This document shows, in pieces, positions 1 to 64,000 of a stretch of 64,000 nucleotides of DNA. The notes under the pieces were generated by a model. The model made no database searches and was not told the origin of the DNA. It saw only the letters and a program-made list of their open reading frames with translations. This DNA comes from Halobacterium noricense (GTDB taxonomy: Archaea > Halobacteriota > Halobacteria > Halobacteriales > Halobacteriaceae): NCBI RefSeq assembly GCF_021233435.1, contig NZ_CP089468.1, positions 2,590,597-2,654,596 on the forward strand. The letters are read 5' to 3'. The position numbers and the translations under genes are program-made. How positions within the stretch are numbered: the stretch's first letter is position 1; every line of letters starts with the position of its first letter.

Positions 1-833
1 CGGCCGCCCGTCAGCCGCGAGAGCAGCGACCGGCGCTCGGGCTCCTCCTCGTCGCCGGCGACTTCCGCGAACGCCGCGCCTGCGGACACCTCGCCCTCCG
101 CCTCGCCGTCGCGGAACGAGACGGGCGGCGACTCGCCGAGCAGCTCGTAGCCGAGTTCGCGGTACGACTGCGCGGCCGGGTTCTCCGGCGCGTAGACGAC
201 CAGCGGCTCGCCGGCCTCCTCGCTGTCGGCGACCGCGCCGTCCTCGGGAATCGTCCCGAGCAGCGGCGCGTCGATGCGCTCGACGGCCTCGTCGACGTCC
301 ACGGCCGACCCGCCGACGCGCGTCAGAATCAAGCCCGTGACGTCGCCGCCGACGCGCTCCGCGAGTTCGAGGGTTTTCTTCGTGTTCTCCAGCGCGGCGA
401 CCTGTGGCGTCGACACGAGCAGGACGTCGTCGGCGAGCCCGAGCGGCACGGTCGTGTCGTGGCTGAGGCCGCCGCCCGTGTCCACGATGGTGACGTCGTA
501 CTCCGCGCGGAGGTCCTCGGCGACCTCGCGGAGCTTCGAGGGGTCCGCGCGCCCGAAGTCCTCGATGTGCGTGCCGCCGACCATCGCGTCGAACTCCCCG
601 GGTGCCTCTGCGACGGCGTCCAGCGTGTCCGCGTCCCCCGCGAGCACGTCGTGGAGCGTCGCCTCCGCTGGCTCCACGTCGAGGACAGCGCCGACGTTCG
701 ACATCCCGAGGTCGTAGTCCACGAGCACGACCGAGCGGTCGGCTTCCGCCATCACCGCCGCGAGATTCACGGCAGTCGTCGTCTTGCCGACGCCGCCCTT
801 CCCGGAGGCGACGGCGAACACGCGTCCAGTCAT
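1..833 (-). CDS. MinD/ParA-type ATPase, cut by the left edge
   Basis: Deviant-Walker ATPase of the MinD/ParA/Mrp group. These P-loop proteins typically act as membrane- or DNA-associated positioning switches. The ATG is at 833 and the protein opens MTGRVFAVASGKGGVGKTTT. The GKGGVGKT P-loop carries both the signature lysine and the catalytic lysine at about residues 11-18. A Walker A' strand with VLVDYDLGMSN follows, then a switch II segment VDTGGGLSHD near residue 120. About 277 codons are visible and the C-terminus runs off the window. It is divergent from aRF1 with about 150 bp between starts. A smaller relative lies at 60567-61220. The exact cellular role cannot be assigned from sequence. 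Confidence 0.9.
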   Translation of the reverse strand, partial: MTGRVFAVASGKGGVGKTTTAVNLAAVMAEADRSVVLVDYDLGMSNVGAVLDVEPAEATLHDVLAGDADTLDAVAEAPGEFDAMVGGTHIEDFGRADPSKLREVAEDLRAEYDVTIVDTGGGLSHDTTVPLGLADDVLLVSTPQVAALENTKKTLELAERVGGDVTGLILTRVGGSAVDVDEAVERIDAPLLGTIPEDGAVADSEEAGEPLVVYAPENPAAQSYRELGYELLGESPPVSFRDGEAEGEVSAGAAFAEVAGDEEEPERRSLLSRLTGG

Positions 834-980
834 ACTCCCGGGTACACAGAGTGGCCCTTAAAGCGTTGGGCGGGATTCGAGGGCTCGAACGCCTCGACAG
901 CCGGCCAGCAAGCCGGCGCGTTCTCCCGCCACCCCCGGAGGTCAAAGGTTACTTACGCGCACGACGGCTATCTTCGGGTA

Positions 981-2231
981 ATGAGCGAGCAGGAGGGCGC
1001 ACCGTCCGAGGACCGCCGAAAGTACGAGTTCCAGAAGGTCATCGAGGACCTGAAGGACTACACCGGGAGCGGCACCCAGCTGGTGACCATCTACATCCCC
1101 CCGGACAAGCAGATTTCGGACGTCGTCGCCCACGTCACGCAGGAACACTCCGAAGCCTCCAACATCAAGTCCAAGCAGACCCGGACGAACGTCCAGGACG
1201 CACTCAAGTCCATCAAGGACCGTCTCCGGTACTACGACACGTTCCCGCCGGACAACGGCCTCGTCGTCTTCTCTGGCGCCGTCGACACCGGCGGCGGCCG
1301 CACGGACATGGTGACTGAGGTGCTCGAATCGCCGCCCCAGCCCATCGAGTCGTTCCGCTACCACTGCGACGACGCGTTCCTCACCGAGCCCTTAGCCGAG
1401 ATGCTCGGTGACAAGGGCCTCTACGGGCTCATCGTCCTCGACCGCCGCGAAGCCAACGTCGGCTGGCTGAAGGGCAAACGCATCGAGGCCGTCAAGTCAG
1501 CGAGCAGCCTCGTCCCCGGCAAACAGCGCAAGGGTGGCCAGTCCGCACAGCGGTTCGCCCGCCTCCGGCTGGAAGCCATCGACAACTTCTACCAGGAGGT
1601 CGCCGGGATGGCCGACGACCTCTTCGTCCCGAAACGCCACGAAATCGACGGCATCCTCGTCGGCGGCCCCTCCCCGACGAAGGACGAGTTCCTCGACGGC
1701 GACTACCTCCACCACGAACTCCAGGACTCCGTGCTCGGGAAATTCGACGTCTCCTACACGGACGAATCCGGCCTGAAGGAGCTGGTCGACCGCGCCCAGG
1801 ACACGCTCGCGGAAGCCGACCTGATGGACGACAAGTCCGACATGGAGGAGTTCTTCAAGGAGCTCAACGGCGGCGACCTCGCCACCTACGGCTTCGAACC
1901 CACGCGCAAGAACCTCGTCATGGGCTCCGTCGAGACCCTGCTCATCTCCGAGGACCTCCGCAAGGACGTCGTCACCTACGAGTGCCCCAACGGCCACGAG
2001 GAACGCGAACTCCTCAACCAGCGCGCCGACACCCCCGAGCACACGTGCACGGAGTGCGGCGAAGACGCCGAAGTCGTCGAACGCGGCGACGCCATCGACC
2101 ACCTCATGGAAATCGCGGACAACCGCGGCACGGACACCCACTTCATCTCCACCGACTTCGAGAAAGGCGAACAACTGCTCACCGCCTTCGGTGGGATTGC
2201 CGGGCTGCTGCGGTACGGCACGGGCGTCTAG
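981..2231 (+). CDS. prf1: Peptide chain release factor aRF1
   Basis: Archaeal class-1 release factor (eRF1 family). It recognises all three stop codons in the ribosomal A site and triggers peptidyl-tRNA hydrolysis. The 416-aa protein is of normal family length. The N-terminal domain carries the NIKS stop-codon-reading motif (EASNIKSKQTR, about residues 58-68). The middle domain carries the universal GGQ loop (RKGGQSAQRF, about residue 180). The C-terminal domain has a zinc-binding-like cysteine set, CPNG...CTEC. The ATG at 981 was chosen because it gives the canonical N-terminus. An open frame continues upstream to 459, but that part runs antisense to the MinD-like gene and is not protein-like. 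Confidence 0.98.
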   Translation: MSEQEGAPSEDRRKYEFQKVIEDLKDYTGSGTQLVTIYIPPDKQISDVVAHVTQEHSEASNIKSKQTRTNVQDALKSIKDRLRYYDTFPPDNGLVVFSGAVDTGGGRTDMVTEVLESPPQPIESFRYHCDDAFLTEPLAEMLGDKGLYGLIVLDRREANVGWLKGKRIEAVKSASSLVPGKQRKGGQSAQRFARLRLEAIDNFYQEVAGMADDLFVPKRHEIDGILVGGPSPTKDEFLDGDYLHHELQDSVLGKFDVSYTDESGLKELVDRAQDTLAEADLMDDKSDMEEFFKELNGGDLATYGFEPTRKNLVMGSVETLLISEDLRKDVVTYECPNGHEERELLNQRADTPEHTCTECGEDAEVVERGDAIDHLMEIADNRGTDTHFISTDFEKGEQLLTAFGGIAGLLRYGTGV

Positions 2232-2561
2232 AACGCACTTTTTCCTGCGCTCGCGGCCTCCGGCCGCTCGTCTGCTCACGGGCGCGTAGCGCCCGTTCGC
2301 ACGGCCAGCGGGACCTTCGGTCCCGCTCGGCTTGCAAAAACTTGCGGAAAAAGCACTCCTCCTTCGCTCCACTTCGTTCCGCTCAGTCGTCGGCCCGAGC
2401 GCTCACTGTGTTCGCGCTCGGTGAACCGCTTCGCTCGGACTCTTCGAGCCGCTCGCTCGCGGATGCTTGTCTTTGTTGGTGTAGATGTTCGTCGACAGTC
2501 GCCTTTTCGCCGGCAGGGACAGGTACTTGTTACTCGGTCACATGGGCCAAGATGCATCGCC
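2232..2561. other. Intergenic spacer with two perfect hairpins
   Basis: No credible gene. Just after the aRF1 stop there is a T-run (CTTTTTCC near 2238), then two perfect dyads. The first is ACGGGCGC-GTA-GCGCCCGT at 2278-2296. The second is AGCGGGACC-TTC-GGTCCCGCT at 2307-2327. A complementary GGAAAAAG follows near 2345, so the whole block is bracketed by an inverted CTTTTTCC/GGAAAAAG pair. The remainder to 2561 is low-complexity TTCGCTC-like GC-rich sequence. It could be a terminator array or a small structured element. Confidence 0.6.
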
Positions 2562-2831
2562 ATGAAACCGTGCCAAAACTGTCAGACGGTCATCGACGAG
2601 TACGTCTTGGACAAACAACTCGAACCCCTGCGCGACCTCACAGTTGACGACTTCAACGTCTGCGCGGACTGTGCGACCGTCGTCGACGACGCGTGCGTGG
2701 AGTGTGGCGGCGCGGTGTACGTTCCCCGAAGCGACTCGGACGTCCCCGACTTCTGCCCGGCCTGCCGCTCGGACCTCATCGAGCAGACGGGCCACGACCC
2801 CGGCTGGCACCGCGACCCGATTTCGACCTGA
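2562..2831 (+). CDS. Small four-CxxC zinc-ribbon protein
   Basis: An 89-aa protein starting MKPCQNCQTVIDEY. It has four CxxC knuckles (CQNC at about 4-7, CADC at 34-37, CVEC at 45-48, CPAC at 65-68), enough for two zinc sites. The rest is acidic and soluble, with no membrane segment. I recognise it only as a conserved-looking haloarchaeal small zinc protein; the function is unknown. The ATG at 2562 was chosen because the first CxxC follows at once; the frame is open further upstream but that part is Arg-rich and lies in the structured spacer. It stands alone between two hairpin-rich intergenic regions. Confidence 0.8.
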   Translation: MKPCQNCQTVIDEYVLDKQLEPLRDLTVDDFNVCADCATVVDDACVECGGAVYVPRSDSDVPDFCPACRSDLIEQTGHDPGWHRDPIST

Positions 2832-3154
2832 AGCGCGAGCCGGCCGCTGCTACCGCTGTACCTTTTTCCGGCGCTCACGATGTTCGCGCCGCAAAAATCT
2901 ACGCCGGGAGACCAGCGGTCTCCCGAGCCCTGCTTCACTCCGTTCAGCAGGACGCTAAAAAACCGCTCTACGCCAGCGGCGTCCGTTCGACCACTTGCCC
3001 GTCGTACGTTGGGTACTGGTCAGACCCACCGTTTTCCCGCTCGGGTGTCCTCGCTCCGCTGCAGGCACCTCTCGCGGCAAAACCCTGGACGAAAAACACC
3101 TCGTCCTCGCTGCGCTCGGACGAGCGAATCGTGCCTCCGGCGCGAATGCTCCAC
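2832..3154. other. Intergenic spacer with a hairpin and a duplicated gene end
   Basis: This holds no intact gene. A perfect hairpin GGGAGACC-AGC-GGTCTCCC lies at 2906-2924. At 2968-3018 the minus strand encodes the last 16 residues plus stop of the neighbouring radical SAM gene (see the separate entry). A GC-rich spacer with the short dyad CGTCC...GGACG (around 3100-3125) separates that copy from the intact gene. Confidence 0.7.
2968..3018 (-). pseudogene. Duplicated 3' end of the radical SAM gene
   Basis: On the minus strand these 17 codons read QYPTYDGQVVERTPLA followed by TAG. This is the same peptide as the C-terminus of the intact radical SAM gene ending at 3155. The nucleotide match is close but imperfect, with synonymous differences and TAG instead of TGA at the stop. 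It is therefore a diverged partial copy, placed downstream of the real stop after about 136 bp of spacer. No start codon or upstream portion of the gene accompanies it. Confidence 0.85.
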
Positions 3155-4150
3155 TCAGGCGAGCGGCGTCCGCTCTACCACTTGCCCGTCGTACGTCGGG
3201 TACTGCTCGACGATTTCGCCGCTGTCGATGTCGCCCTCCTCGATCATCTCTTCGAGAATCCACCACGCGACCTCGACGTGGCTGGACTTCACCGTGTAGA
3301 ACTCCTCGGGGACGCCGAGTTCCCGGATGCGTTGAGGGGTGACGGTCGTCTTCCCGTAGACGAGCGTGCCGTCCTCGGTGACGTCGTCGAACTCCCGGCG
3401 GACGTTCCGCGCCATCCGCTTGAGCCGCGAGCGGTGCTGGGCGGCGTCCTTGAAGACGCTCGTACAGAAGTACACCTTCTCGTGGTCGGCCATCTCCTCG
3501 AGGATGGCGTCCTTCGAGCCGTCGACGGCGCTCATGTGGTCCTCCTGGAGCTCGTAGCCGGCGTCCTGCATGCGCTCGTAGTTGCCGTCGCTCATCTCGA
3601 ACTCGTTGACGTTGCAGAAGTCGGCAGCGCCCTCGTCGAGGAAGTCGAGGAACTCCTCCTCGGCGCGGATGCCGGGAATCTCGAATGCGGGCGTCAGGCC
3701 CTCCTCGCGCGCGATGTACAGAATCTCCTCCCACTCGGTGCCGTGGAGGTCGCCCCACTGCTCGTACGGCGGGTGGAAGCGAATCTCGTCGAGGCCGGCC
3801 TCGCTGAGTCGGCGCATGTTCTCGCGGCCGCCCGTGATGCCCGTGTATAGGTGCGTGTGGTGGTCCTCGCCGAACTCGTCTTTCAGCAGGCGGAGGTACC
3901 GGCACGTGCGGTCCAGCACTTCCTGAGGCTCGCCGCCCGTAATCGAGGTGCCGAGTGCGTCCATCAGCTTCGCTTCCTGGACGATGTCCTCGTCGTCCTC
4001 GACGGGACGCTCGTTGGCGTACACCTGCTGGACGTTCTTCCGGTTCTCGCCCAGCGGGCAGTAGAAGCAGTCGCGCTGGTCGCAGTACCCGTAGACGAAG
4101 AGCACCATCTTGCCGCCCTTCGCGCACTGCTCGCAGCCCTTCGAAATCAT
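3155..4150 (-). CDS. Radical SAM protein, PflA-like
   Basis: A 331-aa radical SAM enzyme related to archaeal pyruvate-formate-lyase-activating-enzyme-like proteins. The substrate is unknown. The cluster motif YGYCDQRDCFYCPLGE lies near residues 21-36 and reads CX4CX2C rather than the canonical CX3CX2C. The SAM-binding glycine motif SITGGEPQE follows near residue 75. Two further cysteines (CEQC) precede the core at the N-terminus. The ATG at 4150 was preferred over a GTG 12 bases upstream because MISKGCEQC is the natural start before the Cys pair. Its 3' end is partly duplicated downstream at 2968-3018. Confidence 0.88.
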   Translation of the reverse strand: MISKGCEQCAKGGKMVLFVYGYCDQRDCFYCPLGENRKNVQQVYANERPVEDDEDIVQEAKLMDALGTSITGGEPQEVLDRTCRYLRLLKDEFGEDHHTHLYTGITGGRENMRRLSEAGLDEIRFHPPYEQWGDLHGTEWEEILYIAREEGLTPAFEIPGIRAEEEFLDFLDEGAADFCNVNEFEMSDGNYERMQDAGYELQEDHMSAVDGSKDAILEEMADHEKVYFCTSVFKDAAQHRSRLKRMARNVRREFDDVTEDGTLVYGKTTVTPQRIRELGVPEEFYTVKSSHVEVAWWILEEMIEEGDIDSGEIVEQYPTYDGQVVERTPLA

Positions 4151-4269
4151 TCGTTGGAACACCTCTACTCCCCGAGGGCTGAAAAACTGTGCGAATCCAA
4201 CTGGACGGACGTCCGACTCGGTGTGGGCTCCCGAAAGCAGTTATACCGCCCTCCCGTACCTTCCAGCGA

Positions 4270-5367
4270 ATGCTGCTCGTGCTGTGCGTGGACCTCGACG
4301 ACGACCTCGGCCGGAAGACCGGCGTGCCGACGCCGGTGGTCGGGCGCAACGAGGTCGAGCACGCCGCGGTGTCGCTGGCGGAGGCCGACCCCGAGGACAG
4401 CGACGTGAACGTCCTCTTCGAGGGCGTCCACCTCCACGACCAGTACAGCACCGACGAGGAGGTAGAGGTCGCCGCCGTCACGGGTCTCGAACGCGGGGAC
4501 GTCGCCGCCAACCGGAAGGTCGGCCGCGAAGTCGACGAAGTACTGGCGAGCATCCAGAGCGACGACCCCGTTCGCGCGGTGGTCGTCACGGACGGCGCAC
4601 AGGACGAGTCCGTCGTCCCAGTCATCCGCTCGCGGGTGCCCATCGACGCCGTCAAGCGCGTCGTCGTGCGCCAGGCCCAGGACTTGGAGTCGATGTACTA
4701 CACGCTCAAGCAGGTGATGAACGACCCCGAGACCCGCGGGACGCTGCTGGTGCCGCTGGGCATCCTCCTGCTCATCTACCCGCTGGCGGTGCTCGCGGAC
4801 GTGCTCGGGCTGCCGGGCGCAGTCCTGGGCGTCTCATCGGCAGCGGTCGGACTGTACGCGCTATTCCGCGGGCTCGGCCTCGAATCCACCGTGGACGCCG
4901 CGGTCGAGCGCGTGCGCTCGGGGCTGTACACGGGCCGCGTGACGCTCATCACGTACGTCGTCGCGGCCGCCCTGCTGGTCATCGGCAGCGTCGAGGGGAT
5001 GAACGAACTCGCGACCGTCCGGGAGAGCGCGGCCGGGTCGCTCGCACCGTCGACAGTCGTCGCGGCACTCACGTACGGCGCGGTCCGGTGGTTCGCGGCA
5101 GCCGGGCTCACCACGAGCCTCGGGCAAGTCACGGACGAGTACCTCGCCGAGCGGTTCCGCTGGCGGTACCTGAACGCGCCGTTCTACGTGCTCTCTATCG
5201 CAGCCGTCCTGCACATGCTGTCGGCGTTCTTCCTCGGCTACGTCACGCTCACCGAACTCGCCGCGGTGCTCACGGCCGGGACGCTGGTGAGCGTGCTCTC
5301 GACGCTGACGTTCGCGGTCGTCGAGTCGTGGCGCGCCGACCGGAAGGGCGGCCCGGACGCCGCCTAG
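4270..5367 (+). CDS. DUF373-family integral membrane protein
   Basis: A 365-aa archaeal membrane protein matching the DUF373 pattern. It has an N-terminal soluble domain starting MLLVLCVDLDDDLGRKTG. About six hydrophobic segments follow from residue 160, beginning GTLLVPLGILLLIYPLAVL. The soluble part contains VVVTDGAQDE and the repeated VPIDAVKRVVVRQAQDLES typical of this family. The function is not known. The ATG at 4270 lies about 120 bp from the divergent radical SAM start. Its stop overlaps the stop of the convergent prenyl synthase within CTAG. Confidence 0.85.
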   Translation: MLLVLCVDLDDDLGRKTGVPTPVVGRNEVEHAAVSLAEADPEDSDVNVLFEGVHLHDQYSTDEEVEVAAVTGLERGDVAANRKVGREVDEVLASIQSDDPVRAVVVTDGAQDESVVPVIRSRVPIDAVKRVVVRQAQDLESMYYTLKQVMNDPETRGTLLVPLGILLLIYPLAVLADVLGLPGAVLGVSSAAVGLYALFRGLGLESTVDAAVERVRSGLYTGRVTLITYVVAAALLVIGSVEGMNELATVRESAAGSLAPSTVVAALTYGAVRWFAAAGLTTSLGQVTDEYLAERFRWRYLNAPFYVLSIAAVLHMLSAFFLGYVTLTELAAVLTAGTLVSVLSTLTFAVVESWRADRKGGPDAA

Positions 5368-6206
5368 GCTTCCCGCGAGACGACGAACTCCGCGAGGTAC
5401 TCCAAGTAGTCGTAGGCTTCGCCGGCCGGCAGGTCAAGGCTGTCGAGGGCGTCCATCGCGCGCTCGCTCTCGCGCTCGGCGAGCGCGTTCAACTCCGCGG
5501 GAGACCGGTCGGTGACGCGCACGATGCTCGGGCGGTCCAGCTCCTCGTCGATGCCCGCGGGCTTCCCGAGCGCCTCGCTCTCCGCGGTGGCGTCGAGGAC
5601 GTCGTCCCGAATCTGGAACGCGACGCCGACGCGCTCGGCGTACTCACCCAGCGCCTCTATCGAGCGACCGTCGGCGTCCGCCGCGACCGCGCCGAGTTCG
5701 GCGGCGGCGCGGAACAGCGCGCCGGTCTTCCGGCGCGCGAGTTCCATGTACTCCTCCTCGGTCTCCGGGCGGTCGACCAGCTCGATGGCTTCGCCCTCAC
5801 CGAGTTCGACGAGCGCGTCGGTCACGCACTCCATCGCGCGGGGGTCGCGGGAGAACAGCGCGAACGCCTCCCCGAGCAGGCCGTTCGAGGCGACGAGCGC
5901 GGGGCCGTGGTCGAACGCCGCCCACGCGCTGGCCTTCCCGCGGCGGAGCGCGGATTGGTCGATGATGTCGTCGACGACGAGGGAGGCGTTGTGGACGAGT
6001 TCGATGCCGACCGCGAACCCCATCGCGTCCTCGCTGTCCCCGCCCGCGGCCTCGCAGACGAGCAGGGTGAGCGTCGGGCGCACGCGCTTGCCGCCCGCGA
6101 GCACGACGTGTTCGAGCTCGTCGCTGAGCTCCGACGGCTCCACGGCCGCAACGGTCTCCGCGAGCCGCTGCTCGATGGCGGCGCGGCGCGCCTCCACGTA
6201 CTCCAT
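5364..6206 (-). CDS. idsA: Polyprenyl (geranylgeranyl/farnesyl) diphosphate synthase
   Basis: Trans-prenyltransferase that condenses isopentenyl diphosphate with allylic diphosphates. In archaea this supplies the C20 (or C25) chains of membrane lipids. The 280-aa protein has the first Asp-rich motif VDDIID (about residue 79), the LAGGKRVRP substrate loop (about 37), and the second Asp-rich motif RDDVLD (about 206). This is somewhat shorter than typical 340-aa GGPP synthases. The ATG is at 6206 (MEYVEARRAAIEQRL). Product chain length cannot be decided from sequence alone. Confidence 0.92.
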   Translation of the reverse strand: MEYVEARRAAIEQRLAETVAAVEPSELSDELEHVVLAGGKRVRPTLTLLVCEAAGGDSEDAMGFAVGIELVHNASLVVDDIIDQSALRRGKASAWAAFDHGPALVASNGLLGEAFALFSRDPRAMECVTDALVELGEGEAIELVDRPETEEEYMELARRKTGALFRAAAELGAVAADADGRSIEALGEYAERVGVAFQIRDDVLDATAESEALGKPAGIDEELDRPSIVRVTDRSPAELNALAERESERAMDALDSLDLPAGEAYDYLEYLAEFVVSREA

Positions 6207-6354
6207 TACCCGTGTCTCGGGGATTCGCGCGGAAATATATGACGGGATTCCCCGCCCAGCGGCGCGCACGCGTCGCTCCGGGTCCGACAGAACTGGAAAC
6301 AGGGCGGCGCACAGCGCCCCGCTCGTCGCAAAAGGATACGCTACCAAGACCTCC

Positions 6355-7329
6355 TCAAACGCTCGGTGGTTCGCCGCCGAACGCTTCGATGAGCGCGGGG
6401 ACGACGTCGAAGAGGTTGCCGACGATGCCGTAGTCCGCGATGTCGAAGATGGGTGCGTTCGGGTCCGTGTTCACCGCGATGATGGTGTCCGCGCCCTTCA
6501 TCCCGGCGACGTGCTGGACCGCGCCGGAGATGCCGACGGCGAGGTAGACGTCCGGGGTCACCTGCTTGCCGGACTGGCCGACCTGCCGGTTCTTCGGCAG
6601 CCAGCCGTTGTCCACGATGGGGCGCGACGAGGAGAGCGTCGCACCGGTCACTTCCGCGAGTTTCTCGACGAGTTCGAGGTTCTCCTCCTCCTCGATGCCG
6701 CGGCCGATGGAGACGAGGAAGTCGGCGTCGCTGATGTCGACGTCGCCGCCGCCGACTTCCTCGAAGCCCTTGACTTTGGACCGGACGGCGTCCTCGTCGA
6801 CGTCCACGTCGAATTCGCTAACTTCGGCGTCGCCGATGCCCTCCGCAGGCGGCCACTCGCCGCCGCGGATGGAGACGGCGAACGGGCCGTCGGCGACGTC
6901 GGCGGTCGTTTCGACCTTCGATCCGTACATCTCCCGCGTGACTTCGAGCGTGCCGTCAGCGTAGTCGAGGCCGACAGCGTCGGAGACGTACGGACGGTCG
7001 AGCCGGGTGGCGACGGCGGGCGCGTAGTCGAGGCCGTTGACGCTGTTGGGCACCACGATGAATTCGGGCGCGAGGTCGGCGGCGAGCGCGGTGAGGGCCT
7101 GCACGTAGACGTCGTGGTTGAACTCCTCGCCGTGCGCGACTGTGTGAATCCGGTCGACGCCCTCGCGGTTGAGCGTCTCGGCGAACGACTCGACGTTCCC
7201 CGAAATCACAGCCACGTGGAGGTCGCCGCCGGCGGCGTCCGCGAGGTCGCGGCCCGCCGAGAGCAGTTCGAGGCTGACGTCGCGCAGGTCGCCGCGGCGG
7301 TGGTCGGCGACGACGAGCACAGCAGTCAT
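6355..7329 (-). CDS. etfA: Electron transfer flavoprotein alpha subunit
   Basis: FAD-binding subunit of ETF, which accepts electrons from acyl-CoA or other dehydrogenases and passes them to the quinone pool. The 324-aa protein has the conserved C-terminal FAD domain, including SSRPIVDNGWLPKNRQVGQS (about 235-254), SGKQVTPDVYLAVGISGA and IAVNTDPNAPIF. The start at 7329 is preceded by a strong Shine-Dalgarno-like GGAGGTGA. The ATG overlaps the stop of a 21-codon ORF that links it to etfB. No ETF-quinone oxidoreductase or FixX is adjacent. Confidence 0.95.
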   Translation of the reverse strand: MTAVLVVADHRRGDLRDVSLELLSAGRDLADAAGGDLHVAVISGNVESFAETLNREGVDRIHTVAHGEEFNHDVYVQALTALAADLAPEFIVVPNSVNGLDYAPAVATRLDRPYVSDAVGLDYADGTLEVTREMYGSKVETTADVADGPFAVSIRGGEWPPAEGIGDAEVSEFDVDVDEDAVRSKVKGFEEVGGGDVDISDADFLVSIGRGIEEEENLELVEKLAEVTGATLSSSRPIVDNGWLPKNRQVGQSGKQVTPDVYLAVGISGAVQHVAGMKGADTIIAVNTDPNAPIFDIADYGIVGNLFDVVPALIEAFGGEPPSV

Positions 7330-7391
7330 CGGCTCTCACCTCCGGTGAGAACGATGACGTCGTCGCGCGCCTCGCGTGCGACGGAAGTCAT
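7326..7391 (-). CDS. 21-codon linking ORF between etfB and etfA
   Basis: A minus-strand reading frame opens with ATG at 7391 and begins MTSVAREARDDVIV. It ends with TGA at 7326-7328, giving 21 residues. Its ATG overlaps the etfB stop (ATGA) and its TGA overlaps the etfA start (ATGA). It therefore bridges the two genes without a gap. The etfA Shine-Dalgarno GGAGGTGA lies inside it. Whether the peptide is functional or only a coupling device is unknown, and chance cannot be excluded without comparative data. Confidence 0.45.
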   Translation of the reverse strand: MTSVAREARDDVIVLTGGESR

Positions 7392-8188
7392 TCGCCGACC
7401 ACCCCCAACTCGGTAAGCACGTCAGCGAGCTTCGCGGCCTGCTCGCCGGCGTCGCCGTCGAGGTACTGGGCCTCGCTCTCGGTCTCGGGCTCGTACATCG
7501 CCGTCACGTCGAGGCTGCTGGCGACGTCGTCGGCACCGACTCCGAGGTCGTCGAGACTCTGCACGTCGATTTCCTTCGACTGCGCCTGCCGGATGCCGCG
7601 GAGGCTGGCGTACCGGGGCTCGTTGATACCCGTCTGGATGGCCAGCACTGCGGGGAGTTCGACGTCGGTGAGCTCCTCGATGCCGCCTTCGAGTTCGCGG
7701 CGTAGCGAGGCGACGCCCTCGTCGAGGACGTGCTCGGTGTCGAGGGCGTTCACGACGGCCGCCCACTCGAAGCCGACCGTCTCCGCGAGTGCCACGCCGG
7801 TCGCGCCGAAGCTGTCGTCGTTGGCCTGCACGCCCGAGAACACGAGGTCGGGGTCCTCCGCCTCGACGACAGCGCCGAGCAGTTCGGCCTTCGTCTCGAC
7901 GTCGAGCAGTTCGACGTCCGCGATGGCGTCGTCCCAGACGCGAACCGCGCGGTCGGCACCTTTCGCCAGCGCCATCCGAATCGTCTCCTCGCTCCGCTCG
8001 GGGCCGATGGTGACCGCGACGACTTCGACATCATCCCCGGCTTCGGCGAGCTGGACGGCCTCCTCGACGGCGTAGTCATCCCACTCGTTGAGGTCGTAGT
8101 CGAGGAACCGCTCCTCGATTTCCGTGCCGGAAATCTCGAAGTCGTCCTCGACGGTGGCGACCTCCTTGACGGTGACGAGAACCTTCAT
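7388..8188 (-). CDS. etfB: Electron transfer flavoprotein beta subunit
   Basis: AMP-binding partner subunit of the ETF heterodimer. The 266-aa protein starts MKVLVTVKEVATVEDDFE. It contains the family core DYDLNEWDDYAVEEAVQL, VVAVTIGPERSEETIRMALAKGADRA, and the adenine-binding region DLVFSGVQANDDSFGATG. It is upstream of etfA in one transcription unit, connected by a 21-codon ORF. Downstream metabolic partners are not in the window. Confidence 0.95.
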   Translation of the reverse strand: MKVLVTVKEVATVEDDFEISGTEIEERFLDYDLNEWDDYAVEEAVQLAEAGDDVEVVAVTIGPERSEETIRMALAKGADRAVRVWDDAIADVELLDVETKAELLGAVVEAEDPDLVFSGVQANDDSFGATGVALAETVGFEWAAVVNALDTEHVLDEGVASLRRELEGGIEELTDVELPAVLAIQTGINEPRYASLRGIRQAQSKEIDVQSLDDLGVGADDVASSLDVTAMYEPETESEAQYLDGDAGEQAAKLADVLTELGVVGE

Positions 8189-8275
8189 CGTGCGTGAGTG
8201 CTCCGGGGCGGAGGTAAACGTTTTCGGAACCGCGAGGAGCGCACGAACAGTTTCTCCGGCGTTCCAGGGGGAGCG

Positions 8276-9424
8276 TTACTCCTCGTCGACGGCGTCGTTG
8301 ACGCCCTCGCCGGGCAGCGAGATGAGGTTCTCGCGGCCGATGCGGAGCTTCTCGACGCGGCCCTCCTCGGCCATCGAGGAGAGTAGCTGGGAGACTTTCG
8401 CCGTCGACCACCGCGTCTCCTCGACGATTTCGGACTGCTTCATCCGGCCGCCCTGCTCGCGCAGCAGTCGCTCGACGCGCTCCTCGTCGCTCAACAGCTC
8501 TGGGTCGACGTTTTCGGGCTCGGACTCGGCGGCTTCGCCCGCTGTTGCTGCCGCGGTGCCACCGGTCGGTTCCGTCGGTTCGGTCTCTGTGCCGGATTCG
8601 CCGGTCGGCTCGCCGGGCGAAGCCTCGCCGCCGGGCTTGCTACTCTGGATGCTATCGCGAACGCGGCGCAACCACGAGAGCGCCGGCTCGCCGCGGTAGT
8701 ACGCCCACACGGACGCGCCGCCCGCGACGAGGGCGACGAGACCGACGAAGACGAGCGCGGCCATCGAGACGCCGACCACGGAGTTGGCTTCGGTGAACAC
8801 GACGGCCGGTTCACCCGACCCGAACGTCTGCGGGCCGGTCCACCGGTACGCGCCGTTCGCGATGCTGTCCGGCCCGGGCTCGATCTGGTCGGTGTCGTAG
8901 CCGTCGGGCGTCCGAATCGTCAACGTCTGGTTCGCCGCGAGGTCGCCGAACCACCCTGTCGTGAACGCGTCGACGACCAGGCGCTCGTCCTCGACGCGCG
9001 AGAAGTTCGTCCACGTGAATTCGATGGTGAGCACGCCCGTGGAGTTGTTTCCTTCCTCGACGATGCGCGAGGACCGGCTGGCGTCCCGGATTTCCATCGA
9101 CCGACCCACCCGGTCGCTGACCGACGGGACGACCGCGCGGAAGACGTCCACGGAGAACTCGCTGTCCGTCTGGCCGGCTTCGAACCGGTCGCGGAGCCGC
9201 TCGAACGCCGCGGTGGCGTTGGCGTCTTCGAGGGGGTACTTCGCGGAGACGTTCCAGCGCGCCGCACCGTCGGACTGAATCTGGACGGTGACGTCGACGC
9301 CCGAGGCTGCCGGCTCGGTATCTTCTTGGAGGGCGGCCGACTGTGGAGCGGGCGCTCCGACTGCACCGGCCACGGGCACGGCGAGGAGACAGACGACGGC
9401 GACGAGGAGGGCGGCCTGCCGCAT
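8276..9424 (-). CDS. Membrane-anchored winged-helix (HTH) protein
   Basis: A 382-aa protein with an N-terminal signal peptide (MRQAALLVAVVCLLAVPVAG) and an extracytoplasmic domain of about 220 residues. One transmembrane helix follows (VVGVSMAALVFVGLVALVAG, about residues 215-235), then an acidic Gly/Glu/Thr-rich linker. The cytoplasmic C-terminus is a winged helix (ERVERLLREQGGRMKQSEIV, then STAKVSQLLSSMAEEGRVEK). This layout suggests a one-component envelope sensor that controls transcription directly, a haloarchaeal pattern. The ATG at 9424 was chosen over a GTG 15 bases upstream because it begins the signal peptide. The ligand is unknown. Confidence 0.82.
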   Translation of the reverse strand: MRQAALLVAVVCLLAVPVAGAVGAPAPQSAALQEDTEPAASGVDVTVQIQSDGAARWNVSAKYPLEDANATAAFERLRDRFEAGQTDSEFSVDVFRAVVPSVSDRVGRSMEIRDASRSSRIVEEGNNSTGVLTIEFTWTNFSRVEDERLVVDAFTTGWFGDLAANQTLTIRTPDGYDTDQIEPGPDSIANGAYRWTGPQTFGSGEPAVVFTEANSVVGVSMAALVFVGLVALVAGGASVWAYYRGEPALSWLRRVRDSIQSSKPGGEASPGEPTGESGTETEPTEPTGGTAAATAGEAAESEPENVDPELLSDEERVERLLREQGGRMKQSEIVEETRWSTAKVSQLLSSMAEEGRVEKLRIGRENLISLPGEGVNDAVDEE

Positions 9425-9633
9425 ACCAGTTCCGTCCACCCCGCTCGTGCAAAGTATTTTCTATCCCGTGGAATCCACCACCTCGCCGGCGACACGGCCG
9501 AATTCCGCAGCCACAGTCGTTACAGCGGTCTGACAGGGTGTTCCGGCGCGTGAACCGGCGGCGCTCCGGCCGGGACTCAGCCGTGGTCGTCGTCTCCGCA
9601 TCGTTTTTGTCGGGTGCGGCCGAACGCGTTCTC

Positions 9634-10839
9634 ATGTCCCGCGTCCGCCCCCTCCTCGCCGCCATCCTCCTCGTGGTCGCGACGACGGCCACGCTCGCCG
9701 CCAGCGGGGGCGTCGCTGCGCCCGTCGAGCCCAGCGACGACCCCGTCGTCGGTACGTCCGAGCGCTCCTCACACGTGCTCCTCCTCACGGAGGCTGACGC
9801 AGCGTCGTACGACGAACCGAACGCATCCGTGACGAGCACGCTCGAATCCGGCCACGCGGACCTCGCCATCGACCTCCAGCTCGGCGAGGTCGAACAGCGC
9901 CTCGACGCGGCCGACAACCGGTCCGCTCGCCGCGAAATCCTCCAGAACGCCACCGACAAGGCCGCCGAACGCGTCGCAGAACTCCGCGCTCGCGCGACCG
10001 CCGCCAACGACGCGTACCGGGACGGCGAGATGACCGCCGCGGCGTACGTCCGCACGCTGGGTGCGATTCACGCGGAAGCCAGCAGCCTCTCCTCGATGCT
10101 CGGGAGCACGTCCGCCCCGGGAACGCTGTACTCGTACGCCTACGACAACGGGTTCTCGGAAATCGGCACGCGAGTGTACCGGCTCCGCGCGCAACTGGCG
10201 ACGGTCGAGGGGCCAGTCCGCGAACGAATCGCAGCCGTCGTGCACGGCGACCGTGAGCAGATTCGCGTGCACGTGACTGCCGGCAACGGCGTCATGCTCT
10301 CGACCATCGACGACGGGCGGTACGTCCGTGAGACCGTCCGTCCCGACAACGTTGAGGACGACCTCGGCGGCGACATCTCGGACGCGCCGGGTATCATCCA
10401 GGCGCAGTACCCGTGGTTGGCGAACCACTCGACGTCGCCGAGTATCGAGACGCGCGGCGGATACGCCTTCTACTACCGGGCGAACTACGGCCACGGGCAA
10501 ATCACGGCGTACATCGACACGACGACCGAGCGCGTCTACGCGGAACACCACCAGCAGACGCTCGCACAGCTCCCCGCGGACGCCGAACGGAACGACACCG
10601 CGAACAACGCGACGCTGACCACGTCCCGGACGTACGCTGGCGGGCCGCTACTCGTGCGGATGGAGAACGAGGCCGGCGAACCGCTCGATACGACCGTCTC
10701 ACTGAACGGGACGGTCGCCGGTGACACCGGCGACGACGGCCGGCTCTGGGTGTTGAGCCCCGCAGGCGAGTACAACGTCACGACGGTGCACGACGGCGCG
10801 AGGCTGGAAGTCAACGTGACCGCGCAACCGTCGCCGTGA
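9634..10839 (+). CDS. Secreted protein of unknown function
   Basis: A 401-aa protein starting MSRVRPLLAAILLVVATTAT, a clear Sec-type signal peptide ending near VAAPVEP. The exported part has a helical Ala/Glu-rich region (about 75-150), then a mixed domain with aromatic-rich segments such as GGYAFYYRANYGHGQITAYI. A C-terminal beta-sandwich-like stretch (GPLLVRMENEAGEPLDTTVS, then GDDGRLWVLSPAGEYNVTT) resembles carboxypeptidase-regulatory-like repeats. There is no C-terminal anchor. It is divergent from the membrane HTH gene, which could be its regulator; that link is inference. I do not recognise the family. Confidence 0.75.
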   Translation: MSRVRPLLAAILLVVATTATLAASGGVAAPVEPSDDPVVGTSERSSHVLLLTEADAASYDEPNASVTSTLESGHADLAIDLQLGEVEQRLDAADNRSARREILQNATDKAAERVAELRARATAANDAYRDGEMTAAAYVRTLGAIHAEASSLSSMLGSTSAPGTLYSYAYDNGFSEIGTRVYRLRAQLATVEGPVRERIAAVVHGDREQIRVHVTAGNGVMLSTIDDGRYVRETVRPDNVEDDLGGDISDAPGIIQAQYPWLANHSTSPSIETRGGYAFYYRANYGHGQITAYIDTTTERVYAEHHQQTLAQLPADAERNDTANNATLTTSRTYAGGPLLVRMENEAGEPLDTTVSLNGTVAGDTGDDGRLWVLSPAGEYNVTTVHDGARLEVNVTAQPSP

Positions 10840-10890
10840 CGGCCGAAACCGACCGAGGCTTCTTGTAGGAGAGCGCGACCACGACAGCGC

Positions 10891-11352
10891 GTGGCTCGCG
10901 GCTACGCGCCCGTCGCCGTCGTGCTCCTGCTCGCGGTCACCGTCGTCGCCGCGGCAGCCGTCGCGACTGCGGTGCCCGCACTCCCCGGTGACCCACCGCC
11001 GCAGCGCGCAGTAGACGCCGACGCGACCAGCGACGGCCGCGTCACGGTCACGTTGCTCTCCGGAGAACCACTCGACACGCGGAGTGCGACCGTTCGCGTC
11101 GCGGTCGACGGCGAGCCGCTGGCGCACCAGCCGCCCGTGCCGTACTTCGCGGCGCGCGGGTTCCGTGGCGGGCCGGCCGGCCCGTTCAACGTCGCTGCGG
11201 ACTCGTCGTGGACAGTAGGCGAAACTGCGTCGCTACAGGTCGCTGGGACGAACAGCCCCGACTTGCGGGTAGGTGCGACGCTCACCGTGCGCGTACTCGT
11301 CGGCGGGCACGTCGTCGCCGTCGCCGAGACGACCGTCGAGACGGCGTCGTAG
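10891..11352 (+). CDS. Pilin-like small exported protein
   Basis: A 153-aa protein with a GTG start, beginning ARGYAPVAVVLLLAVTVVAA after the initiator. This matches the haloarchaeal type IV pilin/DUF1628 N-terminal pattern: a basic RG, a PV, then a long hydrophobic helix. A short beta-rich exterior domain follows (DGRVTVTLLSGEPLDTRSAT and VGGHVVAVAETTVE). If it is a true pilin, the prepilin peptidase would cut just before the hydrophobic stretch. It lies 50 bp after the secreted protein at 9634-10839 in the same direction. Assignment as a pilin is probable, not certain. Confidence 0.65.
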   Translation: MARGYAPVAVVLLLAVTVVAAAAVATAVPALPGDPPPQRAVDADATSDGRVTVTLLSGEPLDTRSATVRVAVDGEPLAHQPPVPYFAARGFRGGPAGPFNVAADSSWTVGETASLQVAGTNSPDLRVGATLTVRVLVGGHVVAVAETTVETAS

Positions 11353-11377
11353 TCGTCATCAGAGACGTGGGCGTTAG

Positions 11378-12022
11378 TCAGGCCGATGCGTCGGCCTGCT
11401 CGTCGTCGGGCGCTCGCGCGAGCGTGACGATGGCGCGCGGACTCCCGGGTTTCGCCTGCATCACGTGGTGTTCGACGTCGACGAAGCCGGCTTCCGCGAA
11501 CATCCGGTCGGCCTCGGCCTCGTCGTAGAACAGCATGATTGCGTCCGCGACCTTCTGGAACACCGTCGAGTTCGGGTAGTCGGGGCCGACGACGACCGTC
11601 CACTCGCCGGGCTTGAGTACGCGCCGGATCTCGCGCAGGCCCTCCACGGGGTTGGGCCAGTACTCGATGGAGCCCGACGACCACACGGCGTCGAACGTGT
11701 CGTCCTCGAACGGCAGGCGCTCGGCGTCGCCGTAGTGGAACGCCACGGGGTCGTGCTTGCCGAGTTTCTCGCGTGCCTTCGCGAGCTGGTGGCGGCTCTG
11801 GTCGAGGCCGTAGACGTCGTCGGTGTACCGGAGCAGCCCCTCCGTGCCGAAGCCGGTGCCACAGCCCACGTCGAGCACGCGGTCGTCGGCGTCGAGGTCG
11901 AGCAGTTCGAGCGCCTCGTCGCGCATCTCCTCGTTCCACACGAACGGGTTGACGCGGTCGTACACCTTCGAGAGGTACTTGTAGAAGGTGCGGGCGCGCG
12001 CCTTGTCTTCGAGGACTCCCAT
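11378..12022 (-). CDS. SAM-dependent methyltransferase (class I)
   Basis: A 214-aa Rossmann-fold methyltransferase. Motif I is VLDVGCGTGFGTE (about 53-65), the acidic loop is VYGLDQSRHQLA, then GDAERLPFEDDTFDAVWSSG and the post-motif EIRRVLKPGEWTVVVG. The N-terminal FYKYLSKVYDRVNPFVW resembles small-molecule/quinone-type methyltransferases in haloarchaea, but the substrate is unproven. I chose the ATG at 12022 (MGVLEDKARARTFYKYL). A longer start at 12091 would add a Gly/Ala/Ser-rich stretch lying in the promoter region shared with the ATP synthase operon. Confidence 0.85.
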   Translation of the reverse strand: MGVLEDKARARTFYKYLSKVYDRVNPFVWNEEMRDEALELLDLDADDRVLDVGCGTGFGTEGLLRYTDDVYGLDQSRHQLAKAREKLGKHDPVAFHYGDAERLPFEDDTFDAVWSSGSIEYWPNPVEGLREIRRVLKPGEWTVVVGPDYPNSTVFQKVADAIMLFYDEAEADRMFAEAGFVDVEHHVMQAKPGSPRAIVTLARAPDDEQADASA

Positions 12023-12127
12023 TAACTCCGGAATTGCGCCCGAGGACGCATAATAGCTTGCGTTAGCGCCCGCGAACTTCGCAACTACCATATAGGCCGT
12101 GGCCAAAGTTCCGCCCGGTAAGAGTGT

Positions 12128-12460
12128 ATGCCAAGGCCAGAGGTTCTCGAAGATATCAAATCGGCTGAATCGGACGCCGACGACATCGTGGCCGAGGCGG
12201 AGGAGGACCGCGAGGAACGGTTGTCCGAAGCCCGGCAGCGGGCCGATGAAATCCGCGACGAAGCGGAGGAGGAGGCTCGCGAACTGAAAGAACAAAAACT
12301 CGAAGCGGCACGCGAAGACACCGAGGCGGAGCGCGACCGCATCCTCGAAGAGGGCGAAGCCGAGCGCGAGCAGCTCGAAGCCCTCGCGGACGAGAACGAG
12401 GAGGACGCGGTGGCGTACGCCGTCGAACAGTTCGAGGAGGCGGTACATGCTCAGACCTGA
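12128..12460 (+). CDS. atpH: A-type ATP synthase subunit H
   Basis: A 110-aa, almost entirely helical and highly charged coiled-coil protein (MPRPEVLEDIKSAESDADDI). It is the peripheral-stalk subunit H, which pairs with subunit E to hold the A1 head against the membrane sector. Glu, Arg and Ala dominate and there are no hydrophobic segments, as is usual for this subunit. It is the first gene of the ATP synthase operon and overlaps atpI by 14 bases, so the two are probably translationally coupled. Confidence 0.92.
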   Translation: MPRPEVLEDIKSAESDADDIVAEAEEDREERLSEARQRADEIRDEAEEEARELKEQKLEAAREDTEAERDRILEEGEAEREQLEALADENEEDAVAYAVEQFEEAVHAQT

Positions 12461-14651
12461 GCGCATGAGCAAGGTGTCGGTGACGGGCTCGAAGCGCGTC
12501 ATCGACGACGTCATCGAGACGATTCACGACCTGAATCTCGTCCACCTCTCGGACTACGATGGCGAAATCGAGGGGTTCGACAACGGCGACCCGATGGAGG
12601 GTGCCGACGACGCCTCCGAGAAGCTCGTCACGGTGCGGTCGCTGGAGTCGACCCTCGACATCGACGAGACCGACGCCGGCCCGACCCGCATCGTCACCGA
12701 GGAAGCCCTCGAAACGGAGCTCGAGGAGATTCGCATCGAAGTCAACGAGCTCGACGACCGGTACAGCGAGCTCGAAGACGAACTGCGCGACGTCGAGGAG
12801 CGCATCGACGCCGTCGAACCGTTCGCGGACCTCGGCATCGACCTCGACCTGCTCGGCGGCTACGACAGCCTGCAGGTCGCGGTCGGTGAGGGGAACGCCG
12901 ACGATGTCCGCGACGAACTCCGGACCGCGGAAGCCATCGAGGCGTTCGAGCTCTTCGAGGGGGACGATACGCTCGCGGTGTTCGCGTACCCGCGTAGCGA
13001 CGACCCCGACGCGCTCGACGACGCGCTCGTCGGCGTGGAGTTCGCGCGACTGGAAGTCCCGGACGCCGAGGGGAGCCCCGAGGCGTACGTCGAGGAACTC
13101 CGCCACGAGCGCGAGACCATCGAGTCGAAACTCGACAGCGTGGAGAGCGAACTCGACGACCTCCGCGTGGAGCACGCGGGCTTCCTGCTGGCCGCCGAGG
13201 AGAAACTCTCCATCGACGTCCAGAAGGCCGAAGTCCCGCTGCAGTTCGCGACCACCGAGCACGCGTTCGTCGCCGAGGGCTGGATTCCCAGCGACGAGTA
13301 CGCGACGTTCGTCGAGGGCATCCAGGACGCCGTCGGCGAGCACGCTGCCGTCGAGGAACTCGAACAGGCGGACTACGAGCCGTCCGGCCACGGCCACCAC
13401 GGCCCCGTGGAAGAGGGGCACGACGTGGAGGAGGCCGCGACGGACGGCGGGACGACCGCCGAATTCGACGACGACGACAGCCCGCCGGTCATCCAAGACA
13501 ACCCCGGTGTGGCGCACCCGTTCGAGGCGCTGACCGAGGTCATCAACCGACCGAAGTACACGGAACTCGACCCGACGGTCGTGCTGTTCCTAACGTTCCC
13601 GGCGTTCTACGGGTTCATGATTGGTGACCTCGGGTACGGTATCCTGTACGCCGCCCTCGGCTTCTGGCTGTACCGCGGTTTCGACAGCGAGATGATTTCG
13701 AAGCTCGGCGGCGTCGCCATGTGGGCCGGCGGATTCACGGCCCTGTTCGGCGTGTTGTACGGCGAAATATTCGGTCTCCACCTCGTCACGGAGTACCTGT
13801 GGCACGGCGCGTTCGGCCTCGCGGACGCCCCGCTGAAGAAGGGGCTACACGTCGGCGCGTTCGCCGAACTGTGGCTCGCGGCGAGTCTCCTGTTCGGCAT
13901 CGCGCACCTCGCCATCGGTTACGTGTTCGGGCTCGTCAACGAGGCGCGCTCGCACGGCGTCAAGGCCGCCGTCACGGAGAGTGGCGGCCCGCTGTTGCTG
14001 ATGGCAGGAGTCGGCGCGTGGCTGTTCAGCACGCACATGCAGTCCGGCGGCGGGCCGCGCCCCGAACTGCTCTACCGTGCTGTGGACCTGATTCCCGGCG
14101 TCGTCGGCGGGTTGCCGCCGGTCGTCGGCCAAGTCGGCTTGGCCGCGGCGGTGCTCGGCCTCGTACTCGTGACGATCGGCGAGGGCGCCGCCGGGTTCCT
14201 CGAGAGCCCGACGTACGCGCTCGTCAACACCGTCTCCTACACGCGGATTGCGGCGGTCCTGCTCGCGAAGGCGGGCATGGCGTACGTCGTCAATCTGCTC
14301 GTGTTCGGCGCCTACGAACTCCACCTCGACGAGCCCGAGACGGTCGACTACATGTTCGGCCTGTTCTCGACGGTCATCGAGAACGAGACGCACTTCATGC
14401 TGTTCAGCACCGACACTCACGGGGGCGAAGTGCTGTTCCCCGGCCTGATTCACATGGGCACCGCGGGGGTGCTCGCCGGCATCGTCGTGCTCGTGCTCGG
14501 GCACCTGCTCGTGCTGGCACTTGGTGTCACATCGGCCGGCTTACAGGCGCTACGCCTCGAATACGTGGAATTCTTTAACAAGTTTTATGAAGGCGGTGGA
14601 GAGAAGTACAACCCGTTCGGTCACCAGCGAAACTACACCACTGAGGACTAA
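12447..14651 (+). CDS. atpI: A-type ATP synthase subunit I (a-subunit)
   Basis: Membrane stator subunit that forms the proton (or sodium) half-channels next to the rotor ring. At 734 aa it is of full family length. The N-terminal ~360 residues form the soluble arm with coiled-coil segments. An acidic and His-rich insertion (GHGHHGPVEEGHD) follows. From about residue 370 there are seven to eight membrane helices, with family-typical stretches such as GFMIGDLGYGILYAALGFWL and YTRIAAVLLAKAGMAYVVNL. It starts MLRPERMSKVSVTG and overlaps atpH. Confidence 0.95.
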   Translation: MLRPERMSKVSVTGSKRVIDDVIETIHDLNLVHLSDYDGEIEGFDNGDPMEGADDASEKLVTVRSLESTLDIDETDAGPTRIVTEEALETELEEIRIEVNELDDRYSELEDELRDVEERIDAVEPFADLGIDLDLLGGYDSLQVAVGEGNADDVRDELRTAEAIEAFELFEGDDTLAVFAYPRSDDPDALDDALVGVEFARLEVPDAEGSPEAYVEELRHERETIESKLDSVESELDDLRVEHAGFLLAAEEKLSIDVQKAEVPLQFATTEHAFVAEGWIPSDEYATFVEGIQDAVGEHAAVEELEQADYEPSGHGHHGPVEEGHDVEEAATDGGTTAEFDDDDSPPVIQDNPGVAHPFEALTEVINRPKYTELDPTVVLFLTFPAFYGFMIGDLGYGILYAALGFWLYRGFDSEMISKLGGVAMWAGGFTALFGVLYGEIFGLHLVTEYLWHGAFGLADAPLKKGLHVGAFAELWLAASLLFGIAHLAIGYVFGLVNEARSHGVKAAVTESGGPLLLMAGVGAWLFSTHMQSGGGPRPELLYRAVDLIPGVVGGLPPVVGQVGLAAAVLGLVLVTIGEGAAGFLESPTYALVNTVSYTRIAAVLLAKAGMAYVVNLLVFGAYELHLDEPETVDYMFGLFSTVIENETHFMLFSTDTHGGEVLFPGLIHMGTAGVLAGIVVLVLGHLLVLALGVTSAGLQALRLEYVEFFNKFYEGGGEKYNPFGHQRNYTTED

Positions 14652-14656
14652 GTAAA

Positions 14657-14926
14657 ATGTTCGACGCACTCACACAGTTCGCCACGATCGCACAGGAAAC
14701 GGCAGGCAGTATGCCATCAATCACCCCGAAGGGCGCCGCCGCAATCGCCGTCGGCCTCGCCGCCCTCGGTGCAGGATACGCCGAGCGCGGCATCGGTAGC
14801 GCCGCCGTCGGCGCCATCGCGGAAGACCAGGACCTCTTCGGTACGGGCCTCATCCTGACGGTTCTCCCGGAGACGCTGGTCATCCTCGCGCTGGTCGTCG
14901 TGTTCGTCGTGCCGTCCGCATTCTAA
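14657..14926 (+). CDS. atpK: A-type ATP synthase subunit K (rotor ring)
   Basis: Proteolipid rotor subunit. The 89-aa protein has two hydrophobic helices forming one hairpin. The first is glycine-rich (AAAIAVGLAALGAGYAERG). The second carries the ion-binding glutamate in LPETLVILALVVVF. Only one hairpin is present, so the ring is built from single-hairpin units, unlike the duplicated subunits of some methanogens. It lies 5 bp after atpI. A further ~20 N-terminal residues precede the first helix and may act as a leader. Confidence 0.95.
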   Translation: MFDALTQFATIAQETAGSMPSITPKGAAAIAVGLAALGAGYAERGIGSAAVGAIAEDQDLFGTGLILTVLPETLVILALVVVFVVPSAF

Positions 14927-14948
14927 TCACCGTCCCCCCCTCTCATCT

Positions 14949-15536
14949 ATGAGCTTGGAAACAGTAGTTGAGGACATTCGAGACGAGGCCCGCGAGCGCG
15001 CGAAGGAGATTCGGAACGATGCCGAATCGCGCGCCGAGAAGATTGTCGCGGACGCCGAGGCCGACACCGACGAGATTCGCTCCGACGCGGAGGCGGAGGC
15101 CGAGCGTGAAATCGAGCGGGAGCGCGAGCAGCGCCTCTCCAGCGCGAAACTCGAGGCCAAGCAGATGCGCCTCGAAGCGCGCCGCGACGCCCTCGAGGCC
15201 GTCCGCGAAACCGCCGAGGAGGAAATCGCCGCCATCGACGGCGACGACCGCGAGGCCCTCACTCGCGCCCTTCTCGACGCTGCGGCCGACGAGTTCGACG
15301 ATGACCCGAACGTCAGCGTCTACGGCCGCGCGGACGACGAGGACCTCATCTCGGACATCCTCGACGACTACGACGGTTACGAGTACGCCGGCGAGCACGA
15401 CTGCCTCGGCGGCGTCGTTGTCGAGAGCGAGACGTCCCGGGTCCGCGTGAACAACACGTTCGACTCGGTCATCGACGACGTCTGGGAGAACAACCTGAAG
15501 GAAATCAGCGCGCGCCTCTTCGACGAGGAGCAATGA
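14949..15536 (+). CDS. atpE: A-type ATP synthase subunit E
   Basis: A 195-aa peripheral-stalk subunit, the partner of subunit H. The N-terminal ~110 residues are one long charged helix (MSLETVVEDIRDEARERAKE) that forms the coiled coil. The C-terminal globular part, ending [11 protein letters not shown], binds the A1 head and includes the family-typical GGVVVESETSRVRVNNTFDS. It overlaps atpC by 4 bases (ATGA). Confidence 0.95.
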   Translation: MSLETVVEDIRDEARERAKEIRNDAESRAEKIVADAEADTDEIRSDAEAEAEREIEREREQRLSSAKLEAKQMRLEARRDALEAVRETAEEEIAAIDGDDREALTRALLDAAADEFDDDPNVSVYGRADDEDLISDILDDYDGYEYAGEHDCLGGVVVESETSRVRVNNTFDSVIDDVWENNLKEISARLFDEEQ

Positions 15537-16582
15537 GCGTGTACGGGTCGGCAAACTACGAGTACGTGGTCGCCCGCGTCCGCCACCGCCGAGCCAGCCT
15601 GTTCAGCGACGACGAGTACCGGAAACTGCTCCGCATGGGCACGGGCGAAATCGCCCGGTTCATGGAGGAGACCCAGTACGAGGACGCGGTGAACGCGCTG
15701 GGCTCGCGGTTCAGCGGCGTCGACCTCGTCGAGCACGCGCTCAACGAGACGCTCGCTGACGACTTCCAGGACTTGCTGCGGTACAGCGAGGGCCGGCTCT
15801 ACGAGCAGGTCGTCCGCTACCTCCGCAAGTTCGACGCGTGGAACGTCAAGACCGTACTGCGCGGGCTCTACTCCGGCGCGACCGACGAGGAGGTCCGCTC
15901 GGACCTCATCGACGCCGGCGAGTTCGAGGACGCGTTCCTCGACCGCCTGGTCGCCGCCGAGTCCATCGAGTCCGTCGTCGAGCTGCTCGACGGCACGCTG
16001 TTCGAGACGTATCTCGACAGCGCGTTCGAGGCCTACGAGGAGTCCGGTACGCTGGTCCCGCTGGAGAACGCGGTCGACCGCGCGTACTACGAGAACCTCG
16101 TGCCCGACGCCTCCGCGCGCGGCGAGGCCGCGCAGCTCTACCGGGAGTTCCTCGAAGCCGAAATCGACTTCCGGAACGTCCGGAACGCGCTGCGGCTGGC
16201 GCGGTCGGGTGCCGACGTCGACCCCGCCGAGTACTTCATCGACGGCGGCGCGCTGTTCGACCGGAAGGAGGTCGGCCAGCTCGTCGCGAACCGTTCGACG
16301 CTGGTCTCGCGCATCCAAGAGAGCAAGTACGGCGACGAGCTCTCGAAGGCGCTGGACGAACTGGAGGACGCGGAGAGCCTCATCGGCTTCGAGCACGCCC
16401 TCGACCGGGCGCTGCTGGAGTACTCCGACCACCTCTCGTACGTCTACCCGCTGTCGGTCTGTCCGGTGCTGGCGTACGTCCTCGCGAAGGAACGCGAAGT
16501 GGACAACATCCGCGCCATCGCTCGCGGCCGCGAAGCCGGCCTGAGCGAGGCGGAAATCGAAGAGGAGCTGGTCATCCTATGA
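15533..16582 (+). CDS. atpC: A-type ATP synthase subunit C
   Basis: A 349-aa subunit that couples the central stalk to the membrane rotor ring (V-ATPase d-subunit homologue). It is helical throughout, with the three-lobed repeat pattern of the family. It begins [20 protein letters not shown] and contains [20 protein letters not shown] and a C-terminal [20 protein letters not shown]. It is coupled to atpE and atpF by 4-base ATGA overlaps. Confidence 0.94.
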
Positions 16583-16920
16583 GCCAGGAGATCGCAGTCG
16601 TCGGCAGCCCGGAGTTCACTACCGGGTTCCGGCTCGCGGGCGTCCGGAAGTTCGAGAACGTCCCGCAGGACGAGAAAGACGAAGCGCTCGACGACGCAGT
16701 CGAGTCGGTGCTGGCGGACGAGGACGTCGGCATCGCGGTGATGCACGACGACGACCTCGACGCGCTCTCGCGGCAGGTCCGCGAGGAAGTCGAGACGAGC
16801 GTAGAGCCGACGTTCGTGACCATCGGCGGCGGTGCCGCCGGCGGGAGCGGACTGCGCGACCAGATCAAGCGAGCCATCGGTATCGACCTGATGGCCGAAG
16901 AAGACGAATCCAACGAATGA
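16579..16920 (+). CDS. atpF: A-type ATP synthase subunit F
   Basis: A 113-aa central-stalk subunit that contacts subunit D and the catalytic head. The N-terminal Rossmann-like core reads [20 protein letters not shown], followed by [14 protein letters not shown]-terminal tail ([20 protein letters not shown], then an acidic end) completes it. It overlaps atpC and atpA by 4 bases on each side, which supports the ATG at 16579. Confidence 0.93.
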
Positions 16921-18668
16921 GTCAAGCAGAAGAAATCACTGACTCCGGCGTAATCGAGAGCGTGAGCGGTCCGGTCGTGACCGCCACGGACCTCGACGCC
17001 CAGATGAACGACGTCGTCTACGTGGGCGACGAAGGCCTGATGGGCGAGGTCATCGAAATCGAAGGCGAAGTAACAACCATTCAGGTCTACGAGGAGACCT
17101 CGGGCATCAGCCCGGGTGGCCCCGTGGACAACACGGGCGAACCCCTCACCGTCGACCTGGGTCCCGGCATGCTGGACTCCATCTACGACGGCGTCCAGCG
17201 CCCGCTGGACGTCCTGCAGGGCGAGATGGGCGCGTTCCTCGACCGCGGTGTCGACGCGCCCGGCATCGACCTGGAGAAGGAGTGGTCGTTCGAGCCCGTC
17301 GTGGAGGAGGGCGACCACGTCGAGGCCGGTGACGTCCTCGGCACCGTCGACGAGACGGTCAGCATCGAGCACAAGGTGCTCGTGCCGCCGCGAAGCGACG
17401 GCGGCGAGGTCACCGACGTGAACGCCGGCGAGCACACGGTCGACGAGCCCGTCGCCGTGCTCGACAGCGGCGAGGAAATCGCGATGCGCCAGGAGTGGCC
17501 GGTTCGGCGTGCGCGTCCGTCCAAGGACAAGCACACGCCGCGGACGCCGCTCGTCACGGGCCAGCGGATTCAGGACGGCCTGTTCCCGCTCGCGAAGGGT
17601 GGGACCGCCGCGATTCCGGGGCCCTTTGGCTCCGGGAAGACGGTCACCCAGCAGCAGCTCGCCAAGTGGTCCGACGCGGACATCGTCGTCTACATCGGCT
17701 GCGGGGAGCGCGGCAACGAGATGACGGAAGTCATCGAGGACTTCCCGGAGCTGGAGGACCCCCAGACCGGGAACCCGCTGATGGCACGCACGTGCCTCAT
17801 CGCGAACACGTCGAACATGCCGGTGGCGGCCCGCGAGTCCTGCATCTACACGGGCATCACCATCGCGGAGTACTACCGCGACATGGGCTACGACGTGGCG
17901 CTGATGGCCGACTCCACCTCGCGGTGGGCCGAGGCCATGCGCGAAATCTCCTCGCGGCTCGAGGAGATGCCGGGCGAGGAGGGGTACCCCGCGTACCTCG
18001 CCGCTCGCCTCGCACAGTTCTACGAGCGCGCGGGCCTCTACACCACCCTCAACGACGACGAGGGGTCGGTGTCCGTGGTCGGCGCGGTCAGCCCGCCGGG
18101 CGGCGACTTCTCCGAGCCGGTCACTCAGAACACGCTGCGCATCGTGAAGACGTTCTGGGCGCTGGACGCGGACCTCGCCGAGCGCCGGCACTTCCCCGCC
18201 ATCAACTGGAACGAGTCGTACTCGCTGTACAAGGACCAGCTCGACGACTGGTGGCGCGAGAACGTCTCCGAGGACTTCCCGGAGGTCCGGCAGTGGGCCG
18301 TCGACGTCCTCGACGAGGAGACCGAACTGCAGGAAATCGTCCAGCTCGTCGGCAAGGACGCGCTGCCGGACGACCAGCAGCTCACCCTCGAAGTGGCGCG
18401 GTATCTCCGCGAGGCGTGGCTCCAGCAGAACGCGCTCCACGACGTCGACACCAACTGTGAGCCCGAGAAGACGTACAAGATGCTCACGGCCATCAAGACG
18501 TTCAACGACGCGGCCTTCGACGCGCTCGAAGCCGGCGTCCCGGTCGACGAGATTCAGAACGTCGACGCAGCGCCGCGCCTCAACCGCATGGGCGTTCAGG
18601 AAGATTGGGACGAGTACATCGAGGAGCTGAAAGACGACCTCACCGAGCAACTACGGGACCTCTACTAA
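16917..18668 (+). CDS. atpA: A-type ATP synthase catalytic subunit A
   Basis: Catalytic nucleotide-binding subunit. The 583-aa protein has the family P-loop [17 protein letters not shown] (about residue 235-251). It has the catalytic [10 protein letters not shown] glutamate region and the large non-homologous insertion near residues 115-190 that distinguishes A from B subunits. [20 protein letters not shown] and [19 protein letters not shown] confirm identity. No intein is present, although A subunits in some archaea carry one at the P-loop. It overlaps atpF (ATGA) and shares one base with the atpB start (TAATG). Confidence 0.98.
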
Positions 18669-20086
18669 TGAAAGAGTACAAGACAATCTCGGAAGTCAGC
18701 GGCCCGCTGGTGTACGTCGACATCGACGAGCCGGTGGCCTACGACGAGATGGTGGAAATCGAGACGCCTGACGGCGAAGTCAAGCGCGGTCAGGTGCTCG
18801 AATCCAGCGACGAGTTCGTCGCGATTCAGGTGTTCGAGGGCACCGAGGGCATCGGGCAGGACGCCTCGGTGCGGTTCCTCGGCGAGACCCTGAAGATGCC
18901 CGTGACCGAAGACCTCCTCGGTCGCGTGCTCGACGGCTCCGGTCAGCCCATCGACGGCGGCCCGGACATCGTGCCCGAGGAACGCCGCGACATCGTCGGC
19001 GAAGCGATCAACCCCCACGCACGGGAGTACCCCGAGGAGTTCATCCAGACGGGCGTCTCGGGCATCGACGGCATGAACACGCTCGTGCGCGGCCAGAAGC
19101 TCCCCATCTTCTCGGCGTCCGGGCTGCCCCACAGCGACCTCGCGCTCCAGATTGCGCGACAGGCGTCCGTCCCCGAGGAGGAGGAAAGCGAGGAGGGCGG
19201 CAGCGAGTTCGCCGTCGTCTTCGGTGCGATGGGTATCACCGCCGAGGAGGCCAACGAGTTCATGGAGGACTTCGAGCGCACCGGCGCGCTCGAACGCAGC
19301 GTCGTCTTCATGAACCTCGCGGACGACCCCGCCGTCGAGCGGACGGTCACGCCGCGGATGGCGCTCACCACGGCGGAATACCTCGCCTTCGAGAAGGACT
19401 ACCACGTCCTCGTCATCCTGACGGACATGACCAACTACTGCGAGGCGCTCCGCGAAATCGGTGCGGCCCGCGAGGAAGTCCCCGGACGCCGTGGCTACCC
19501 CGGGTACATGTACACGGACCTCGCGCAGCTGTACGAGCGCGCCGGCCGCATCGAGGGCCGGGAGGGGTCGGTCACCCAGATTCCCATCCTCACGATGCCC
19601 GGCGACGACGACACCCACCCGATTCCGGACCTCACGGGGTACATCACCGAGGGCCAGATCATGATGGACCGCGACCTGAACAGTCAGGGCGTGACGCCGC
19701 CCGTGAACGTCCTCCCGAGCCTCAGCCGGCTGATGGACGACGGTATCGGCGAGGGCCTCACGCGCGAGGACCACGGCGACGTCTCCGACCAGCTGTACGC
19801 GGCGTACGCGGAAGGTGAGGACCTCCGCGACCTCGTGAACATCGTCGGCCGCGAGGCGCTCAGCGACCGCGACAACCTCTACCTGGACTTCGCGGACCGC
19901 TTCGAGGCGGAGTTCGTCGACCAGGGCTTCGACACGAACCGCAGCGTCGAGGAGACGCTGGACCTCGGCTGGGAGCTGCTCAGCCTCTTCCCGAAAGAGG
20001 AGCTCAACCGCGTCGACGAGGAGCTCATCGAGCAGTACTACGTCGAGGGCGAGGCCGCGGCCGAAGAGGCTGCGGCCGCCGACTAA
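18668..20086 (+). CDS. atpB: A-type ATP synthase subunit B
   Basis: Non-catalytic nucleotide-binding subunit that alternates with A in the head. The 472-aa protein starts [20 protein letters not shown]. The position of the P-loop is degenerate ([19 protein letters not shown]), as expected for B. Supporting segments are [40 protein letters not shown] and [21 protein letters not shown] Glu/Gly insertion ([10 protein letters not shown]) near residue 175 is a halophilic feature. The start shares its first base with the atpA stop. Confidence 0.97.
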
Positions 20087-20296
20087 CCGCCGCGCTCGCG
20101 GCGTTTCGTCCACGATTTTTTGCGGCTCCGCGCGAACGACCAGGCACGCGTGCACGCTTCTCACCACCCTGCTACCGACCGCACGCCGCGCGGAGTCTCC
20201 GGTTCACGGATGGACCGCACACGAGCGGCGGTCGCTGGCGGCGGCGACTGAAAACGTTTACCTCCCTCCGTCCAGAAGTTGCCGCCAAGAGAGCAC

Positions 20297-20977
20297 ATGG
20301 CCCAGGACATCAAACCGACCCGGAAGAATCTCATGGAGATCGAGGACCGCATCGAACTCTCCGAGCGGGGCCACGACACGCTCGAACAGAAGCGCGACGG
20401 CCTCATTATGGAGTTCATGGACATCCTCGACCAGGCACAGGACGTCCGCAAAGACCTCGAAGCCGATTATGAGACCGCCCAGAAGAAAATCAACATGGCG
20501 CGCGCGATGGAGGGCGACATGTCGGTCCGTGGCGCGGCGGCGGCCCTCGAAGAACACCCCGAGATCACGGTCGAGTCCCGGAACATCATGGGCGTCGTCG
20601 TCCCGCAGATCGAGTCCTCGAAGGTCCGCAAGAGCCTCGACGAGCGCGGCTACGGCATCCTCGGCACGAGCGCGCGCATCGACGAGGCCGCGGAAGCCTA
20701 CGAGGAACTCCTGGAGTCCATCGTGCTCGCGGCGGAAGTCGAGACCGCGATGAAGAAGATGCTCACGGAGATCGAGACCACCAAGCGCCGCGTGAACGCC
20801 CTGGAATTCAAGCTCCTCCCCGAACTGTACGAGGGCCAGGAGTACATCGAGCAGAAGCTCGAAGAGCAGGAGCGCGAGGAGATCTTCCGCATGAAGAAGG
20901 TCAAAGCGAAAAAAGAAGAAGACGAGGAAGAGGAGGAGGAAGCCGCGCAGGCCGCCGAGGAAGCGCTGGCGGACTGA
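20297..20977 (+). CDS. atpD: A-type ATP synthase subunit D
   Basis: Central-shaft subunit that rotates inside the A1 head. The 226-aa protein is an antiparallel coiled coil ([20 protein letters not shown] and [20 protein letters not shown]). It ends in a lysine- then glutamate-rich tail ([19 protein letters not shown]). A 210-bp gap with a T-run and an AAAACGTTTACC element separates it from atpB, so it may have its own promoter in addition to read-through. It is the last gene of the set. Confidence 0.95.
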
Positions 20978-21024
20978 CCGGCCTCGTCCACGCCGGCTAA
21001 GTACCGGCCCAACCTCGTCCGGGT

Positions 21025-21417
21025 ATGAGCTGTCCGAACTGCGGCGGCGACGAACTCTCTTTTCCCGTGCCCGACGCCGTCAGCGACTACCTCCCCGACG
21101 AGCGGCCAGCGGCGACGCTGTGCACGAACTGCCTACAGGTGTCGCCGGCCGACGAGGCCCCCGACGAGTATCCGGACTTCACACGGGTCAGCGACGCGTT
21201 CCCCGCGGCCGGTGAGACCGGAGCAGTCCTCGCGTGTCTACTCGCGCTGCTCGACCGACTGGTCGTCTATCGCAGCGACGCCGAGCAGGTCGCCACCGAG
21301 GCCGAGCGGCGCGGCGTCGACGTGTTGCTCGTGCTCGACCGGCTCGCCGCCGACGACGGCCTCGACCCCCACCTCGACCTCGCCCGGCGACGCCGCCAAC
21401 TCGAACAACTCATCTAG
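21025..21417 (+). CDS. DUF6276-like zinc-motif protein
   Basis: A 130-aa haloarchaeal protein starting MSCPNCGGDELSFPVPDAVS. It has an N-terminal zinc ribbon (CPNC ... CTNC at about residues 3-6 and 34-37). A helical C-terminal domain follows (GAVLACLLALLDRLVVYRSD), which looks soluble and amphipathic rather than membrane-spanning. It matches my recollection of DUF6276, but no function is known. It stands 47 bp after atpD in the same direction. Confidence 0.7.
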   Translation: MSCPNCGGDELSFPVPDAVSDYLPDERPAATLCTNCLQVSPADEAPDEYPDFTRVSDAFPAAGETGAVLACLLALLDRLVVYRSDAEQVATEAERRGVDVLLVLDRLAADDGLDPHLDLARRRRQLEQLI

Positions 21418-21520
21418 CGCCGGGGCCGACCGCTGCCGGCGAGCGCCGGGGCGCTGACGCCGCTCCGGGACAGCGACGGCGTGCCGCAAGGGTTTAGCCG
21501 GCCGGCCAGTAACTCCCTGT

Positions 21521-21997
21521 ATGGCAGACTGTCCACTCGCCGACGAATGCCCCAGTTTCCAGGAGCAAATCGAAGGGATGGGGTGTCAACACTACGGCGA
21601 CCGCGGCGGGATGGAGTGGTGCAACCACTACAACCAGCCCATCAACGACCTGAAGACCGCGCCCGTAGTGCCCGGCGAGGAGGTCGTGCTGGAAGTCGAC
21701 GACATGCACGAGAGCGGTGCCGGCGTCGGCCGGCAGGAGGAGAGCGGCTTCATCGTGATGGTCGATGGCGTGCTGCCGCCGGCCCGCGTGAAAGCCGAGA
21801 TTACGAAAGTGAAGTCGAACTACGCCCGCGCCGACCTCGTCGAGAAGCTCCCCGACGAGCCCGAAAGCGAGGAGGACGAAGAAGCCGAAGCACGCGAGGA
21901 AGACGGCGAGGAAGCCGAGAGCGAGGAGGACGAAGAAGCGGAAGAAGAGGCTGAGAGCGAGCGGCTCGGCAGCCGCGAGAACTTCTGGGGCAACTAG
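21521..21997 (+). CDS. TRAM-domain protein with N-terminal Cys/His cluster
   Basis: A 158-aa protein. The N-terminus MADCPLADECPSFQEQIEGM continues with C, H and further C/H residues, giving a possible metal site (CPLADEC ... CQHYG ... WCNHY). The middle is a TRAM beta-barrel (VPGEEVVLEVDDMHESGAGV to VDGVLPPARVKAEITKVKSN, about 54-110), an RNA-binding fold found in tRNA-modifying enzymes and in archaeal small RNA chaperones. A long Glu-rich tail follows. It ends convergently against the first CHAT gene with overlapping stops (CTAG). Confidence 0.85.
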   Translation: MADCPLADECPSFQEQIEGMGCQHYGDRGGMEWCNHYNQPINDLKTAPVVPGEEVVLEVDDMHESGAGVGRQEESGFIVMVDGVLPPARVKAEITKVKSNYARADLVEKLPDEPESEEDEEAEAREEDGEEAESEEDEEAEEEAESERLGSRENFWGN

Positions 21998-24111
21998 CGG
22001 AACTGCTCGACCGAGAGGTCGTCGGTGAGGCGGACAGTCCCGTCGACGAGCACCGGGATACCCGAGTCTGCGAAGAACTCGTCTAGTGCCGACTGCGGGA
22101 GCGTCGTCTCCCGGACCGACGCGTCGTAGACGGCCGAGGACGTGTCCGTGTGCGAGTACGCCGACATCCCGCCGATGCCGCTCTTTCTGTGTGGGTAGTG
22201 ATGGAGGGACACTGGCCACGCCCCGGACGCTGCCCGGACGGCGTCGGTGTCGAATTCGTGGAGAATGGAGACGTTGGAGTGGCTCTGTCGAACGTTGCTC
22301 TGCCCGTCGCCGAGAATCGTGTACCGGTCGGCCGGCGTGCCGGCGAGTTCGAGCGCGTCGAGAATCCCGTACAGCGGGAACCCAACGCCGAGGAGAGTCG
22401 CCGCCATTTCGCCGACCGACCGCGCGTCGTCGTCGGCCACATCGTCCACCGTGACGAAGCCACCGGCAGCGCCGGCAGTCAACAGCGCACGGCCCTGCTC
22501 GTAGGAGCGACAACCGTTCAGGAAGAACGCTTTCACGCCCGTTCGCGCCAGCGTTCTGGTGTCCAGCGCCCCGTCCGGACACATCATCCCCGAGTCCGTG
22601 ACGTGGCCCACGAAGTGGAAGTAGTCCACGTCCTCGTACAGCGCCTCGCGTAGCTCCGCCGTCGACAGGTCGTGGGACACCCGCACGTCCGTCTCCCGGT
22701 ACGGGTGCGAGTCGAACAGGGAGACGTCGCCCTGCTGGAGTCGGGCGTCGTTGAACACGACGTGCACGTCGAGCGCGCCGTCGTCAGCCGACGCCGAGAG
22801 GTCCCGTCGGAACGACCCCACCGTCGGGTTCGACGCCCGGACCGCGTGCCCGGGTGCGACCCACGAGTGGCCGGGCGTCCCGGCGTCCTCTGGCACGACC
22901 ACGGAGCGCAGCGTCGGCGCTGCCGTGCTCGCGGACCGTGCGAGCGCGCCGTCCGTGGACTGGAGTGCATTCGGGGACGGCGTCAGGTCGGCCTCCGAGG
23001 CGAGCCGCGGTGGACTCCGAACCAGCGCCAGGTCGTCGAGTAAGTACGGGAGCACCGGTGCGTACGCCGAGTCCGCTTCGACGTCTGCCGTGTAGTGCCA
23101 GTCGAACAATCCTTCCGTCGCCGACCGCGGAATCTCGAGGTACTCGGCCGTGCGCTCGGCCAGCGGCAGCTCGAACAGCCGCTGGTAATCCAACTCCACG
23201 CGCTCCTCCAACGCCGTGACGACTGTCGTCCGGAACGGGTAGACGCCAGCTGTCCGCACCGCACAGTCCAGCGTGAACACGTGCTCCAGTATCGACCGCA
23301 CGCTCTCGGTGAGGGCGTCGACGCAGAGGTCGCGGCTGCGACCGGCCGCGACGATTCGTGGCCGCGACCCCGGTTCGACGGTGGCACCGAGATAGTACAC
23401 CAGCGGCGCCACCGTGTAGATAGCGCCATACTCCGGCGGTACCTCGATGCGCACCCCGGTTTGTGGTGCCGCGACCTCTGGTGGAATATCCAGCGTATCT
23501 CCTCGCTCGATGGCCGGCGGATGGCCCCGTAGCGTCGGCCACGACCGGTCCGGCGAGTGCGTCTTCAACGCCGACCCGAACGTCGACACCGCAGCCATCA
23601 AATCTCGCGGGTCCTCCGTCGTCGTCACCGTCCCCGCCGGCGTCTCGTGGTGCGACCGAATCCCGAGCACCACCCGCGTCGCGGCCTCCGTCTCGAGAAC
23701 CGACCGACCGTCGTCGAAGCGAGTGGTCGGCGCGGCGTCCTCGACGCGCACGTAGAGCTTCGCGTCGGGCGGCGAGAAGTCGACCTCGTAGGTGCCCTGC
23801 GGCAGTCGCTCGGTGGGCGCCCCAGATTCGGTGCGGTGGATGGCTTCACCGTCGCGCCAGAAAATCACGTTGGCGAACGTCGGCATGCGGAGTTCGCGCG
23901 CTTCGACGGCGACCGCAGTATCGACGGGCATCGTGAAGCCGTCAGTCGACGCGGGCGTCGGGTCGACGGCCCGGTCCGTGTACAGCGGGAACTGTTCGCC
24001 CTCGACAGTGTCCCGTACGCAGATTCCGTGCTCCTCGTCGAGCACGTCGACGTGGAACGTCACGCGTCGCGGCCCCCGCTGGCGGCCGCTTTCCAGTACA
24101 TATCCGGACAT
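21994..24111 (-). CDS. CHAT-domain caspase-like protein, copy 1
   Basis: A 705-aa protein with a C-terminal CHAT (caspase HetF-associated) protease domain. The catalytic histidine lies in DYFHFVGHVTDSG and the catalytic cysteine in KAFFLNGCRSYEQG. TAGAAGGFVTVDDVADDDAR follows. The N-terminal ~150 residues form a beta-rich domain (VTFHVDVLDEEHGICVRDT). The central part contains LMAAVSTFGSALKTHSPDRS, shared with copy 2. CHAT proteases cleave partner proteins, often in programmed cell death or defence, but no obvious substrate gene is adjacent. It lies 42 bp downstream of copy 2 in tandem. The start is ATG at 24111. Confidence 0.85.
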   Translation of the reverse strand: MSGYVLESGRQRGPRRVTFHVDVLDEEHGICVRDTVEGEQFPLYTDRAVDPTPASTDGFTMPVDTAVAVEARELRMPTFANVIFWRDGEAIHRTESGAPTERLPQGTYEVDFSPPDAKLYVRVEDAAPTTRFDDGRSVLETEAATRVVLGIRSHHETPAGTVTTTEDPRDLMAAVSTFGSALKTHSPDRSWPTLRGHPPAIERGDTLDIPPEVAAPQTGVRIEVPPEYGAIYTVAPLVYYLGATVEPGSRPRIVAAGRSRDLCVDALTESVRSILEHVFTLDCAVRTAGVYPFRTTVVTALEERVELDYQRLFELPLAERTAEYLEIPRSATEGLFDWHYTADVEADSAYAPVLPYLLDDLALVRSPPRLASEADLTPSPNALQSTDGALARSASTAAPTLRSVVVPEDAGTPGHSWVAPGHAVRASNPTVGSFRRDLSASADDGALDVHVVFNDARLQQGDVSLFDSHPYRETDVRVSHDLSTAELREALYEDVDYFHFVGHVTDSGMMCPDGALDTRTLARTGVKAFFLNGCRSYEQGRALLTAGAAGGFVTVDDVADDDARSVGEMAATLLGVGFPLYGILDALELAGTPADRYTILGDGQSNVRQSHSNVSILHEFDTDAVRAASGAWPVSLHHYPHRKSGIGGMSAYSHTDTSSAVYDASVRETTLPQSALDEFFADSGIPVLVDGTVRLTDDLSVEQFR

Positions 24112-24153
24112 AGGATGTTTCGAGTAAAAACATTCGGCCCGCGGGACGGCGCT

Positions 24154-26277
24154 TCACTCGAAGTCCGCCATCGTCAGGGTCGGCGTGTACCGGAGCTCGC
24201 CGTCGAGCAGCACGGGTGCTGGGGAGGAATCGAGTAGCCGTTCGAGTTCCGAGTGCGAGATGGGGTCGCGACGAACGCCGCCGTTGGCGATGACTCCGTC
24301 GACAGCGGTGTACGTAGGAGCGACGAACGTACCCATCCCGTTCTCGTCGTAGGGATACTGTTGGATACTCACGGAGTAGGTGTCGGAATCGGTGTCGAAC
24401 TCGTCCGTGTCGAAGGCGTACATCGAGGGGGTCCCACTGGCCCCACGACGGAACGCGAGCGTCCCGCTGCCGAGAATCGAGTAGCGGTCGGTCGGCATTC
24501 CAATACGACCGAGTACGTCCAAAACCGCGTACAGCGGGAACCCGCTGTCCAACAGCAACGAGATGTCGTGACCGACCCGACCCGCCACGTCGTCAGCCAC
24601 GTCGTCCACCGTGACGATGCCACCGACGCTCCCAGCCGTCAACAGCGCACGCCCCTGTTCGTAGGAGCGACACCCGTTCAAGAAGAATGCACCGACACCG
24701 GTTCTCGCCAACGTCCGCGTGTCCAAGGTTCCGTTCGGGCACACCATCCCTTCGTCTGTGACGTGCCCCACGAAATGCAGGAAGTCAGTCTCCTCGTACA
24801 ACGCTTCCCGCAACTCTGACGTGGTCAACGAGTGCGACACTTGGACGTTCGTCTCCGCTGTCTGGTGGGTGTCGTAGGCCGTCTCGTCGCTCGCGTCCAA
24901 GCGTGCGTCGTTGTACACGACGTGTACGTCTAATGCGCCGTCACCCTGCGGCCACTCGAATCCACGCCGGAACGACCCAACTGTCGGGTTCGCCGCGCTC
25001 GGCGAAAAGTCGTCAGCGATCCACGAGTGCCCCGGTGTCCCCATGTCCGCCGGGGCGACAGCCGAAAGCGGTTCCGACGTGGCGTCGGCGGCCGAACGAG
25101 CAAGCGCACCGTCACTCTCCCGCAGCGCGTTCGGGGAAGGCGTCAGGTCGACCTGCCCGGACTGCTGTGGTGGACTCCGCACAACCGCGAGTTCGTCTAC
25201 CAAGTACGGGAGTGCCGGCGCGTACGCGGGATCCGCCGCCACGTCCGCCGTGTAGTGCCACTCCAAAATTCCCGCCGTCGCTGACCGCGGAACCTCGAGG
25301 TACTCGGCCGTCCGCTCGGCCAGCGGCAATTCGAACAGCCGCTCGTACTCTAATTCGACTCGTGCCTCCAACGCGTCGACAGCAGTCGTCCGAAACGGAT
25401 AGACGCCGGCCACTCGAATGATGCAGTCCAGCGTAAATACGTGCTCCAAGACCGACCGCACGTTCCCTGCCAAGTCGTCCGCGTCCAAATCGTAGCTCCG
25501 GCCCTCTGCAATCACTCGCGGCCGGTTCCCCGGTTCGACGCTTGCACCGAGATAGTACGCTAGTGGCGACACCGTGTAGATGGCACCGTACTCCGGCGGC
25601 ACCTCGACGCGAATCCCCGTATCTGGTAACGCAACCTCCTCGGGAATGTCGAGCTCGTCGCCCCGTCGAATCGCTGGCGGATGCCCCCGCAGCGTCGGCC
25701 ACGACCGATCCGGTGAGTGCGTCTTCAACGCCGACCCGAACGTCGACACCGCAGCCATCAAATCCCGCGGATCGTCCGTCGTCGTCACCGTCCCCGCTGG
25801 CGTTTCGTGGTGCGACCGAATCCCGACGACGACGCGACTCGGGGCACCGAGGTCGAGGTAGGTGTGGTCGTCGACGAACTCTGCGGTCGGTTCCGCGTCC
25901 TCAACGCGCACGTACAACTTCACAGCAGGGCGTGAGAAGTCGACTTCGTACATTCCGCGGGGGAGCCGCGGCGCGTCGTCGCGCGTGGCCCGATGAACGA
26001 CCGCTCCGTCCTGCCAGAAGATGGGAAGCACGAACGTCGACGCGTGAAGTTCGCCGGCGTCGATGGCGACCGCGGTGTCGACGGGCATCGTGAACCCGTC
26101 CGTGCTCGCGGGTTCCAGATTCGATTCGCGGTCCGTCCGTAGCGCTACCGCTTCGCCCTCGGACGTGTCACGAACGTGAATCCCGTGCTCGTCGTCGAGT
26201 GCGTTGACGTGAATCGTCACGCCCGACGACCCCGGCCCGCTGCCGGCCCTCGATGCATGGTGGTACTGAGGTGCCAC
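24154..26277 (-). CDS. CHAT-domain caspase-like protein, copy 2
   Basis: A 707-aa paralogue of the downstream copy with the same architecture. The N-terminal beta domain reads VTIHVNALDDEHGIHVRDTS and the middle is shared. The C-terminal CHAT domain has DFLHFVGHVTDEG (His) and GAFFLNGCRSYEQG (Cys). The extreme C-termini differ (PTLTMADFE against DDLSVEQFR). The start appears to be GTG at 26277, because no in-frame ATG precedes the conserved domain. It is divergent from the Tfx-like regulator with about 65 bp between starts, so both could share a control region. Confidence 0.85.
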   Translation of the reverse strand: MAPQYHHASRAGSGPGSSGVTIHVNALDDEHGIHVRDTSEGEAVALRTDRESNLEPASTDGFTMPVDTAVAIDAGELHASTFVLPIFWQDGAVVHRATRDDAPRLPRGMYEVDFSRPAVKLYVRVEDAEPTAEFVDDHTYLDLGAPSRVVVGIRSHHETPAGTVTTTDDPRDLMAAVSTFGSALKTHSPDRSWPTLRGHPPAIRRGDELDIPEEVALPDTGIRVEVPPEYGAIYTVSPLAYYLGASVEPGNRPRVIAEGRSYDLDADDLAGNVRSVLEHVFTLDCIIRVAGVYPFRTTAVDALEARVELEYERLFELPLAERTAEYLEVPRSATAGILEWHYTADVAADPAYAPALPYLVDELAVVRSPPQQSGQVDLTPSPNALRESDGALARSAADATSEPLSAVAPADMGTPGHSWIADDFSPSAANPTVGSFRRGFEWPQGDGALDVHVVYNDARLDASDETAYDTHQTAETNVQVSHSLTTSELREALYEETDFLHFVGHVTDEGMVCPNGTLDTRTLARTGVGAFFLNGCRSYEQGRALLTAGSVGGIVTVDDVADDVAGRVGHDISLLLDSGFPLYAVLDVLGRIGMPTDRYSILGSGTLAFRRGASGTPSMYAFDTDEFDTDSDTYSVSIQQYPYDENGMGTFVAPTYTAVDGVIANGGVRRDPISHSELERLLDSSPAPVLLDGELRYTPTLTMADFE

Positions 26278-26341
26278 CGCCTAAAAGGATTCTGGGGAGC
26301 CGTCCACGGGGTTTTTGCGTTCCGGCGGCGTCGGTCCACGC

Positions 26342-26815
26342 ATGGACGAGGGGGTTCCGGACGCCGACGAGGTGTTGGCCAGCGCCGGCTTCGACGCCGA
26401 CGAGAGCGTGCTGACGCGGCGGCAGGCGGAGGTGCTGGCGCTGCGCGAGCGCAGCGCGTCGCAGGCCGCCATCGCCGACCAGCTCGGGACGTCCCGCGCG
26501 AACATCTCGAAGGTGGAGGCGAGCGCGCGGGAGAACGTCGCGAAGTCCCGAGAGACGGTGGCGTTCGCGGAGGCGCTGCAAGCGCCGGTGCGCGTGGAAA
26601 TCGACGCCGGCACGGACCTCTACGACGTGCCGGACATGGTGTACGCGGCCTGCGACGACGCGAACGTGAAGGTGTCGCTGTCCGCGCCCGAAGTGATGAA
26701 GCGCGTCAGCGACGCCGCCGGGTCCGCCGTTCAGGGTCGTGGCGTGCACGCGCCGCTGTTGGTGTCGGTGACCAGCGACGGCGACCTCCAAGTGCGGGAG
26801 GGCGACGACGAGTAA
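26342..26815 (+). CDS. Tfx-family DNA-binding transcriptional regulator
   Basis: A 157-aa protein with an N-terminal HTH of the Tfx family (SVLTRRQAEVLALRERSASQ, then TSRANISKVEASARENV, about 22-70). A C-terminal ligand-like domain follows (LYDVPDMVYAACDDANVKVS). Tfx was first described as an activator of a molybdenum formylmethanofuran dehydrogenase operon in a methanogen. Haloarchaeal members lack that target, so the regulon here is unknown. The nearest candidate targets are the divergent CHAT genes (inference). The ATG is at 26342. Confidence 0.88.
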   Translation: MDEGVPDADEVLASAGFDADESVLTRRQAEVLALRERSASQAAIADQLGTSRANISKVEASARENVAKSRETVAFAEALQAPVRVEIDAGTDLYDVPDMVYAACDDANVKVSLSAPEVMKRVSDAAGSAVQGRGVHAPLLVSVTSDGDLQVREGDDE

Positions 26816-26816
26816 C

Positions 26817-27809
26817 TCAGAACCGGTCGTTCTCGCGGAGTTCCGCGACGACCTCGCGGACGCGCTGGGCGTCGTCGGTGGGCACGACGAGCACGCGGTC
26901 GTCGAACGCCGCGACGACGAGGTCGTCCGCGCCAACCACGGAGACGTGTTTGTCGTCGCTCGCGAGGACGTTCCCCGACGCGTCGATGGCGAGTGTGTCG
27001 CCCAGCGTCGCGTTCGTCTCGTCGGCGAGGCGTAGCAGCGCGTCCCACGCCCCGACGTCGTCCCACGCGAAGTCCGCCGGGACGACCCGCACGTCGTCAG
27101 CGCGTTCCAAGACGGCGTAGTCAACGCTCACCGGGTCGGTTTCGTCGAACGCGCCAGCGACGTCACTCCCAGTTTCGAGCGCGTCCACGACCGCTTCGAG
27201 CGGGCCGCCGCGGGCGGCGTAGAGGAAGGCGTCGGGCGTCCACGCGAACATCCCCGCGTTCCAGTAGCAGCCAGCGTCGAGGAGTGCCTCGGCGGTTTCC
27301 TCGGCGGGTTTCTCGCGGAACTGGTCGACCGCGTAGTGGTCGGCGTAGTCGATTCCCGGTTGAATGTAGCCGTAGCCCGTAGCGGGGCGGTCCGGCTCGA
27401 TGCCGAGCGTGACGAGCGCGTCCGTGCGGGCTGCCACGTCGACGGCGGTCTCGGCCGTGGCACGAAAGCCGTCGCCGACGACGTGGTCGCTGGGCAGGCA
27501 GAGGAGCACGGCGTCGGGGTGGCGCTCGCGGACCTCGCTGGCGGCGTACGCGAGCGCCGGGCCGGTGTCGCGGCCCACGGGTTCGACCAGAACGGTGGCC
27601 TCGGGGACGACGTCGCGGACGCGGTCGGCGTACGAGTCGCGCGTGACGACGAACAGTTCGTCCGCGAAGCCGGCGCGGTCGGCAGTCCGGCGGAGGAGGC
27701 TACGGTCGTCGTCGCCGAGCGCGAGGAACTGCTTGGGGCGGTGGCTGCGGCTCGCCGGGTAGAGCCGCGTGCCGGTGCTGCCAGCGAGCAGGACGGCGGC
27801 CGTAGTCAC
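26817..27809 (-). CDS. Mannose-1-phosphate guanylyltransferase-like enzyme
   Basis: A sugar-1-phosphate nucleotidyltransferase that would make GDP-mannose or a related donor for glycan synthesis. The 330-aa form starts at GTG 27809 (VTTAAVLLAGSTGTRLYPAS), at the usual N-terminus of the fold. An open frame extends further to 27932 but adds only Arg-rich sequence. The activator loop reads LAGSTGTRLYPASRSHRPKQF instead of the usual AGGxGTR. LCLPSDHVVGD, GYGYIQPGIDYADHYAVDQF and the lysine in FREKP follow, then GCYWNAGMFAW. It lies convergent to, and 1 bp from, the Tfx gene. Confidence 0.88.
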   Translation of the reverse strand: MTTAAVLLAGSTGTRLYPASRSHRPKQFLALGDDDRSLLRRTADRAGFADELFVVTRDSYADRVRDVVPEATVLVEPVGRDTGPALAYAASEVRERHPDAVLLCLPSDHVVGDGFRATAETAVDVAARTDALVTLGIEPDRPATGYGYIQPGIDYADHYAVDQFREKPAEETAEALLDAGCYWNAGMFAWTPDAFLYAARGGPLEAVVDALETGSDVAGAFDETDPVSVDYAVLERADDVRVVPADFAWDDVGAWDALLRLADETNATLGDTLAIDASGNVLASDDKHVSVVGADDLVVAAFDDRVLVVPTDDAQRVREVVAELRENDRF

Positions 27810-27946
27810 CACGCGGAACCACCGCGGTTCGCGGGCGGCGTCTCGTCGCGGGTGTCGGGCGAGCAGTGCATCGAGTCGGGCTTGCACGGCTCGCGTTATA
27901 GGCCTGTCCGCGGCTCCGATCTCCACTTTCACCGCGGTTGCGACAA

Positions 27947-27954
27947 TTTAAATA
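27947..27954 (+). promoter_or_regulatory. TATA element of the rpa operon
   Basis: TTTAAATA stands alone in a GC-rich spacer, centred 64 bases before the rpa ATG at 28014. With archaeal spacing this predicts a transcript start near 27976 and a leader of roughly 40 bases. Confidence 0.6.
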
Positions 27955-28013
27955 CGGTAGCGCACCAACCCCGATACGTCTCCCACCGAAAACACGCGGA
28001 GACGAATACGACC

Positions 28014-28946
28014 ATGAGCGACCTTTCAGACACCGCTGCGGAGATACACGACGAGTTCTCCGAGCACGTCGACGCGACCGTCGACGACGTCGAAGCACGG
28101 CTACAGAAACTGGTTTCCGAGTACAAAGTCCCGCTCGACGAGGCGCGGCGCTCCGTCGAGAACCACTACCTCGACGAGGCCGGCCTCGACCGCGACGACC
28201 TCGCGGGCGGCGGCGGCAACGAGACCGTCGAAGTCGAGGACGTCGACGAACCCGAGCAGTGGGTCGACCTCACTGCGAAGGTCGTCGAACTCTGGGAGCC
28301 CCGCTCGGACTCCGTCGGGCAGGTCGGCCTGCTCGGCGACCCCACGGGCACCATCAAGTTCACCAAGTGGGCCAAATCCGACCTCCAGGACCTCCAGGAG
28401 GGCCAGACCTACCGTCTCGGCAACGTCGTCACCGACGAGTACCAGGGCCGGTACTCCGTGAAGCTCAACCGCACGACCTCGATTCAGGAAGTCGACGAGG
28501 AGTTCGACGTCGGCGACAACGAAGACGAGGTCGAGGGCGCGCTCGTGGACATCCAATCCGGGAGCGGGCTCATCAAGCGCTGCCCCGAGGAGGACTGCAC
28601 GCGCGTCCTCCAGAACGGCCGCTGCAACGAGCACGGCGAAGTGGAGGGGGAGTTCGACCTCCGCATCAAGGGCGTGCTCGACGACGGCCGCGACGTCCAC
28701 GAGGTCATCTTCGACGAGGAAGCGACCGAGGCGCTGACCGGCATCGGCCTCGAAGAAGCCAAACAGATGGCCAAGGACGCCCTCGACACCACCGTCGTCG
28801 CCGACGAGATGCGCGAGACGGTGCTCGGGCGCTACTACCGCGTGACCGGCCCGACGTTCGGCCGGTACGTGCTCGCCAACGACACCGAACAGCTGGGCGG
28901 GCCCGCGGACCCGGAAGCCGTCCTCATCGAAGCGAGGTCGATATAA
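28014..28946 (+). CDS. rpa3: Replication protein A (single-stranded DNA binding)
   Basis: A 310-aa archaeal RPA. The N-terminal helical segment is EIHDEFSEHVDATVDDVEAR. The OB fold follows from about residue 80 (WVDLTAKVVELWEPRSDSVG, then GLLGDPTGTIKFTKWAKS). A zinc-finger-like motif (CPEEDCTRVLQNGRCNEHG, about residue 190) and a C-terminal domain complete it. It protects single-stranded DNA in replication and repair. The length, single OB fold, zinc finger and adjoining RPAP gene match the RPA3-RPAP3 operon known from Haloferax. The next gene begins 1 bp after its stop. Confidence 0.9.
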   Translation: MSDLSDTAAEIHDEFSEHVDATVDDVEARLQKLVSEYKVPLDEARRSVENHYLDEAGLDRDDLAGGGGNETVEVEDVDEPEQWVDLTAKVVELWEPRSDSVGQVGLLGDPTGTIKFTKWAKSDLQDLQEGQTYRLGNVVTDEYQGRYSVKLNRTTSIQEVDEEFDVGDNEDEVEGALVDIQSGSGLIKRCPEEDCTRVLQNGRCNEHGEVEGEFDLRIKGVLDDGRDVHEVIFDEEATEALTGIGLEEAKQMAKDALDTTVVADEMRETVLGRYYRVTGPTFGRYVLANDTEQLGGPADPEAVLIEARSI

Positions 28947-28947
28947 C

Positions 28948-29538
28948 ATGAGTAACGCACCCACTCGCGAGGTCGCACGCCGCGCCTTCGCCGCCGAGTT
29001 CAACGACGCCGAGTTCACGTTCAAGGAGTCCGACGACGAGCGCGCGCCGCTGTACGCGCTGTTGCCGACCGGGGAGCGCGCGAACCGCGTATTCGTCGTC
29101 GGCACGCTCACCGAGACCGAGGACATCGGCGAAGATTCCGAATACTGGCGGGGCCGCGTCGTCGACCCGACTGGGACGTTCTTCGTGTACGCGGGCCAGT
29201 ACCAGCCGGAAGCGGCGTCCGCGCTCCGCGACGCCGACACGCCGCAGTACGTCGCCGTGGTCGGGAAGCCGCGGACCTTCGAGACCGACGACGGGTCTGT
29301 GAACGTCTCCCTGCGGCCGGAGTCGATTACGGCCGTCGACGAGGCGACCCGGGACCGCTGGGTCGTCGAGGCTGCCGAGCGCACGCTCGAACGGCTCGAC
29401 GCGTTCGACGACGAGGGTAACGAGTACGCCGAGCGCGCCCGCGCCGAGTACGGCGAGGACGTCTCCCCGTACCGCCGCGCGCTCCTCGAAGCGCTCGAGG
29501 ACTTCGATACTGAGGCTGACGTGTCGGCCGGCGCGTGA
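28948..29538 (+). CDS. rpap3: RPA-associated protein (RPAP)
   Basis: A 196-aa OB-fold protein (RVFVVGTLTETEDIGEDSEY, RGRVVDPTGTFFVYAGQYQP, YVAVVGKPRTFETDDGSVNV) with an acidic helical tail. Members of this group are co-encoded with RPA in haloarchaea and bind the same complex in single-stranded DNA protection. It starts MSNAPTREVARRAFAAEFND directly after rpa, so the two are one operon. Confidence 0.88.
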   Translation: MSNAPTREVARRAFAAEFNDAEFTFKESDDERAPLYALLPTGERANRVFVVGTLTETEDIGEDSEYWRGRVVDPTGTFFVYAGQYQPEAASALRDADTPQYVAVVGKPRTFETDDGSVNVSLRPESITAVDEATRDRWVVEAAERTLERLDAFDDEGNEYAERARAEYGEDVSPYRRALLEALEDFDTEADVSAGA

Positions 29539-29584
29539 CTGTCTGACAAACGCTTATAGGGCTCGTTTCCTTATCTGGCGGTAG

Positions 29585-29989
29585 ATGGGGAACAAGAACA
29601 AGACCATCTCGTTCCGCGTGAACGAGGACACGTTCGACGCGCTCCGGGACATCGCCGAGGAGCGCGACCTCTCGCTGTCCGCCGTGTTCCGGAACTACGT
29701 CGACTCGCTGGTCGCCCACGACGGCCAGGTCCGGGTCGTCCCCGAGAACCAGCCCGAATCCGTGGAGAGCGATGAGTTCCCGCCGAAAGTCGAGGTCCCG
29801 AAGAGCTTCGTGCGCGAGCACGAACGCCTCGAACTCGAAGCCGAACACCTCCGCGACCAACTGGAAGAACACAAGAAGTACATCGACTACCTCCGCGAGC
29901 AGGTCGAGTCCGAGGGCGACGTCGAGGAGGTCATCCACCTCGAAGAGCTGGACGGCGACGACGACGAAGAGCCCTACCAGCTCGGGTAG
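29585..29989 (+). CDS. Ribbon-helix-helix (CopG-like) DNA-binding protein
   Basis: A 134-aa protein. The N-terminal ~45 residues form a ribbon-helix-helix (NKNKTISFRVNEDTFDALRD, then LSLSAVFRNYVDSLV). A strongly charged coiled coil follows (FVREHERLELEAEHLRDQLE, then EHKKYIDYLREQVES) and an acidic tail ends it. It is probably a small transcriptional regulator or nucleoid protein. A CTTATAGG element about 30 bases before the ATG looks like its own promoter, so it need not be co-transcribed with rpap. Its stop abuts the convergent gene at 29990. Confidence 0.82.
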   Translation: MGNKNKTISFRVNEDTFDALRDIAEERDLSLSAVFRNYVDSLVAHDGQVRVVPENQPESVESDEFPPKVEVPKSFVREHERLELEAEHLRDQLEEHKKYIDYLREQVESEGDVEEVIHLEELDGDDDEEPYQLG

Positions 29990-30448
29990 CTACCGCGACA
30001 GCTCGCGTTTCTCTCTGGTCGCGCGCTCGGCCTGTTCCGGGCGGCCGTCCACGTCGGCGAGGTCCTCGACGGCTTCGAGCGTGCGGACCGCGTCGTCGAG
30101 GAACGAGTAGATGTCGCCGGGGTAGGCGTACACCATGTAGTCCTGGGTCATCACGTCGACCATCGACTCGGGGTCCAGGCCCTGTGCGCGCAGTTCCAGG
30201 AGGTACTTGACGAACTTCCGCTCGGGGTGCCCGCAGTAGGGGTTCGACTCGCAGCCACAGTCGAGGAAGTCTTCCGAGAAGTCAAGCACTTTGTCGCGGG
30301 TGGCTTCGTCCAACTCGGAGAGGTCGCCCGTGAAGAGGATGTCCAGCGTCGCGCCGCTGAACGCGCTCTTCGGGAAGCGCGTATCTATCTGGGACGCTAT
30401 CTGGCGCTGGTTCTTCACGTAGATTTTGTCCGTAACGGCCACAGTCAC
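29990..30448 (-). CDS. Conserved haloarchaeal protein with Cys cluster
   Basis: A 152-aa protein starting MTVAVTDKIYVKNQRQIASQ. The core contains ATLDILFTGDLSELDEATRD and a compact cysteine cluster (FLDCGCESNPYCGHPERKF) that could bind zinc or a cluster. The helical LLELRAQGLDPESMVDVMTQ and YMVYAYPGDIYSFLDDAVRT follow. I recognise it as a conserved haloarchaeal family, but its function is unknown to me; a DUF number would be a guess. It is convergent with the ribbon-helix-helix gene with zero spacing. Confidence 0.78.
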   Translation of the reverse strand: MTVAVTDKIYVKNQRQIASQIDTRFPKSAFSGATLDILFTGDLSELDEATRDKVLDFSEDFLDCGCESNPYCGHPERKFVKYLLELRAQGLDPESMVDVMTQDYMVYAYPGDIYSFLDDAVRTLEAVEDLADVDGRPEQAERATREKRELSR

Positions 30449-30488
30449 CCGACAGTAGGCGGCAGCCGTGGAAAAGCGTATCGTCCGG

Positions 30489-30905
30489 TCAGTCGTCGGC
30501 GAGTTCGTCGAAGAGCGCGGCGACCCGCTGCCGGACGTCGTCCCGAATCCGTGCGACGGCCTCGGGCGGCCGGCCGTCGGGGTCGTCGAGGTCCCAGTCG
30601 CGGTTTTCGCCCGCCCAGCCCGCCGGACAGACGTCCTCCACGGAACAGCCCATCGTAATCACGTAGTCGGCGTCTCGCACTTCCTCGAATGTGACTTCTC
30701 TGGGCGTGCGGTCTGCGACGTCGAAGCCCGCGTCGGCCATCGCGTCCACGACTTCCTCGTGGACGTGGTCGGCGGGGTCGGTCCCCCCAGTCACCAGGTC
30801 GAGTTCGGCTTCGAGGCCGCGGGCGGCGCACTCGCGCTCGGCGAACGCGTGCGCCATCTGGGAGCGGCCCGCATTCTGCACGCAGACGAACGCGAGGGTG
30901 GTCAC
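30489..30905 (-). CDS. arsC: Arsenate reductase (low-MW phosphatase fold)
   Basis: A 138-aa enzyme that reduces arsenate to arsenite, fed by thioredoxin in this family. The nucleophile loop is CVQNAGRSQMA (CX5R, near residue 8). The redox pair is in MGCSVEDVCP (about 84-91), matching the three-cysteine relay of pI258-type ArsC. It starts at GTG 30905. That GTG overlaps the TGA of a short upstream ORF that is itself a truncated copy of the arsC start. It is the last gene of arsR-acr3-arsC. Confidence 0.93.
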   Translation of the reverse strand: MTTLAFVCVQNAGRSQMAHAFAERECAARGLEAELDLVTGGTDPADHVHEEVVDAMADAGFDVADRTPREVTFEEVRDADYVITMGCSVEDVCPAGWAGENRDWDLDDPDGRPPEAVARIRDDVRQRVAALFDELADD

Positions 30906-31000
30906 GCGACCACCTCTCGCGGGGTGTGCAGAGCACGTCGCGCCACAGGTGAGACGGCGTTCTGCACGCAGACGAACGCGAGCGTGGTGATTTCAATCAT
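30902..31000 (-). pseudogene. Truncated duplicate of the arsC 5' end
   Basis: A 32-codon frame whose first residues, MIEITTLAFVCVQNA, repeat the first residues of arsC (TTLAFVCVQNA). It then diverges into unrelated sequence. Its ATG overlaps the acr3 stop and its TGA overlaps the arsC GTG start (GTGA). It therefore forms an unbroken coupled chain from acr3 to arsC. The catalytic cysteine codon is retained but the arginine of the CX5R loop is missing, so it cannot be an enzyme. Confidence 0.85.
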
Positions 31001-32138
31001 CGGTGAGTGAGGCGTCGAGGTTGCCGGTGGTGTGGCCGGTCCAGTCGTAGCGGCGCTGGAAGTACAGCGCGACGTTCACGAGCGCCAGCAGGACTGGCAC
31101 TTCGATGAGCGGGCCGACGACGGTGGCGAACGCGACGCCGGAGCCGACGCCGAAGACGGCGACGGAGACGGCGATGGCGAGCTCGAAGTTGTTCGACGCG
31201 GCGGTGAAGCCGATGGCAGTGGTCGTGGAGTAGTCCGCGCCGATGCCCTTCCCCATCCCGAAGCTCACGAGGAACATCACGACGAAGTAGACCGTGAGGG
31301 GGACCGCGACGAGCAGGACGTCGCCGGGCGCGGCGACGATGTTGTTCCCCTGCGTGGCGAACATCACGACGACGGTGAACAGCAGCGCGACGAGCGTCAG
31401 CGGGTCGATTTTCGGGACGAACTCGTTTTCGTACCAGTCCTCGCTGCGGAGCCGGGTGCCGGCGAACCGAGTGAGGAAGCCTGCGGCGAACGGGACGCCG
31501 AGGAAAACGACGATGGCCTCGAAGACTTGCGTGGGGCTGACGTCGAAGGCGGTGATGCCGGCAGCGAGCGCGTCCAGCCCGAACGCCGACGGGAGCACGA
31601 GCGCGAACAGCCAGACGTAGACGCCGTACGTGAGAATCTGGAAGAGGCTGTTGAACGCCACGAGGCCGGTGACGTACTCCGTGGAGCCCTCCGCGAGTTC
31701 GTTCCAGACGAGCACCATCGCGATGCAGCGCGCCATCCCGATGAACACGAGCCCGAGGAAGTACTCGGGGCGCGCGGGCAGCCCGGGGACGACCCCGCCG
31801 AAGAAGACGACCGCGAGCGCGAACATCAGCGTCGGGCCGATGAGCCAGTTCTGTACGAGGCTCAGGCTGAGGATGCGCCAGTTGCTGAACACGGCGCGCA
31901 GTTGCGAGTAGTCGGCTTTCGCCAGCGGCGGGTACATCATCAACACCAACCCGGTCTCCACGAGGTGGAGGTTCTGGATGGGCGCGGTCACCGACGGCGC
32001 GGCGAATCCGAGGCCGACGCCGGCGGCCATCGCGGCGAAAATCCAGACGGTGAGGTACTTGTCGAGGACGTCCATCGAGCGCGGGTCGCCGCAGGCCTCG
32101 CAGCCGCAGTTCGGGCCGTGCTCGTGGGCGCTACTCAT
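30993..32138 (-). CDS. acr3: Arsenite efflux transporter (ACR3 family)
   Basis: A 381-aa polytopic membrane protein with about ten helices that exports arsenite using the membrane potential. The diagnostic ACR3 segment ARCIAMVLVWNELAEGS is present, with GVPFAAGFLTRF and TTTAIGFTAASNNFELAIAV later. The N-terminal extension MSSAHEHGPNCGCEACGDP is His/Cys-rich and could bind metal or arsenite before the first helix. The start lies within the arsR stop region (8-base overlap), indicating coupling. Confidence 0.95.
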   Translation of the reverse strand: MSSAHEHGPNCGCEACGDPRSMDVLDKYLTVWIFAAMAAGVGLGFAAPSVTAPIQNLHLVETGLVLMMYPPLAKADYSQLRAVFSNWRILSLSLVQNWLIGPTLMFALAVVFFGGVVPGLPARPEYFLGLVFIGMARCIAMVLVWNELAEGSTEYVTGLVAFNSLFQILTYGVYVWLFALVLPSAFGLDALAAGITAFDVSPTQVFEAIVVFLGVPFAAGFLTRFAGTRLRSEDWYENEFVPKIDPLTLVALLFTVVVMFATQGNNIVAAPGDVLLVAVPLTVYFVVMFLVSFGMGKGIGADYSTTTAIGFTAASNNFELAIAVSVAVFGVGSGVAFATVVGPLIEVPVLLALVNVALYFQRRYDWTGHTTGNLDASLTDD

Positions 32139-32520
32139 CAGTCTCCCCGCGGTCGGCGGCGGCGAAGAGGTCGTTTGTGAGTTCGGTGGCGTCGTAGTAC
32201 CGCCAGTTGCCGTCCTTCCGCCGAGTGACGAGTCCGGCGTCGACGAGGTCCGAGAGCGCGTGGCTGACGGCGCTGTCGGAGACGTCGACGAGCGGTTCGA
32301 GTTCGCAGACGCAGCGCTCGCCGTCGCTGGCGGCGAGCACGCGCGCGAGCCGGTAGCGGGTGTCGTTGCCGAGCACCGCGAACACGGACTGAGTGTCGTC
32401 GTCGAACGCGCCGTCGGCGAGCCCGTGGAGCTCGTCGAGGCGCCGCTCGACGTCGCCGTCGCAGCACTCCCCGAGTTCGTCGGCGAGCAGCCGTCGCAGT
32501 CGGTCGGAGCTCTGAGCCAT
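32131..32520 (-). CDS. arsR: ArsR-family metalloregulatory repressor
   Basis: A 129-aa winged-helix repressor. The sensor-region motif ERCVCELEPLVDVSDSAVSH (about 71-90) has the CxC of arsenic-sensing ArsR proteins in the alpha-3 position. It is followed by the recognition helix and LVTRRKDGNWRYYDAT. Further cysteines (ECC) lie near residue 19. It is the first gene of the ars operon, and dyads just upstream of its start are plausible operators, so autoregulation is likely. Confidence 0.93.
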   Translation of the reverse strand: MAQSSDRLRRLLADELGECCDGDVERRLDELHGLADGAFDDDTQSVFAVLGNDTRYRLARVLAASDGERCVCELEPLVDVSDSAVSHALSDLVDAGLVTRRKDGNWRYYDATELTNDLFAAADRGETDE

Positions 32521-32529
32521 ACATTCTAC

Positions 32530-32580
32530 CTGAACGTGGCTTCAGATAGTTGTTCCGATGTGAACTGCTGTTCAGATAGT
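32530..32580. promoter_or_regulatory. Candidate ArsR operator with repeated half-sites
   Basis: Directly upstream of arsR there are two dyads: CTGAA-N6-TTCAG (32530-32545) and TGAAC-N4-GTTCA (32561-32574). The direct repeat TTCAGATAGT starts at 32541 and again at 32571, exactly 30 bp apart. This is the expected place for an ArsR-type repressor site. Confidence 0.6.
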
Positions 32581-32641
32581 GGGGTGGCCCGGCGCGTGTC
32601 GTAACGTATTTGAATTCCAGTCGGCTAGAGATGGATGCAGT

Positions 32642-32715
32642 GTCCGGGGTAGGGTAGTGGACTATCCTTCAGCCTTGTGGAGGCTGAGACGCGGGTTCGA
32701 TTCTCGCCCCTGGAC
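32642..32715 (+). tRNA. tRNA-His(GTG)
   Basis: The acceptor stem pairs GTCCGGGG with CCCCTGGAC (one G-T wobble). The first G can be read as an encoded G-1 opposite the C73 discriminator, the hallmark of tRNA-His, and this places T8 and A9 correctly. The D stem is GGGT/ATCC. The anticodon arm is CAGCC-TTGTGGA-GGCTG with anticodon GTG. The T arm is GCGGG-TTCGATT-CTCGC. No CCA is encoded. The 3' 22 bases recur twice downstream. Confidence 0.93.
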
Positions 32716-33100
32716 CTTTTCGCGACGAACGAAGTGAGGAGCGTAAAGTCCAGCAGGCGAGAGCGAACCCTGCAAGTCGCGCGCAGCGACCAGCGGGAGC
32801 GAGCACGTCTTGCTCCGGTTCGATTCTCGCCCCTGGACCTCTAATCTTCGAACGTCAACCGACCAGCGCCGCGTGCGCTGGTCGTTGACGAGAGTTCTCG
32901 AGCGTCCGAGAGAATTGAACCCTGTGAGCCGCAGCGCCGAGCGGAGCGAGGCGACCGTCTCACAACGGTTCGATTCTCGCCCCTGGACTGTTTCTTTCGA
33001 GCGACGACACGACGAACGACCGCGTAGCGTGTCGTTCGTCCGCGTCGCGAGCATATTGCGAACGACGAACGGGATGATAGTGGTACGCGCGCTCCAGTAG
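32716..33100. repeat. Tandem copies of the tRNA-His 3' end with inverted repeats
   Basis: Not a gene. The tRNA 3' segment (starting GGTTCGATTC, ending CCTGGAC; native copy 32694-32716) recurs at 32817-32839 and 32967-32988. Both extra copies are preceded by related GC-rich sequence with GAACCCTG and AGCGGGAGCGAG-like elements. A long near-perfect hairpin lies at 32853-32890 (core CGACCAGCGC-CGCGT-GCGCTGGTCG). A perfect one lies at 33011-33040 (GACGAACGAC-N10-GTCGTTCGTC). No integrase is nearby. The repeats are too few, and the spacers too long, for CRISPR. Confidence 0.85.
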
Positions 33101-34273
33101 TCAGGGTGCGGATTGACCGCTCGCGCCGGGAATCTTCGGCTCCTCGCTGACGCCCGTCGACTGGATGATGTCGAAGGCAGTCATGAGGTCCGTGCGGGAG
33201 ACGAGCCCGACCATCTCGTCGTCCTCGTCGACGACGACGAGGCGGCCGACGCCGTGCTCCTGCATGGCGTCGAGGGCGTCCATCGCGTTGCTGGACTGGG
33301 GAATCGTGTAGACGTCCTCGGACATCACGTCCTCGACGTGGATGGCGTCGCGCTCGACCGGTTCGACGTCGCGGGCGTCGTCGAGCGTGACCATGCCGAC
33401 GACGCTGCCGTCGCGCATGACGGGGTAGCCGGTGTGGCGCTGTTCGAGCATGCGCTCCATGAGTTCGGCGACGGAGTCGTCGGCGTCGACGGTGTGGACG
33501 TCGTGGGTCATGATGTCGGCGACGCTGACATCCTGGAAGACGGCGTTCATGACGGTGCGCTGGGCTTCGCCGGACGCGCCGATGTAGATGAAGAAGGCGA
33601 TGGCGATGAGGATGAGGTTGAACCCGAGCAGGCCGACGATGCCGAGCAGGAGCGCGAACAGCTTCCCGACCTCGGCGGCAATCTGGGTGGCGCGGGCGAA
33701 CGAGCGCTTGCGGGCGAGCAGCGCGCGGAGGACGCGCCCCCCGTCCATCGGGAAGCCGGGCAGGAGGTTGAACGCGGCGAGCGCGAAGTTCATCAGCGCG
33801 AGGTAGCCGAAGACGAACCGGAACGTGTCCAGTGACGCTGGCAAGAAGTGGAGCGCGCCGAACGACAAGACGCCGAGCGCGATACTGACGACGGGGCCGG
33901 CGATGGCGATGAGCAGTTCCTGGCTCCACTCCTCGGGCTGGTCGGAGAGGCTGGCGATGCCGCCGAGAATCCACAGCGTGATGGAGTCGATGGGGAACCC
34001 GAAGTGCATCGCGACGACGCTGTGGCCGAGTTCGTGGAGGACGACGCCGGCGAACAGGCCGACCGCCGCGGCGATGCCGAGGTACCACCGCATGTTGCCG
34101 TCGGTGAGCGCGGCGGCGTCGAGGTTCGCGTTGAACGGCACGCTGTTGAGCGTCTCTATCCAGACGTCGACCTGCATCCCGATGAGGTAGGCGAACACCG
34201 GGAGAATCAGCAGGAACGTGACGTCGAGTTTGATCGGGATGCCGAACGCGCTCCCGATTTTGAAACTTCGCAT
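33101..34273 (-). CDS. Site-2-protease-like M50 metalloprotease with CBS pair
   Basis: A 390-aa membrane protease that would cleave transmembrane substrates within the bilayer. The zinc motif HELGH lies in GVVLHELGHSVVAMHFG (about residue 82) and the third ligand motif in LLPGFPMDGGRVLRAL (about 178). About six hydrophobic helices precede two C-terminal CBS domains (SVADIMTHDVHTVDADDSVA and HVEDVMSEDVYTIPQSSNAM). The CBS pair suggests control by adenine nucleotides. The ATG at 34273 was chosen; a TTG lies 6 bases upstream. Confidence 0.93.
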   Translation of the reverse strand: MRSFKIGSAFGIPIKLDVTFLLILPVFAYLIGMQVDVWIETLNSVPFNANLDAAALTDGNMRWYLGIAAAVGLFAGVVLHELGHSVVAMHFGFPIDSITLWILGGIASLSDQPEEWSQELLIAIAGPVVSIALGVLSFGALHFLPASLDTFRFVFGYLALMNFALAAFNLLPGFPMDGGRVLRALLARKRSFARATQIAAEVGKLFALLLGIVGLLGFNLILIAIAFFIYIGASGEAQRTVMNAVFQDVSVADIMTHDVHTVDADDSVAELMERMLEQRHTGYPVMRDGSVVGMVTLDDARDVEPVERDAIHVEDVMSEDVYTIPQSSNAMDALDAMQEHGVGRLVVVDEDDEMVGLVSRTDLMTAFDIIQSTGVSEEPKIPGASGQSAP

Positions 34274-34344
34274 ACCCAACGATACCGGGGCGTCCCGCTT
34301 AAAAGCGGGGGCGGCGGTGGTCGGGCGCGGGCGCCAGCGACGGG

Positions 34345-35565
34345 TCAGTACGCCGCCCGGAGGACGGCTTCGATGTCATCGGTCGTGAGGTCGAGGCCGG
34401 GTGGCGCGTTCGCCACGAAGGCGTCCGCGACGACGGTTTCGGCGACCGCGGGGAACTCGCTGGGCTCGGGACCGGCGACGTCGGCCAGCGAGTCGGGCAG
34501 GCCGAGTGCGTCTCGAACGTCCGCGACAGCCGCTACGACCGCTTCGGCGGGGTCGGCAGCGTCCTCGACACCGAGCGCGTCTGCGAGCAGGTCGCGGCGG
34601 CCGTCCACCTCCGCGAAGAGGTGGCGGAGGACGTGGGGTGCGACGACGGCGTGGGCAGCGCCCTGCTGGACCGCGTAGCCGTCGGTGAGGCCGTGTCCGA
34701 ACGCGTGAATGACGGAGAGCGTCGTCTCCCCTGGCCGCGAGATGCCGTACTGGACGAGCAACAAGCCCTCCAAGACGGGGTCGAGGGTGACGGCGTCGAC
34801 ACTCCCGCGCCCCAGTTCGCGCAGGCCGTCGGCGAGGAGGCCGAGCCCGTGGGCAGCCGTCGCGTCCGTGACGGGCGTGGCGTTCGCGGCGTACAGCGTC
34901 TCGATGCCCTTGTCGAAGCCGTTCATCGCGGAGCCGACGAGCACGTCCCGGGGCGTGGTAGCGACGAGCTCGGGGTCGTAGAAGACCGCACGCGGCATCA
35001 ATCGACGGTCCGAGAGCCCGCCGCTGACGGGTACGTCGACCAACCCGGAGTCGGGATGAGCGTTCAGTCCGGCGACTATGGAGAGGTCCGCGCCGGCAAG
35101 CGTCGTGGGCACGGCGACGATGGGGTCGAGGTCGCCGTCGGCGGAGAGCGTGCCCGTCTCGGTGAACTCCCGGGCGGCTGCCTCGGCGTCTTGGCCGCCC
35201 GTAGCGAGTACGCTGACGGCTTTCGCGACGTCGAGACTACTCCCGCCGCCGAGCGCGACGAGGATGTCCGCGTCATGCTCGCGGTACGCGTCCCGGGCGT
35301 CGAGCGCGGTCGACAGCCGCTTCTCGGGCGTCGTCTCGGCGAAGACGCCCGTGAGTTTGTCGCCCAGTCCGGCACGAATCGGGTCCATCACGGCGGGCGT
35401 GCTGCCAACGGTCGACCCGCAGACGACGAGCGCGCGCTCGAATCCCTGCCGGTCGAGTTCGTCGGCGAGGTCCGCGACGCTCCCCACACCGTACCGGAGG
35501 ACGCCGGGGTCGTAGTCGAAGCGGAACGGCTCGCCGACGCGGTCGCTCGTGGCTGGGTCAGTCAC
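34345..35565 (-). CDS. Iron-containing alcohol dehydrogenase-type protein
   Basis: A 406-aa protein of the group III (iron-dependent) alcohol dehydrogenase / glycerol dehydrogenase superfamily. The NAD-binding motif is LVALGGGSSLDVAKAV (about residue 101-116), followed by PIVAVPTTLAGADLS. Metal-site histidines are in SVIHAFGHGLTDGYAVQQGA (about 255-274), and GFDKGIETLYAA also fits. The first metal-ligand Asp/His pair is less clear than in classical enzymes, so the substrate is open. The start is GTG at 35565, one base after the VOC gene stop, so the two form an operon. Confidence 0.82.
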   Translation of the reverse strand: MTDPATSDRVGEPFRFDYDPGVLRYGVGSVADLADELDRQGFERALVVCGSTVGSTPAVMDPIRAGLGDKLTGVFAETTPEKRLSTALDARDAYREHDADILVALGGGSSLDVAKAVSVLATGGQDAEAAAREFTETGTLSADGDLDPIVAVPTTLAGADLSIVAGLNAHPDSGLVDVPVSGGLSDRRLMPRAVFYDPELVATTPRDVLVGSAMNGFDKGIETLYAANATPVTDATAAHGLGLLADGLRELGRGSVDAVTLDPVLEGLLLVQYGISRPGETTLSVIHAFGHGLTDGYAVQQGAAHAVVAPHVLRHLFAEVDGRRDLLADALGVEDAADPAEAVVAAVADVRDALGLPDSLADVAGPEPSEFPAVAETVVADAFVANAPPGLDLTTDDIEAVLRAAY

Positions 35566-35566
35566 G

Positions 35567-36532
35567 CTACGAACCTCCGTCCTCCGCGTGCGGCGGCTCG
35601 AATTCGGGGAGCGCGGCCTCGATTTCCGCGCGTTCGTCCTCCAACCACTCGGGGAGGACGAGACTGGACCCGAGCTCCTCGACGTCTTCGTCGACGTCGA
35701 AGCCGGGGCCGTCGGTCGCGATTTCGAAGAGCACGCCGCCGGGCTCCCGGCAGTACAGCGACTGGAAGTACTTCCGGTCGATGGGGCCGCTGGCGGCGAG
35801 CCCGCGGTCGGCGCAGGCTTGCTTGTACGCCGCCAGGTCGTCGACGTTCTCGGTAGTGAATGCGACGTGGTGGACGGTGCCGACGCCCATCGTTCCGCGT
35901 CCGGCGTCCGTCTGCACGAGGTCCAGAATCGAGTGCGCGCCGCCCTCGGACGTCTGGTAACGCCGGCGGTCGCCGTCGTCGCCGACGTGCTCGTAGCCCA
36001 GTACCTCGGTGAGAATCTCTTCGGTAGGGCCGAACTCGCGGACCGCGAGCGTGACGCTGTGGAACCCGCGCAGTTGGTGTGCCTCGGGGACTGGGCCGTC
36101 GGGCCACGGCACCGCGTCCGAATCGCGGGCGTGCTCACTCGCAACCAGTTCGAGGCCGATACCGTCCGGGTCCGAGAACCGGAGGACGGTGTCGCCGAAG
36201 CGCTCGGCCTCCTCGACGGCGACGCCGTGGTCGTCGAGGCGCTCGACCCAGAAGTCCACGGAGTCCGGCGGAATCAGGTACGCAGTGTCGCGGGTCTGGC
36301 CCGCGCCGAACTCGCCGTCGCGGCCGCTGTCGGTCCACGGGAAGAACGTGATGTTCGTCCCCGGCGTCCCCTCGTAGTCGCCGAAGTAGAAGTGGTACGT
36401 GTTGGTGTCGTCGTGGTTGACGGTGCGCTTGACGAATCGCAGGCCGAGCGTCTCGACGTAGAAGTCGGCGTTCGCCTGCGGGTCGCCCGCGATGGCCGTG
36501 ACGTGGTGAAGTCCCGGCGTCGGCTCTGTCAT
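35567..36532 (-). CDS. VOC-family (glyoxalase/ring-cleavage dioxygenase-like) protein
   Basis: A 321-aa protein with two VOC beta-alpha-beta modules. Metal-ligand-like residues are in GLHHVTAIAGDPQANADFYV (first module) and GTVHHVAFTTENVDDLAAYK (second). Glutamates are in PDGIGLELVASE and PGGVLFEIATDGPGFDVDED. This matches the PcpA/extradiol-dioxygenase-like group, common in haloarchaea and often called ring-cleaving dioxygenase; the substrate is unknown. The ATG is at 36532. The gene immediately precedes the alcohol dehydrogenase. Confidence 0.85.
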   Translation of the reverse strand: MTEPTPGLHHVTAIAGDPQANADFYVETLGLRFVKRTVNHDDTNTYHFYFGDYEGTPGTNITFFPWTDSGRDGEFGAGQTRDTAYLIPPDSVDFWVERLDDHGVAVEEAERFGDTVLRFSDPDGIGLELVASEHARDSDAVPWPDGPVPEAHQLRGFHSVTLAVREFGPTEEILTEVLGYEHVGDDGDRRRYQTSEGGAHSILDLVQTDAGRGTMGVGTVHHVAFTTENVDDLAAYKQACADRGLAASGPIDRKYFQSLYCREPGGVLFEIATDGPGFDVDEDVEELGSSLVLPEWLEDERAEIEAALPEFEPPHAEDGGS

Positions 36533-36658
36533 GCACCGACGTAGGCGGCCCACACACGTATAGCCACGTTAGACGGCACTGTCACCGGGTGACGACGGCG
36601 TTACCACCGGACGAGGGGGCCAGCGAACGGTTAACACGCCGGCGGGCGAACGCGACGT

Positions 36659-36844
36659 ATGACCTGCCCGCACCTGGAGTACCGCGAGGAGGGCGACGGC
36701 CGCGAGTTCGACACCGCGCGGGCGTACTGCACGATTACCGGTGAGTTCATCCAGCCGATGCGCGCGGACGTCTGCAACGACCGCTACGACCTCGACCACG
36801 CCGCGCACTGCGAGATATTCCGCGAGCACGAGGGCGAATCGTGA
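36659..36844 (+). CDS. Small Cys-containing protein
   Basis: A 61-aa acidic protein ([20 protein letters not shown]). It has four cysteines and a nearby His (CPH, YCTITG, VCNDRYD, HCEIF) that could ligate one zinc ion. The function is unknown. Its TGA overlaps the GTG start of the next gene (GTGA), showing co-translation with the BKACE-type enzyme. Confidence 0.75.
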
Positions 36845-37698
36845 GCTACGAGGACTTCCTCGCGGGCGACCCCGTCGTCGTGACGGCGGCGTTGACCGGC
36901 GGCATCCACGGGAAGGAAGCGAACCCGAACGTCCCGGAGACGCCCGAGGAGATCGGACGCGCGGCCGCGGCAGCGGAGGACGCTGGCGCCGCAGTCGTCC
37001 ACGTCCACGCGCGGAAGCCAAACGGCGAGCGCTCGTTTTCGACCGAGGACTTCCAGGCCATCGACGACGAAATCCGGGCGCGAGCGGACGACGTCGTCAT
37101 CCAGCACTCGACGGGCGGCACGGGCGCGCCCGACGACCTCCGGCACGAACCCTTGCGGACTGACCCCGCGCCGGAGATGGCGAGCCTCGACATGGGGCCG
37201 CTGAACCGCTCCGACCACCTCACGAGCGAGAACACCCGCGCGCTCGTGGACTCGCTGTACGACGAGATGGACGAGCGCGGCATCAAGCCCGAACTGGAGG
37301 TGTTCAACGACGGCCACCTCAACGAGGTCCACGGCCTGCTCGACCGGCGCGACCTCGCCGACCCCGTCTACGCCACGCTGATTTTCGGGCCGGGCACGCT
37401 CACCCGGCCGCGCCCGCGGAACTTCCTGAATCTCGTGTCGAACCTCCCCGAGGGCGCGGCGTTCAACACGCTCGGGTTCGGCCCGCACCAGCTCCCGTTC
37501 GCCACGATGGGCATCATGTTCGGCGGGCACGTCCGCGTCGGCCTCGAGGACAACGTCTACTACGAGAAGGGCGAACTCGCAGAGAGCAACGCCCAGCTCG
37601 TCGAGCGCGTGGTCGGCGTCGCGGAGACGCTCGGTCGCCCGGTCGCGTCGCCGGCCGAAGCCCGCGACGTCCTCGGCCTCTCGGACGGCTACGCCTAA
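36841..37698 (+). CDS. BKACE-family (DUF849) beta-keto acid cleavage enzyme
   Basis: A 285-aa TIM-barrel enzyme of the 3-keto-5-aminohexanoate cleavage enzyme family. It transfers an acetyl unit from a beta-keto acid to acetyl-CoA or cleaves related substrates. Family signatures are [37 protein letters not shown] (metal-binding HVH), [10 protein letters not shown], and [20 protein letters not shown] near the C-terminus. It has a GTG start at 36841. A cupin follows 25 bp later. The in-vivo substrate is not evident. Confidence 0.88.
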
Positions 37699-37723
37699 GG
37701 CCCGGGACCGCCACGGTACGGGT

Positions 37724-38104
37724 ATGACGGCTTCCGAGACCGCGAGCCACGTGGTTCGCCGCGCTGCCGACGTCGAGTACGAGACCGTGAACGCCGCCGA
37801 GGGAATGCGGAAGGGTGTGCTGCTGGACGGCTCGGACGGCGCGCCGCAGTTCGCGATGCGGCGGTTCGTCCTCGAACCGGGCGCGAGCGTCCCCGAGCAC
37901 ACGAACGAGGTCGAACACGAGCAGTACGTGCTCGCGGGCGAGTACACGGTCGGCATCGAGGGCGAGACCTACGAGGTGAGCGCCGGCGACAGCCTCCTCA
38001 TCCCCGCGGGCGCGGTCCACTGGTACGACAACCCCGGCGACGAAGAAGGCGCGTTCATCTGCGCCGTTCCGAACGGCGACGACACCATCGAACTCGTGGA
38101 ATGA
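37724..38104 (+). CDS. Single-domain cupin
   Basis: A 126-aa cupin. Motif 1 reads PEHTNEVEHEQYVLAGEYTV (His/His/Glu metal ligands) and motif 2 reads SLLIPAGAVHWYDNPG (second His). The protein starts MTASETASHVVRRAADVEYE. It may be an enzyme or a small-molecule-binding regulator. Its closeness to the BKACE-type gene suggests a shared pathway, but that is inference. Confidence 0.87.
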   Translation: MTASETASHVVRRAADVEYETVNAAEGMRKGVLLDGSDGAPQFAMRRFVLEPGASVPEHTNEVEHEQYVLAGEYTVGIEGETYEVSAGDSLLIPAGAVHWYDNPGDEEGAFICAVPNGDDTIELVE

Positions 38105-38160
38105 CGCAAACCACCGCCGAAAGCGACTGAACAGCCGGTACGGGGTGGACTGAAAGGGGC

Positions 38161-38253
38161 GGCAGGCTTGGCGAAGGCGGACGAAGTAAGCACCGCAGGA
38201 GCGAGCGTAGCGAGCGACGAGGAGCGCAGCGAGGCCCCCGAGCCAAGCCTGCC
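38161..38253. repeat. Inverted repeat enclosing GCGAG-rich spacer
   Basis: GGCAGGCTTGG (38161-38171) and CCAAGCCTGCC (38243-38253) form a perfect 11-bp inverted pair around 71 bp of GCGAGCG-rich sequence. The arms lie between the cupin stop and the helicase start. It may be a bidirectional terminator or a small repetitive element. Confidence 0.6.
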
Positions 38254-38356
38254 GGGGCTTTCGAGGAAACGTCGAAGACAACGCCGTCGACCACGAAACG
38301 CAACAGCAGACCTAGCAAGCGAATCGCTGAAATACCGTCCTCCCGTACGTTGGTTC

Positions 38357-40411
38357 GTGTCTGAGCAGGTCCAGCGCGTGGATACGTTGTTCCTCCACGA
38401 GACCGGAGACGACTACTTGGCGGTCGCTCAGCGGAGCGGCGACCGGTTGTTCCGCGCGAAACTGGAGTTGACGGAGCGGGACGCGGGGCCGCGTCCCGGA
38501 CGATTTCGCGTGAAGACGGGGAGCGGCGAGGAGCCGCGCAGCCCCGACCAGTTCGTGGACATCGCGCGGCGCGCGGACCGCATCCGCATCAGCGAGCAGA
38601 CGAGCCGGAGCGGCCGCGAGGAGCTCCGGGAGATGCTGGACGCCTACCAGCAGGACGCGAAGGTCGTGCGGACGTGCCGGTACTGCGCGGGGAAGGGGCG
38701 GTACTCGCCCATCACCTCGGAGACGGCCATCGAGGCGGACGGCGAGTTCATCTGCCAGGACTGCGCGATTCGAGAGTTGGAGCGCGAGCTGTCGTTCAAC
38801 GGCGGCATGACGGGCGCGGCGCAGGACCGCCTCGAAGACCTGCTGCTGGAGGAGCAGGACCTCGACCGCATTACCGGGCTGCTGGGCGGGAATCTCGACC
38901 CGGACCTGACGAAGTTCGACGAAGTGAGCGCGACGACCGACGAGGTCGACCCGGTGCCGGTCGACAGCCTCGACCTCCACCCGGACGTGAAGGACCTCCT
39001 GACCGCGCGCTTCGACGAGTTGCTGCCCGTGCAGAGCCTCTCCGTGGAGAACGGGCTGCTCGACGGCGAGGACCAGTTGGTGGTGTCCGCGACGGCGACC
39101 GGGAAGACGCTCGTCGGGGAGATGGCGGGGCTGCACCGCCACCTCTCCGGAAAGGGGAAGATGCTGTTCCTCGTCCCCCTCGTCGCGCTCGCGAACCAGA
39201 AACACGAGGACTTCGAGGACGAGTACGGCGACCTCGCGAACGTCACGATTCGCGTGGGGTCGTCGCGGATTCGAGACGACGGCCACGCGTTCGACCCGTC
39301 GGCGGACATCATCGTCGGGACGTACGAGGGCATCGACCACGCGCTCCGCACGGGGAAGGACCTCGGCGACGTCGGGACCGTGGTCATCGACGAGGTGCAC
39401 ACGCTCAAGGAGGACGAGCGCGGCCACCGCCTCGACGGCCTCATCTCGCGGCTGAAGTACTACTGCGAGCAGCGCGAACAGCAGTACCGCGACTACGAGG
39501 GCGCGCAGTGGATTTACCTCTCGGCGACCGTCGGCAACCCCGGCGAACTCGCGCGGGGGATGCGCGCGAACCTCGTGGAGTTCGAGGAGCGCCCGATTCC
39601 CATCGAGCGCCACGTGACGTTCGCGGAGGGCAACGAGAAGCCCGACATCGAGAACAAACTCGTGCGCCGGGAGTTCGACAAGGAGTCCTCGAAGGGGTAC
39701 AAGGGCCAGACCATCATCTTCACGAACTCGCGGCGGCGCTGCCACGAGATTTCCCGGAAGCTGGACTACCCGTCCGCTGCGTACCACGCGGGGCTGGACT
39801 ACGGCGAACGCAAGTCCGTCGAGCGCCGGTTCGGGAACCAGGACCTCTCGGCGGTCGTGACGACGGCGGCGCTCGCGGCGGGCGTCGACTTCCCGGCGTC
39901 GCAGGTCATCTTCGACACGCTCGCGATGGGCATCGAGTGGCTCTCCGTCCAGGAGTTCGAGCAGATGCTCGGGCGCGCGGGCCGGCCCGACTACCACGAC
40001 CGCGGGAAGGTGTACATGCTCGTCGAACCCGACGCCTCCTATCACTCCTCGATGGAGGGCACCGAGGAGGAAATCGCGTTCAAACTCCTCAAGGGCGAGA
40101 TGGAGGACGTCGTCACGCACTACGACGAGACCGCGGCCGTCGAGGAGACGCTGGCGAACGTCACCGTCGGCGGGAAGGCCGCCAAGCGCCTCAACGACCG
40201 GATGCTCGGCGAAGTGCCGACCAAGCACGCGCTCGGGAAGCTCCTCGAATACGAGTTCGTCGACGGCTTCGAGCCGACGCCGCTCGGGCGCGCGGTGACG
40301 ACGCACTTTCTCGAACCCGGCGCGGCGTTCACGATTCTGGACGGCGTGCGCAAGGCCAAACACCCCTACGACGTCGTCGCGGACATCGAGTTGCGCGGCG
40401 AACAGCAGTAG
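38357..40411 (+). CDS. SF2 DEAD/DEAH-box helicase with N-terminal extension
   Basis: A 684-aa superfamily-2 helicase. The N-terminal ~200 residues carry a zinc-like motif (CRYCAGKGRY ... CQDC, about residues 106-133). Core motifs are Walker A SATATGKTLVGEM (about 245-257), DEVH (motif II), LSATVGNPGELARG (III), TIIFTNSRRRCHEIS (IV), TTAALAAGVDFPASQ (V) and QMLGRAGRPDYHDRG (VI). The pattern is closest to the Ski2/Hel308 side of SF2. I chose the GTG at 38357 (SEQVQRVDTLFLHETGDDYL). The longer frame from 38168 only adds Arg/Ser-rich sequence across the inverted repeat. Confidence 0.9.
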   Translation: MSEQVQRVDTLFLHETGDDYLAVAQRSGDRLFRAKLELTERDAGPRPGRFRVKTGSGEEPRSPDQFVDIARRADRIRISEQTSRSGREELREMLDAYQQDAKVVRTCRYCAGKGRYSPITSETAIEADGEFICQDCAIRELERELSFNGGMTGAAQDRLEDLLLEEQDLDRITGLLGGNLDPDLTKFDEVSATTDEVDPVPVDSLDLHPDVKDLLTARFDELLPVQSLSVENGLLDGEDQLVVSATATGKTLVGEMAGLHRHLSGKGKMLFLVPLVALANQKHEDFEDEYGDLANVTIRVGSSRIRDDGHAFDPSADIIVGTYEGIDHALRTGKDLGDVGTVVIDEVHTLKEDERGHRLDGLISRLKYYCEQREQQYRDYEGAQWIYLSATVGNPGELARGMRANLVEFEERPIPIERHVTFAEGNEKPDIENKLVRREFDKESSKGYKGQTIIFTNSRRRCHEISRKLDYPSAAYHAGLDYGERKSVERRFGNQDLSAVVTTAALAAGVDFPASQVIFDTLAMGIEWLSVQEFEQMLGRAGRPDYHDRGKVYMLVEPDASYHSSMEGTEEEIAFKLLKGEMEDVVTHYDETAAVEETLANVTVGGKAAKRLNDRMLGEVPTKHALGKLLEYEFVDGFEPTPLGRAVTTHFLEPGAAFTILDGVRKAKHPYDVVADIELRGEQQ

Positions 40412-40480
40412 TTCGGCGAGCCCGCGGGCGGGCCGTACCTGCCGTTCGATTTTAACCGGAGGCGTGTAAACGGGTCGCAC

Positions 40481-42292
40481 ATGACGCTGGTCGCCGCGGC
40501 TGGACTGGCCGCGCTCTCGGTCGCCGCCGCCGGGCTCGTGCTCTACGCCGCGTGGCGCGCGGAACGGTCCCGCGACGCACCGCCGACGCCGCCGAGCGAC
40601 GGGAACGCGCTCGCGGACGGCGGCGGGCGCGCCAGCAGCCCGGACGCTCCCGCCGAGCCCGACGGCGGCGAACCCGCGGACTCGGGCTACCTCCTCGGAA
40701 CCTCGGCGTCGCACAAACTGAGTGGCGTCACGCGCTGGCTGACGACGGTCGACCACAAGGACATCGGGCTGCTGTATCTGGCGTTCGCCGCGACCGCGTT
40801 CCTCTGGGGAGGCACGGACGCGATGATGATGCGCACCGAACTGTACGACCCCGCGGTCTCCGTCTGGGACGAACACACGTACAACGCCCTGTTCACGATG
40901 CACGGGCTCACGATGCTGTTCCTGTTCGGGACGCCCGCGCTCGCCGGCCTCGGGAACTACCTGCTCCCGCTGTTCATCGGTGCCGACGACATGGCGTTCC
41001 CCCGCATCAACGCCATCGCCTTCTGGCTGCTCGTCCCCGCGCTCGTGCTCATGCGCGCCGGCCTGCTCTCGGACGTCCTCGGCCACGTCCTCGTCGGGGG
41101 CGGCCTCGGAGCGCTCGGCGAACAACTGCTCGCGCTCGCGCCACCTGCGACCGGGTGGACGTTCTACGCGCCGCTGTCCGTACAACTCGACCTCCCGACG
41201 GTGAGCGTCGTCCTGCTGGGCTTGCACCTCTCGGGGGTCGCCACCACGATGTCCGCCATCAACTTCATCGCGACCATCTTCACCGAACGCGAGGTCTCGT
41301 GGCGCGAACTCGACATCTTCTCGTGGACGATGCTCACCCAATCCGGGCTGATTCTGTTCGCGTTCCCGCTGCTGGGCAGCGCGCTCGTCATGCTCCTGTT
41401 AGACCGCACCGTCGGCACGACGTTCTTCGCCATTCAGGGTGGGAGCCCCATTCTCTGGCAGCACCTGTTCTGGTTCTTCGGGCACCCCGAAGTGTACATA
41501 CTGGTGTTGCCGCCGATGGGCATCGTCAGCCTCCTCGTCCCGAAATTCTCGGGGCGGAAGCTGTTCGGGTTCAAGTTCGTCGTCTACTCCACGCTGGCGA
41601 TTGGGGTGCTCTCGTTCGGCGTGTGGGCTCACCACATGTTCACCACGGGAATCGACCCGCGGCTCCGCGCGAGTTTCATGGCCGTCTCCATCGCCATCGC
41701 CGTGCCGTCGGCGGTGAAGGTGTTCAACTGGATTACGACGATGTGGAACGGCCACGTCCGGCTCACCGCGCCGATGCTGTTCTGCATCGGCGGCATCGGG
41801 ACGTTCATCGTCGGCGGCGTCACCGGTATCTTCCTCGCTGCCATCCCCATCGACCTGCTGCTGCACGACACCTACTACGTCGTCGGCCACTTCCACTTCA
41901 TCATCATGGGGCTGATTTCGTTCGCGGTGTTCGCGGGCGTCTACTACTGGTACCCCCTCGTCGTCGGCAAACACACCGACTACCGGCTCTCTGTCGCGCA
42001 CTTCCTCCTCACCACCGTGGGCATCGTGCTCGCGTTCGGCCCGATGATGATTATGGGCCAGGAAGGGCTGCCGCGGCGGTACGCCTCCTACCCCGCGGAG
42101 TTCGCGGGCCTCCAGCAGGTCGCCACGCTCGGCGCGATTCTCATCGCCGTTGGCACCGTCGTCTGGCTGTTCAACCTCGTGCAGTCCTCCCGGATGGGCG
42201 CGCCCGTCACCACCGACGACCCCTGGGACCTCCGCGAACACGGCGACGACCGCACCGCCGAGTGGGACGAACTCCCCTACGGGCGCGAGTAA
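40481..42292 (+). CDS. coxA: Haem-copper cytochrome oxidase subunit I
   Basis: A 603-aa terminal oxidase subunit that reduces oxygen and pumps protons. It has the low-spin haem ligand in TMHGLTMLFLFG and the CuB/cross-link motif FFGHPEVYILVLPPMG (A-type). The CuB histidines are in FGVWAHHMFTTG and the haem ligands in VVGHFHFIIMG. An extra N-terminal membrane helix (LAALSVAAAGLVLYAAWRAE) and a ~50-residue Pro/Gly/Asp linker precede the normal start (LTTVDHKDIGLLYLAFA). No subunit II or III is beside it. It is convergent with the membrane protein at 42293. Confidence 0.95.
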   Translation: MTLVAAAGLAALSVAAAGLVLYAAWRAERSRDAPPTPPSDGNALADGGGRASSPDAPAEPDGGEPADSGYLLGTSASHKLSGVTRWLTTVDHKDIGLLYLAFAATAFLWGGTDAMMMRTELYDPAVSVWDEHTYNALFTMHGLTMLFLFGTPALAGLGNYLLPLFIGADDMAFPRINAIAFWLLVPALVLMRAGLLSDVLGHVLVGGGLGALGEQLLALAPPATGWTFYAPLSVQLDLPTVSVVLLGLHLSGVATTMSAINFIATIFTEREVSWRELDIFSWTMLTQSGLILFAFPLLGSALVMLLLDRTVGTTFFAIQGGSPILWQHLFWFFGHPEVYILVLPPMGIVSLLVPKFSGRKLFGFKFVVYSTLAIGVLSFGVWAHHMFTTGIDPRLRASFMAVSIAIAVPSAVKVFNWITTMWNGHVRLTAPMLFCIGGIGTFIVGGVTGIFLAAIPIDLLLHDTYYVVGHFHFIIMGLISFAVFAGVYYWYPLVVGKHTDYRLSVAHFLLTTVGIVLAFGPMMIMGQEGLPRRYASYPAEFAGLQQVATLGAILIAVGTVVWLFNLVQSSRMGAPVTTDDPWDLREHGDDRTAEWDELPYGRE

Positions 42293-42715
42293 TCAGACGT
42301 CTTCGAGGGAGTGGTAGACCGCGCCGAGCGTGAAGCCGTACAGCAGGTGCGCGAACAGCGTAAAGGAGAGGTGGAGCGCGCCCTCCAGCGACGACAAATC
42401 GGGCGACGCGACGACGACGTACACCACCCACAGCGGGATGCTGAACGCCATCCCCCGGATTGCGGGGTCGCCGCCGCCCGGCACTTGCGAAAGTAGGCGC
42501 TCCAGACGCACGAACACCAGCGGGAACAGCACCATCCCCGCCAGCAGGAACACGAACAACCCCAGCACGGGCTGGTCGGAGACGCCCGCGTACCGCGCTA
42601 TCGCCGGGCCGACGCCCAGCTCGAAGCGCGCCTCGACCTCCGCGATGACGAGCACCACGGACATCACGATCGTCCCGGCGACACCACCACCAATCGCGCG
42701 TCGTATCGGGTCCAT
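42293..42715 (-). CDS. DUF6789-like four-helix membrane protein
   Basis: A 140-aa integral membrane protein with four hydrophobic helices (GGGVAGTIVMSVVLVIAEVE, VLGLFVFLLAGMVLFPLVFV, AFSIPLWVVYVVVASPDL, FTLFAHLLYGFTLGAVYHSL). It resembles haloarchaeal DUF6789 proteins, which I recall near oxidase genes. A link to the adjacent CoxA is plausible but unproven. The stops of the two genes abut. Confidence 0.72.
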   Translation of the reverse strand: MDPIRRAIGGGVAGTIVMSVVLVIAEVEARFELGVGPAIARYAGVSDQPVLGLFVFLLAGMVLFPLVFVRLERLLSQVPGGGDPAIRGMAFSIPLWVVYVVVASPDLSSLEGALHLSFTLFAHLLYGFTLGAVYHSLEDV

Positions 42716-42729
42716 GCGTTGTCACCTCC

Positions 42730-43011
42730 TCAAACCACTAGCGGCACCGCCAACAGCCCCGGCACGAACGCCACCCCCAGCGTCGCCAGCAGGATGACGA
42801 GTATCGCGCCCGGCAGCCCGCCGACTGCCACCACGAGCAACGCCAGCGGCGTCACCGCCACCTGCGCCCCCAGGAACTCTGCGATGAGGATGACTACGAG
42901 CCCCACGACCGCGTTGACGATGAACGGCTTCACCGCGCGAATCACGCGGTACGCGCCGAACAACGCCACCAGTACGAGGACCGCGAGCCCGACCTCCAGC
43001 ATCGTTGGCAT
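42730..43011 (-). CDS. BofA-like small membrane protein
   Basis: A 93-aa protein with three hydrophobic stretches. The central region (IRAVKPFIVNAVVGLVVILI, then PLALLVVAVGGLPGAILVIL) matches the pro-sigma-K-processing-inhibitor BofA family, which in archaea has no known sigma target. I took the ATG at 43011 (MPTMLEVGLAVLVLVALFGA); a second ATG lies 9 bases inside. It precedes the DUF6789-like gene by 14 bp on the same strand. Confidence 0.8.
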   Translation of the reverse strand: MPTMLEVGLAVLVLVALFGAYRVIRAVKPFIVNAVVGLVVILIAEFLGAQVAVTPLALLVVAVGGLPGAILVILLATLGVAFVPGLLAVPLVV

Positions 43012-43103
43012 ACGTACCCGTGTGACACCTACCGCGAAAGTCGTTGTGGCGACAGCCCGCCGAACGAAACCCTTACGCCACACCCGGCGGTACATCTACG
43101 TGC

Positions 43104-43176
43104 GGGACCGTGGGGTAGCTTGGTATCCTTTCGGCCTTGGGTGCCGATAACCCCGATTCAAATTCGGGCGGTCCCA
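43104..43176 (+). tRNA. tRNA-Pro(TGG)
   Basis: 73 bases form a complete cloverleaf. The acceptor stem is GGGACCG/CGGTCCC with discriminator A. The D arm is in GGGGTAGCTTGGTATCC. The anticodon stem is TCGGC/GCCGA with loop CTTGGGT, giving anticodon TGG. The T arm is CCCGA-TTCAAAT-TCGGG. No CCA is encoded. It marks the left border of the accessory island. Confidence 0.93.
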
Positions 43177-43271
43177 CTACATACATAACCGTTTTCCCGG
43201 GTTCTTCGACACTTAGCGGCCGCTCTGCGGATCCCGGTGTTTTCACGGGTGGCTAATTAGTATCGAACTAA

Positions 43272-44039
43272 TCAGCCCCGAAAGTCCTCTAACTGAGTGT
43301 TGTCTTCCACTCGGCGGTCGGTCTCCATCTCCTCGTCGTAGTTCGAGTAATCTACTCGGCCGTCGGAGATTCCTTGCTCTTCCTCGTACGTCTCGATCCA
43401 CGCTCGAATCAAGTACTGGATGTACGGGGCGGGGATCGTATTCTTCGCTAAGTGCTGCTTCGAGTAGGGACGTGGGTCGTAGTCCTTCGCCGAGGCCCAC
43501 CACTCTTTGGAGCGCTCCGAGAAGAAGAACGACGAAGTTTCGGTGTTGTCGGACGGCCCACGGTTCGTCAGGAGTTTTCGCTCGCGAGGAGGTTGTGGGA
43601 CGCGGAACGACGTCTCGAACGCTCGTTCGTACTCAATCGGCAAGCCGAACATCCGCCCGTTGAGGATCGTCGGGTTCTCGAGCGGTGCCTTCGGTACGTT
43701 CTCGATGACGTAGTGGTCACAGAACTCGTCGGCTATCGCACGAGCACTCGGGATCATGTTCTCGTGATCCTCCGGGTCTCCGGAGATGCTCGTCGTAGCT
43801 GCCCAGCGCGTGCAGACCGGGTGGAAGACTCCGAGGTCGAACGTCACGTCGTCCTTGAACGGGAATCCGTGGCTCTTCCCGTCCCCGGTGATGTGCGCGT
43901 CCGCCTTGATCGGAGCACTCTCGTTCGTGTCTTCGGGGTCGATGCTGACCCTGACGACGTTGCCGTAGTTACTCAGAACCTCGCACTCGGTCCCATAGTC
44001 CGCGAAACAGTGGAGGATCAGTGGCTCGTCGTCGGTCAT
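43272..44039 (-). CDS. Short C5-cytosine-methyltransferase-like protein
   Basis: A 255-aa protein starting MTDDEPLILHCFADYGTECE. It matches the layout of compact, phage-type C5 DNA methyltransferases. The cofactor-region strand is VVRVSIDPEDTNES. The catalytic-loop equivalent is LGVFHPVCTRWAATTS (Pro-Val-Cys instead of Pro-Cys-Gln). The motif VI region is DHYVIENVPKAPLENPTIL, then NGRMFGLPIEYERAFETSF. The canonical PCQ is changed, so activity is uncertain: it may be an active divergent enzyme or a DNA-binding derivative. It is the last gene of the minus-strand island set. Confidence 0.65.
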   Translation of the reverse strand: MTDDEPLILHCFADYGTECEVLSNYGNVVRVSIDPEDTNESAPIKADAHITGDGKSHGFPFKDDVTFDLGVFHPVCTRWAATTSISGDPEDHENMIPSARAIADEFCDHYVIENVPKAPLENPTILNGRMFGLPIEYERAFETSFRVPQPPRERKLLTNRGPSDNTETSSFFFSERSKEWWASAKDYDPRPYSKQHLAKNTIPAPYIQYLIRAWIETYEEEQGISDGRVDYSNYDEEMETDRRVEDNTQLEDFRG

Positions 44040-44139
44040 TCTGTACGCCCTCGCGAGACACTAGACACACTCTGCATACGTCGGAGTGGGAGAAGTCCGG
44101 CGACACGAGCCCCAGCAGTCATTACACGTTCGTAGACCG

Positions 44140-44799
44140 CTACGACTCATTAAAGTCTCGCGTATTCACCTCGTCGCGGTAGTACGTACAGTAGCGGCTG
44201 GCGAAGCAGGCCTCACAGTCTGGCCCGGCTTTCTGACAGACTGTGGCCCCGAAGTCCAGAAGTGCCATGTTGTACGTCTTCGCCTCGGGAGCACTCTCCG
44301 GGAGTAGGGACTCCGCGAACTCCTCCTCGCTGGCGGTGTTCACGAACTCGTCTCCGAAGACTCGTTCGTAGACCCGTCGAACGTTCCGGTCCAGTATCGG
44401 AACCCGTTCACTGTCCGCGAAGCAGACAGTAGCGTTCGCGACGTACGAGCCGACTCGTGGAAGTTGCCGGAGTTCGTCTCGCTCGCGCGGTAGTTCGTCG
44501 TACTCGTCGGCGATCGCCTCCAGCGCGGCAGCGCGCATATTGTGGAATCCGATCGGCTCGATACTGTCCGCGATCTCCGACAGTGACGCGGACTCGAGTG
44601 CGTCTAGGTCGGGGAAGCGACGGAGAAAGCGCGGGTACAGCTCGGCGACGTTGTCGGCCGGCGTCTGTGTGAGGAAGAACTCCGCGACGAACACCTCGTA
44701 GAACGATCTGTCCGGTTCCCGCCACGGGAACTCGCGGAGGTTCTCGCCCGCCCAGTCGAGTAGGTCTTCGCGGAATCGTCGGCGTCTCTCTCGGACCAC
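44140..44799 (-). CDS. HhH-GPD DNA glycosylase (MutY/Mig-like)
   Basis: A 219-aa base-excision DNA glycosylase. The helix-hairpin-helix is LPRVGSYVANATVCFA (about 110-125), with Ser-Tyr where endonuclease III has its catalytic lysine; this points to a monofunctional MutY/Mig-type enzyme. The catalytic aspartate is in VPILDRNVRRVYERVF. A 4Fe-4S loop is at the C-terminus (VCQKAGPDCEACFASRYC). In Methanothermobacter, the Mig G/T mismatch glycosylase is encoded with a C5 methyltransferase to repair deaminated 5-methylcytosine. The same pairing here suggests the same job. Confidence 0.85.
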   Translation of the reverse strand: MVRERRRRFREDLLDWAGENLREFPWREPDRSFYEVFVAEFFLTQTPADNVAELYPRFLRRFPDLDALESASLSEIADSIEPIGFHNMRAAALEAIADEYDELPRERDELRQLPRVGSYVANATVCFADSERVPILDRNVRRVYERVFGDEFVNTASEEEFAESLLPESAPEAKTYNMALLDFGATVCQKAGPDCEACFASRYCTYYRDEVNTRDFNES

Positions 44800-44843
44800 G
44801 ATAGTCGAGTGTCAGTCGGCTTCGTACTTACTTCTCCGCCCGT

Positions 44844-46850
44844 TCACTCGAAGGCGTCACCCGACTCGATGTCCTGTACGAGTCTCGTAACGCGCCCCGC
44901 GTTCGTGTCGCGTTCCCGCTGGCGTTCGTACGCCTGCTTCGCTTCCGCCAAGAGGTCCTCGTAGGAGTGGACGACGGCGTCCATGCGTTCCAAGAATCCC
45001 CCGTCGAAATCGCCGCGAGTGTCTTCGGGAACGACGACGACGACGTTCCCTGGCGGTCGCCCGGAATTACTCTCTGCTACTGCGTGTTCGAGTACGTCCT
45101 CGTACGTCTGTACTCGTTCCAGCAACTCGTTTCCGAGGTCGAAGTCCACGGGCTGGAACGCTACGAGATCCAGACCGTCCGACTGCTTGACTGCGATCAC
45201 GTCGTCGTGGCCGTGAAGCGGCGAGTTCTCGCCGACGTCGTCCAGTTCGATACGGGCCACTCCACCGACACTGTCGGCTCGAGCGGTCTGTGTCCACGCG
45301 GGGTTCAACAACCACGGTCTCTCCCGGACGATGTCGGAGAGTTCCTCGGTCCACCCTCGTTCACTCAGCCAGACCTGAATCGCGTCGATGGCCTTCGCGC
45401 GCTGGGTCGCCATCTGGTCGAGTTGGGTCGACTCCACGTCGTCGAGCCCGTCGAAAGTACGTGACACGTCGGTGTCCGCGTCGGCAGTGAGGTCGTCGAG
45501 ACGGTCGAGATTCTCCTTGTACTTGAGATTCTCGAACGCGAGGACGCCGTGTTTGAAGAGTTCTCGCCGCTCGTCGTCGTCCTCAACGGTGATCTGATTG
45601 ATCTTCCCGAATAGACGCTGCGCTCGTTCGCGGTTCTCCGGAGACAGGCTCTCGAACCACATGTCGATGGGGCCGAACGAACGAGCTTCTTCCGCGCCCT
45701 GCGAGTTCCGGAGTTCGTTCCAGCGACTCGCGATGTGGTTGAGTTGGACCCTGAGGAAGTCGCGGAGGTCCTGATACCGCGGGTCCTCTTGGACGATGTC
45801 TTCCCGGTTCGAGGTCGCGATGTCCGTCTCGTCGTCGTAGTCGAGGAAGTCGGCGTGTATCTCGCCGACGAGGTACTTCGTGTACATCCGGCCGTCGTTG
45901 AAGTCCTCGAGGAGATCCGGCTTCGCCATCTTCCCGCGGACCAGCAGCGATATCTTGTTCAGATCGTCTGTCTCGTTCTGTCGACCGGGATAGTCTTCTA
46001 CGAGGTCGCTCGGCTGTTCGACCGTCCCGATCCAACCACGAATCTCGTGCCCGTCCTCGGTCGTAGCCGGTCGCTTCTCGTGCTCTTCGAGCTTCGAGTC
46101 TCGACAGTAGTCGCGGTACTCGTCGCCGTCGAACGTCCAGAGGAACTGGACCTTGTGGAAGTAGTCCCGATCGGTCACCTTCACTGGCTCGTCGTTCACC
46201 AAGATCTCGAAGTTATAGTCGGGGCCGATGATACCGAACCGACGGGCGAGGCGTTTGCGTAGCGCGCTCTCGGCAGTCCGCAAGCGCTTCTTCAAGTCCT
46301 TCAGGACGATCTTCGTGCCCTCCTCTAAGTCGTCGGGGAACGTGTCGAGAGCCGTCGGCTGGTATCGTCCGTCACCGAGCCGCCCACCGTCTTCCTCCTC
46401 TTCGCTGATCGCCTCCTTGATCTCGTCGACGTTCATCCGGAAGGCGTGCTGCTCGCCGTCTTTGGAGGTGTACACTTCCACAGTGTTGGCGATCGAGAAC
46501 AGCGACAGCTTACCGATTCCCTTCCGGCCCATGACCGGGCGACCGTGCTTCGGGGTCCGATTCGATCTGCCCTCGTCCTCGCGGCGGCGGTACCCCACGT
46601 GGAGGTACCGGTGGTTGACGTCGTACGCGTCCATCCCGTGCCCGTCGTCGACGATCTCGATGCGGTCTCCTTCGGTGTCGATGTTCACCTCGACTCGTTC
46701 GGCATCGGCGTCCCACGCGTTCGCGACGGCTTCGGAGAGTACCGCGGGGACGTTACTGTAGAGGTTCAGCCCGAGGTGGTTGAGGACGTTGAGGCTGAGG
46801 GAGAGTTCGTAGTCGGTGCTCGGCTCTGATTTGGGTTCAGGCTGCGACAT
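44844..46850 (-). CDS. GHKL ATPase (MutL/MORC-like), restriction-modification type
   Basis: A 668-aa protein. The N-terminal GHKL ATPase has N box AVLSEAVANAWDADA (about 39-53), G1 DDGHGM and G2 GRKGIGKLS. A second alpha/beta region follows (LARRFGIIGPDYNFEILVND). The C-terminal ~190 residues contain RERPWLLNPAW and DVIAVKQSDGLDLVAFQPVD. Their layout recalls the PD-(D/E)XK-like tails of related proteins, but a clear ExK is not visible. GHKL ATPases of this kind are known partners of C5 methyltransferases in R-M loci. It overlaps the methyltransferase gene by 14 bases. Confidence 0.82.
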   Translation of the reverse strand: MSQPEPKSEPSTDYELSLSLNVLNHLGLNLYSNVPAVLSEAVANAWDADAERVEVNIDTEGDRIEIVDDGHGMDAYDVNHRYLHVGYRRREDEGRSNRTPKHGRPVMGRKGIGKLSLFSIANTVEVYTSKDGEQHAFRMNVDEIKEAISEEEEDGGRLGDGRYQPTALDTFPDDLEEGTKIVLKDLKKRLRTAESALRKRLARRFGIIGPDYNFEILVNDEPVKVTDRDYFHKVQFLWTFDGDEYRDYCRDSKLEEHEKRPATTEDGHEIRGWIGTVEQPSDLVEDYPGRQNETDDLNKISLLVRGKMAKPDLLEDFNDGRMYTKYLVGEIHADFLDYDDETDIATSNREDIVQEDPRYQDLRDFLRVQLNHIASRWNELRNSQGAEEARSFGPIDMWFESLSPENRERAQRLFGKINQITVEDDDERRELFKHGVLAFENLKYKENLDRLDDLTADADTDVSRTFDGLDDVESTQLDQMATQRAKAIDAIQVWLSERGWTEELSDIVRERPWLLNPAWTQTARADSVGGVARIELDDVGENSPLHGHDDVIAVKQSDGLDLVAFQPVDFDLGNELLERVQTYEDVLEHAVAESNSGRPPGNVVVVVPEDTRGDFDGGFLERMDAVVHSYEDLLAEAKQAYERQRERDTNAGRVTRLVQDIESGDAFE

Positions 46851-47895
46851 TATAGTTCTCGACGTGTTCGACGATGGTCTCGCCGACGACTTCCGCGAGA
46901 CGTACGGGGACGGCGTTACCGACGAACCGACCAACGGTCTGGTAGTGGATATCCTCTTCGTCCTCGACGAACTCGTAGTCCGGCGGGAACGTCTGGAGGA
47001 TCGCGCCCTCGCGGAGCGAGATCGCGCGGTCTTGCTCTGGGTGGCCGAAGCGTCCGCTCCCGTAGTTGTAATACTGCGTCGTGATCGTGGGCGCGGTCGT
47101 GTCCCACTGCATACGACCGTAGACGCTCCCGAAGGACTGCCCACTCTCCTTCGTGTGACAGTCTAGTCGAATTTCCGGGTCCCAGTCACGCCACGTCCCT
47201 CCTGGCTTCGACTGTCGAATTCGTTCGATATTCTGCTCCTCGAGCGTCCGTGAACGGTGGAGAGGGTCGTTCTCGTCCACCCCGCCAGCGTCAATCTCGG
47301 GAACGACGCCGTTGCCGATCGCGTCTCGTACCGTCGGGTAGTTCGAGGGAGAGTGTGTCGGTCCCTTCAGTTCGATCGGACCGTACTTCGAGGCGAGAAC
47401 GACGATCCGCTTCCGGTCTTGCGGAATCCCGTAGTCCGGACACTCTACGACGGAGAACGAGACGTCGTACCCCGCCCGCCAGAGAGTGTTCACGAAGTCC
47501 GAGTAGACCGGCTTGTTGCGGAGTTCGGAGACGTTCTCCATCACGACGATTCCGGGTTCGACCTCCTCGACGAGGTTCCCGAAGTCGCGGACGAGCCCCC
47601 AGTCGTCGCGCTCCGAGGAATCCTCGGCGTTGTTCAAGTTCGAGAACGGCTGGCAGGGCGCACAGCCCGCGAGGACGCTGACCGTCCCGTCGTCCAGCCA
47701 CTCCGAGACCTGTTCGGCGTCAAGGTCCGCGACGTCGGCCTGCTCGAAGCGTGCCTCGTTGTTGGCCTCGTACGCGTGCTCGCACTCGTCGTCACGGTCC
47801 ACGCCGACGGCGACTGGAATCCCAGCCGTCTCTAGACCGTGTGTCAACCCACCGACCCCGCAGAACAAGTCCACGGCGGTCGCGTCAGCTTTCAT
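46837..47895 (-). CDS. C5 cytosine-specific DNA methyltransferase (Dcm family)
   Basis: A 352-aa enzyme that methylates cytosine at C5 in a specific DNA sequence. All hallmark motifs are present in order: I DLFCGVGGLTHGLE, IV GCAPCQPFS with the nucleophilic Cys, VI MENV, VIII QDRKRIV, IX GRMQWDTTAPTITT and X GNAVPVRLAEVV. The target-recognition segment between VIII and IX is short. It is the first gene of the minus-strand island set. TTTTATA at 47920-47926 sits about 28 bases before the ATG at 47895, as expected for a leaderless transcript. Confidence 0.95.
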   Translation of the reverse strand: MKADATAVDLFCGVGGLTHGLETAGIPVAVGVDRDDECEHAYEANNEARFEQADVADLDAEQVSEWLDDGTVSVLAGCAPCQPFSNLNNAEDSSERDDWGLVRDFGNLVEEVEPGIVVMENVSELRNKPVYSDFVNTLWRAGYDVSFSVVECPDYGIPQDRKRIVVLASKYGPIELKGPTHSPSNYPTVRDAIGNGVVPEIDAGGVDENDPLHRSRTLEEQNIERIRQSKPGGTWRDWDPEIRLDCHTKESGQSFGSVYGRMQWDTTAPTITTQYYNYGSGRFGHPEQDRAISLREGAILQTFPPDYEFVEDEEDIHYQTVGRFVGNAVPVRLAEVVGETIVEHVENYNVAA

Positions 47896-48083
47896 AGAGT
47901 ACGAGTGATTCAGTCAGGGTATAAAACTGACGCGACTCAAAGCCCAGCGACCGAGTACTTCGTGGCGAGGTCTCGGGATGTCGTGATAGATATGGTAATT
48001 CATTTTTGCTGAGGAGTGTCCAATAAGGTCGAAAATATGCTCAACCAGAAACATTAGGACCCCACGCAACACTTGTCCTCTAA
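47896..48083. promoter_or_regulatory. AT-rich divergent promoter region of the island
   Basis: 188 bp between the divergent methyltransferase and the three-gene operon, clearly more AT-rich than the chromosome. Minus-direction TATA TTTTATA lies at 47920-47926. For the plus direction several A/T runs (for example near 48030-48057) could serve, but no single one is convincing. Confidence 0.55.
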
Positions 48084-50054
48084 ATGTCCGTTGGATGGAA
48101 ATTCAGCCGGTCTTCGACTGACGAGGGACGGTCAGGGGGCAATCCGTCAGAATATGCCTTCGATCACGACCTGAAAGATTTCGTTCGCGAAACTCTCCAG
48201 AACTCAAACGACGCTGGACAAGACATCTCAGAAACGACGGAAGTTACGTACTCCTTCCGCGAACTAACCGGAGAAGACCTCGAGCGCTTCCTCGGCGCTA
48301 TCGACTGGGATGAAGAGCATAGTGACCCCGCACGAGAGACGCTCAGGGAGCACATCAGAAAAGTTACTGATGCAGACAAAGATGCGACAGTAAGTCGTGT
48401 CCTCAAGGAGATAGAGGACGATGGACGACTCCTCGCGGTTACCGTGGAGGACAAGAATACCCACGGACTCTACGGTCCCGAAGGTGGGGACGGTCCCTTC
48501 TCGGCGCTCGTACTAGACGAGCTAATCACAGAAAAAGAAGGAGGTAGTGGTGCCGGCGGCAGTTACGGGCTGGGGAAAGCGGTCCTGTGGTCATGGTCGG
48601 GATTGAAAACAGTCTTCTTCAACTCGGTACCGAGTGATACGGACGAGGAGCCACCTCGTCTAATCGGTCGAACTCAACTCCCCGCTCACGAGTCGGATGC
48701 TGACGAGTACCGTTACGAGGGACGAGGCCTGTTTGGCGATGTAGACGCGGGAAGCACGCCAACTGCGATTGCAAGTACAAGTGGGTCGACAATACAAAAG
48801 TGGGGCGACGGACAGGGGAGACCGTACTCGGCCTGGGATGGGGCTGCATCCGAAGTCGCTGAAGAGATGGGAATATCTCGACCCGGCGATGTAACGGGGA
48901 CAAGCGTTACCGTCCTTGGTTTCTGTGAGCCCGGAGGCAAATCACAGCCGTCGCCCGAGACACTCGCTACCGAGGTCGCCCGCGAAGCATCGAAGTGGTT
49001 CTGGCCGGCAATGCTTCGAGGAGACCTCGAGGTTACTGTCGAGACTGCTGACGAAGAGATAGACGTAGAACCCGACACGTACGAAGAGGTCAAGCCGTTC
49101 ATTCGATGTATTCAGAACCGAAACAGCACCCGGGATGTCCTCGAGCAACCAGGCCACGTCGCCGTACAATCACCCACCTTCGAGATTGAAGATAAGGACA
49201 CCGAAGACGGTGAGGAAGAGACAGAGAGTGGCCCGATAAACGTCTATGCGAGACTAGCGGACCCAGACAATAGCGGGAGTCTCGCGAACAAAGTCGCGTT
49301 AATTCGGGGTGCTGGGATGGTGGTGAAGTACTACAACCGGAACCGAGTCGTGTATGGGGATCGGGAGTTCCACGGAGTCGTTTTGGCCGGTAAAGCACGA
49401 CGATGGACAGACGAAGAGCCAACACAAGCCGACAAAGACATCGATAACTATCTTCAAGCAGCGGAGCCACCCCGCCACGACAACTGGGAGTACACGAAGA
49501 ACCTGAAATCGACATACGGGACTAGTAGTAGGACGACGATTCAGGACCTCCAGCGGGACATCATCACTGACGCTATCAAAAATCTCGTGAGACAAACGCG
49601 AGAGGAGGGGCGTCTCGTCGCGGGCCGGCTGGCCGATAGGTTGAGTCTTCCCGAAGGACGTGGGGAAGGTGTAGACTCCACAAATGGGCCTGGTGGCGGT
49701 GGTTCACCAGTTCTTCGCGGAACCACAGAAATCTCGTTCGACAGCGGGGACGGTGCGTGGAATTTCTCCGGGTATGCTCAAGTTAGAGAGGACGATTACG
49801 AAGCCTGGCAGGCGACGTGTACCCTTCAGAAAATCGACGAAGAAGGTCGTGTTCAAGGGACGATTCCGATTGATTATCTGGAGTGTGAAGACGAAGGCGT
49901 ATATGTGGACGACGATCCGGATGAACCGGTCATCCGGTGTGGTCCGGACCAAGAATCAATCAGGTTCAGCGGGGCTTCCGACGTGAACCCGTTCCGCGGA
50001 GAGACTAAAATCAGAATTGTAGGCGAAGTCTTCAAAGGAGGGCTGCGGACATGA
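48084..50054 (+). CDS. Diverged GHKL-like ATPase, first gene of three-gene operon
   Basis: A 656-aa protein. Its N-terminus has the order of a GHKL fold. The N box is DFVRETLQNSNDAGQD (about 31-46). A G1 position follows in LLAVTVEDKNTHGLYG, where the usual DxGxG is changed to EDKNTHG. The glycine lid is GSGAGGSYGLGKAVLWSWSG (about 151-170). A second domain follows (VALIRGAGMVVKYYNRNRVV). The last ~150 residues are unassigned and beta-rich. The N box and lid argue for ATP binding, while the altered G1 leaves hydrolysis open. Its stop overlaps the next start (ATGA). I know no named system for it. Confidence 0.68.
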   Translation: MSVGWKFSRSSTDEGRSGGNPSEYAFDHDLKDFVRETLQNSNDAGQDISETTEVTYSFRELTGEDLERFLGAIDWDEEHSDPARETLREHIRKVTDADKDATVSRVLKEIEDDGRLLAVTVEDKNTHGLYGPEGGDGPFSALVLDELITEKEGGSGAGGSYGLGKAVLWSWSGLKTVFFNSVPSDTDEEPPRLIGRTQLPAHESDADEYRYEGRGLFGDVDAGSTPTAIASTSGSTIQKWGDGQGRPYSAWDGAASEVAEEMGISRPGDVTGTSVTVLGFCEPGGKSQPSPETLATEVAREASKWFWPAMLRGDLEVTVETADEEIDVEPDTYEEVKPFIRCIQNRNSTRDVLEQPGHVAVQSPTFEIEDKDTEDGEEETESGPINVYARLADPDNSGSLANKVALIRGAGMVVKYYNRNRVVYGDREFHGVVLAGKARRWTDEEPTQADKDIDNYLQAAEPPRHDNWEYTKNLKSTYGTSSRTTIQDLQRDIITDAIKNLVRQTREEGRLVAGRLADRLSLPEGRGEGVDSTNGPGGGGSPVLRGTTEISFDSGDGAWNFSGYAQVREDDYEAWQATCTLQKIDEEGRVQGTIPIDYLECEDEGVYVDDDPDEPVIRCGPDQESIRFSGASDVNPFRGETKIRIVGEVFKGGLRT

Positions 50055-51103
50055 GCTCTCAACCAGAAGAAGAGCCAGAGACTGGGGAATTGGACCTCGC
50101 ATCTCTGGATCCCTCGGACTTCCGGTCTCGGTCTGGGACGCTTGATGCGTCTGCACTCCCACACAAACATGCTCCAGAAGGGTTGGAGTGGGAGATTCAG
50201 TCTTGTGAGACGGACGGAGGCGAAGAACCACCTCGAGAACCGTCTACCAACGAGATTTCTCTCGTCGACGAGGATTGGGACTCCGTCACGTTGACTATAA
50301 ATGTCGAACTTCCACAGTGGAGTTACGACCTCGTGTTTCCAGACCAAGGAGAACTAACCGCCAGGATTGGGGTCGTATACTGGTGTCGGCAGACGATACT
50401 ACGTGACCGTTCAAATACGGTGGAGATCAGCGAACCGGGCACTAAGGAGTTCGAAGTCACGATCCCGCGAGAGGACGTCAGGCAATCCCTCAAAATCCAA
50501 CCGGCACTCGTCTGCGTTGAGTGCACAGAAGACGCGGAAGACTTCGCGACACAGCCCGGGCACCGGATGGCAGAAGGAGAAGTTTGGACGGTCAAGACGG
50601 ATCTGCAACAAACAACTCAGAATCTCCTCCAACCGGAAACGAAGAGGTTCAGTGAAGACTCAGACTTCCCCGGCGAAGATCACCTACTATTCGTTGACTT
50701 CGACCGTGATCCACCAGCACTGTACCTGAATGGCGATCATGAGCGTGTCGTCGCCGCCCTTGACAGTGACGCATACCAAGGGTGGGATGCCGCCGTACGT
50801 GACGTCGCCTACGACGTCATCGAGTCCGAGTTCTGGCCACAGATGCTATTGGAGGCTGCATCCGACATCACAGATAGCGGGGGCCCAGATGAAGCGTGGA
50901 AACAGGGCGTTATCGAGAAGTTTCGAGAGCCGATATACGGAGAAGATACGTCGTACGAAGAAGCGCTCGACATGTTGCGGGAGGACCTCAATTCGCCAAG
51001 CCGACTAGCACGCCTCATTCAAGAGATCGATGATGCGGTACAGTCACGGAACGACTCACCCAGCCACCTGAAGACTCTCCTTGACTTGGTCGATAACCGA
51101 TGA
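50051..51103 (+). CDS. Unknown protein, middle gene of three-gene operon
   Basis: A 350-aa acidic soluble protein with no recognised motif. The N-terminal ~80 residues are Pro/Glu/Ser-rich and probably flexible. A beta-rich domain comes next (DWDSVTLTINVELPQWSYDL, LTARIGVVYWCRQTILRDRS). The C-terminal helical part includes YQGWDAAVRDVAYDVIESEF and LNSPSRLARLIQEIDDAVQS. It overlaps both neighbours by 4 bases (ATGA), so it is probably a stoichiometric partner of them. Confidence 0.65.
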   Translation: MSSQPEEEPETGELDLASLDPSDFRSRSGTLDASALPHKHAPEGLEWEIQSCETDGGEEPPREPSTNEISLVDEDWDSVTLTINVELPQWSYDLVFPDQGELTARIGVVYWCRQTILRDRSNTVEISEPGTKEFEVTIPREDVRQSLKIQPALVCVECTEDAEDFATQPGHRMAEGEVWTVKTDLQQTTQNLLQPETKRFSEDSDFPGEDHLLFVDFDRDPPALYLNGDHERVVAALDSDAYQGWDAAVRDVAYDVIESEFWPQMLLEAASDITDSGGPDEAWKQGVIEKFREPIYGEDTSYEEALDMLREDLNSPSRLARLIQEIDDAVQSRNDSPSHLKTLLDLVDNR

Positions 51104-51774
51104 CTCAACTTCGAGAACTCACCGCGGCGGGACGCGCAGAAGTCAAGAAAGTGATCGAACAGGGGCAACCCGTAACGGAGATCCCAGAATCCACACTCCG
51201 TGAACACTCGTACGACATCAAAGGCGCATCGGCTGATTTGGAGGCACTCCGAGACGAGCTAGAGGGCGTAGTTGACGAGCACAACGAGAACGATCATAAC
51301 ATCGACGCTGCGGCCGCACCCTCAGTCCGAGAGTTCATCGACATCACACGGAGAACTGCCGCTAGACCGGGACTCTGGCACTGGCTGACCGTCAGCAAGT
51401 TCCCTGACTTCGTCTACCATCGCTGGCCGAACGCAGACGACGAAGAGAAGTTCCTAGACGGTGGTACGGACATCTACTCGAACGCCATCCACCAACTCTG
51501 GTGGGGAGCCGAATTGACTCGTGACGGCGACGACTACACCGTAACGAAACAGATGTTCGGACAAGGTCGACTTGCGAACGACGTCCTCGACAGCTGGTCT
51601 TCGAGGTACGAACCCGCCGCGAAGATTCACACGAAAATTCTCCTCGGCGAATCGTCCGACACCGTACAGAAGAAAAGTCGGGACATCCGCAACAAACTCT
51701 CAGTCTACAAACTTGATCTAATGACGGACGAAGAGATTGGAGAATTCATGGAACGAATCGTCGAACAGTCCTAA
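51100..51774 (+). CDS. DUF6339-like protein, last gene of three-gene operon
   Basis: A 224-aa protein. The core (TAARPGLWHWLTVSKFPDFV, YHRWPN, then IYSNAIHQLWWGAELTRDGD) resembles the DUF6339 family, a group I associate with accessory regions. It is helical, Trp-rich and has no visible catalytic triad. It is coupled to the upstream gene by a 4-base overlap. A role as effector or specificity factor is possible but unsupported by motif. Confidence 0.6.
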   Translation: MTQLRELTAAGRAEVKKVIEQGQPVTEIPESTLREHSYDIKGASADLEALRDELEGVVDEHNENDHNIDAAAAPSVREFIDITRRTAARPGLWHWLTVSKFPDFVYHRWPNADDEEKFLDGGTDIYSNAIHQLWWGAELTRDGDDYTVTKQMFGQGRLANDVLDSWSSRYEPAAKIHTKILLGESSDTVQKKSRDIRNKLSVYKLDLMTDEEIGEFMERIVEQS

Positions 51775-52094
51775 TTCTTCGAGTCGTATTCTCCGAGGAG
51801 TCATCTATCATCTCTTCTAATTCCCGAGGTCAGTAGCGAAGTCGGCGTCCGTATCCTCAAGGAATCGCTGACCGTCGTCGGTGAGACAATACTTTGGCGC
51901 TCCCAATTTTAATCGAGTCCATCAGACCCGCTTCTTCGGGCGTGGTAAGTCTGCTCAGAGTTACCTATAGACTGTACGAAAGCTGGTCGACTATGTCCGA
52001 CAGAAGGTCCAAATTCGCTCGCTGAATAGACTCAAGATACGACACCACACACCCAGGGAGAATACATTTACCGTCACCCCACCAACACGTACGC
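51775..52094. other. Right border of island, mostly non-coding
   Basis: AT-rich sequence without an intact gene. It holds a remnant of an HTH-type gene on the minus strand (51817-51960, separate entry). I see no tRNA fragment matching tRNA-Pro and no integrase. A probable promoter element (TACATTTACC) lies about 30 bases before the ATG at 52095. Confidence 0.6.
51817..51960 (-). pseudogene. Fragment of a winged-helix regulator gene
   Basis: The minus-strand frame ending at TAG 51817-51819 reads KLGAPKYCLTDDGQRFLED in its C-terminal part. This is typical of the wing and tail of PhiH1/MarR-like haloarchaeal regulators. Just upstream the sense continues in another frame (LTTPEEAGLMDS), so the remnant carries a frameshift and lacks the N-terminal half. 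It is probably debris of the island border. Confidence 0.6.
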
Positions 52095-52367
52095 ATGAGC
52101 GACCTGTCCCCGACTGACGTGGCACCGGCGTGGGTGTGGCTCGCGACGGCCGCGAGCGGCGTGCTCGCAGCAGTTGTACACGTCGTGGGCGGCGCAGCCT
52201 ACGAGTCCGCTGTGGGCGTGCTGACCGCCGGCGCAGTCGTCGGCGTGCTGTACCTGCTCTACCAGTGGGGACAGATTCGGGAGCAGCCGACCAGCGCGAA
52301 GAGCGACCGCGAGAAGGAGATGCAAGCGGAAGCGGGCGGCTACGGCGGCAACGGCGGCGGTGGCTAG
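52095..52367 (+). CDS. Small two-helix membrane protein
   Basis: A 90-aa protein starting MSDLSPTDVAPAWVWLATAA. It has two hydrophobic helices (AASGVLAAVVHVVGGAAYES and VGVLTAGAVVGVLYLLYQWG), a charged cytoplasmic stretch and a Gly-rich tail (GGYGGNGGGG). The function is unknown. It begins the normal high-GC chromosome to the right of the island. Confidence 0.75.
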   Translation: MSDLSPTDVAPAWVWLATAASGVLAAVVHVVGGAAYESAVGVLTAGAVVGVLYLLYQWGQIREQPTSAKSDREKEMQAEAGGYGGNGGGG

Positions 52368-52376
52368 CCCGGCCGC

Positions 52377-52667
52377 CTATTCCACGCGGACGACGTCGTA
52401 GACGCCGACCATCTCCGTTTCTTCGACGCGCGCCGTGAACTCCGCGCCTTCCTCGGGCGCGTCGTCGGCGACGAGCGTGACGGCTTCGATGGGGTCGCGC
52501 AGCAGGAACGACTTGATGCGCTCGGGCCACGACGGCGCGCCGCCCTTCCGGCAGACGAGCACGTACCGAGAACTGGCGAGGTCGCGGAGGGCGGGCTGGA
52601 GGTCGTGGTCGTCGACGTCCTCAGGCGGGACGACGGCGAGCACTTGCGTGTGGAGCGTTTCGGGCAC
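52377..52667 (-). CDS. Conserved haloarchaeal hypothetical protein
   Basis: A 96-aa acidic protein with a GTG start (PETLHTQVLAVVPPEDVDDH). It alternates strands and helices (RYVLVCRKGGAPSWPERIKS, AVTLVADDAPEEGAEFTARV) and ends TEMVGVYDVVRVE. There is no signal or membrane segment. I do not recognise its function. It is convergent with the small membrane protein at 52095. The 294 bp between its start and mcm hold no convincing gene. Confidence 0.65.
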   Translation of the reverse strand: MPETLHTQVLAVVPPEDVDDHDLQPALRDLASSRYVLVCRKGGAPSWPERIKSFLLRDPIEAVTLVADDAPEEGAEFTARVEETEMVGVYDVVRVE

Positions 52668-52961
52668 ACGCGACCCGAGGGGTTCGACCGGAATGAGTCT
52701 TGCTCGAACGCGGCGCTTTTCCGACGCACGCGAACCCCACCGCGGGTCGCCGGGCTCGCGCTCGCCGTCGCAACAGTCGTGCTCGCGGCATCGCGAACGG
52801 ACTCGACCGCGACGTAGCCGGCGAATGGCAATCCTGCCATCAGACGACTCCGGGATTTTCGAGGGTCACGTCGGGGGCGGCATAGCTGTTCGGGCGCGGA
52901 CCACTTCCACCCCGGTTTGCGAACCTTCTTACGCGAGCGCGCGCTACCTACCGTGGACAGA

Positions 52962-55900
52962 ATGGCCCAGGCCGCAAACCAGGAACTCGTCGACAGGTTC
53001 GAGGAGTTCTACCGCCGGTACTACAGCGACGACGTCGCGGAGCTCGCCCGCAAGTACCCCCGCGAGTCGAAGTCCCTCCACCTCGACTGGCGGGACCTCT
53101 ACCAGATGGACCCCGACCTGGCCGACGACTACGTCAACCACCCCGACGACCTCCGGGAGGCCGCCGAGGAAGCGCTGCGCCTCTACGACCTCCCCGTGGA
53201 CGTCAGCCTCGGACAGGCCCACGTGCGCGTGTTCGGCCTCGACGAGCACACCGAGATTCGCGCGATCCGCGCCGAACACCTCAACACGCTCGTCAGCGTG
53301 CAGGGGATGGTGCGGAAGGCGACGGACGTGCGCCCGAAAATCGAGCGCGCGGTGTTCGTCTGCCAGCGCTGCGGCGCCGAAACGGAGGTCCCCCAGGGCG
53401 ACGCCGGCTTCCAGGAGCCCTACCAGTGCGAGAGCTGCGAGCGCCAGGGGCCGTTCAAGCTCGACCCCGAGCGCTCGGAGTTCGTCGACTCCCAGAAACT
53501 CCGGATTCAGGAGTCCCCGGAGGGCCTGGCGGGCGGCGAGACCCCGCAGAGCATCGACGTGCACGTCGCCGACGACATCACCGGCGAAGTCACGCCCGGC
53601 GACCACGTCACCGTCTCGGGCGTGCTCCGCCTCGACCAGAGCGAGGGCAGCAACGAGTCCCCCGTCTTCGACCTCTACATGGAGGGGACGTCGGTCGTCA
53701 TCGAGGACGAGGAGTTCGACGAGATGAACATCACCGAGGAGGACAAACAGCAGATCGTCGAAATCTCGAACCGCGAGAACATCTACGAGCAGATGGTCGA
53801 CTCGATGGCTCCGTCCATCTACGGCCACCGGGAGGCCAAGCTCGCGATGATTCTCCAGTTGTTCTCCGGCGTCACCAAACACCTCCCCGACGAGTCGAGG
53901 ATTCGGGGCGACCTCCACATGCTCCTCATCGGGGACCCCGGAACGGGGAAGTGTCTCGACGGGGATACGCACGTAACGCTCGCTGACGGTACCAAACGCC
54001 CGATTCGAGATATCGTCGAGGAGAACCTCGATAACCCGAAGCCAGTCGACGACGGTGTGTACGACGACGGCGACCTCCCGGTGCTCTCGATGGACGCCGA
54101 CGGAACACTCACCGAGCGGCGAGCGACCCGAGTCTGGAAGCGCGAAGCACCGGATCAGATGTACCGGATTCGCACGTCGAGTGGGCGCGAAATCGAAGTG
54201 ACGCCCTCGCATCCGCTGTTCGTACAACGCGACGGGAGAATCGAAGCACGGACCGCGGACGAACTCGACGCGAACGAGTTCGTCGCGACGCCGCGGTCGC
54301 TACAGACGAACGGCGACGACACGCTCGACGTCGAGTACCGGAGCTCCGAGTCAGGGAACGCAGTCCGGCTCGACCTCCCGGAGACGTGGACGCCATCGCT
54401 CGCGCGGCTCGTCGGCTACATCATCGCTGAAGGGTACGCTGTGCTCGGCGACGACAACACCGGCGACGTCAGAGTGACGAACAACGACGACGAGATACTC
54501 GACGACGTCACCGAGGCACTGGACGCGCTCGGACTCAACTACGCGATTAGTGGACCACGAGAAGGAAAATCCGCGAAGACTGTCCGCTGTACCTCTGGCG
54601 AGTTTGCGAGTTTCCTCGAAAGCCTCGAACCAGTGATTCTACAACGGTCTGCGGACCAGCGCGTTCCCGACCCGATTCGCTGCGCGACGGCAGAGACGAA
54701 ACGCGAGTTCCTCCGTGCGTACGTCGATGCCGAGGGACACGTTTCGGCGACACAGCGCGAAATCACGGTCGCCTCGATGAGCCGCGAACTGCTCAACGGC
54801 GTCCGCTCGCTCCTGCTCGCCTTCGACGTCACGTCGAGCATCGAAGCGCGGAACAACGGGAGCTATCGGATTCGCATCAGCGGCGACAGCTTCGAGCGGT
54901 ACGTCGAACAAATCGGCTTCGTCACGGAGCGAAAGTCGACGGCAGCCGTCTCTTACGACGACCAGTCCTCGAACACGAACGTCGACGTAATCCCCGAAAT
55001 CGGCGAGGAACTTCGCCGCATCCGGGAGACCCTCGAACTCTCTCAGTTCGACTGCAGCGTCCCGAGAACGACGTACCAGCACTACGAACGCGGCGACCGG
55101 AATCCAAGCCGGGACAGCCTCCGACAGGTCGTCGAAGCGTTCGAGGACCGAGTCGCGTGGCTACGGGAGGCGAAACGGAGTATTGAGAACGGGAGCTGGG
55201 AAGACGTCTCCGCAGTCCGGAACGAACTGAACGTCTCGCAGGCGGCGCTCGCGAGCGAGATGGACGTCGAACAGACCGCCGTGAATTACTACGAGCGGAA
55301 CGACGCCGTTCCGGACGGCGGGAAGGTGACATCGGCAAAGAGCAGCCTCGGGGCGCGAATCGACGAGGCGCTCTCGGTCGAGACGGACGTCAAGCGCCTC
55401 CGCCACCTCGTCGAGAACGACGTTTCGTGGGACCGCATCGAATCCATCGAGCCCGTCGAACCGGCCGAGGAGTGGGTCTACGACCTCGAAGTCGAGGGGA
55501 CCCACGCGTATCTCTCGAACGGCGTCGTCTCCCATAACTCCGCGCTCATATCATACGTTCAAAATATCGCGCCGCGGTCAGTCTACACTTCCGGCAAGGG
55601 GTCCAGCTCCGCGGGGCTGACGGCCGCCGCGGTCCGGGACGACTTCGGCGACGGCCAGCAGTGGACGCTGGAGGCGGGCGCGCTCGTGCTCGCCGACCAG
55701 GGCGTCGCCGCGGTCGACGAGCTCGACAAGATGCGATGTGTGACGGGGGATACGCTGGTCCACTTCGACGGCCGGGTGAGCCGAATCCGGGACTTCGCGG
55801 TCGACGCCGCCGAGTCTGGTGACCTCGAGGAGTTGCCGAACGGCCGGACGATCCGGGGGGTCGACGCCGACGTCTGGACGATGACCGAGTCCGGACGGCT

Positions 55901-58562
55901 CGAGAAACGCCCCGTGACGGCGGTCCACGAGTACGACGCGCCGAATGAGCTCGTGGAAGTGACACTGGCGTCCGGCGAGCGGCTGACCGCGACGCACGAC
56001 CATCCGTTCTTCATCTTCGAGGACGGCGAACGCGTCGAGCAGCCGGCCGAGGAGCTCTCCGACGACGACTGGGTGTACGTCCCGCGGTCGCTGTCCGGGG
56101 CCGCAGCCGACGGCGGGTCGGTAGCCGAAGCGTCAGCGACGGCTTCCGACTCGTCCGGAGCGGACGGTGTCGAGCCGGAGTTCGCGGCAGTCCTGGGCTA
56201 TCTTGCTGGCGACGGGGACCTCTACTACGACCGCGGCGAGGGAGTCTACGGTATCAGGTTCACGAACAAGGAAGAACAGTTGCTCGCTGACTTCGAGGAT
56301 GCTGCCAGGAGCACGTTCGACGCCGAGCCGACGCGCCCGCCGAGCGAGCAGCGCGACGACGGCGTCGAAACCGTCCGCGTCCACGGCCGAGAGCACGCTG
56401 ACCGCGTGCTCGACGCGGGAATGAACCGCGAGACGTACGACGGGAAGACGCTACCGGGCGACGTGACGGCGTCGTCGCGGGCAGCGAAGGCCGCGTTCGT
56501 TTGCGCGCTCGCCGACAGCGAAGGGTCGGTCGGCGACCGGCAGCTCCGCATCCACTCCGCGAGCTACGAACTGCTGCTCGGCGTGAAACACCTCCTGTTG
56601 GAGTTCGGGGTCTCCAGCCAGCTCCACCACCGGGAACACGGAGACAACCGCGACATCTATAATCTCACGGTCACGGACGCGGACTCGCTGGCCGCGTTCG
56701 ACCGGTGGGTCGGGTTCACGCTCGACCGGAAGCAGGACGCGCTCGAGGACGCGGTCGAGCGCGTATCCGGCGAGCGGACGATTCGAGACGTGGTTCCGGA
56801 CGTCGGTGGACGGCTCGAAGCGGCCCGAGAGTCGCTGCGTCTCCACCAGGCCGAGTGTGGCATCAACGACGTGACGTACTGCAACTTCGAGAACGGCGAC
56901 GCGAACATTTCGATTCGGCTGGCCCGGGACGTCCTCGATGCCTTCGAGTCACGGCAACGTACGGCGGATCGAGACCGCCAGCGAGTGACAGACGCCGACT
57001 GGCGGACGCTCGAGAGCCTCCGTGACCGCTATCACGTCTCTCAGGACGAACTCGCGAACGGGACGGCGTTCAGCCAACAGCAGGTCTCCCGGCTGTGGGG
57101 CGAAGACGAGAGCTTGCTCGCGACGGTCCGGTCGCGGCTCCGGGAGGTCGTCGAAGGCGTCGCGGAGACGGACCTTACCACCCTCCGCGAGGTAGTCTAC
57201 GGGGACGTGAAGTGGCGGCGAGTAGCTAGCGTCGAGCCCGTTTCTCCGGACGAAGACGACGACCGGATTCCGGTATTGCGTGGTGAACTCGCCGACAACC
57301 TCGGTGTTCCGGAGGACGAGACCGTCGAGGCAGCAGACGAGCTGCTCGCTCGAGAACCGGACGTCGATTCGTGGAGCGCGCTCCGGACGGCGCTGTCGCG
57401 GCACGGGATTGCTCACGAAGTGCTCGCGGCGGACCTCGGCGTGAACCAGAGTACGGTGACGCGGTGGCTGAACGAGGATGTCGAAACGGATCGGTTCGTC
57501 GAGGCCGCGAACGCCGCGCTCGACCGCATCCACGAGGTCCGTAGCGAGGCCGACCGGCTACGCTCAGAGATTGAGCGGCGCGAGCAGCCGAAGGTGTACG
57601 ACCTCACTGTCGCGGGGACGCACAACTTCGTCGCGAACGGAATGATCGTCCACAACTCCGAGGACCGCTCCGCGATGCACGAAGCACTAGAGCAGCAGAA
57701 GATCTCGATTTCGAAGGCGGGCATCAACGCGACCCTCAAGGCGCGCTGTTCGCTGCTCGGCGCGGCGAACCCGAAGTACGGCCGCTTCGACCAGTACGAG
57801 CCCATCGGCGAGCAGATCGACCTCGAACCCGCCCTGATTTCGCGGTTCGACCTCATCTTCACGGTGACCGACGAGCCCGACCCCGAGGAGGACGCGAAGC
57901 TCGCCCGCCACATCCTCCAGACGAACTACGCGGGCGAGCTCAACACTCAACAGGAGCAGCTCGCGAGCGCGAACCACACCGCCGAGGAGGTCGACGCGCA
58001 GACGGACACGGTCGCGCCGGCCATCGACGCATCGCTCCTGCGCAAGTACATCGCGTACTCGCGGCGGAACTGCTACCCGACGATGTCCGACGAAGCACGG
58101 GAGGCCATCGAGGACTTCTACGTGGACCTCCGCGCGGAGGGCCAAGGCGAGGACGCGCCCGTCCCGGTGACCGCGCGCCAGCTCGAAGCGCTGGTGCGGC
58201 TCGGCGAGGCGTCCGCGCGCGTCCGGCTCTCGGACACCGTGGAGGTCGAGGACGCCGAGCGCGTCATCGAAATCGTGCGCTCGTGCCTGCAGGACATCGG
58301 CGTCGACCCCGAGACCGGCGAGTACGACGCAGACGTCGTCGAGACCGGGCGCTCGAAGACCCAGCGCGACCGCGTGAAGAACGTCAAGGCCATCATCAAG
58401 GAGATCGAAGACGAGTTCGACGAGGGCGCGCCCGTCGAGGAAGTGCTGGACCGCGCCGAGGAGGTCGGGATGGACGCCTCGAAGGCCGAACACGAGATCG
58501 AGAAGCTCAAAGAGAAGGGCGAGCTCTATCAGCCGAACAAGGACCACCTGCGGGCGATATAG
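52962..58562 (+). CDS. mcm: Replicative helicase MCM with two inteins
   Basis: An open frame of 1866 codons that matures to a 697-aa MCM after removal of two inteins. The hexamer unwinds DNA at replication forks. N-terminal domain: zinc motif CQRCGAETEV ... CESC (about 127-158) and OB fold. The Walker A GDPGTGK is split from its Ser by intein 1. Walker B VAAVDELDKM is followed by intein 2. Sensor 1 is LGAANPKYGRFD and the arginine finger LISRFDLIF. The C-terminal winged helix ends PNKDHLRAI. Start ATG is at 52962. The next gene abuts the stop. Confidence 0.97.
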   Translation: MAQAANQELVDRFEEFYRRYYSDDVAELARKYPRESKSLHLDWRDLYQMDPDLADDYVNHPDDLREAAEEALRLYDLPVDVSLGQAHVRVFGLDEHTEIRAIRAEHLNTLVSVQGMVRKATDVRPKIERAVFVCQRCGAETEVPQGDAGFQEPYQCESCERQGPFKLDPERSEFVDSQKLRIQESPEGLAGGETPQSIDVHVADDITGEVTPGDHVTVSGVLRLDQSEGSNESPVFDLYMEGTSVVIEDEEFDEMNITEEDKQQIVEISNRENIYEQMVDSMAPSIYGHREAKLAMILQLFSGVTKHLPDESRIRGDLHMLLIGDPGTGKCLDGDTHVTLADGTKRPIRDIVEENLDNPKPVDDGVYDDGDLPVLSMDADGTLTERRATRVWKREAPDQMYRIRTSSGREIEVTPSHPLFVQRDGRIEARTADELDANEFVATPRSLQTNGDDTLDVEYRSSESGNAVRLDLPETWTPSLARLVGYIIAEGYAVLGDDNTGDVRVTNNDDEILDDVTEALDALGLNYAISGPREGKSAKTVRCTSGEFASFLESLEPVILQRSADQRVPDPIRCATAETKREFLRAYVDAEGHVSATQREITVASMSRELLNGVRSLLLAFDVTSSIEARNNGSYRIRISGDSFERYVEQIGFVTERKSTAAVSYDDQSSNTNVDVIPEIGEELRRIRETLELSQFDCSVPRTTYQHYERGDRNPSRDSLRQVVEAFEDRVAWLREAKRSIENGSWEDVSAVRNELNVSQAALASEMDVEQTAVNYYERNDAVPDGGKVTSAKSSLGARIDEALSVETDVKRLRHLVENDVSWDRIESIEPVEPAEEWVYDLEVEGTHAYLSNGVVSHNSALISYVQNIAPRSVYTSGKGSSSAGLTAAAVRDDFGDGQQWTLEAGALVLADQGVAAVDELDKMRCVTGDTLVHFDGRVSRIRDFAVDAAESGDLEELPNGRTIRGVDADVWTMTESGRLEKRPVTAVHEYDAPNELVEVTLASGERLTATHDHPFFIFEDGERVEQPAEELSDDDWVYVPRSLSGAAADGGSVAEASATASDSSGADGVEPEFAAVLGYLAGDGDLYYDRGEGVYGIRFTNKEEQLLADFEDAARSTFDAEPTRPPSEQRDDGVETVRVHGREHADRVLDAGMNRETYDGKTLPGDVTASSRAAKAAFVCALADSEGSVGDRQLRIHSASYELLLGVKHLLLEFGVSSQLHHREHGDNRDIYNLTVTDADSLAAFDRWVGFTLDRKQDALEDAVERVSGERTIRDVVPDVGGRLEAARESLRLHQAECGINDVTYCNFENGDANISIRLARDVLDAFESRQRTADRDRQRVTDADWRTLESLRDRYHVSQDELANGTAFSQQQVSRLWGEDESLLATVRSRLREVVEGVAETDLTTLREVVYGDVKWRRVASVEPVSPDEDDDRIPVLRGELADNLGVPEDETVEAADELLAREPDVDSWSALRTALSRHGIAHEVLAADLGVNQSTVTRWLNEDVETDRFVEAANAALDRIHEVRSEADRLRSEIERREQPKVYDLTVAGTHNFVANGMIVHNSEDRSAMHEALEQQKISISKAGINATLKARCSLLGAANPKYGRFDQYEPIGEQIDLEPALISRFDLIFTVTDEPDPEEDAKLARHILQTNYAGELNTQQEQLASANHTAEEVDAQTDTVAPAIDASLLRKYIAYSRRNCYPTMSDEAREAIEDFYVDLRAEGQGEDAPVPVTARQLEALVRLGEASARVRLSDTVEVEDAERVIEIVRSCLQDIGVDPETGEYDADVVETGRSKTQRDRVKNVKAIIKEIEDEFDEGAPVEEVLDRAEEVGMDASKAEHEIEKLKEKGELYQPNKDHLRAI
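53952..55538 (+). other. Intein 1 in MCM (Walker A site)
   Basis: 529 residues (MCM residues 331-859) inserted after GDPGTGK and before SALISYVQ. It begins with Cys (CLDGDTHVTLADGTKRPI). It has block B EVTPSHPLFV and ends VVSHN before a +1 Ser, so all splicing residues are present. A LAGLIDADG endonuclease is present: block C LARLVGYIIAEG and block E FLRAYVDAEGHVS. A Cro/C1-like HTH segment (LRRIRETLELSQFDCSVPRT, then TTYQHYERGDRNPSRDSLRQ) and a second HTH-like stretch (VRNELNVSQAALASEMDVEQ) follow the endonuclease. Confidence 0.95.
55737..57656 (+). other. Intein 2 in MCM (after Walker B)
   Basis: 640 residues (MCM residues 926-1565) inserted between DELDKMR and SEDRSAMHEA. It starts CVTGDTLVHFDG, has block B LTATHDHPFFIFE, and ends GMIVHN before Ser, so splicing competence is expected. 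The LAGLIDADG pair is LGYLAGDGDLYYDRG and ALADSEGSVG. HTH-like segments follow: AARESLRLHQAECGINDVTY, LRDRYHVSQDELANGTAFSQ and LAADLGVNQSTVTRWLNEDV. It is larger than most haloarchaeal inteins because of these additions. Confidence 0.95.
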
Positions 58563-58838
58563 ATGGACCGGATTTCGGCGCTGCGGAACGTCGAGGACGC
58601 GCTCGCGGACTTCGAGGCCGGCGACGCCTCCCTGGGCGACGTGGAGGACCGCGTGCTCGGCGTGCTGCGGACGTACGCGACGGAGTTCGAAGACGGCGAC
58701 CTGTCGGCGTACCGGGCGATCGGCGACCCCCGCGTCGAGGGCATCGTCGTCGTCGCCGACACCGAGGCAGCGGCGCGCGAGCGCGTCGCCGCCCGGGTCG
58801 ACGCATCCCCCGAATTCAGGGTCGAGCCGGCCGATTGA
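58563..58838 (+). CDS. Small acidic protein coupled to mcm
   Basis: A 91-aa soluble protein (MDRISALRNVEDALADFEAG) with an alternating helix/strand pattern (VLGVLRTYATEFEDGDLSAY, then RVEGIVVVADTEAAARERVA). It begins immediately after the mcm stop with no gap, so it is co-transcribed with mcm. I do not recognise its function. An AT-rich spacer with TTTCGTAACTAATTTTAACA after its stop could be a terminator or the promoter of the next unit. Confidence 0.72.
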   Translation: MDRISALRNVEDALADFEAGDASLGDVEDRVLGVLRTYATEFEDGDLSAYRAIGDPRVEGIVVVADTEAAARERVAARVDASPEFRVEPAD

Positions 58839-58886
58839 TTTCGTTCTTTCGTAACTAATTTTAACACTCGTCGATACGGTCAGATC

Positions 58887-59225
58887 GTGCTGTTGGTCGC
58901 GACGCACTCGCAGGCCGCTCGACAGAGCCTGCGCAACGTCTGTTCGACGCACGAGGACTGCGTCGTGCGGCGGTTCGGGCGCGCGGCGCTGCTCGCGGAG
59001 ACGGAACTCGCGGCGTTCCACGCGCTTCGCCTCCGGGAGAAACATACTGGGGACGTGCAGGTCGAGCGCACTGCGCCCCTGAACGAGTTCAGCGACGTCC
59101 CCGAGTCGGTCCGCGACGCCGCGACCGCCTACGAATCCCGGGACGCCGCGAGCACGCCGTACGCGAAGTTCGCGGCGGGGACCGACCTCCCCGACCCCGA
59201 GTCGATGGCCGACGAGAAGCTATGA
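58887..59225 (+). CDS. Unknown haloarchaeal protein in the mcm-MinD block
   Basis: A 112-aa protein with a GTG start (LLVATHSQAARQSLRNVCST after the initiator). It contains CVVRRFGRAALLAETELAAF and an acidic C-terminal half. The stop overlaps the next start (ATGA), which indicates coupled translation. No motif identifies its function. Confidence 0.72.
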   Translation: MLLVATHSQAARQSLRNVCSTHEDCVVRRFGRAALLAETELAAFHALRLREKHTGDVQVERTAPLNEFSDVPESVRDAATAYESRDAASTPYAKFAAGTDLPDPESMADEKL

Positions 59226-60046
59226 GAGTCGACCTCGCGGACGTCGAACGCCACGGGCGAGCAATCGATTTGCGGGACGTCGACGTAGCCGCCGAAGCCG
59301 TGCTGGCGGCCATCCGCGACGCCGACGACGAGCGCATCGAGTGCGCCAGCCCACAGCCGATTCACGAGCGCGTCGGCTTCCTCCACCACGGCCTGTCGGT
59401 CGCGCCCATCGCGGCGGTCGCGGCCGCCGCGCGCACCCGCGGCGCGACGACCGAACACGACGCGGAAATCCGGGCTGTCGAGGACGAACTCGCAGCTATC
59501 GACGTTCCCGAGGTGGACCTCACGACTGCGCGCGAGCGCGTCGCCGAGACGGCCAGCGACGTCGACCGGCTGCGGGAGCGCGTGGCGCGAGCGAGTGGGC
59601 GCGTCGAGGCCCGACGAGAGGCTGACGCGGACGCCAGCGACGCGGAAGCCGCGTTACGGGACGCGACCCGCGAGCTCGCCGCGCGGGAGACTGACCACCA
59701 CGCCGCGAAAGAGGAGTTAGCGGCAGCCCAAGAGCGAGCGCGCGAAGCACGGGACGCCCGCGAGCGGAAGCTGGCACTTGCGGACCGTCGGGACAACCTT
59801 CGGCGAGCAGCGCGGCAAGCACTCGCAGACGCGTACGCCGACTGCTTCAGCCGCGCCGTCGACGCGTTCCCGGTGCCGAGCGAGCCAACCCACCCGCGCG
59901 AATTCTCGGGTCCAGAGTGGGTAGCAGGCGCTGCGGCCGCGCGATTCGCATGCCCGGGCGCACCGCTCGTTGTCGGTTGCGGGTTTGAGCGCGTGACGCG
60001 GGCCGCGGCCGCGCTCGATGCGCCGGTCGTGCTGGTGGAAGTTTAA
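59222..60046 (+). CDS. Coiled-coil protein of unknown function
   Basis: A 274-aa protein. The N-terminal ~75 residues are globular (MRVDLADVERHGRAIDLRDV to HHGLSVAPIAAVAAAARTRG). A long Ala/Arg/Glu coiled coil covers about 85-210 (ATRELAARETDHHAAKEELA, AQERAREARDARERKLALAD). A small C-terminal domain follows (GPEWVAGAAAARFACPGAPL). Such Smc-like helical proteins next to a MinD-type ATPase could form a DNA- or membrane-associated complex, but that is inference. Confidence 0.75.
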   Translation: MRVDLADVERHGRAIDLRDVDVAAEAVLAAIRDADDERIECASPQPIHERVGFLHHGLSVAPIAAVAAAARTRGATTEHDAEIRAVEDELAAIDVPEVDLTTARERVAETASDVDRLRERVARASGRVEARREADADASDAEAALRDATRELAARETDHHAAKEELAAAQERAREARDARERKLALADRRDNLRRAARQALADAYADCFSRAVDAFPVPSEPTHPREFSGPEWVAGAAAARFACPGAPLVVGCGFERVTRAAAALDAPVVLVEV

Positions 60047-60072
60047 GCCCGAGAGCGCGGCCACTCCCGGAC

Positions 60073-60570
60073 ATGGAGTTGGAGACAGCGGCCCACCGGC
60101 AGCACGGCGTGACGCTGGTCGCCGTCCGCGTGACCAACGACGGCGAGCACGCCCGGCGCGTCCGCGTCGCGAATCGGTGCGACGGCCCCGTGTTGCCGCC
60201 GCGCGAACAGGGCGTCCCCGTCCCGGGCTGGGACGACGGCGGCTGGGAGGGCGTCGTCGATGCGGGCGCGACGAAGCCGCTCGGTTACGCAACGCCCGCA
60301 CCGCCTGCAGACCCGCCCGTCGAAGTCGCGTGGAGCGAGCGCGCTGCCGAGAGCGAACCGACTGCGGCGGAGACGCTGGCGGACCTCGGCGACCCGCGGC
60401 CGCCCGAAGACGCCGTCAGCCCGCCGACGACGGCGCTCCCGGACGGAGTGCGCGAGTGGCTGGACGAGGTCGCCGAGCGTGCGGCCGACGAGGAGACGAC
60501 GGACGCCGACCGCGACGGGGTCGCGGCGCTGGCGGCACGCACGACCCGGCTCCGGGAGGACGTCGAGTGA
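60073..60570 (+). CDS. Unknown protein upstream of MinD-like ATPase
   Basis: A 165-aa protein. The N-terminal half looks like a beta-sandwich (MELETAAHRQHGVTLVAVRV, then NDGEHARRVRVANRCDGPVL). The C-terminal half is Glu/Asp/Ala-rich and helical (PDGVREWLDEVAERAADEET). It overlaps the ATPase gene by 4 bases (GTGA), so the two products are probably made together. The family is not recognised. Confidence 0.72.
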   Translation: MELETAAHRQHGVTLVAVRVTNDGEHARRVRVANRCDGPVLPPREQGVPVPGWDDGGWEGVVDAGATKPLGYATPAPPADPPVEVAWSERAAESEPTAAETLADLGDPRPPEDAVSPPTTALPDGVREWLDEVAERAADEETTDADRDGVAALAARTTRLREDVE

Positions 60571-61220
60571 TTCTGGCGGTTTGCGGCGGGAAGGGCGGCG
60601 TCGGGAAGACGACGACCGCGCTCAACCTCGCGGCTGAACTGGACGCGGTGCTCGTGGACGCGGACCTCGGGATGGCAGACGTGCCGGCGAGCCACGGGCC
60701 GGACCTCCACGACGTACTCGCGGGGCGCGCGGATGCCGTGGAAGCGGTCCGCGAGTCGAGAGCCATTTCGATATTGCCGTGCGGCCGGACGCTCGCGGGC
60801 GCTCGCGAGGGCGACCCTCGACAGTTGGTGGACGCGCTGCACGCCGTCGCCGACGCGTACGACGACGTGGTCGTAGACTGTCCCGCCGGTCTGCGCGCGG
60901 ACGTCGGCCTGCCGCTGCTGGTCGCGGACGCCTGCGTGCTCGTGACGACGCCCGACAGGGCGGCGCTCGCGGACGCGCTTCGCGCACGGTCGCTGGCCGT
61001 CGAACTGGACGCCGGGCTCGCGGCCGTCGCGTACAACCGGGCGAGCAGCGCCAGCGAGGAAGTAGCGAACGCGCTCGGCGCGCCGGTCGTCGCAGTTCCC
61101 GACGACGATTCGGTGGCGGCGGCGATGGATGCGGGACAGCCGGTCGCAGCAATCGACGAGGAGGCGGCGGCAGCGACGGGATTCGGGACGTTGGCAGAAC
61201 GAGTACGGGAGACGACGTAG
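60567..61220 (+). CDS. MinD/ParA-like ATPase
   Basis: A 217-aa P-loop ATPase with a GTG start (VILAVCGGKGGVGKTTTALN). The deviant Walker A GGKGGVGKTT is intact at about residues 7-16. The A' motif is VLVDADLGMADVPAS and the switch region is DDVVVDCPAGLRADVGL. It lacks a recognisable membrane-targeting tail, being shorter than classical MinD. It is the last gene of the block that begins after mcm and is convergent with tfb (2 bp between stops). Confidence 0.88.
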   Translation: MILAVCGGKGGVGKTTTALNLAAELDAVLVDADLGMADVPASHGPDLHDVLAGRADAVEAVRESRAISILPCGRTLAGAREGDPRQLVDALHAVADAYDDVVVDCPAGLRADVGLPLLVADACVLVTTPDRAALADALRARSLAVELDAGLAAVAYNRASSASEEVANALGAPVVAVPDDDSVAAAMDAGQPVAAIDEEAAAATGFGTLAERVRETT

Positions 61221-61222
61221 CG

Positions 61223-62080
61223 CTACTCCTGGAGGTCGTAGTACGTCGAGCGGAGCGTGACCGGCGTCACGTCCGCGACGTCGGCGGCGTCGGCTTGCGT
61301 GAGCGGTTCGTCGTGGTCGCAGGCGGCGGTGTAGAGGCAGGCCGCGGCGACGCCGCTCGGGTTCCGCCCGGAGACGAGATTCTGGGATTCCGCTTTTTCG
61401 ACGTACTCGCGAGCGGCGCGCTCGACCGCTTGCGGGACGTCGAGTTCGGTAGCGTAGCGCGGCAGGTAGTCCCGCGGGTCGATGGGGCCGGTTGGCAGGC
61501 CGAGTTCGCGGTTCATCGCGTCGTAGGCCGCGGAGAGTTCGCTCTCGTCCGCGCGAGCGACGGCTTCGACTTCGCCGAGCGTGCGCGAGAGCGCGTTCGT
61601 CCGGCAGACCGCGTAGACGCCCGCGGCGGCGAACCCCTCGATGGAGCGCCCGCGGAGCAAGCCCTCGTTTTGCGCGGAGTCGAACAGCGCGCACGCCTGG
61701 TCGCGGACGCTACGCGGGAGGTCGAGCTTCCCGACGAGCCGCCGGATTTCGGTGAACCCGTACACCTGATTGCGGTCGGCCTTCGACGGGATGGACGCGC
61801 GCTTGTGCTGGCGGCGCATCCGCTTCAGGCGGCGGCGCTTGCGCCCCTTCACGCGCGTCGAGCGACCGATTTCCGTGGAGAGCCCGCGGTCGTGGCGAGC
61901 GCGCGTGAGCGGCGCGCCGGTACGCTCTGGGTTGGTGTCGTCGTCGGCGAAGCTGCGCCACTCGGGGCCGCGGTCGATGCGGTCCTCGGAGACGACGAGC
62001 CCACAGTCGGTACAGACGCGTTCGGTCGCACGCTGCCGGACGGCACCCTCGCACTCGGGGCAGGTCACTGACTGACTCAT
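61223..62080 (-). CDS. tfb: Transcription initiation factor TFB
   Basis: Archaeal TFIIB homologue that bridges TBP-DNA and RNA polymerase. The 285-aa protein has an N-terminal zinc ribbon (CPECEGAVRQRATERVCTDC, about 8-27). The B-reader/linker is GPEWRSFADDDTNPERTGAP. Two cyclin folds follow, with the usual GFAAAGVYAVCRTNALSRTL (first) and NPSGVAAACLYTAACDHDEP (second). Haloarchaea carry several TFBs, so this one may serve a subset of promoters. The ATG at 62080 was preferred over a GTG 3 bases upstream. Confidence 0.96.
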   Translation of the reverse strand: MSQSVTCPECEGAVRQRATERVCTDCGLVVSEDRIDRGPEWRSFADDDTNPERTGAPLTRARHDRGLSTEIGRSTRVKGRKRRRLKRMRRQHKRASIPSKADRNQVYGFTEIRRLVGKLDLPRSVRDQACALFDSAQNEGLLRGRSIEGFAAAGVYAVCRTNALSRTLGEVEAVARADESELSAAYDAMNRELGLPTGPIDPRDYLPRYATELDVPQAVERAAREYVEKAESQNLVSGRNPSGVAAACLYTAACDHDEPLTQADAADVADVTPVTLRSTYYDLQE

Positions 62081-62107
62081 CACACCTGAACGTAGGCGCG
62101 GAAGCAG

Positions 62108-62115
62108 TATTTAAA
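62108..62115 (-). promoter_or_regulatory. TATA element of tfb
   Basis: Read on the minus strand the sequence is TTTAAATA, centred 31 bases before the tfb ATG. This is consistent with a near-leaderless transcript. Confidence 0.65.
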
Positions 62116-62159
62116 CACAGGTCGAAGCCCCCAGATTCGGTCGTTTCAGCGGTCGAGAG

Positions 62160-62178
62160 CGTACCGGTTACCGGTACG
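62160..62178. promoter_or_regulatory. 19-bp perfect palindrome between tfb and an HTH gene
   Basis: CGTACCGGT-T-ACCGGTACG, two 9-base arms around one T. It lies midway between two divergent genes, about 80 bases before each ATG, a typical location for a dimeric regulator site shared by both promoters. Confidence 0.6.
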
Positions 62179-62253
62179 TTCATCGCGGGCAGCAATTAGA
62201 TATCGTCCGGTTCAACTCGAAATTTTAAGTGTCGGGAGGTGGAACGGAGTGGT

Positions 62254-62760
62254 ATGGGACTGGCGGACATCGCGGAGGGGGTGACGGTGACCACGCGCCA
62301 GCGCGAGCGCGGAGTCGCGAGCGTCGACCGGACGACCGAGTCGCTGGCGTCGCGGCTCACCGTGTTCGACGACGACCTCCCGGTGTCCGCGGACGCAGCA
62401 GCGACGATGGCGGAGGCGTACGCGGGCGGCACGAGCGTCGGCGACGCCGCGACGGAGGCCGGTGTCGCGCCGACGACCGCGGCGAAGACGCTCCACCGGC
62501 TCGGGTTCGAGGGACTGTCGCCGTTCTCCCCGCTCCAGCGCGAGATGCTCGACGACTGGCTGACCGCACAGTGCTCGCGGGCGGACGCCCTCGAACTGAC
62601 GGGCGCGAACGAGCGGGAGTTCGCGCTCGCGGCCTTCGTCGCGACCCACGAACCAAATGAGGGCGCTGCAGGAGCCGTCGAGAGCGCGCTGTCGAACGCG
62701 CGGGACGCGATGGTCGAGAAGCAGGACGCGCTCGCGGCGACGCTCCCGGATTCGGACTGA
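62254..62760 (+). CDS. HTH-like haloarchaeal protein
   Basis: A 168-aa protein starting MGLADIAEGVTVTTRQRERG. Residues about 55-85 (AYAGGTSVGDAATEAGVAPT, then TAAKTLHRLGFEG) read as a helix-turn-helix. A helical C-terminal half follows. TTTTAAG about 28 bases before the ATG is a good TATA candidate, so the transcript may be leaderless. It is divergent from tfb and could itself bind the intergenic palindrome (inference). Confidence 0.75.
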   Translation: MGLADIAEGVTVTTRQRERGVASVDRTTESLASRLTVFDDDLPVSADAAATMAEAYAGGTSVGDAATEAGVAPTTAAKTLHRLGFEGLSPFSPLQREMLDDWLTAQCSRADALELTGANEREFALAAFVATHEPNEGAAGAVESALSNARDAMVEKQDALAATLPDSD

Positions 62761-62761
62761 C

Positions 62762-63505
62762 TCAGGAGAGTTTCTGCCGTGCGGTGTCGAGCAGCGACTC
62801 GTCTTCGACGTCGACGGCCACGCTCGTCTCGAACAGCGATTCGGCCAGTGCTGCGACCTGTGCGGTGAACGCGCCGTCGCTGGCGAGCGCGGTCGGCATC
62901 TCCGGAATGGTGGTTTCGGCGTGCTCGGGAATCGCGTGGTCGGCGTCCGGCGGCGCGTCGTCAACGCGGTTGGCGACGGCGAGGTCGAACTCCGTGCCGA
63001 CGTCTGCGAGGCGGCCGCGAGCGCGCTGGAGGCTGTCGACGCCACGATCGCCGGGCGGCAGGACGGCCGCGACGCGGTCCGCACTCGTGGCAGCGGCGAC
63101 TGCCTGGTTCGCGGCGACCGGCGGCGTGTCCACGAGCACGAAGTCGTGAACGTCGGTGAGTTCGGCGAGCTGCGATTCGAGGCGTTCCGCGGCGGTCGGC
63201 GCTTTGGCGTCGGCGATGCGCGCGAACGGCGCGAACGCCGGGTAGGCCGCGACAGCGCCGGGCGCGTCCGGTGTGATATCGTGGCGCGCCGCGGCGGGGT
63301 CGGCGTCCGGGTCGGTGAGGAGCGACGTGGCGTCGGTGTCGATGCGACCGTCGACGTACTGCGCGAGCCCCTGCGTGGCGAATGCGGTGTCGAAGACGCC
63401 GACGCTGGCCCCGTCGCGCGCGAGCACGGCAGCAGTCTCGACAGCGATGCGGGTGGTGCCAGCGCCGCCGGCGACGCCGACGAGCGCGGCAGTTCGTGGC
63501 TGCAT
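62762..63505 (-). CDS. ParA/MinD-like protein with degenerate P-loop
   Basis: A 247-aa protein of the ParA/MinD fold. It starts MQPRTAALVGVAGGAGTTRI. The P-loop position reads GVAGGAGTTR: both the signature lysine and the nucleotide-binding lysine of KGGxGKT are replaced. Later motifs are partly kept (SVGVFDTAFATQGLAQYVDG and VLVDTPPVAANQAVAAATSA). It therefore may not hydrolyse ATP and could act as a regulatory relative of the true MinD-like ATPase at 60567-61220. The ATG at 63505 is the start of the fold; an in-frame upstream extension is not needed. Confidence 0.82.
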   Translation of the reverse strand: MQPRTAALVGVAGGAGTTRIAVETAAVLARDGASVGVFDTAFATQGLAQYVDGRIDTDATSLLTDPDADPAAARHDITPDAPGAVAAYPAFAPFARIADAKAPTAAERLESQLAELTDVHDFVLVDTPPVAANQAVAAATSADRVAAVLPPGDRGVDSLQRARGRLADVGTEFDLAVANRVDDAPPDADHAIPEHAETTIPEMPTALASDGAFTAQVAALAESLFETSVAVDVEDESLLDTARQKLS

Positions 63506-63552
63506 GCTAGTAGTTTCCCCGCCTACTAGCACTAAAATTTGTGTTTTGTGAG

Positions 63553-63987
63553 CTACTCTTCGCCGGCGCCCTCGGCGATGCTGTCCGCGATGTCGTCGAG
63601 TTCGTCGTCGGAGAGGTCGGGGCGCTCGCCGGCGATCGCGTGGACCGGCCGGCCGCCATCGTCGTCGAAGCGCGGGATGATGTGGCCGTGCACGTGCGGG
63701 ACTTCCTGGCCGGCGGCCTCGCCGTTGTTGAACGCGACGTTGCTGCCGTCGGCGTCCACGACGTCCTCGACGATGGGCGTGAGGTAGTGCAGCGCCGCGA
63801 ACATCATCTCGCCGCTCTCCGGCGGGACGTCGCCGAGCGTCTCGTGGTGGTCCTTGGGGATGACGAGCGTGTGTCCAGGCGCGAGCGGGTTCGCGTCGAG
63901 GAACGCGAGCACGTCGGCGTCCTCGTAGACGGCGCGCGCGGGAATCTCTCCATCCACAATCTGACAGAAGATGCAGTCCTCGGCCAT
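63553..63987 (-). CDS. HIT-family nucleotide hydrolase
   Basis: A 144-aa histidine-triad protein that hydrolyses or transfers nucleotide phosphates (Hint/FHIT-like). The triad is HVHGHIIPRF (about 98-107). The N-terminal zinc-like pair is in CIFCQIVDGEIPARAVYEDA and the core is LDANPLAPGHTLVIPKDHHE. An acidic tail completes it. The ATG is at 63987, 13 bases from the window edge. The substrate is unknown. Confidence 0.95.
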   Translation of the reverse strand: MAEDCIFCQIVDGEIPARAVYEDADVLAFLDANPLAPGHTLVIPKDHHETLGDVPPESGEMMFAALHYLTPIVEDVVDADGSNVAFNNGEAAGQEVPHVHGHIIPRFDDDGGRPVHAIAGERPDLSDDELDDIADSIAEGAGEE

Positions 63988-64000
63988 ACGCGGCCCAACA

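Follow-up and report, generated by a model that had tools for sequence, protein, structure and literature searches.

Hairpin units ending in a copy of the neighbouring tRNA's 3' end: tRNA-His of Halobacterium noricense as a local case of a haloarchaeal pattern

Several described systems resemble the structures reported here. Haloarchaeal tyrosine-integrase elements and their attachment (att) sites, SNJ2-like and related, use the same tRNAs; archaeal integrases prefer the tRNA 3' end, and SNJ2 the acceptor end itself (PMC8371274). In integron cassette arrays each unit ends in an imperfect hairpin (attC), with a 3' arm that matches the insertion site and a strand-specific fold with internal loops, and whole units are gained and lost. 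REP sequences, MITEs and the PATEs of Haloquadratum (PMC3119063) are short, non-coding, palindromic and present in many copies per genome. tRNA-like structures and tRNA gene fragments contain the T-arm and acceptor 3' sequence of a tRNA. In this study, we analysed a window of 64,000 nucleotides from Halobacterium noricense (NZ_CP089468.1, positions 2,590,597 to 2,654,596), in which tRNA-His is followed by two extra copies of its own 3' end.

Each of the two extra copies is part of a unit of its own, and both units are members of a tRNA-addressed hairpin family of the haloarchaea. Each unit lies directly 3' of its tRNA, measures about 110-150 bp and consists of a first hairpin (hairpin 1) and a second (hairpin 2), the latter made of an anti-tail arm, a conserved core and a copy of the tRNA tail, so that the unit is flanked on both sides by the 3' end of its own tRNA. 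The features of the locus are as follows.

32643-32716, + strand: tRNA-His (GTG) gene (ARAGORN; Rfam RF00005, 48.4 bits)
32694-32715, + strand: the tail, the copied 3' end of tRNA-His, a 22-mer (GGTTCGATTCTCGCCCCTGGAC)
32721-32743, + strand: unit 1, short hairpin 1 (CGCGACGAACGAAGTGAGGAGCG), preceded by a T-rich stretch
32748-32769, + strand: unit 1, 5' arm of hairpin 2 (anti-tail), an imperfect reverse complement of the tRNA-His tail (from fold and coordinates)
32770-32816, + strand: unit 1, core of hairpin 2, type alpha (CTG CAAG TCGCGCGCAGCGA..GCGAGCACGT CTTG CTCC)
32817-32838, + strand: unit 1, 3' arm of hairpin 2, an exact copy of the tRNA-His tail
32854-32889, + strand: unit 2, long hairpin 1 (GTCAACCGACCAGCG..CGCTGGTCGTTGAC) (from fold)
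32904-32921, + strand: unit 2, 5' arm of hairpin 2 (anti-tail) (from fold and coordinates)
32922-32966, + strand: unit 2, core of hairpin 2, type gamma
32967-32988, + strand: unit 2, 3' arm of hairpin 2, an exact copy of the tRNA-His tail
33001-33048, + strand: a hairpin 1 past the last tail, like hairpin 1 of the unit in relative G002

The three exact tail copies and the inverted repeats behind both extra copies, which an earlier sequence-only reading had pointed out, were confirmed, and folding showed the repeats to be real hairpins (32854-32889 and about 33001-33048). That reading had also described the stretches before the extra copies as related. This holds for GAACCCTG, which precedes both (32765-32772 and 32917-32924), but AGCGGGAGCGAG is exact only before the first and reads AGCGGAGCGAG before the second. 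It had missed that GAACCCTG is part of a 5' arm that pairs imperfectly with the tail, being the end of that arm together with the conserved CTG of an internal loop. Each extra tail copy is in fact the 3' arm of a hairpin of about 90 nt, with folding energies of -54.4 kcal/mol (z -6.4) for 32748-32838 and -40.1 kcal/mol (z -3.3) for 32901-32988; the whole hairpin 2 scores 80.9 bits in unit 1 and 69.1 bits in unit 2 with our covariance model R1. The left half of unit 1 is also found 3' of tRNA-His in three relatives (G001, G006 and G010). Hairpin 33001-33048 has no hairpin 2 after it, and a unit is therefore probably truncated there. Beyond the array (33001-33140) a membrane metalloprotease/CBS gene follows, while in several relatives a different, lipoprotein-like gene comes after tRNA-His; the end of the array coincides with a rearrangement.

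The tail is specific to this place. Allowing 3 mismatches revealed no fourth site of the 22-mer in the window (0.01 chance matches expected), and its first 20 bases had no further site in the 3.3-Mb genome with up to 2 mismatches. When 32500-33200 was searched with the covariance models of Rfam 15, only the tRNA itself passed its gathering score.

The units belong to no Rfam family and do not match the defining features of integrative elements or integrons. Like integrative elements, they are flanked on either side by direct repeats of the tRNA 3' end, but they differ from SNJ2-like elements in their small size, in the conserved hairpin and in lying outside such elements, and they hold only hairpins, without an integrase gene between the copies. 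They contain T-arm and acceptor sequence as tRNA-like structures do, but without the 5' strand of the T-stem; the anti-tail arm is continuous and pairs with the tail copy across the T-loop positions, leaving neither T-loop nor cloverleaf. They come closest to the intergenic palindromic elements. Unlike REP, MITEs and PATEs, however, they are not scattered but addressed to tRNA 3' ends, their arms vary with the tRNA, and no link to a transposase was found; their inverted repeat is that of the tRNA tail. Arms that are those of the neighbouring tRNA are the new property.

The observation at tRNA-His is a local case of a larger pattern. The sequence-only reading had proposed a search for the same unit elsewhere, and the unit proved widespread: in this genome 15 hairpins lie beside tRNAs, each with the tail of that tRNA. 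The same plan is found in the 3' flanks of many tRNAs (Phe, two Met, two Glu, two Lys, Gly, Arg, Asp, Ala, Ser and His), and at the threshold used 15 of 46 tRNAs were followed by a strong match to their own tail. As controls, the tails of other tRNAs gave 1.45% when placed downstream, and none of the 46 tRNAs had an upstream copy of its own tail. In 3' flanks read by eye, Ala-ggc, Arg-cct and Arg-gcg bear shorter hairpins built from the acceptor end only, and tRNA-Leu(caa) has a minimal unit with an unrelated core. Model R1 gave 21 matches in this genome (E<1e-3): the 15 beside tRNAs, three separated from their tRNAs by elements of about 2.5, 16 and 28 kb, one orphan, and two without a tail. 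The last two (C1:884257 and C1:2664722; L087, L088) are near-identical core hairpins of beta type, embedded in longer repeats close to protein genes.

Units of this kind are spread over the haloarchaea. R1 matched 284 of 292 genomes of the class Halobacteria, usually several to at least 15 times per genome (range 0 to over 20), and none of 126 genomes of the phylum outside this class. The exact core occurred in 85 stretches of GTDB genomes, all with haloarchaeal names except one uncultured archaeon, and 68 of 83 cores in named genomes lay 47-414 nt after a tRNA on the same strand. In 40 of 73 compared units all 20 tail bases (positions 54 to 73) are copied, and identity per position ranges from 86 to 100% over the 73 units. 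A viral origin was rejected: the core was absent from IMG/VR, as an exact or gapped match, and from the phage collection. A plasmid origin was likewise rejected. One plasmid match is a tRNA-Val(cac) on a Natronorubrum bangense megaplasmid that bears a hairpin unit of its own, carrying the tail of this tRNA (L330 2362-2580); the two others, on Haloplanus and Natrinema plasmids (L331 2001-2030, L332 2001-2030), are tail-less alpha core loops beside a TFB-family gene, which indicates that the core loop exists outside the tRNA context too. The open-access papers searched yielded no description of such units or of a stretch with the core sequence, and the pattern, widespread as it is, appears without published description among these papers.

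The fold is conserved as well as the sequence. A consensus built from 16 hairpins of this genome and its relatives consists of an arm helix, a 2x3 internal loop (CU opposite UCC, AAC or AUC), a five-pair stem and then the core, the interior of which holds regularly spaced U.U, C.A, GCAxGA and tandem GAxGA loops. Of 83 alpha cores, 73 have a GNA triloop; they were found with a search pattern that fixed the first G of the triloop but not its last A. In the seed alignment 13 of 17 pairs changed on both sides, and the covariation score was 0.462 against 0.182 in shuffled alignments (0 of 500 shuffles reached the observed value; slid controls gave at most 0.11). With 105 distinct sequences, in an alignment that was itself fitted to the model structure, the figures were 14 of 17 pairs and 0.251 against 0.107 (0 of 500 shuffles). 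The helices of hairpin 2 covary, as is generally expected of a structured RNA. G.U pairs outnumber A.C mismatches in the outer helix (27 to 12), and the sheared G.A features make sense only on the tRNA strand. Together these observations indicate that it is the strand in tRNA sense that folds, whether as RNA or as single-stranded DNA. A kink-turn was considered for the core and rejected, its bulge and GA order being unlike the motif as generally known. Where tail copy and tRNA differ, the anti-tail arm follows the copy in 4 cases and the tRNA in 3, too few differing cells to favour either.

These results bear first on the main rival to mobile units, a functional structured RNA in the tRNA 3' trailer. 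Hairpin 2 would be transcribed with or after the tRNA and would serve in termination, 3' processing or regulation, the tail copy sequestering the anti-tail arm and preventing its mis-pairing with the tRNA. The strong covariation, the conserved non-canonical loops, the excess of G.U over A.C and the constant position of the hairpin on the tRNA strand, just downstream, all speak for such an RNA, as does vertical inheritance at some loci, such as the tRNA-Gly ccc unit with its GAGCCC signature, stably inherited across the genus. However, the alignment behind the larger counts was structure-fitted, presence at a given tRNA is sporadic even among close species and varies between genomes from none to more than 20, and RNA function alone does not explain exact acceptor-end copies or tail-bounded insertions and deletions of whole units. 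We regard it as a serious but somewhat unlikely account. The same data leave very little room for a neutral origin, in which the order tail, anti-tail, tail would arise without selection through tandem duplication or through template switching at tRNA ends. Double template switching does produce a direct-inverted-direct order, and the minimal unit at tRNA-Leu(caa), with its unrelated core, would suit it; but the alpha core keeps its sequence and structure from one genus and one tRNA to another, unit types differ within one array, and the covariation speaks against it as a full account.

Whole units are present or absent between related species, with junctions at the tails. The three-copy layout, whose constancy in all relatives would have told against the earlier proposals, is not constant: extra units at tRNA-His number none in G003, G006 and G011, one in G001, G002, G005 and G010, one and a degraded second in G004, and two in this genome (G000) and G014. 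Their order also differs, alpha then gamma here and gamma then alpha in G004. The flank past the sole tail of G011 aligns with what follows the last tail in G002 (score 72), but not with what follows the first (15). When all tRNAs of four genomes were compared, empty-site flanks likewise matched the last-tail rather than the first-tail flank of a filled relative at Glu-ttc (87.5 v 14), Arg-cct (59.5 v 12.5), Arg-gcg (57 v 21.5), Leu-caa (60.5 v 18) and Asn-gtt (51 v 21). Counting tRNA-His, related species are thus exactly one unit apart at six tRNA genes, and the alignment gaps span tail to tail, less cleanly at Asn-gtt. Glu-ttc, with the unit in three genomes and absent in G011, is best read as a precise loss, and Leu-caa, with a unit in one genome of four, as a gain. 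G011, the nearest genome compared, lacks about ten units found here and, at those tRNAs, has a few that are absent here. In G002 the tail copy shares a change of G to A in the T-loop of tRNA-His that the anti-tail arm does not reflect; this suggests that tail copies exchange sequence, not that the hairpin compensates internally.

The sequence-only reading had offered two explanations, fossil attachment sites and a tandemly growing, tRNA-derived structured element. The second was the closer; however, simple tandem growth is insufficient because the units of one array differ in core type. The first supposes that an extra tail is the old attR of an integrative element, displaced and later decayed. 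It fits the precise tail-to-tail gain and loss, and integrase elements do target these tRNA 3' ends, in keeping with the archaeal preference (PMC8371274). At six named loci a tyrosine integrase lies just upstream of the hairpin, one of them with Phage_integrase and Phage_int_SAM domains (Pfam), and in this genome tRNA-Val(gac) carries a 2.5-kb element with 22-bp att copies at both ends and hairpins beyond it. In detail, however, the explanation fails. The elements always sit between tRNA and hairpin, with their own att copy of the acceptor end (attR) before the hairpins at most of the six loci; all six integrases are upstream of the unit, not inside it, none was found downstream of the hairpin across 80 loci spanning up to 8 kb, and the 8-kb loci contained no integrases other than those of upstream elements. 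The elements seen lack the core at their ends, and decay would not leave one covarying hairpin at many tRNAs across Halobacteria. We consider fossil sites very unlikely. The position of the elements indicates that the hairpins are not part of them: elements inserted at the tRNA and displaced older hairpin units, which are not element ends. The idea of decoy attachment sites was provisionally rejected, as every integrase found lay between a tRNA and its hairpin.

Some of the insertions deserve description. A provirus-like element of about 28 kb is integrated at tRNA-Val(tac) (C1:223000-251200; L335, L336); it has a tyrosine integrase close to its distal end and a cluster of five additional tRNA genes (Leu, Val, Ala, Thr, Leu; 229003-229533). 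An insertion of about 16 kb (C1:1776700-1793100; L334) follows tRNA-Leu(tag) and precedes the hairpin unit of that tRNA; its att copy takes in much of the 3' part of the tRNA, and an HMM search found no SNJ2-like integrase in it. In relative G008 a single HNH-endonuclease gene (PF01844; L011 1585-2427) separates tRNA-His from a damaged unit with a mutated tail copy. In Halorubrum alkaliphilum (L139 3182-4328) a nucleotidyltransferase gene (PF01909) and a HEPN-like neighbour with no Pfam match come after tRNA-Ala(ggc) and before its hairpin unit, and the locus has no integrase; it is possible that this is a gene-bearing unit. Gene cargo as a rule was rejected, as it was seen only here and, with a damaged hairpin, in G008.

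Our preference, which is tentative, is for non-autonomous, tRNA-addressed hairpin units that are gained and lost by recombination between tail copies and whose fold is kept by selection. Units would leave, and probably enter, through such recombination, and being without a gene of their own they would be non-autonomous. Candidate agents are slipped-strand or microhomology deletion across the hairpin and a tRNA-tail-specific tyrosine recombinase acting in trans; the former, a hairpin-aided deletion between direct repeats, would account for losses, and the latter for gains, arrays and homogenised tails. The tRNA-sense-strand fold, as single-stranded DNA or trailer RNA, may be kept by selection as a recombination substrate or for protection of the tRNA end. 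Against mobile units, our searches found no circular or free unit, no virus-borne unit and no recombinase dedicated to the hairpin. The clear losses, as of Glu-ttc in G011, could be plain direct-repeat deletion, the only clear gain (Leu-caa) concerns a unit with a different core, the stable inheritance of some units (tRNA-Gly ccc) suits a host function equally, and tail-less relatives of the core exist, two in this genome and two on plasmids.

A system like the integron, in which folded-strand units are recombined into the tRNA 3' end by a recombinase of the host or of an element, is unlikely on present evidence. As in attC arrays, each unit has at its 3' end an imperfect hairpin with unpaired internal loops and a 3' arm matching the insertion site, the fold is strand-specific, and whole units come and go. 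However, the units are without IntI and usually without cassette genes, and their arm is the tRNA end, specific to each tRNA, not an attC consensus. If such a system did exist, tail and anti-tail would re-address each unit, and tRNA 3' ends across Halobacteria would be cassette platforms.

If the preferred reading of non-autonomous, tRNA-addressed units is true, nearly all sampled haloarchaea bear an unannotated element at tRNA 3' ends, with arms tied to, and evolving with, the neighbouring tRNA. It would explain repeated tRNA ends that are often taken for integration scars, and would provide a marker for recombination at tRNA ends. Whether the hairpin acts as a DNA recombination substrate or as RNA, it would in either case be new for archaea.
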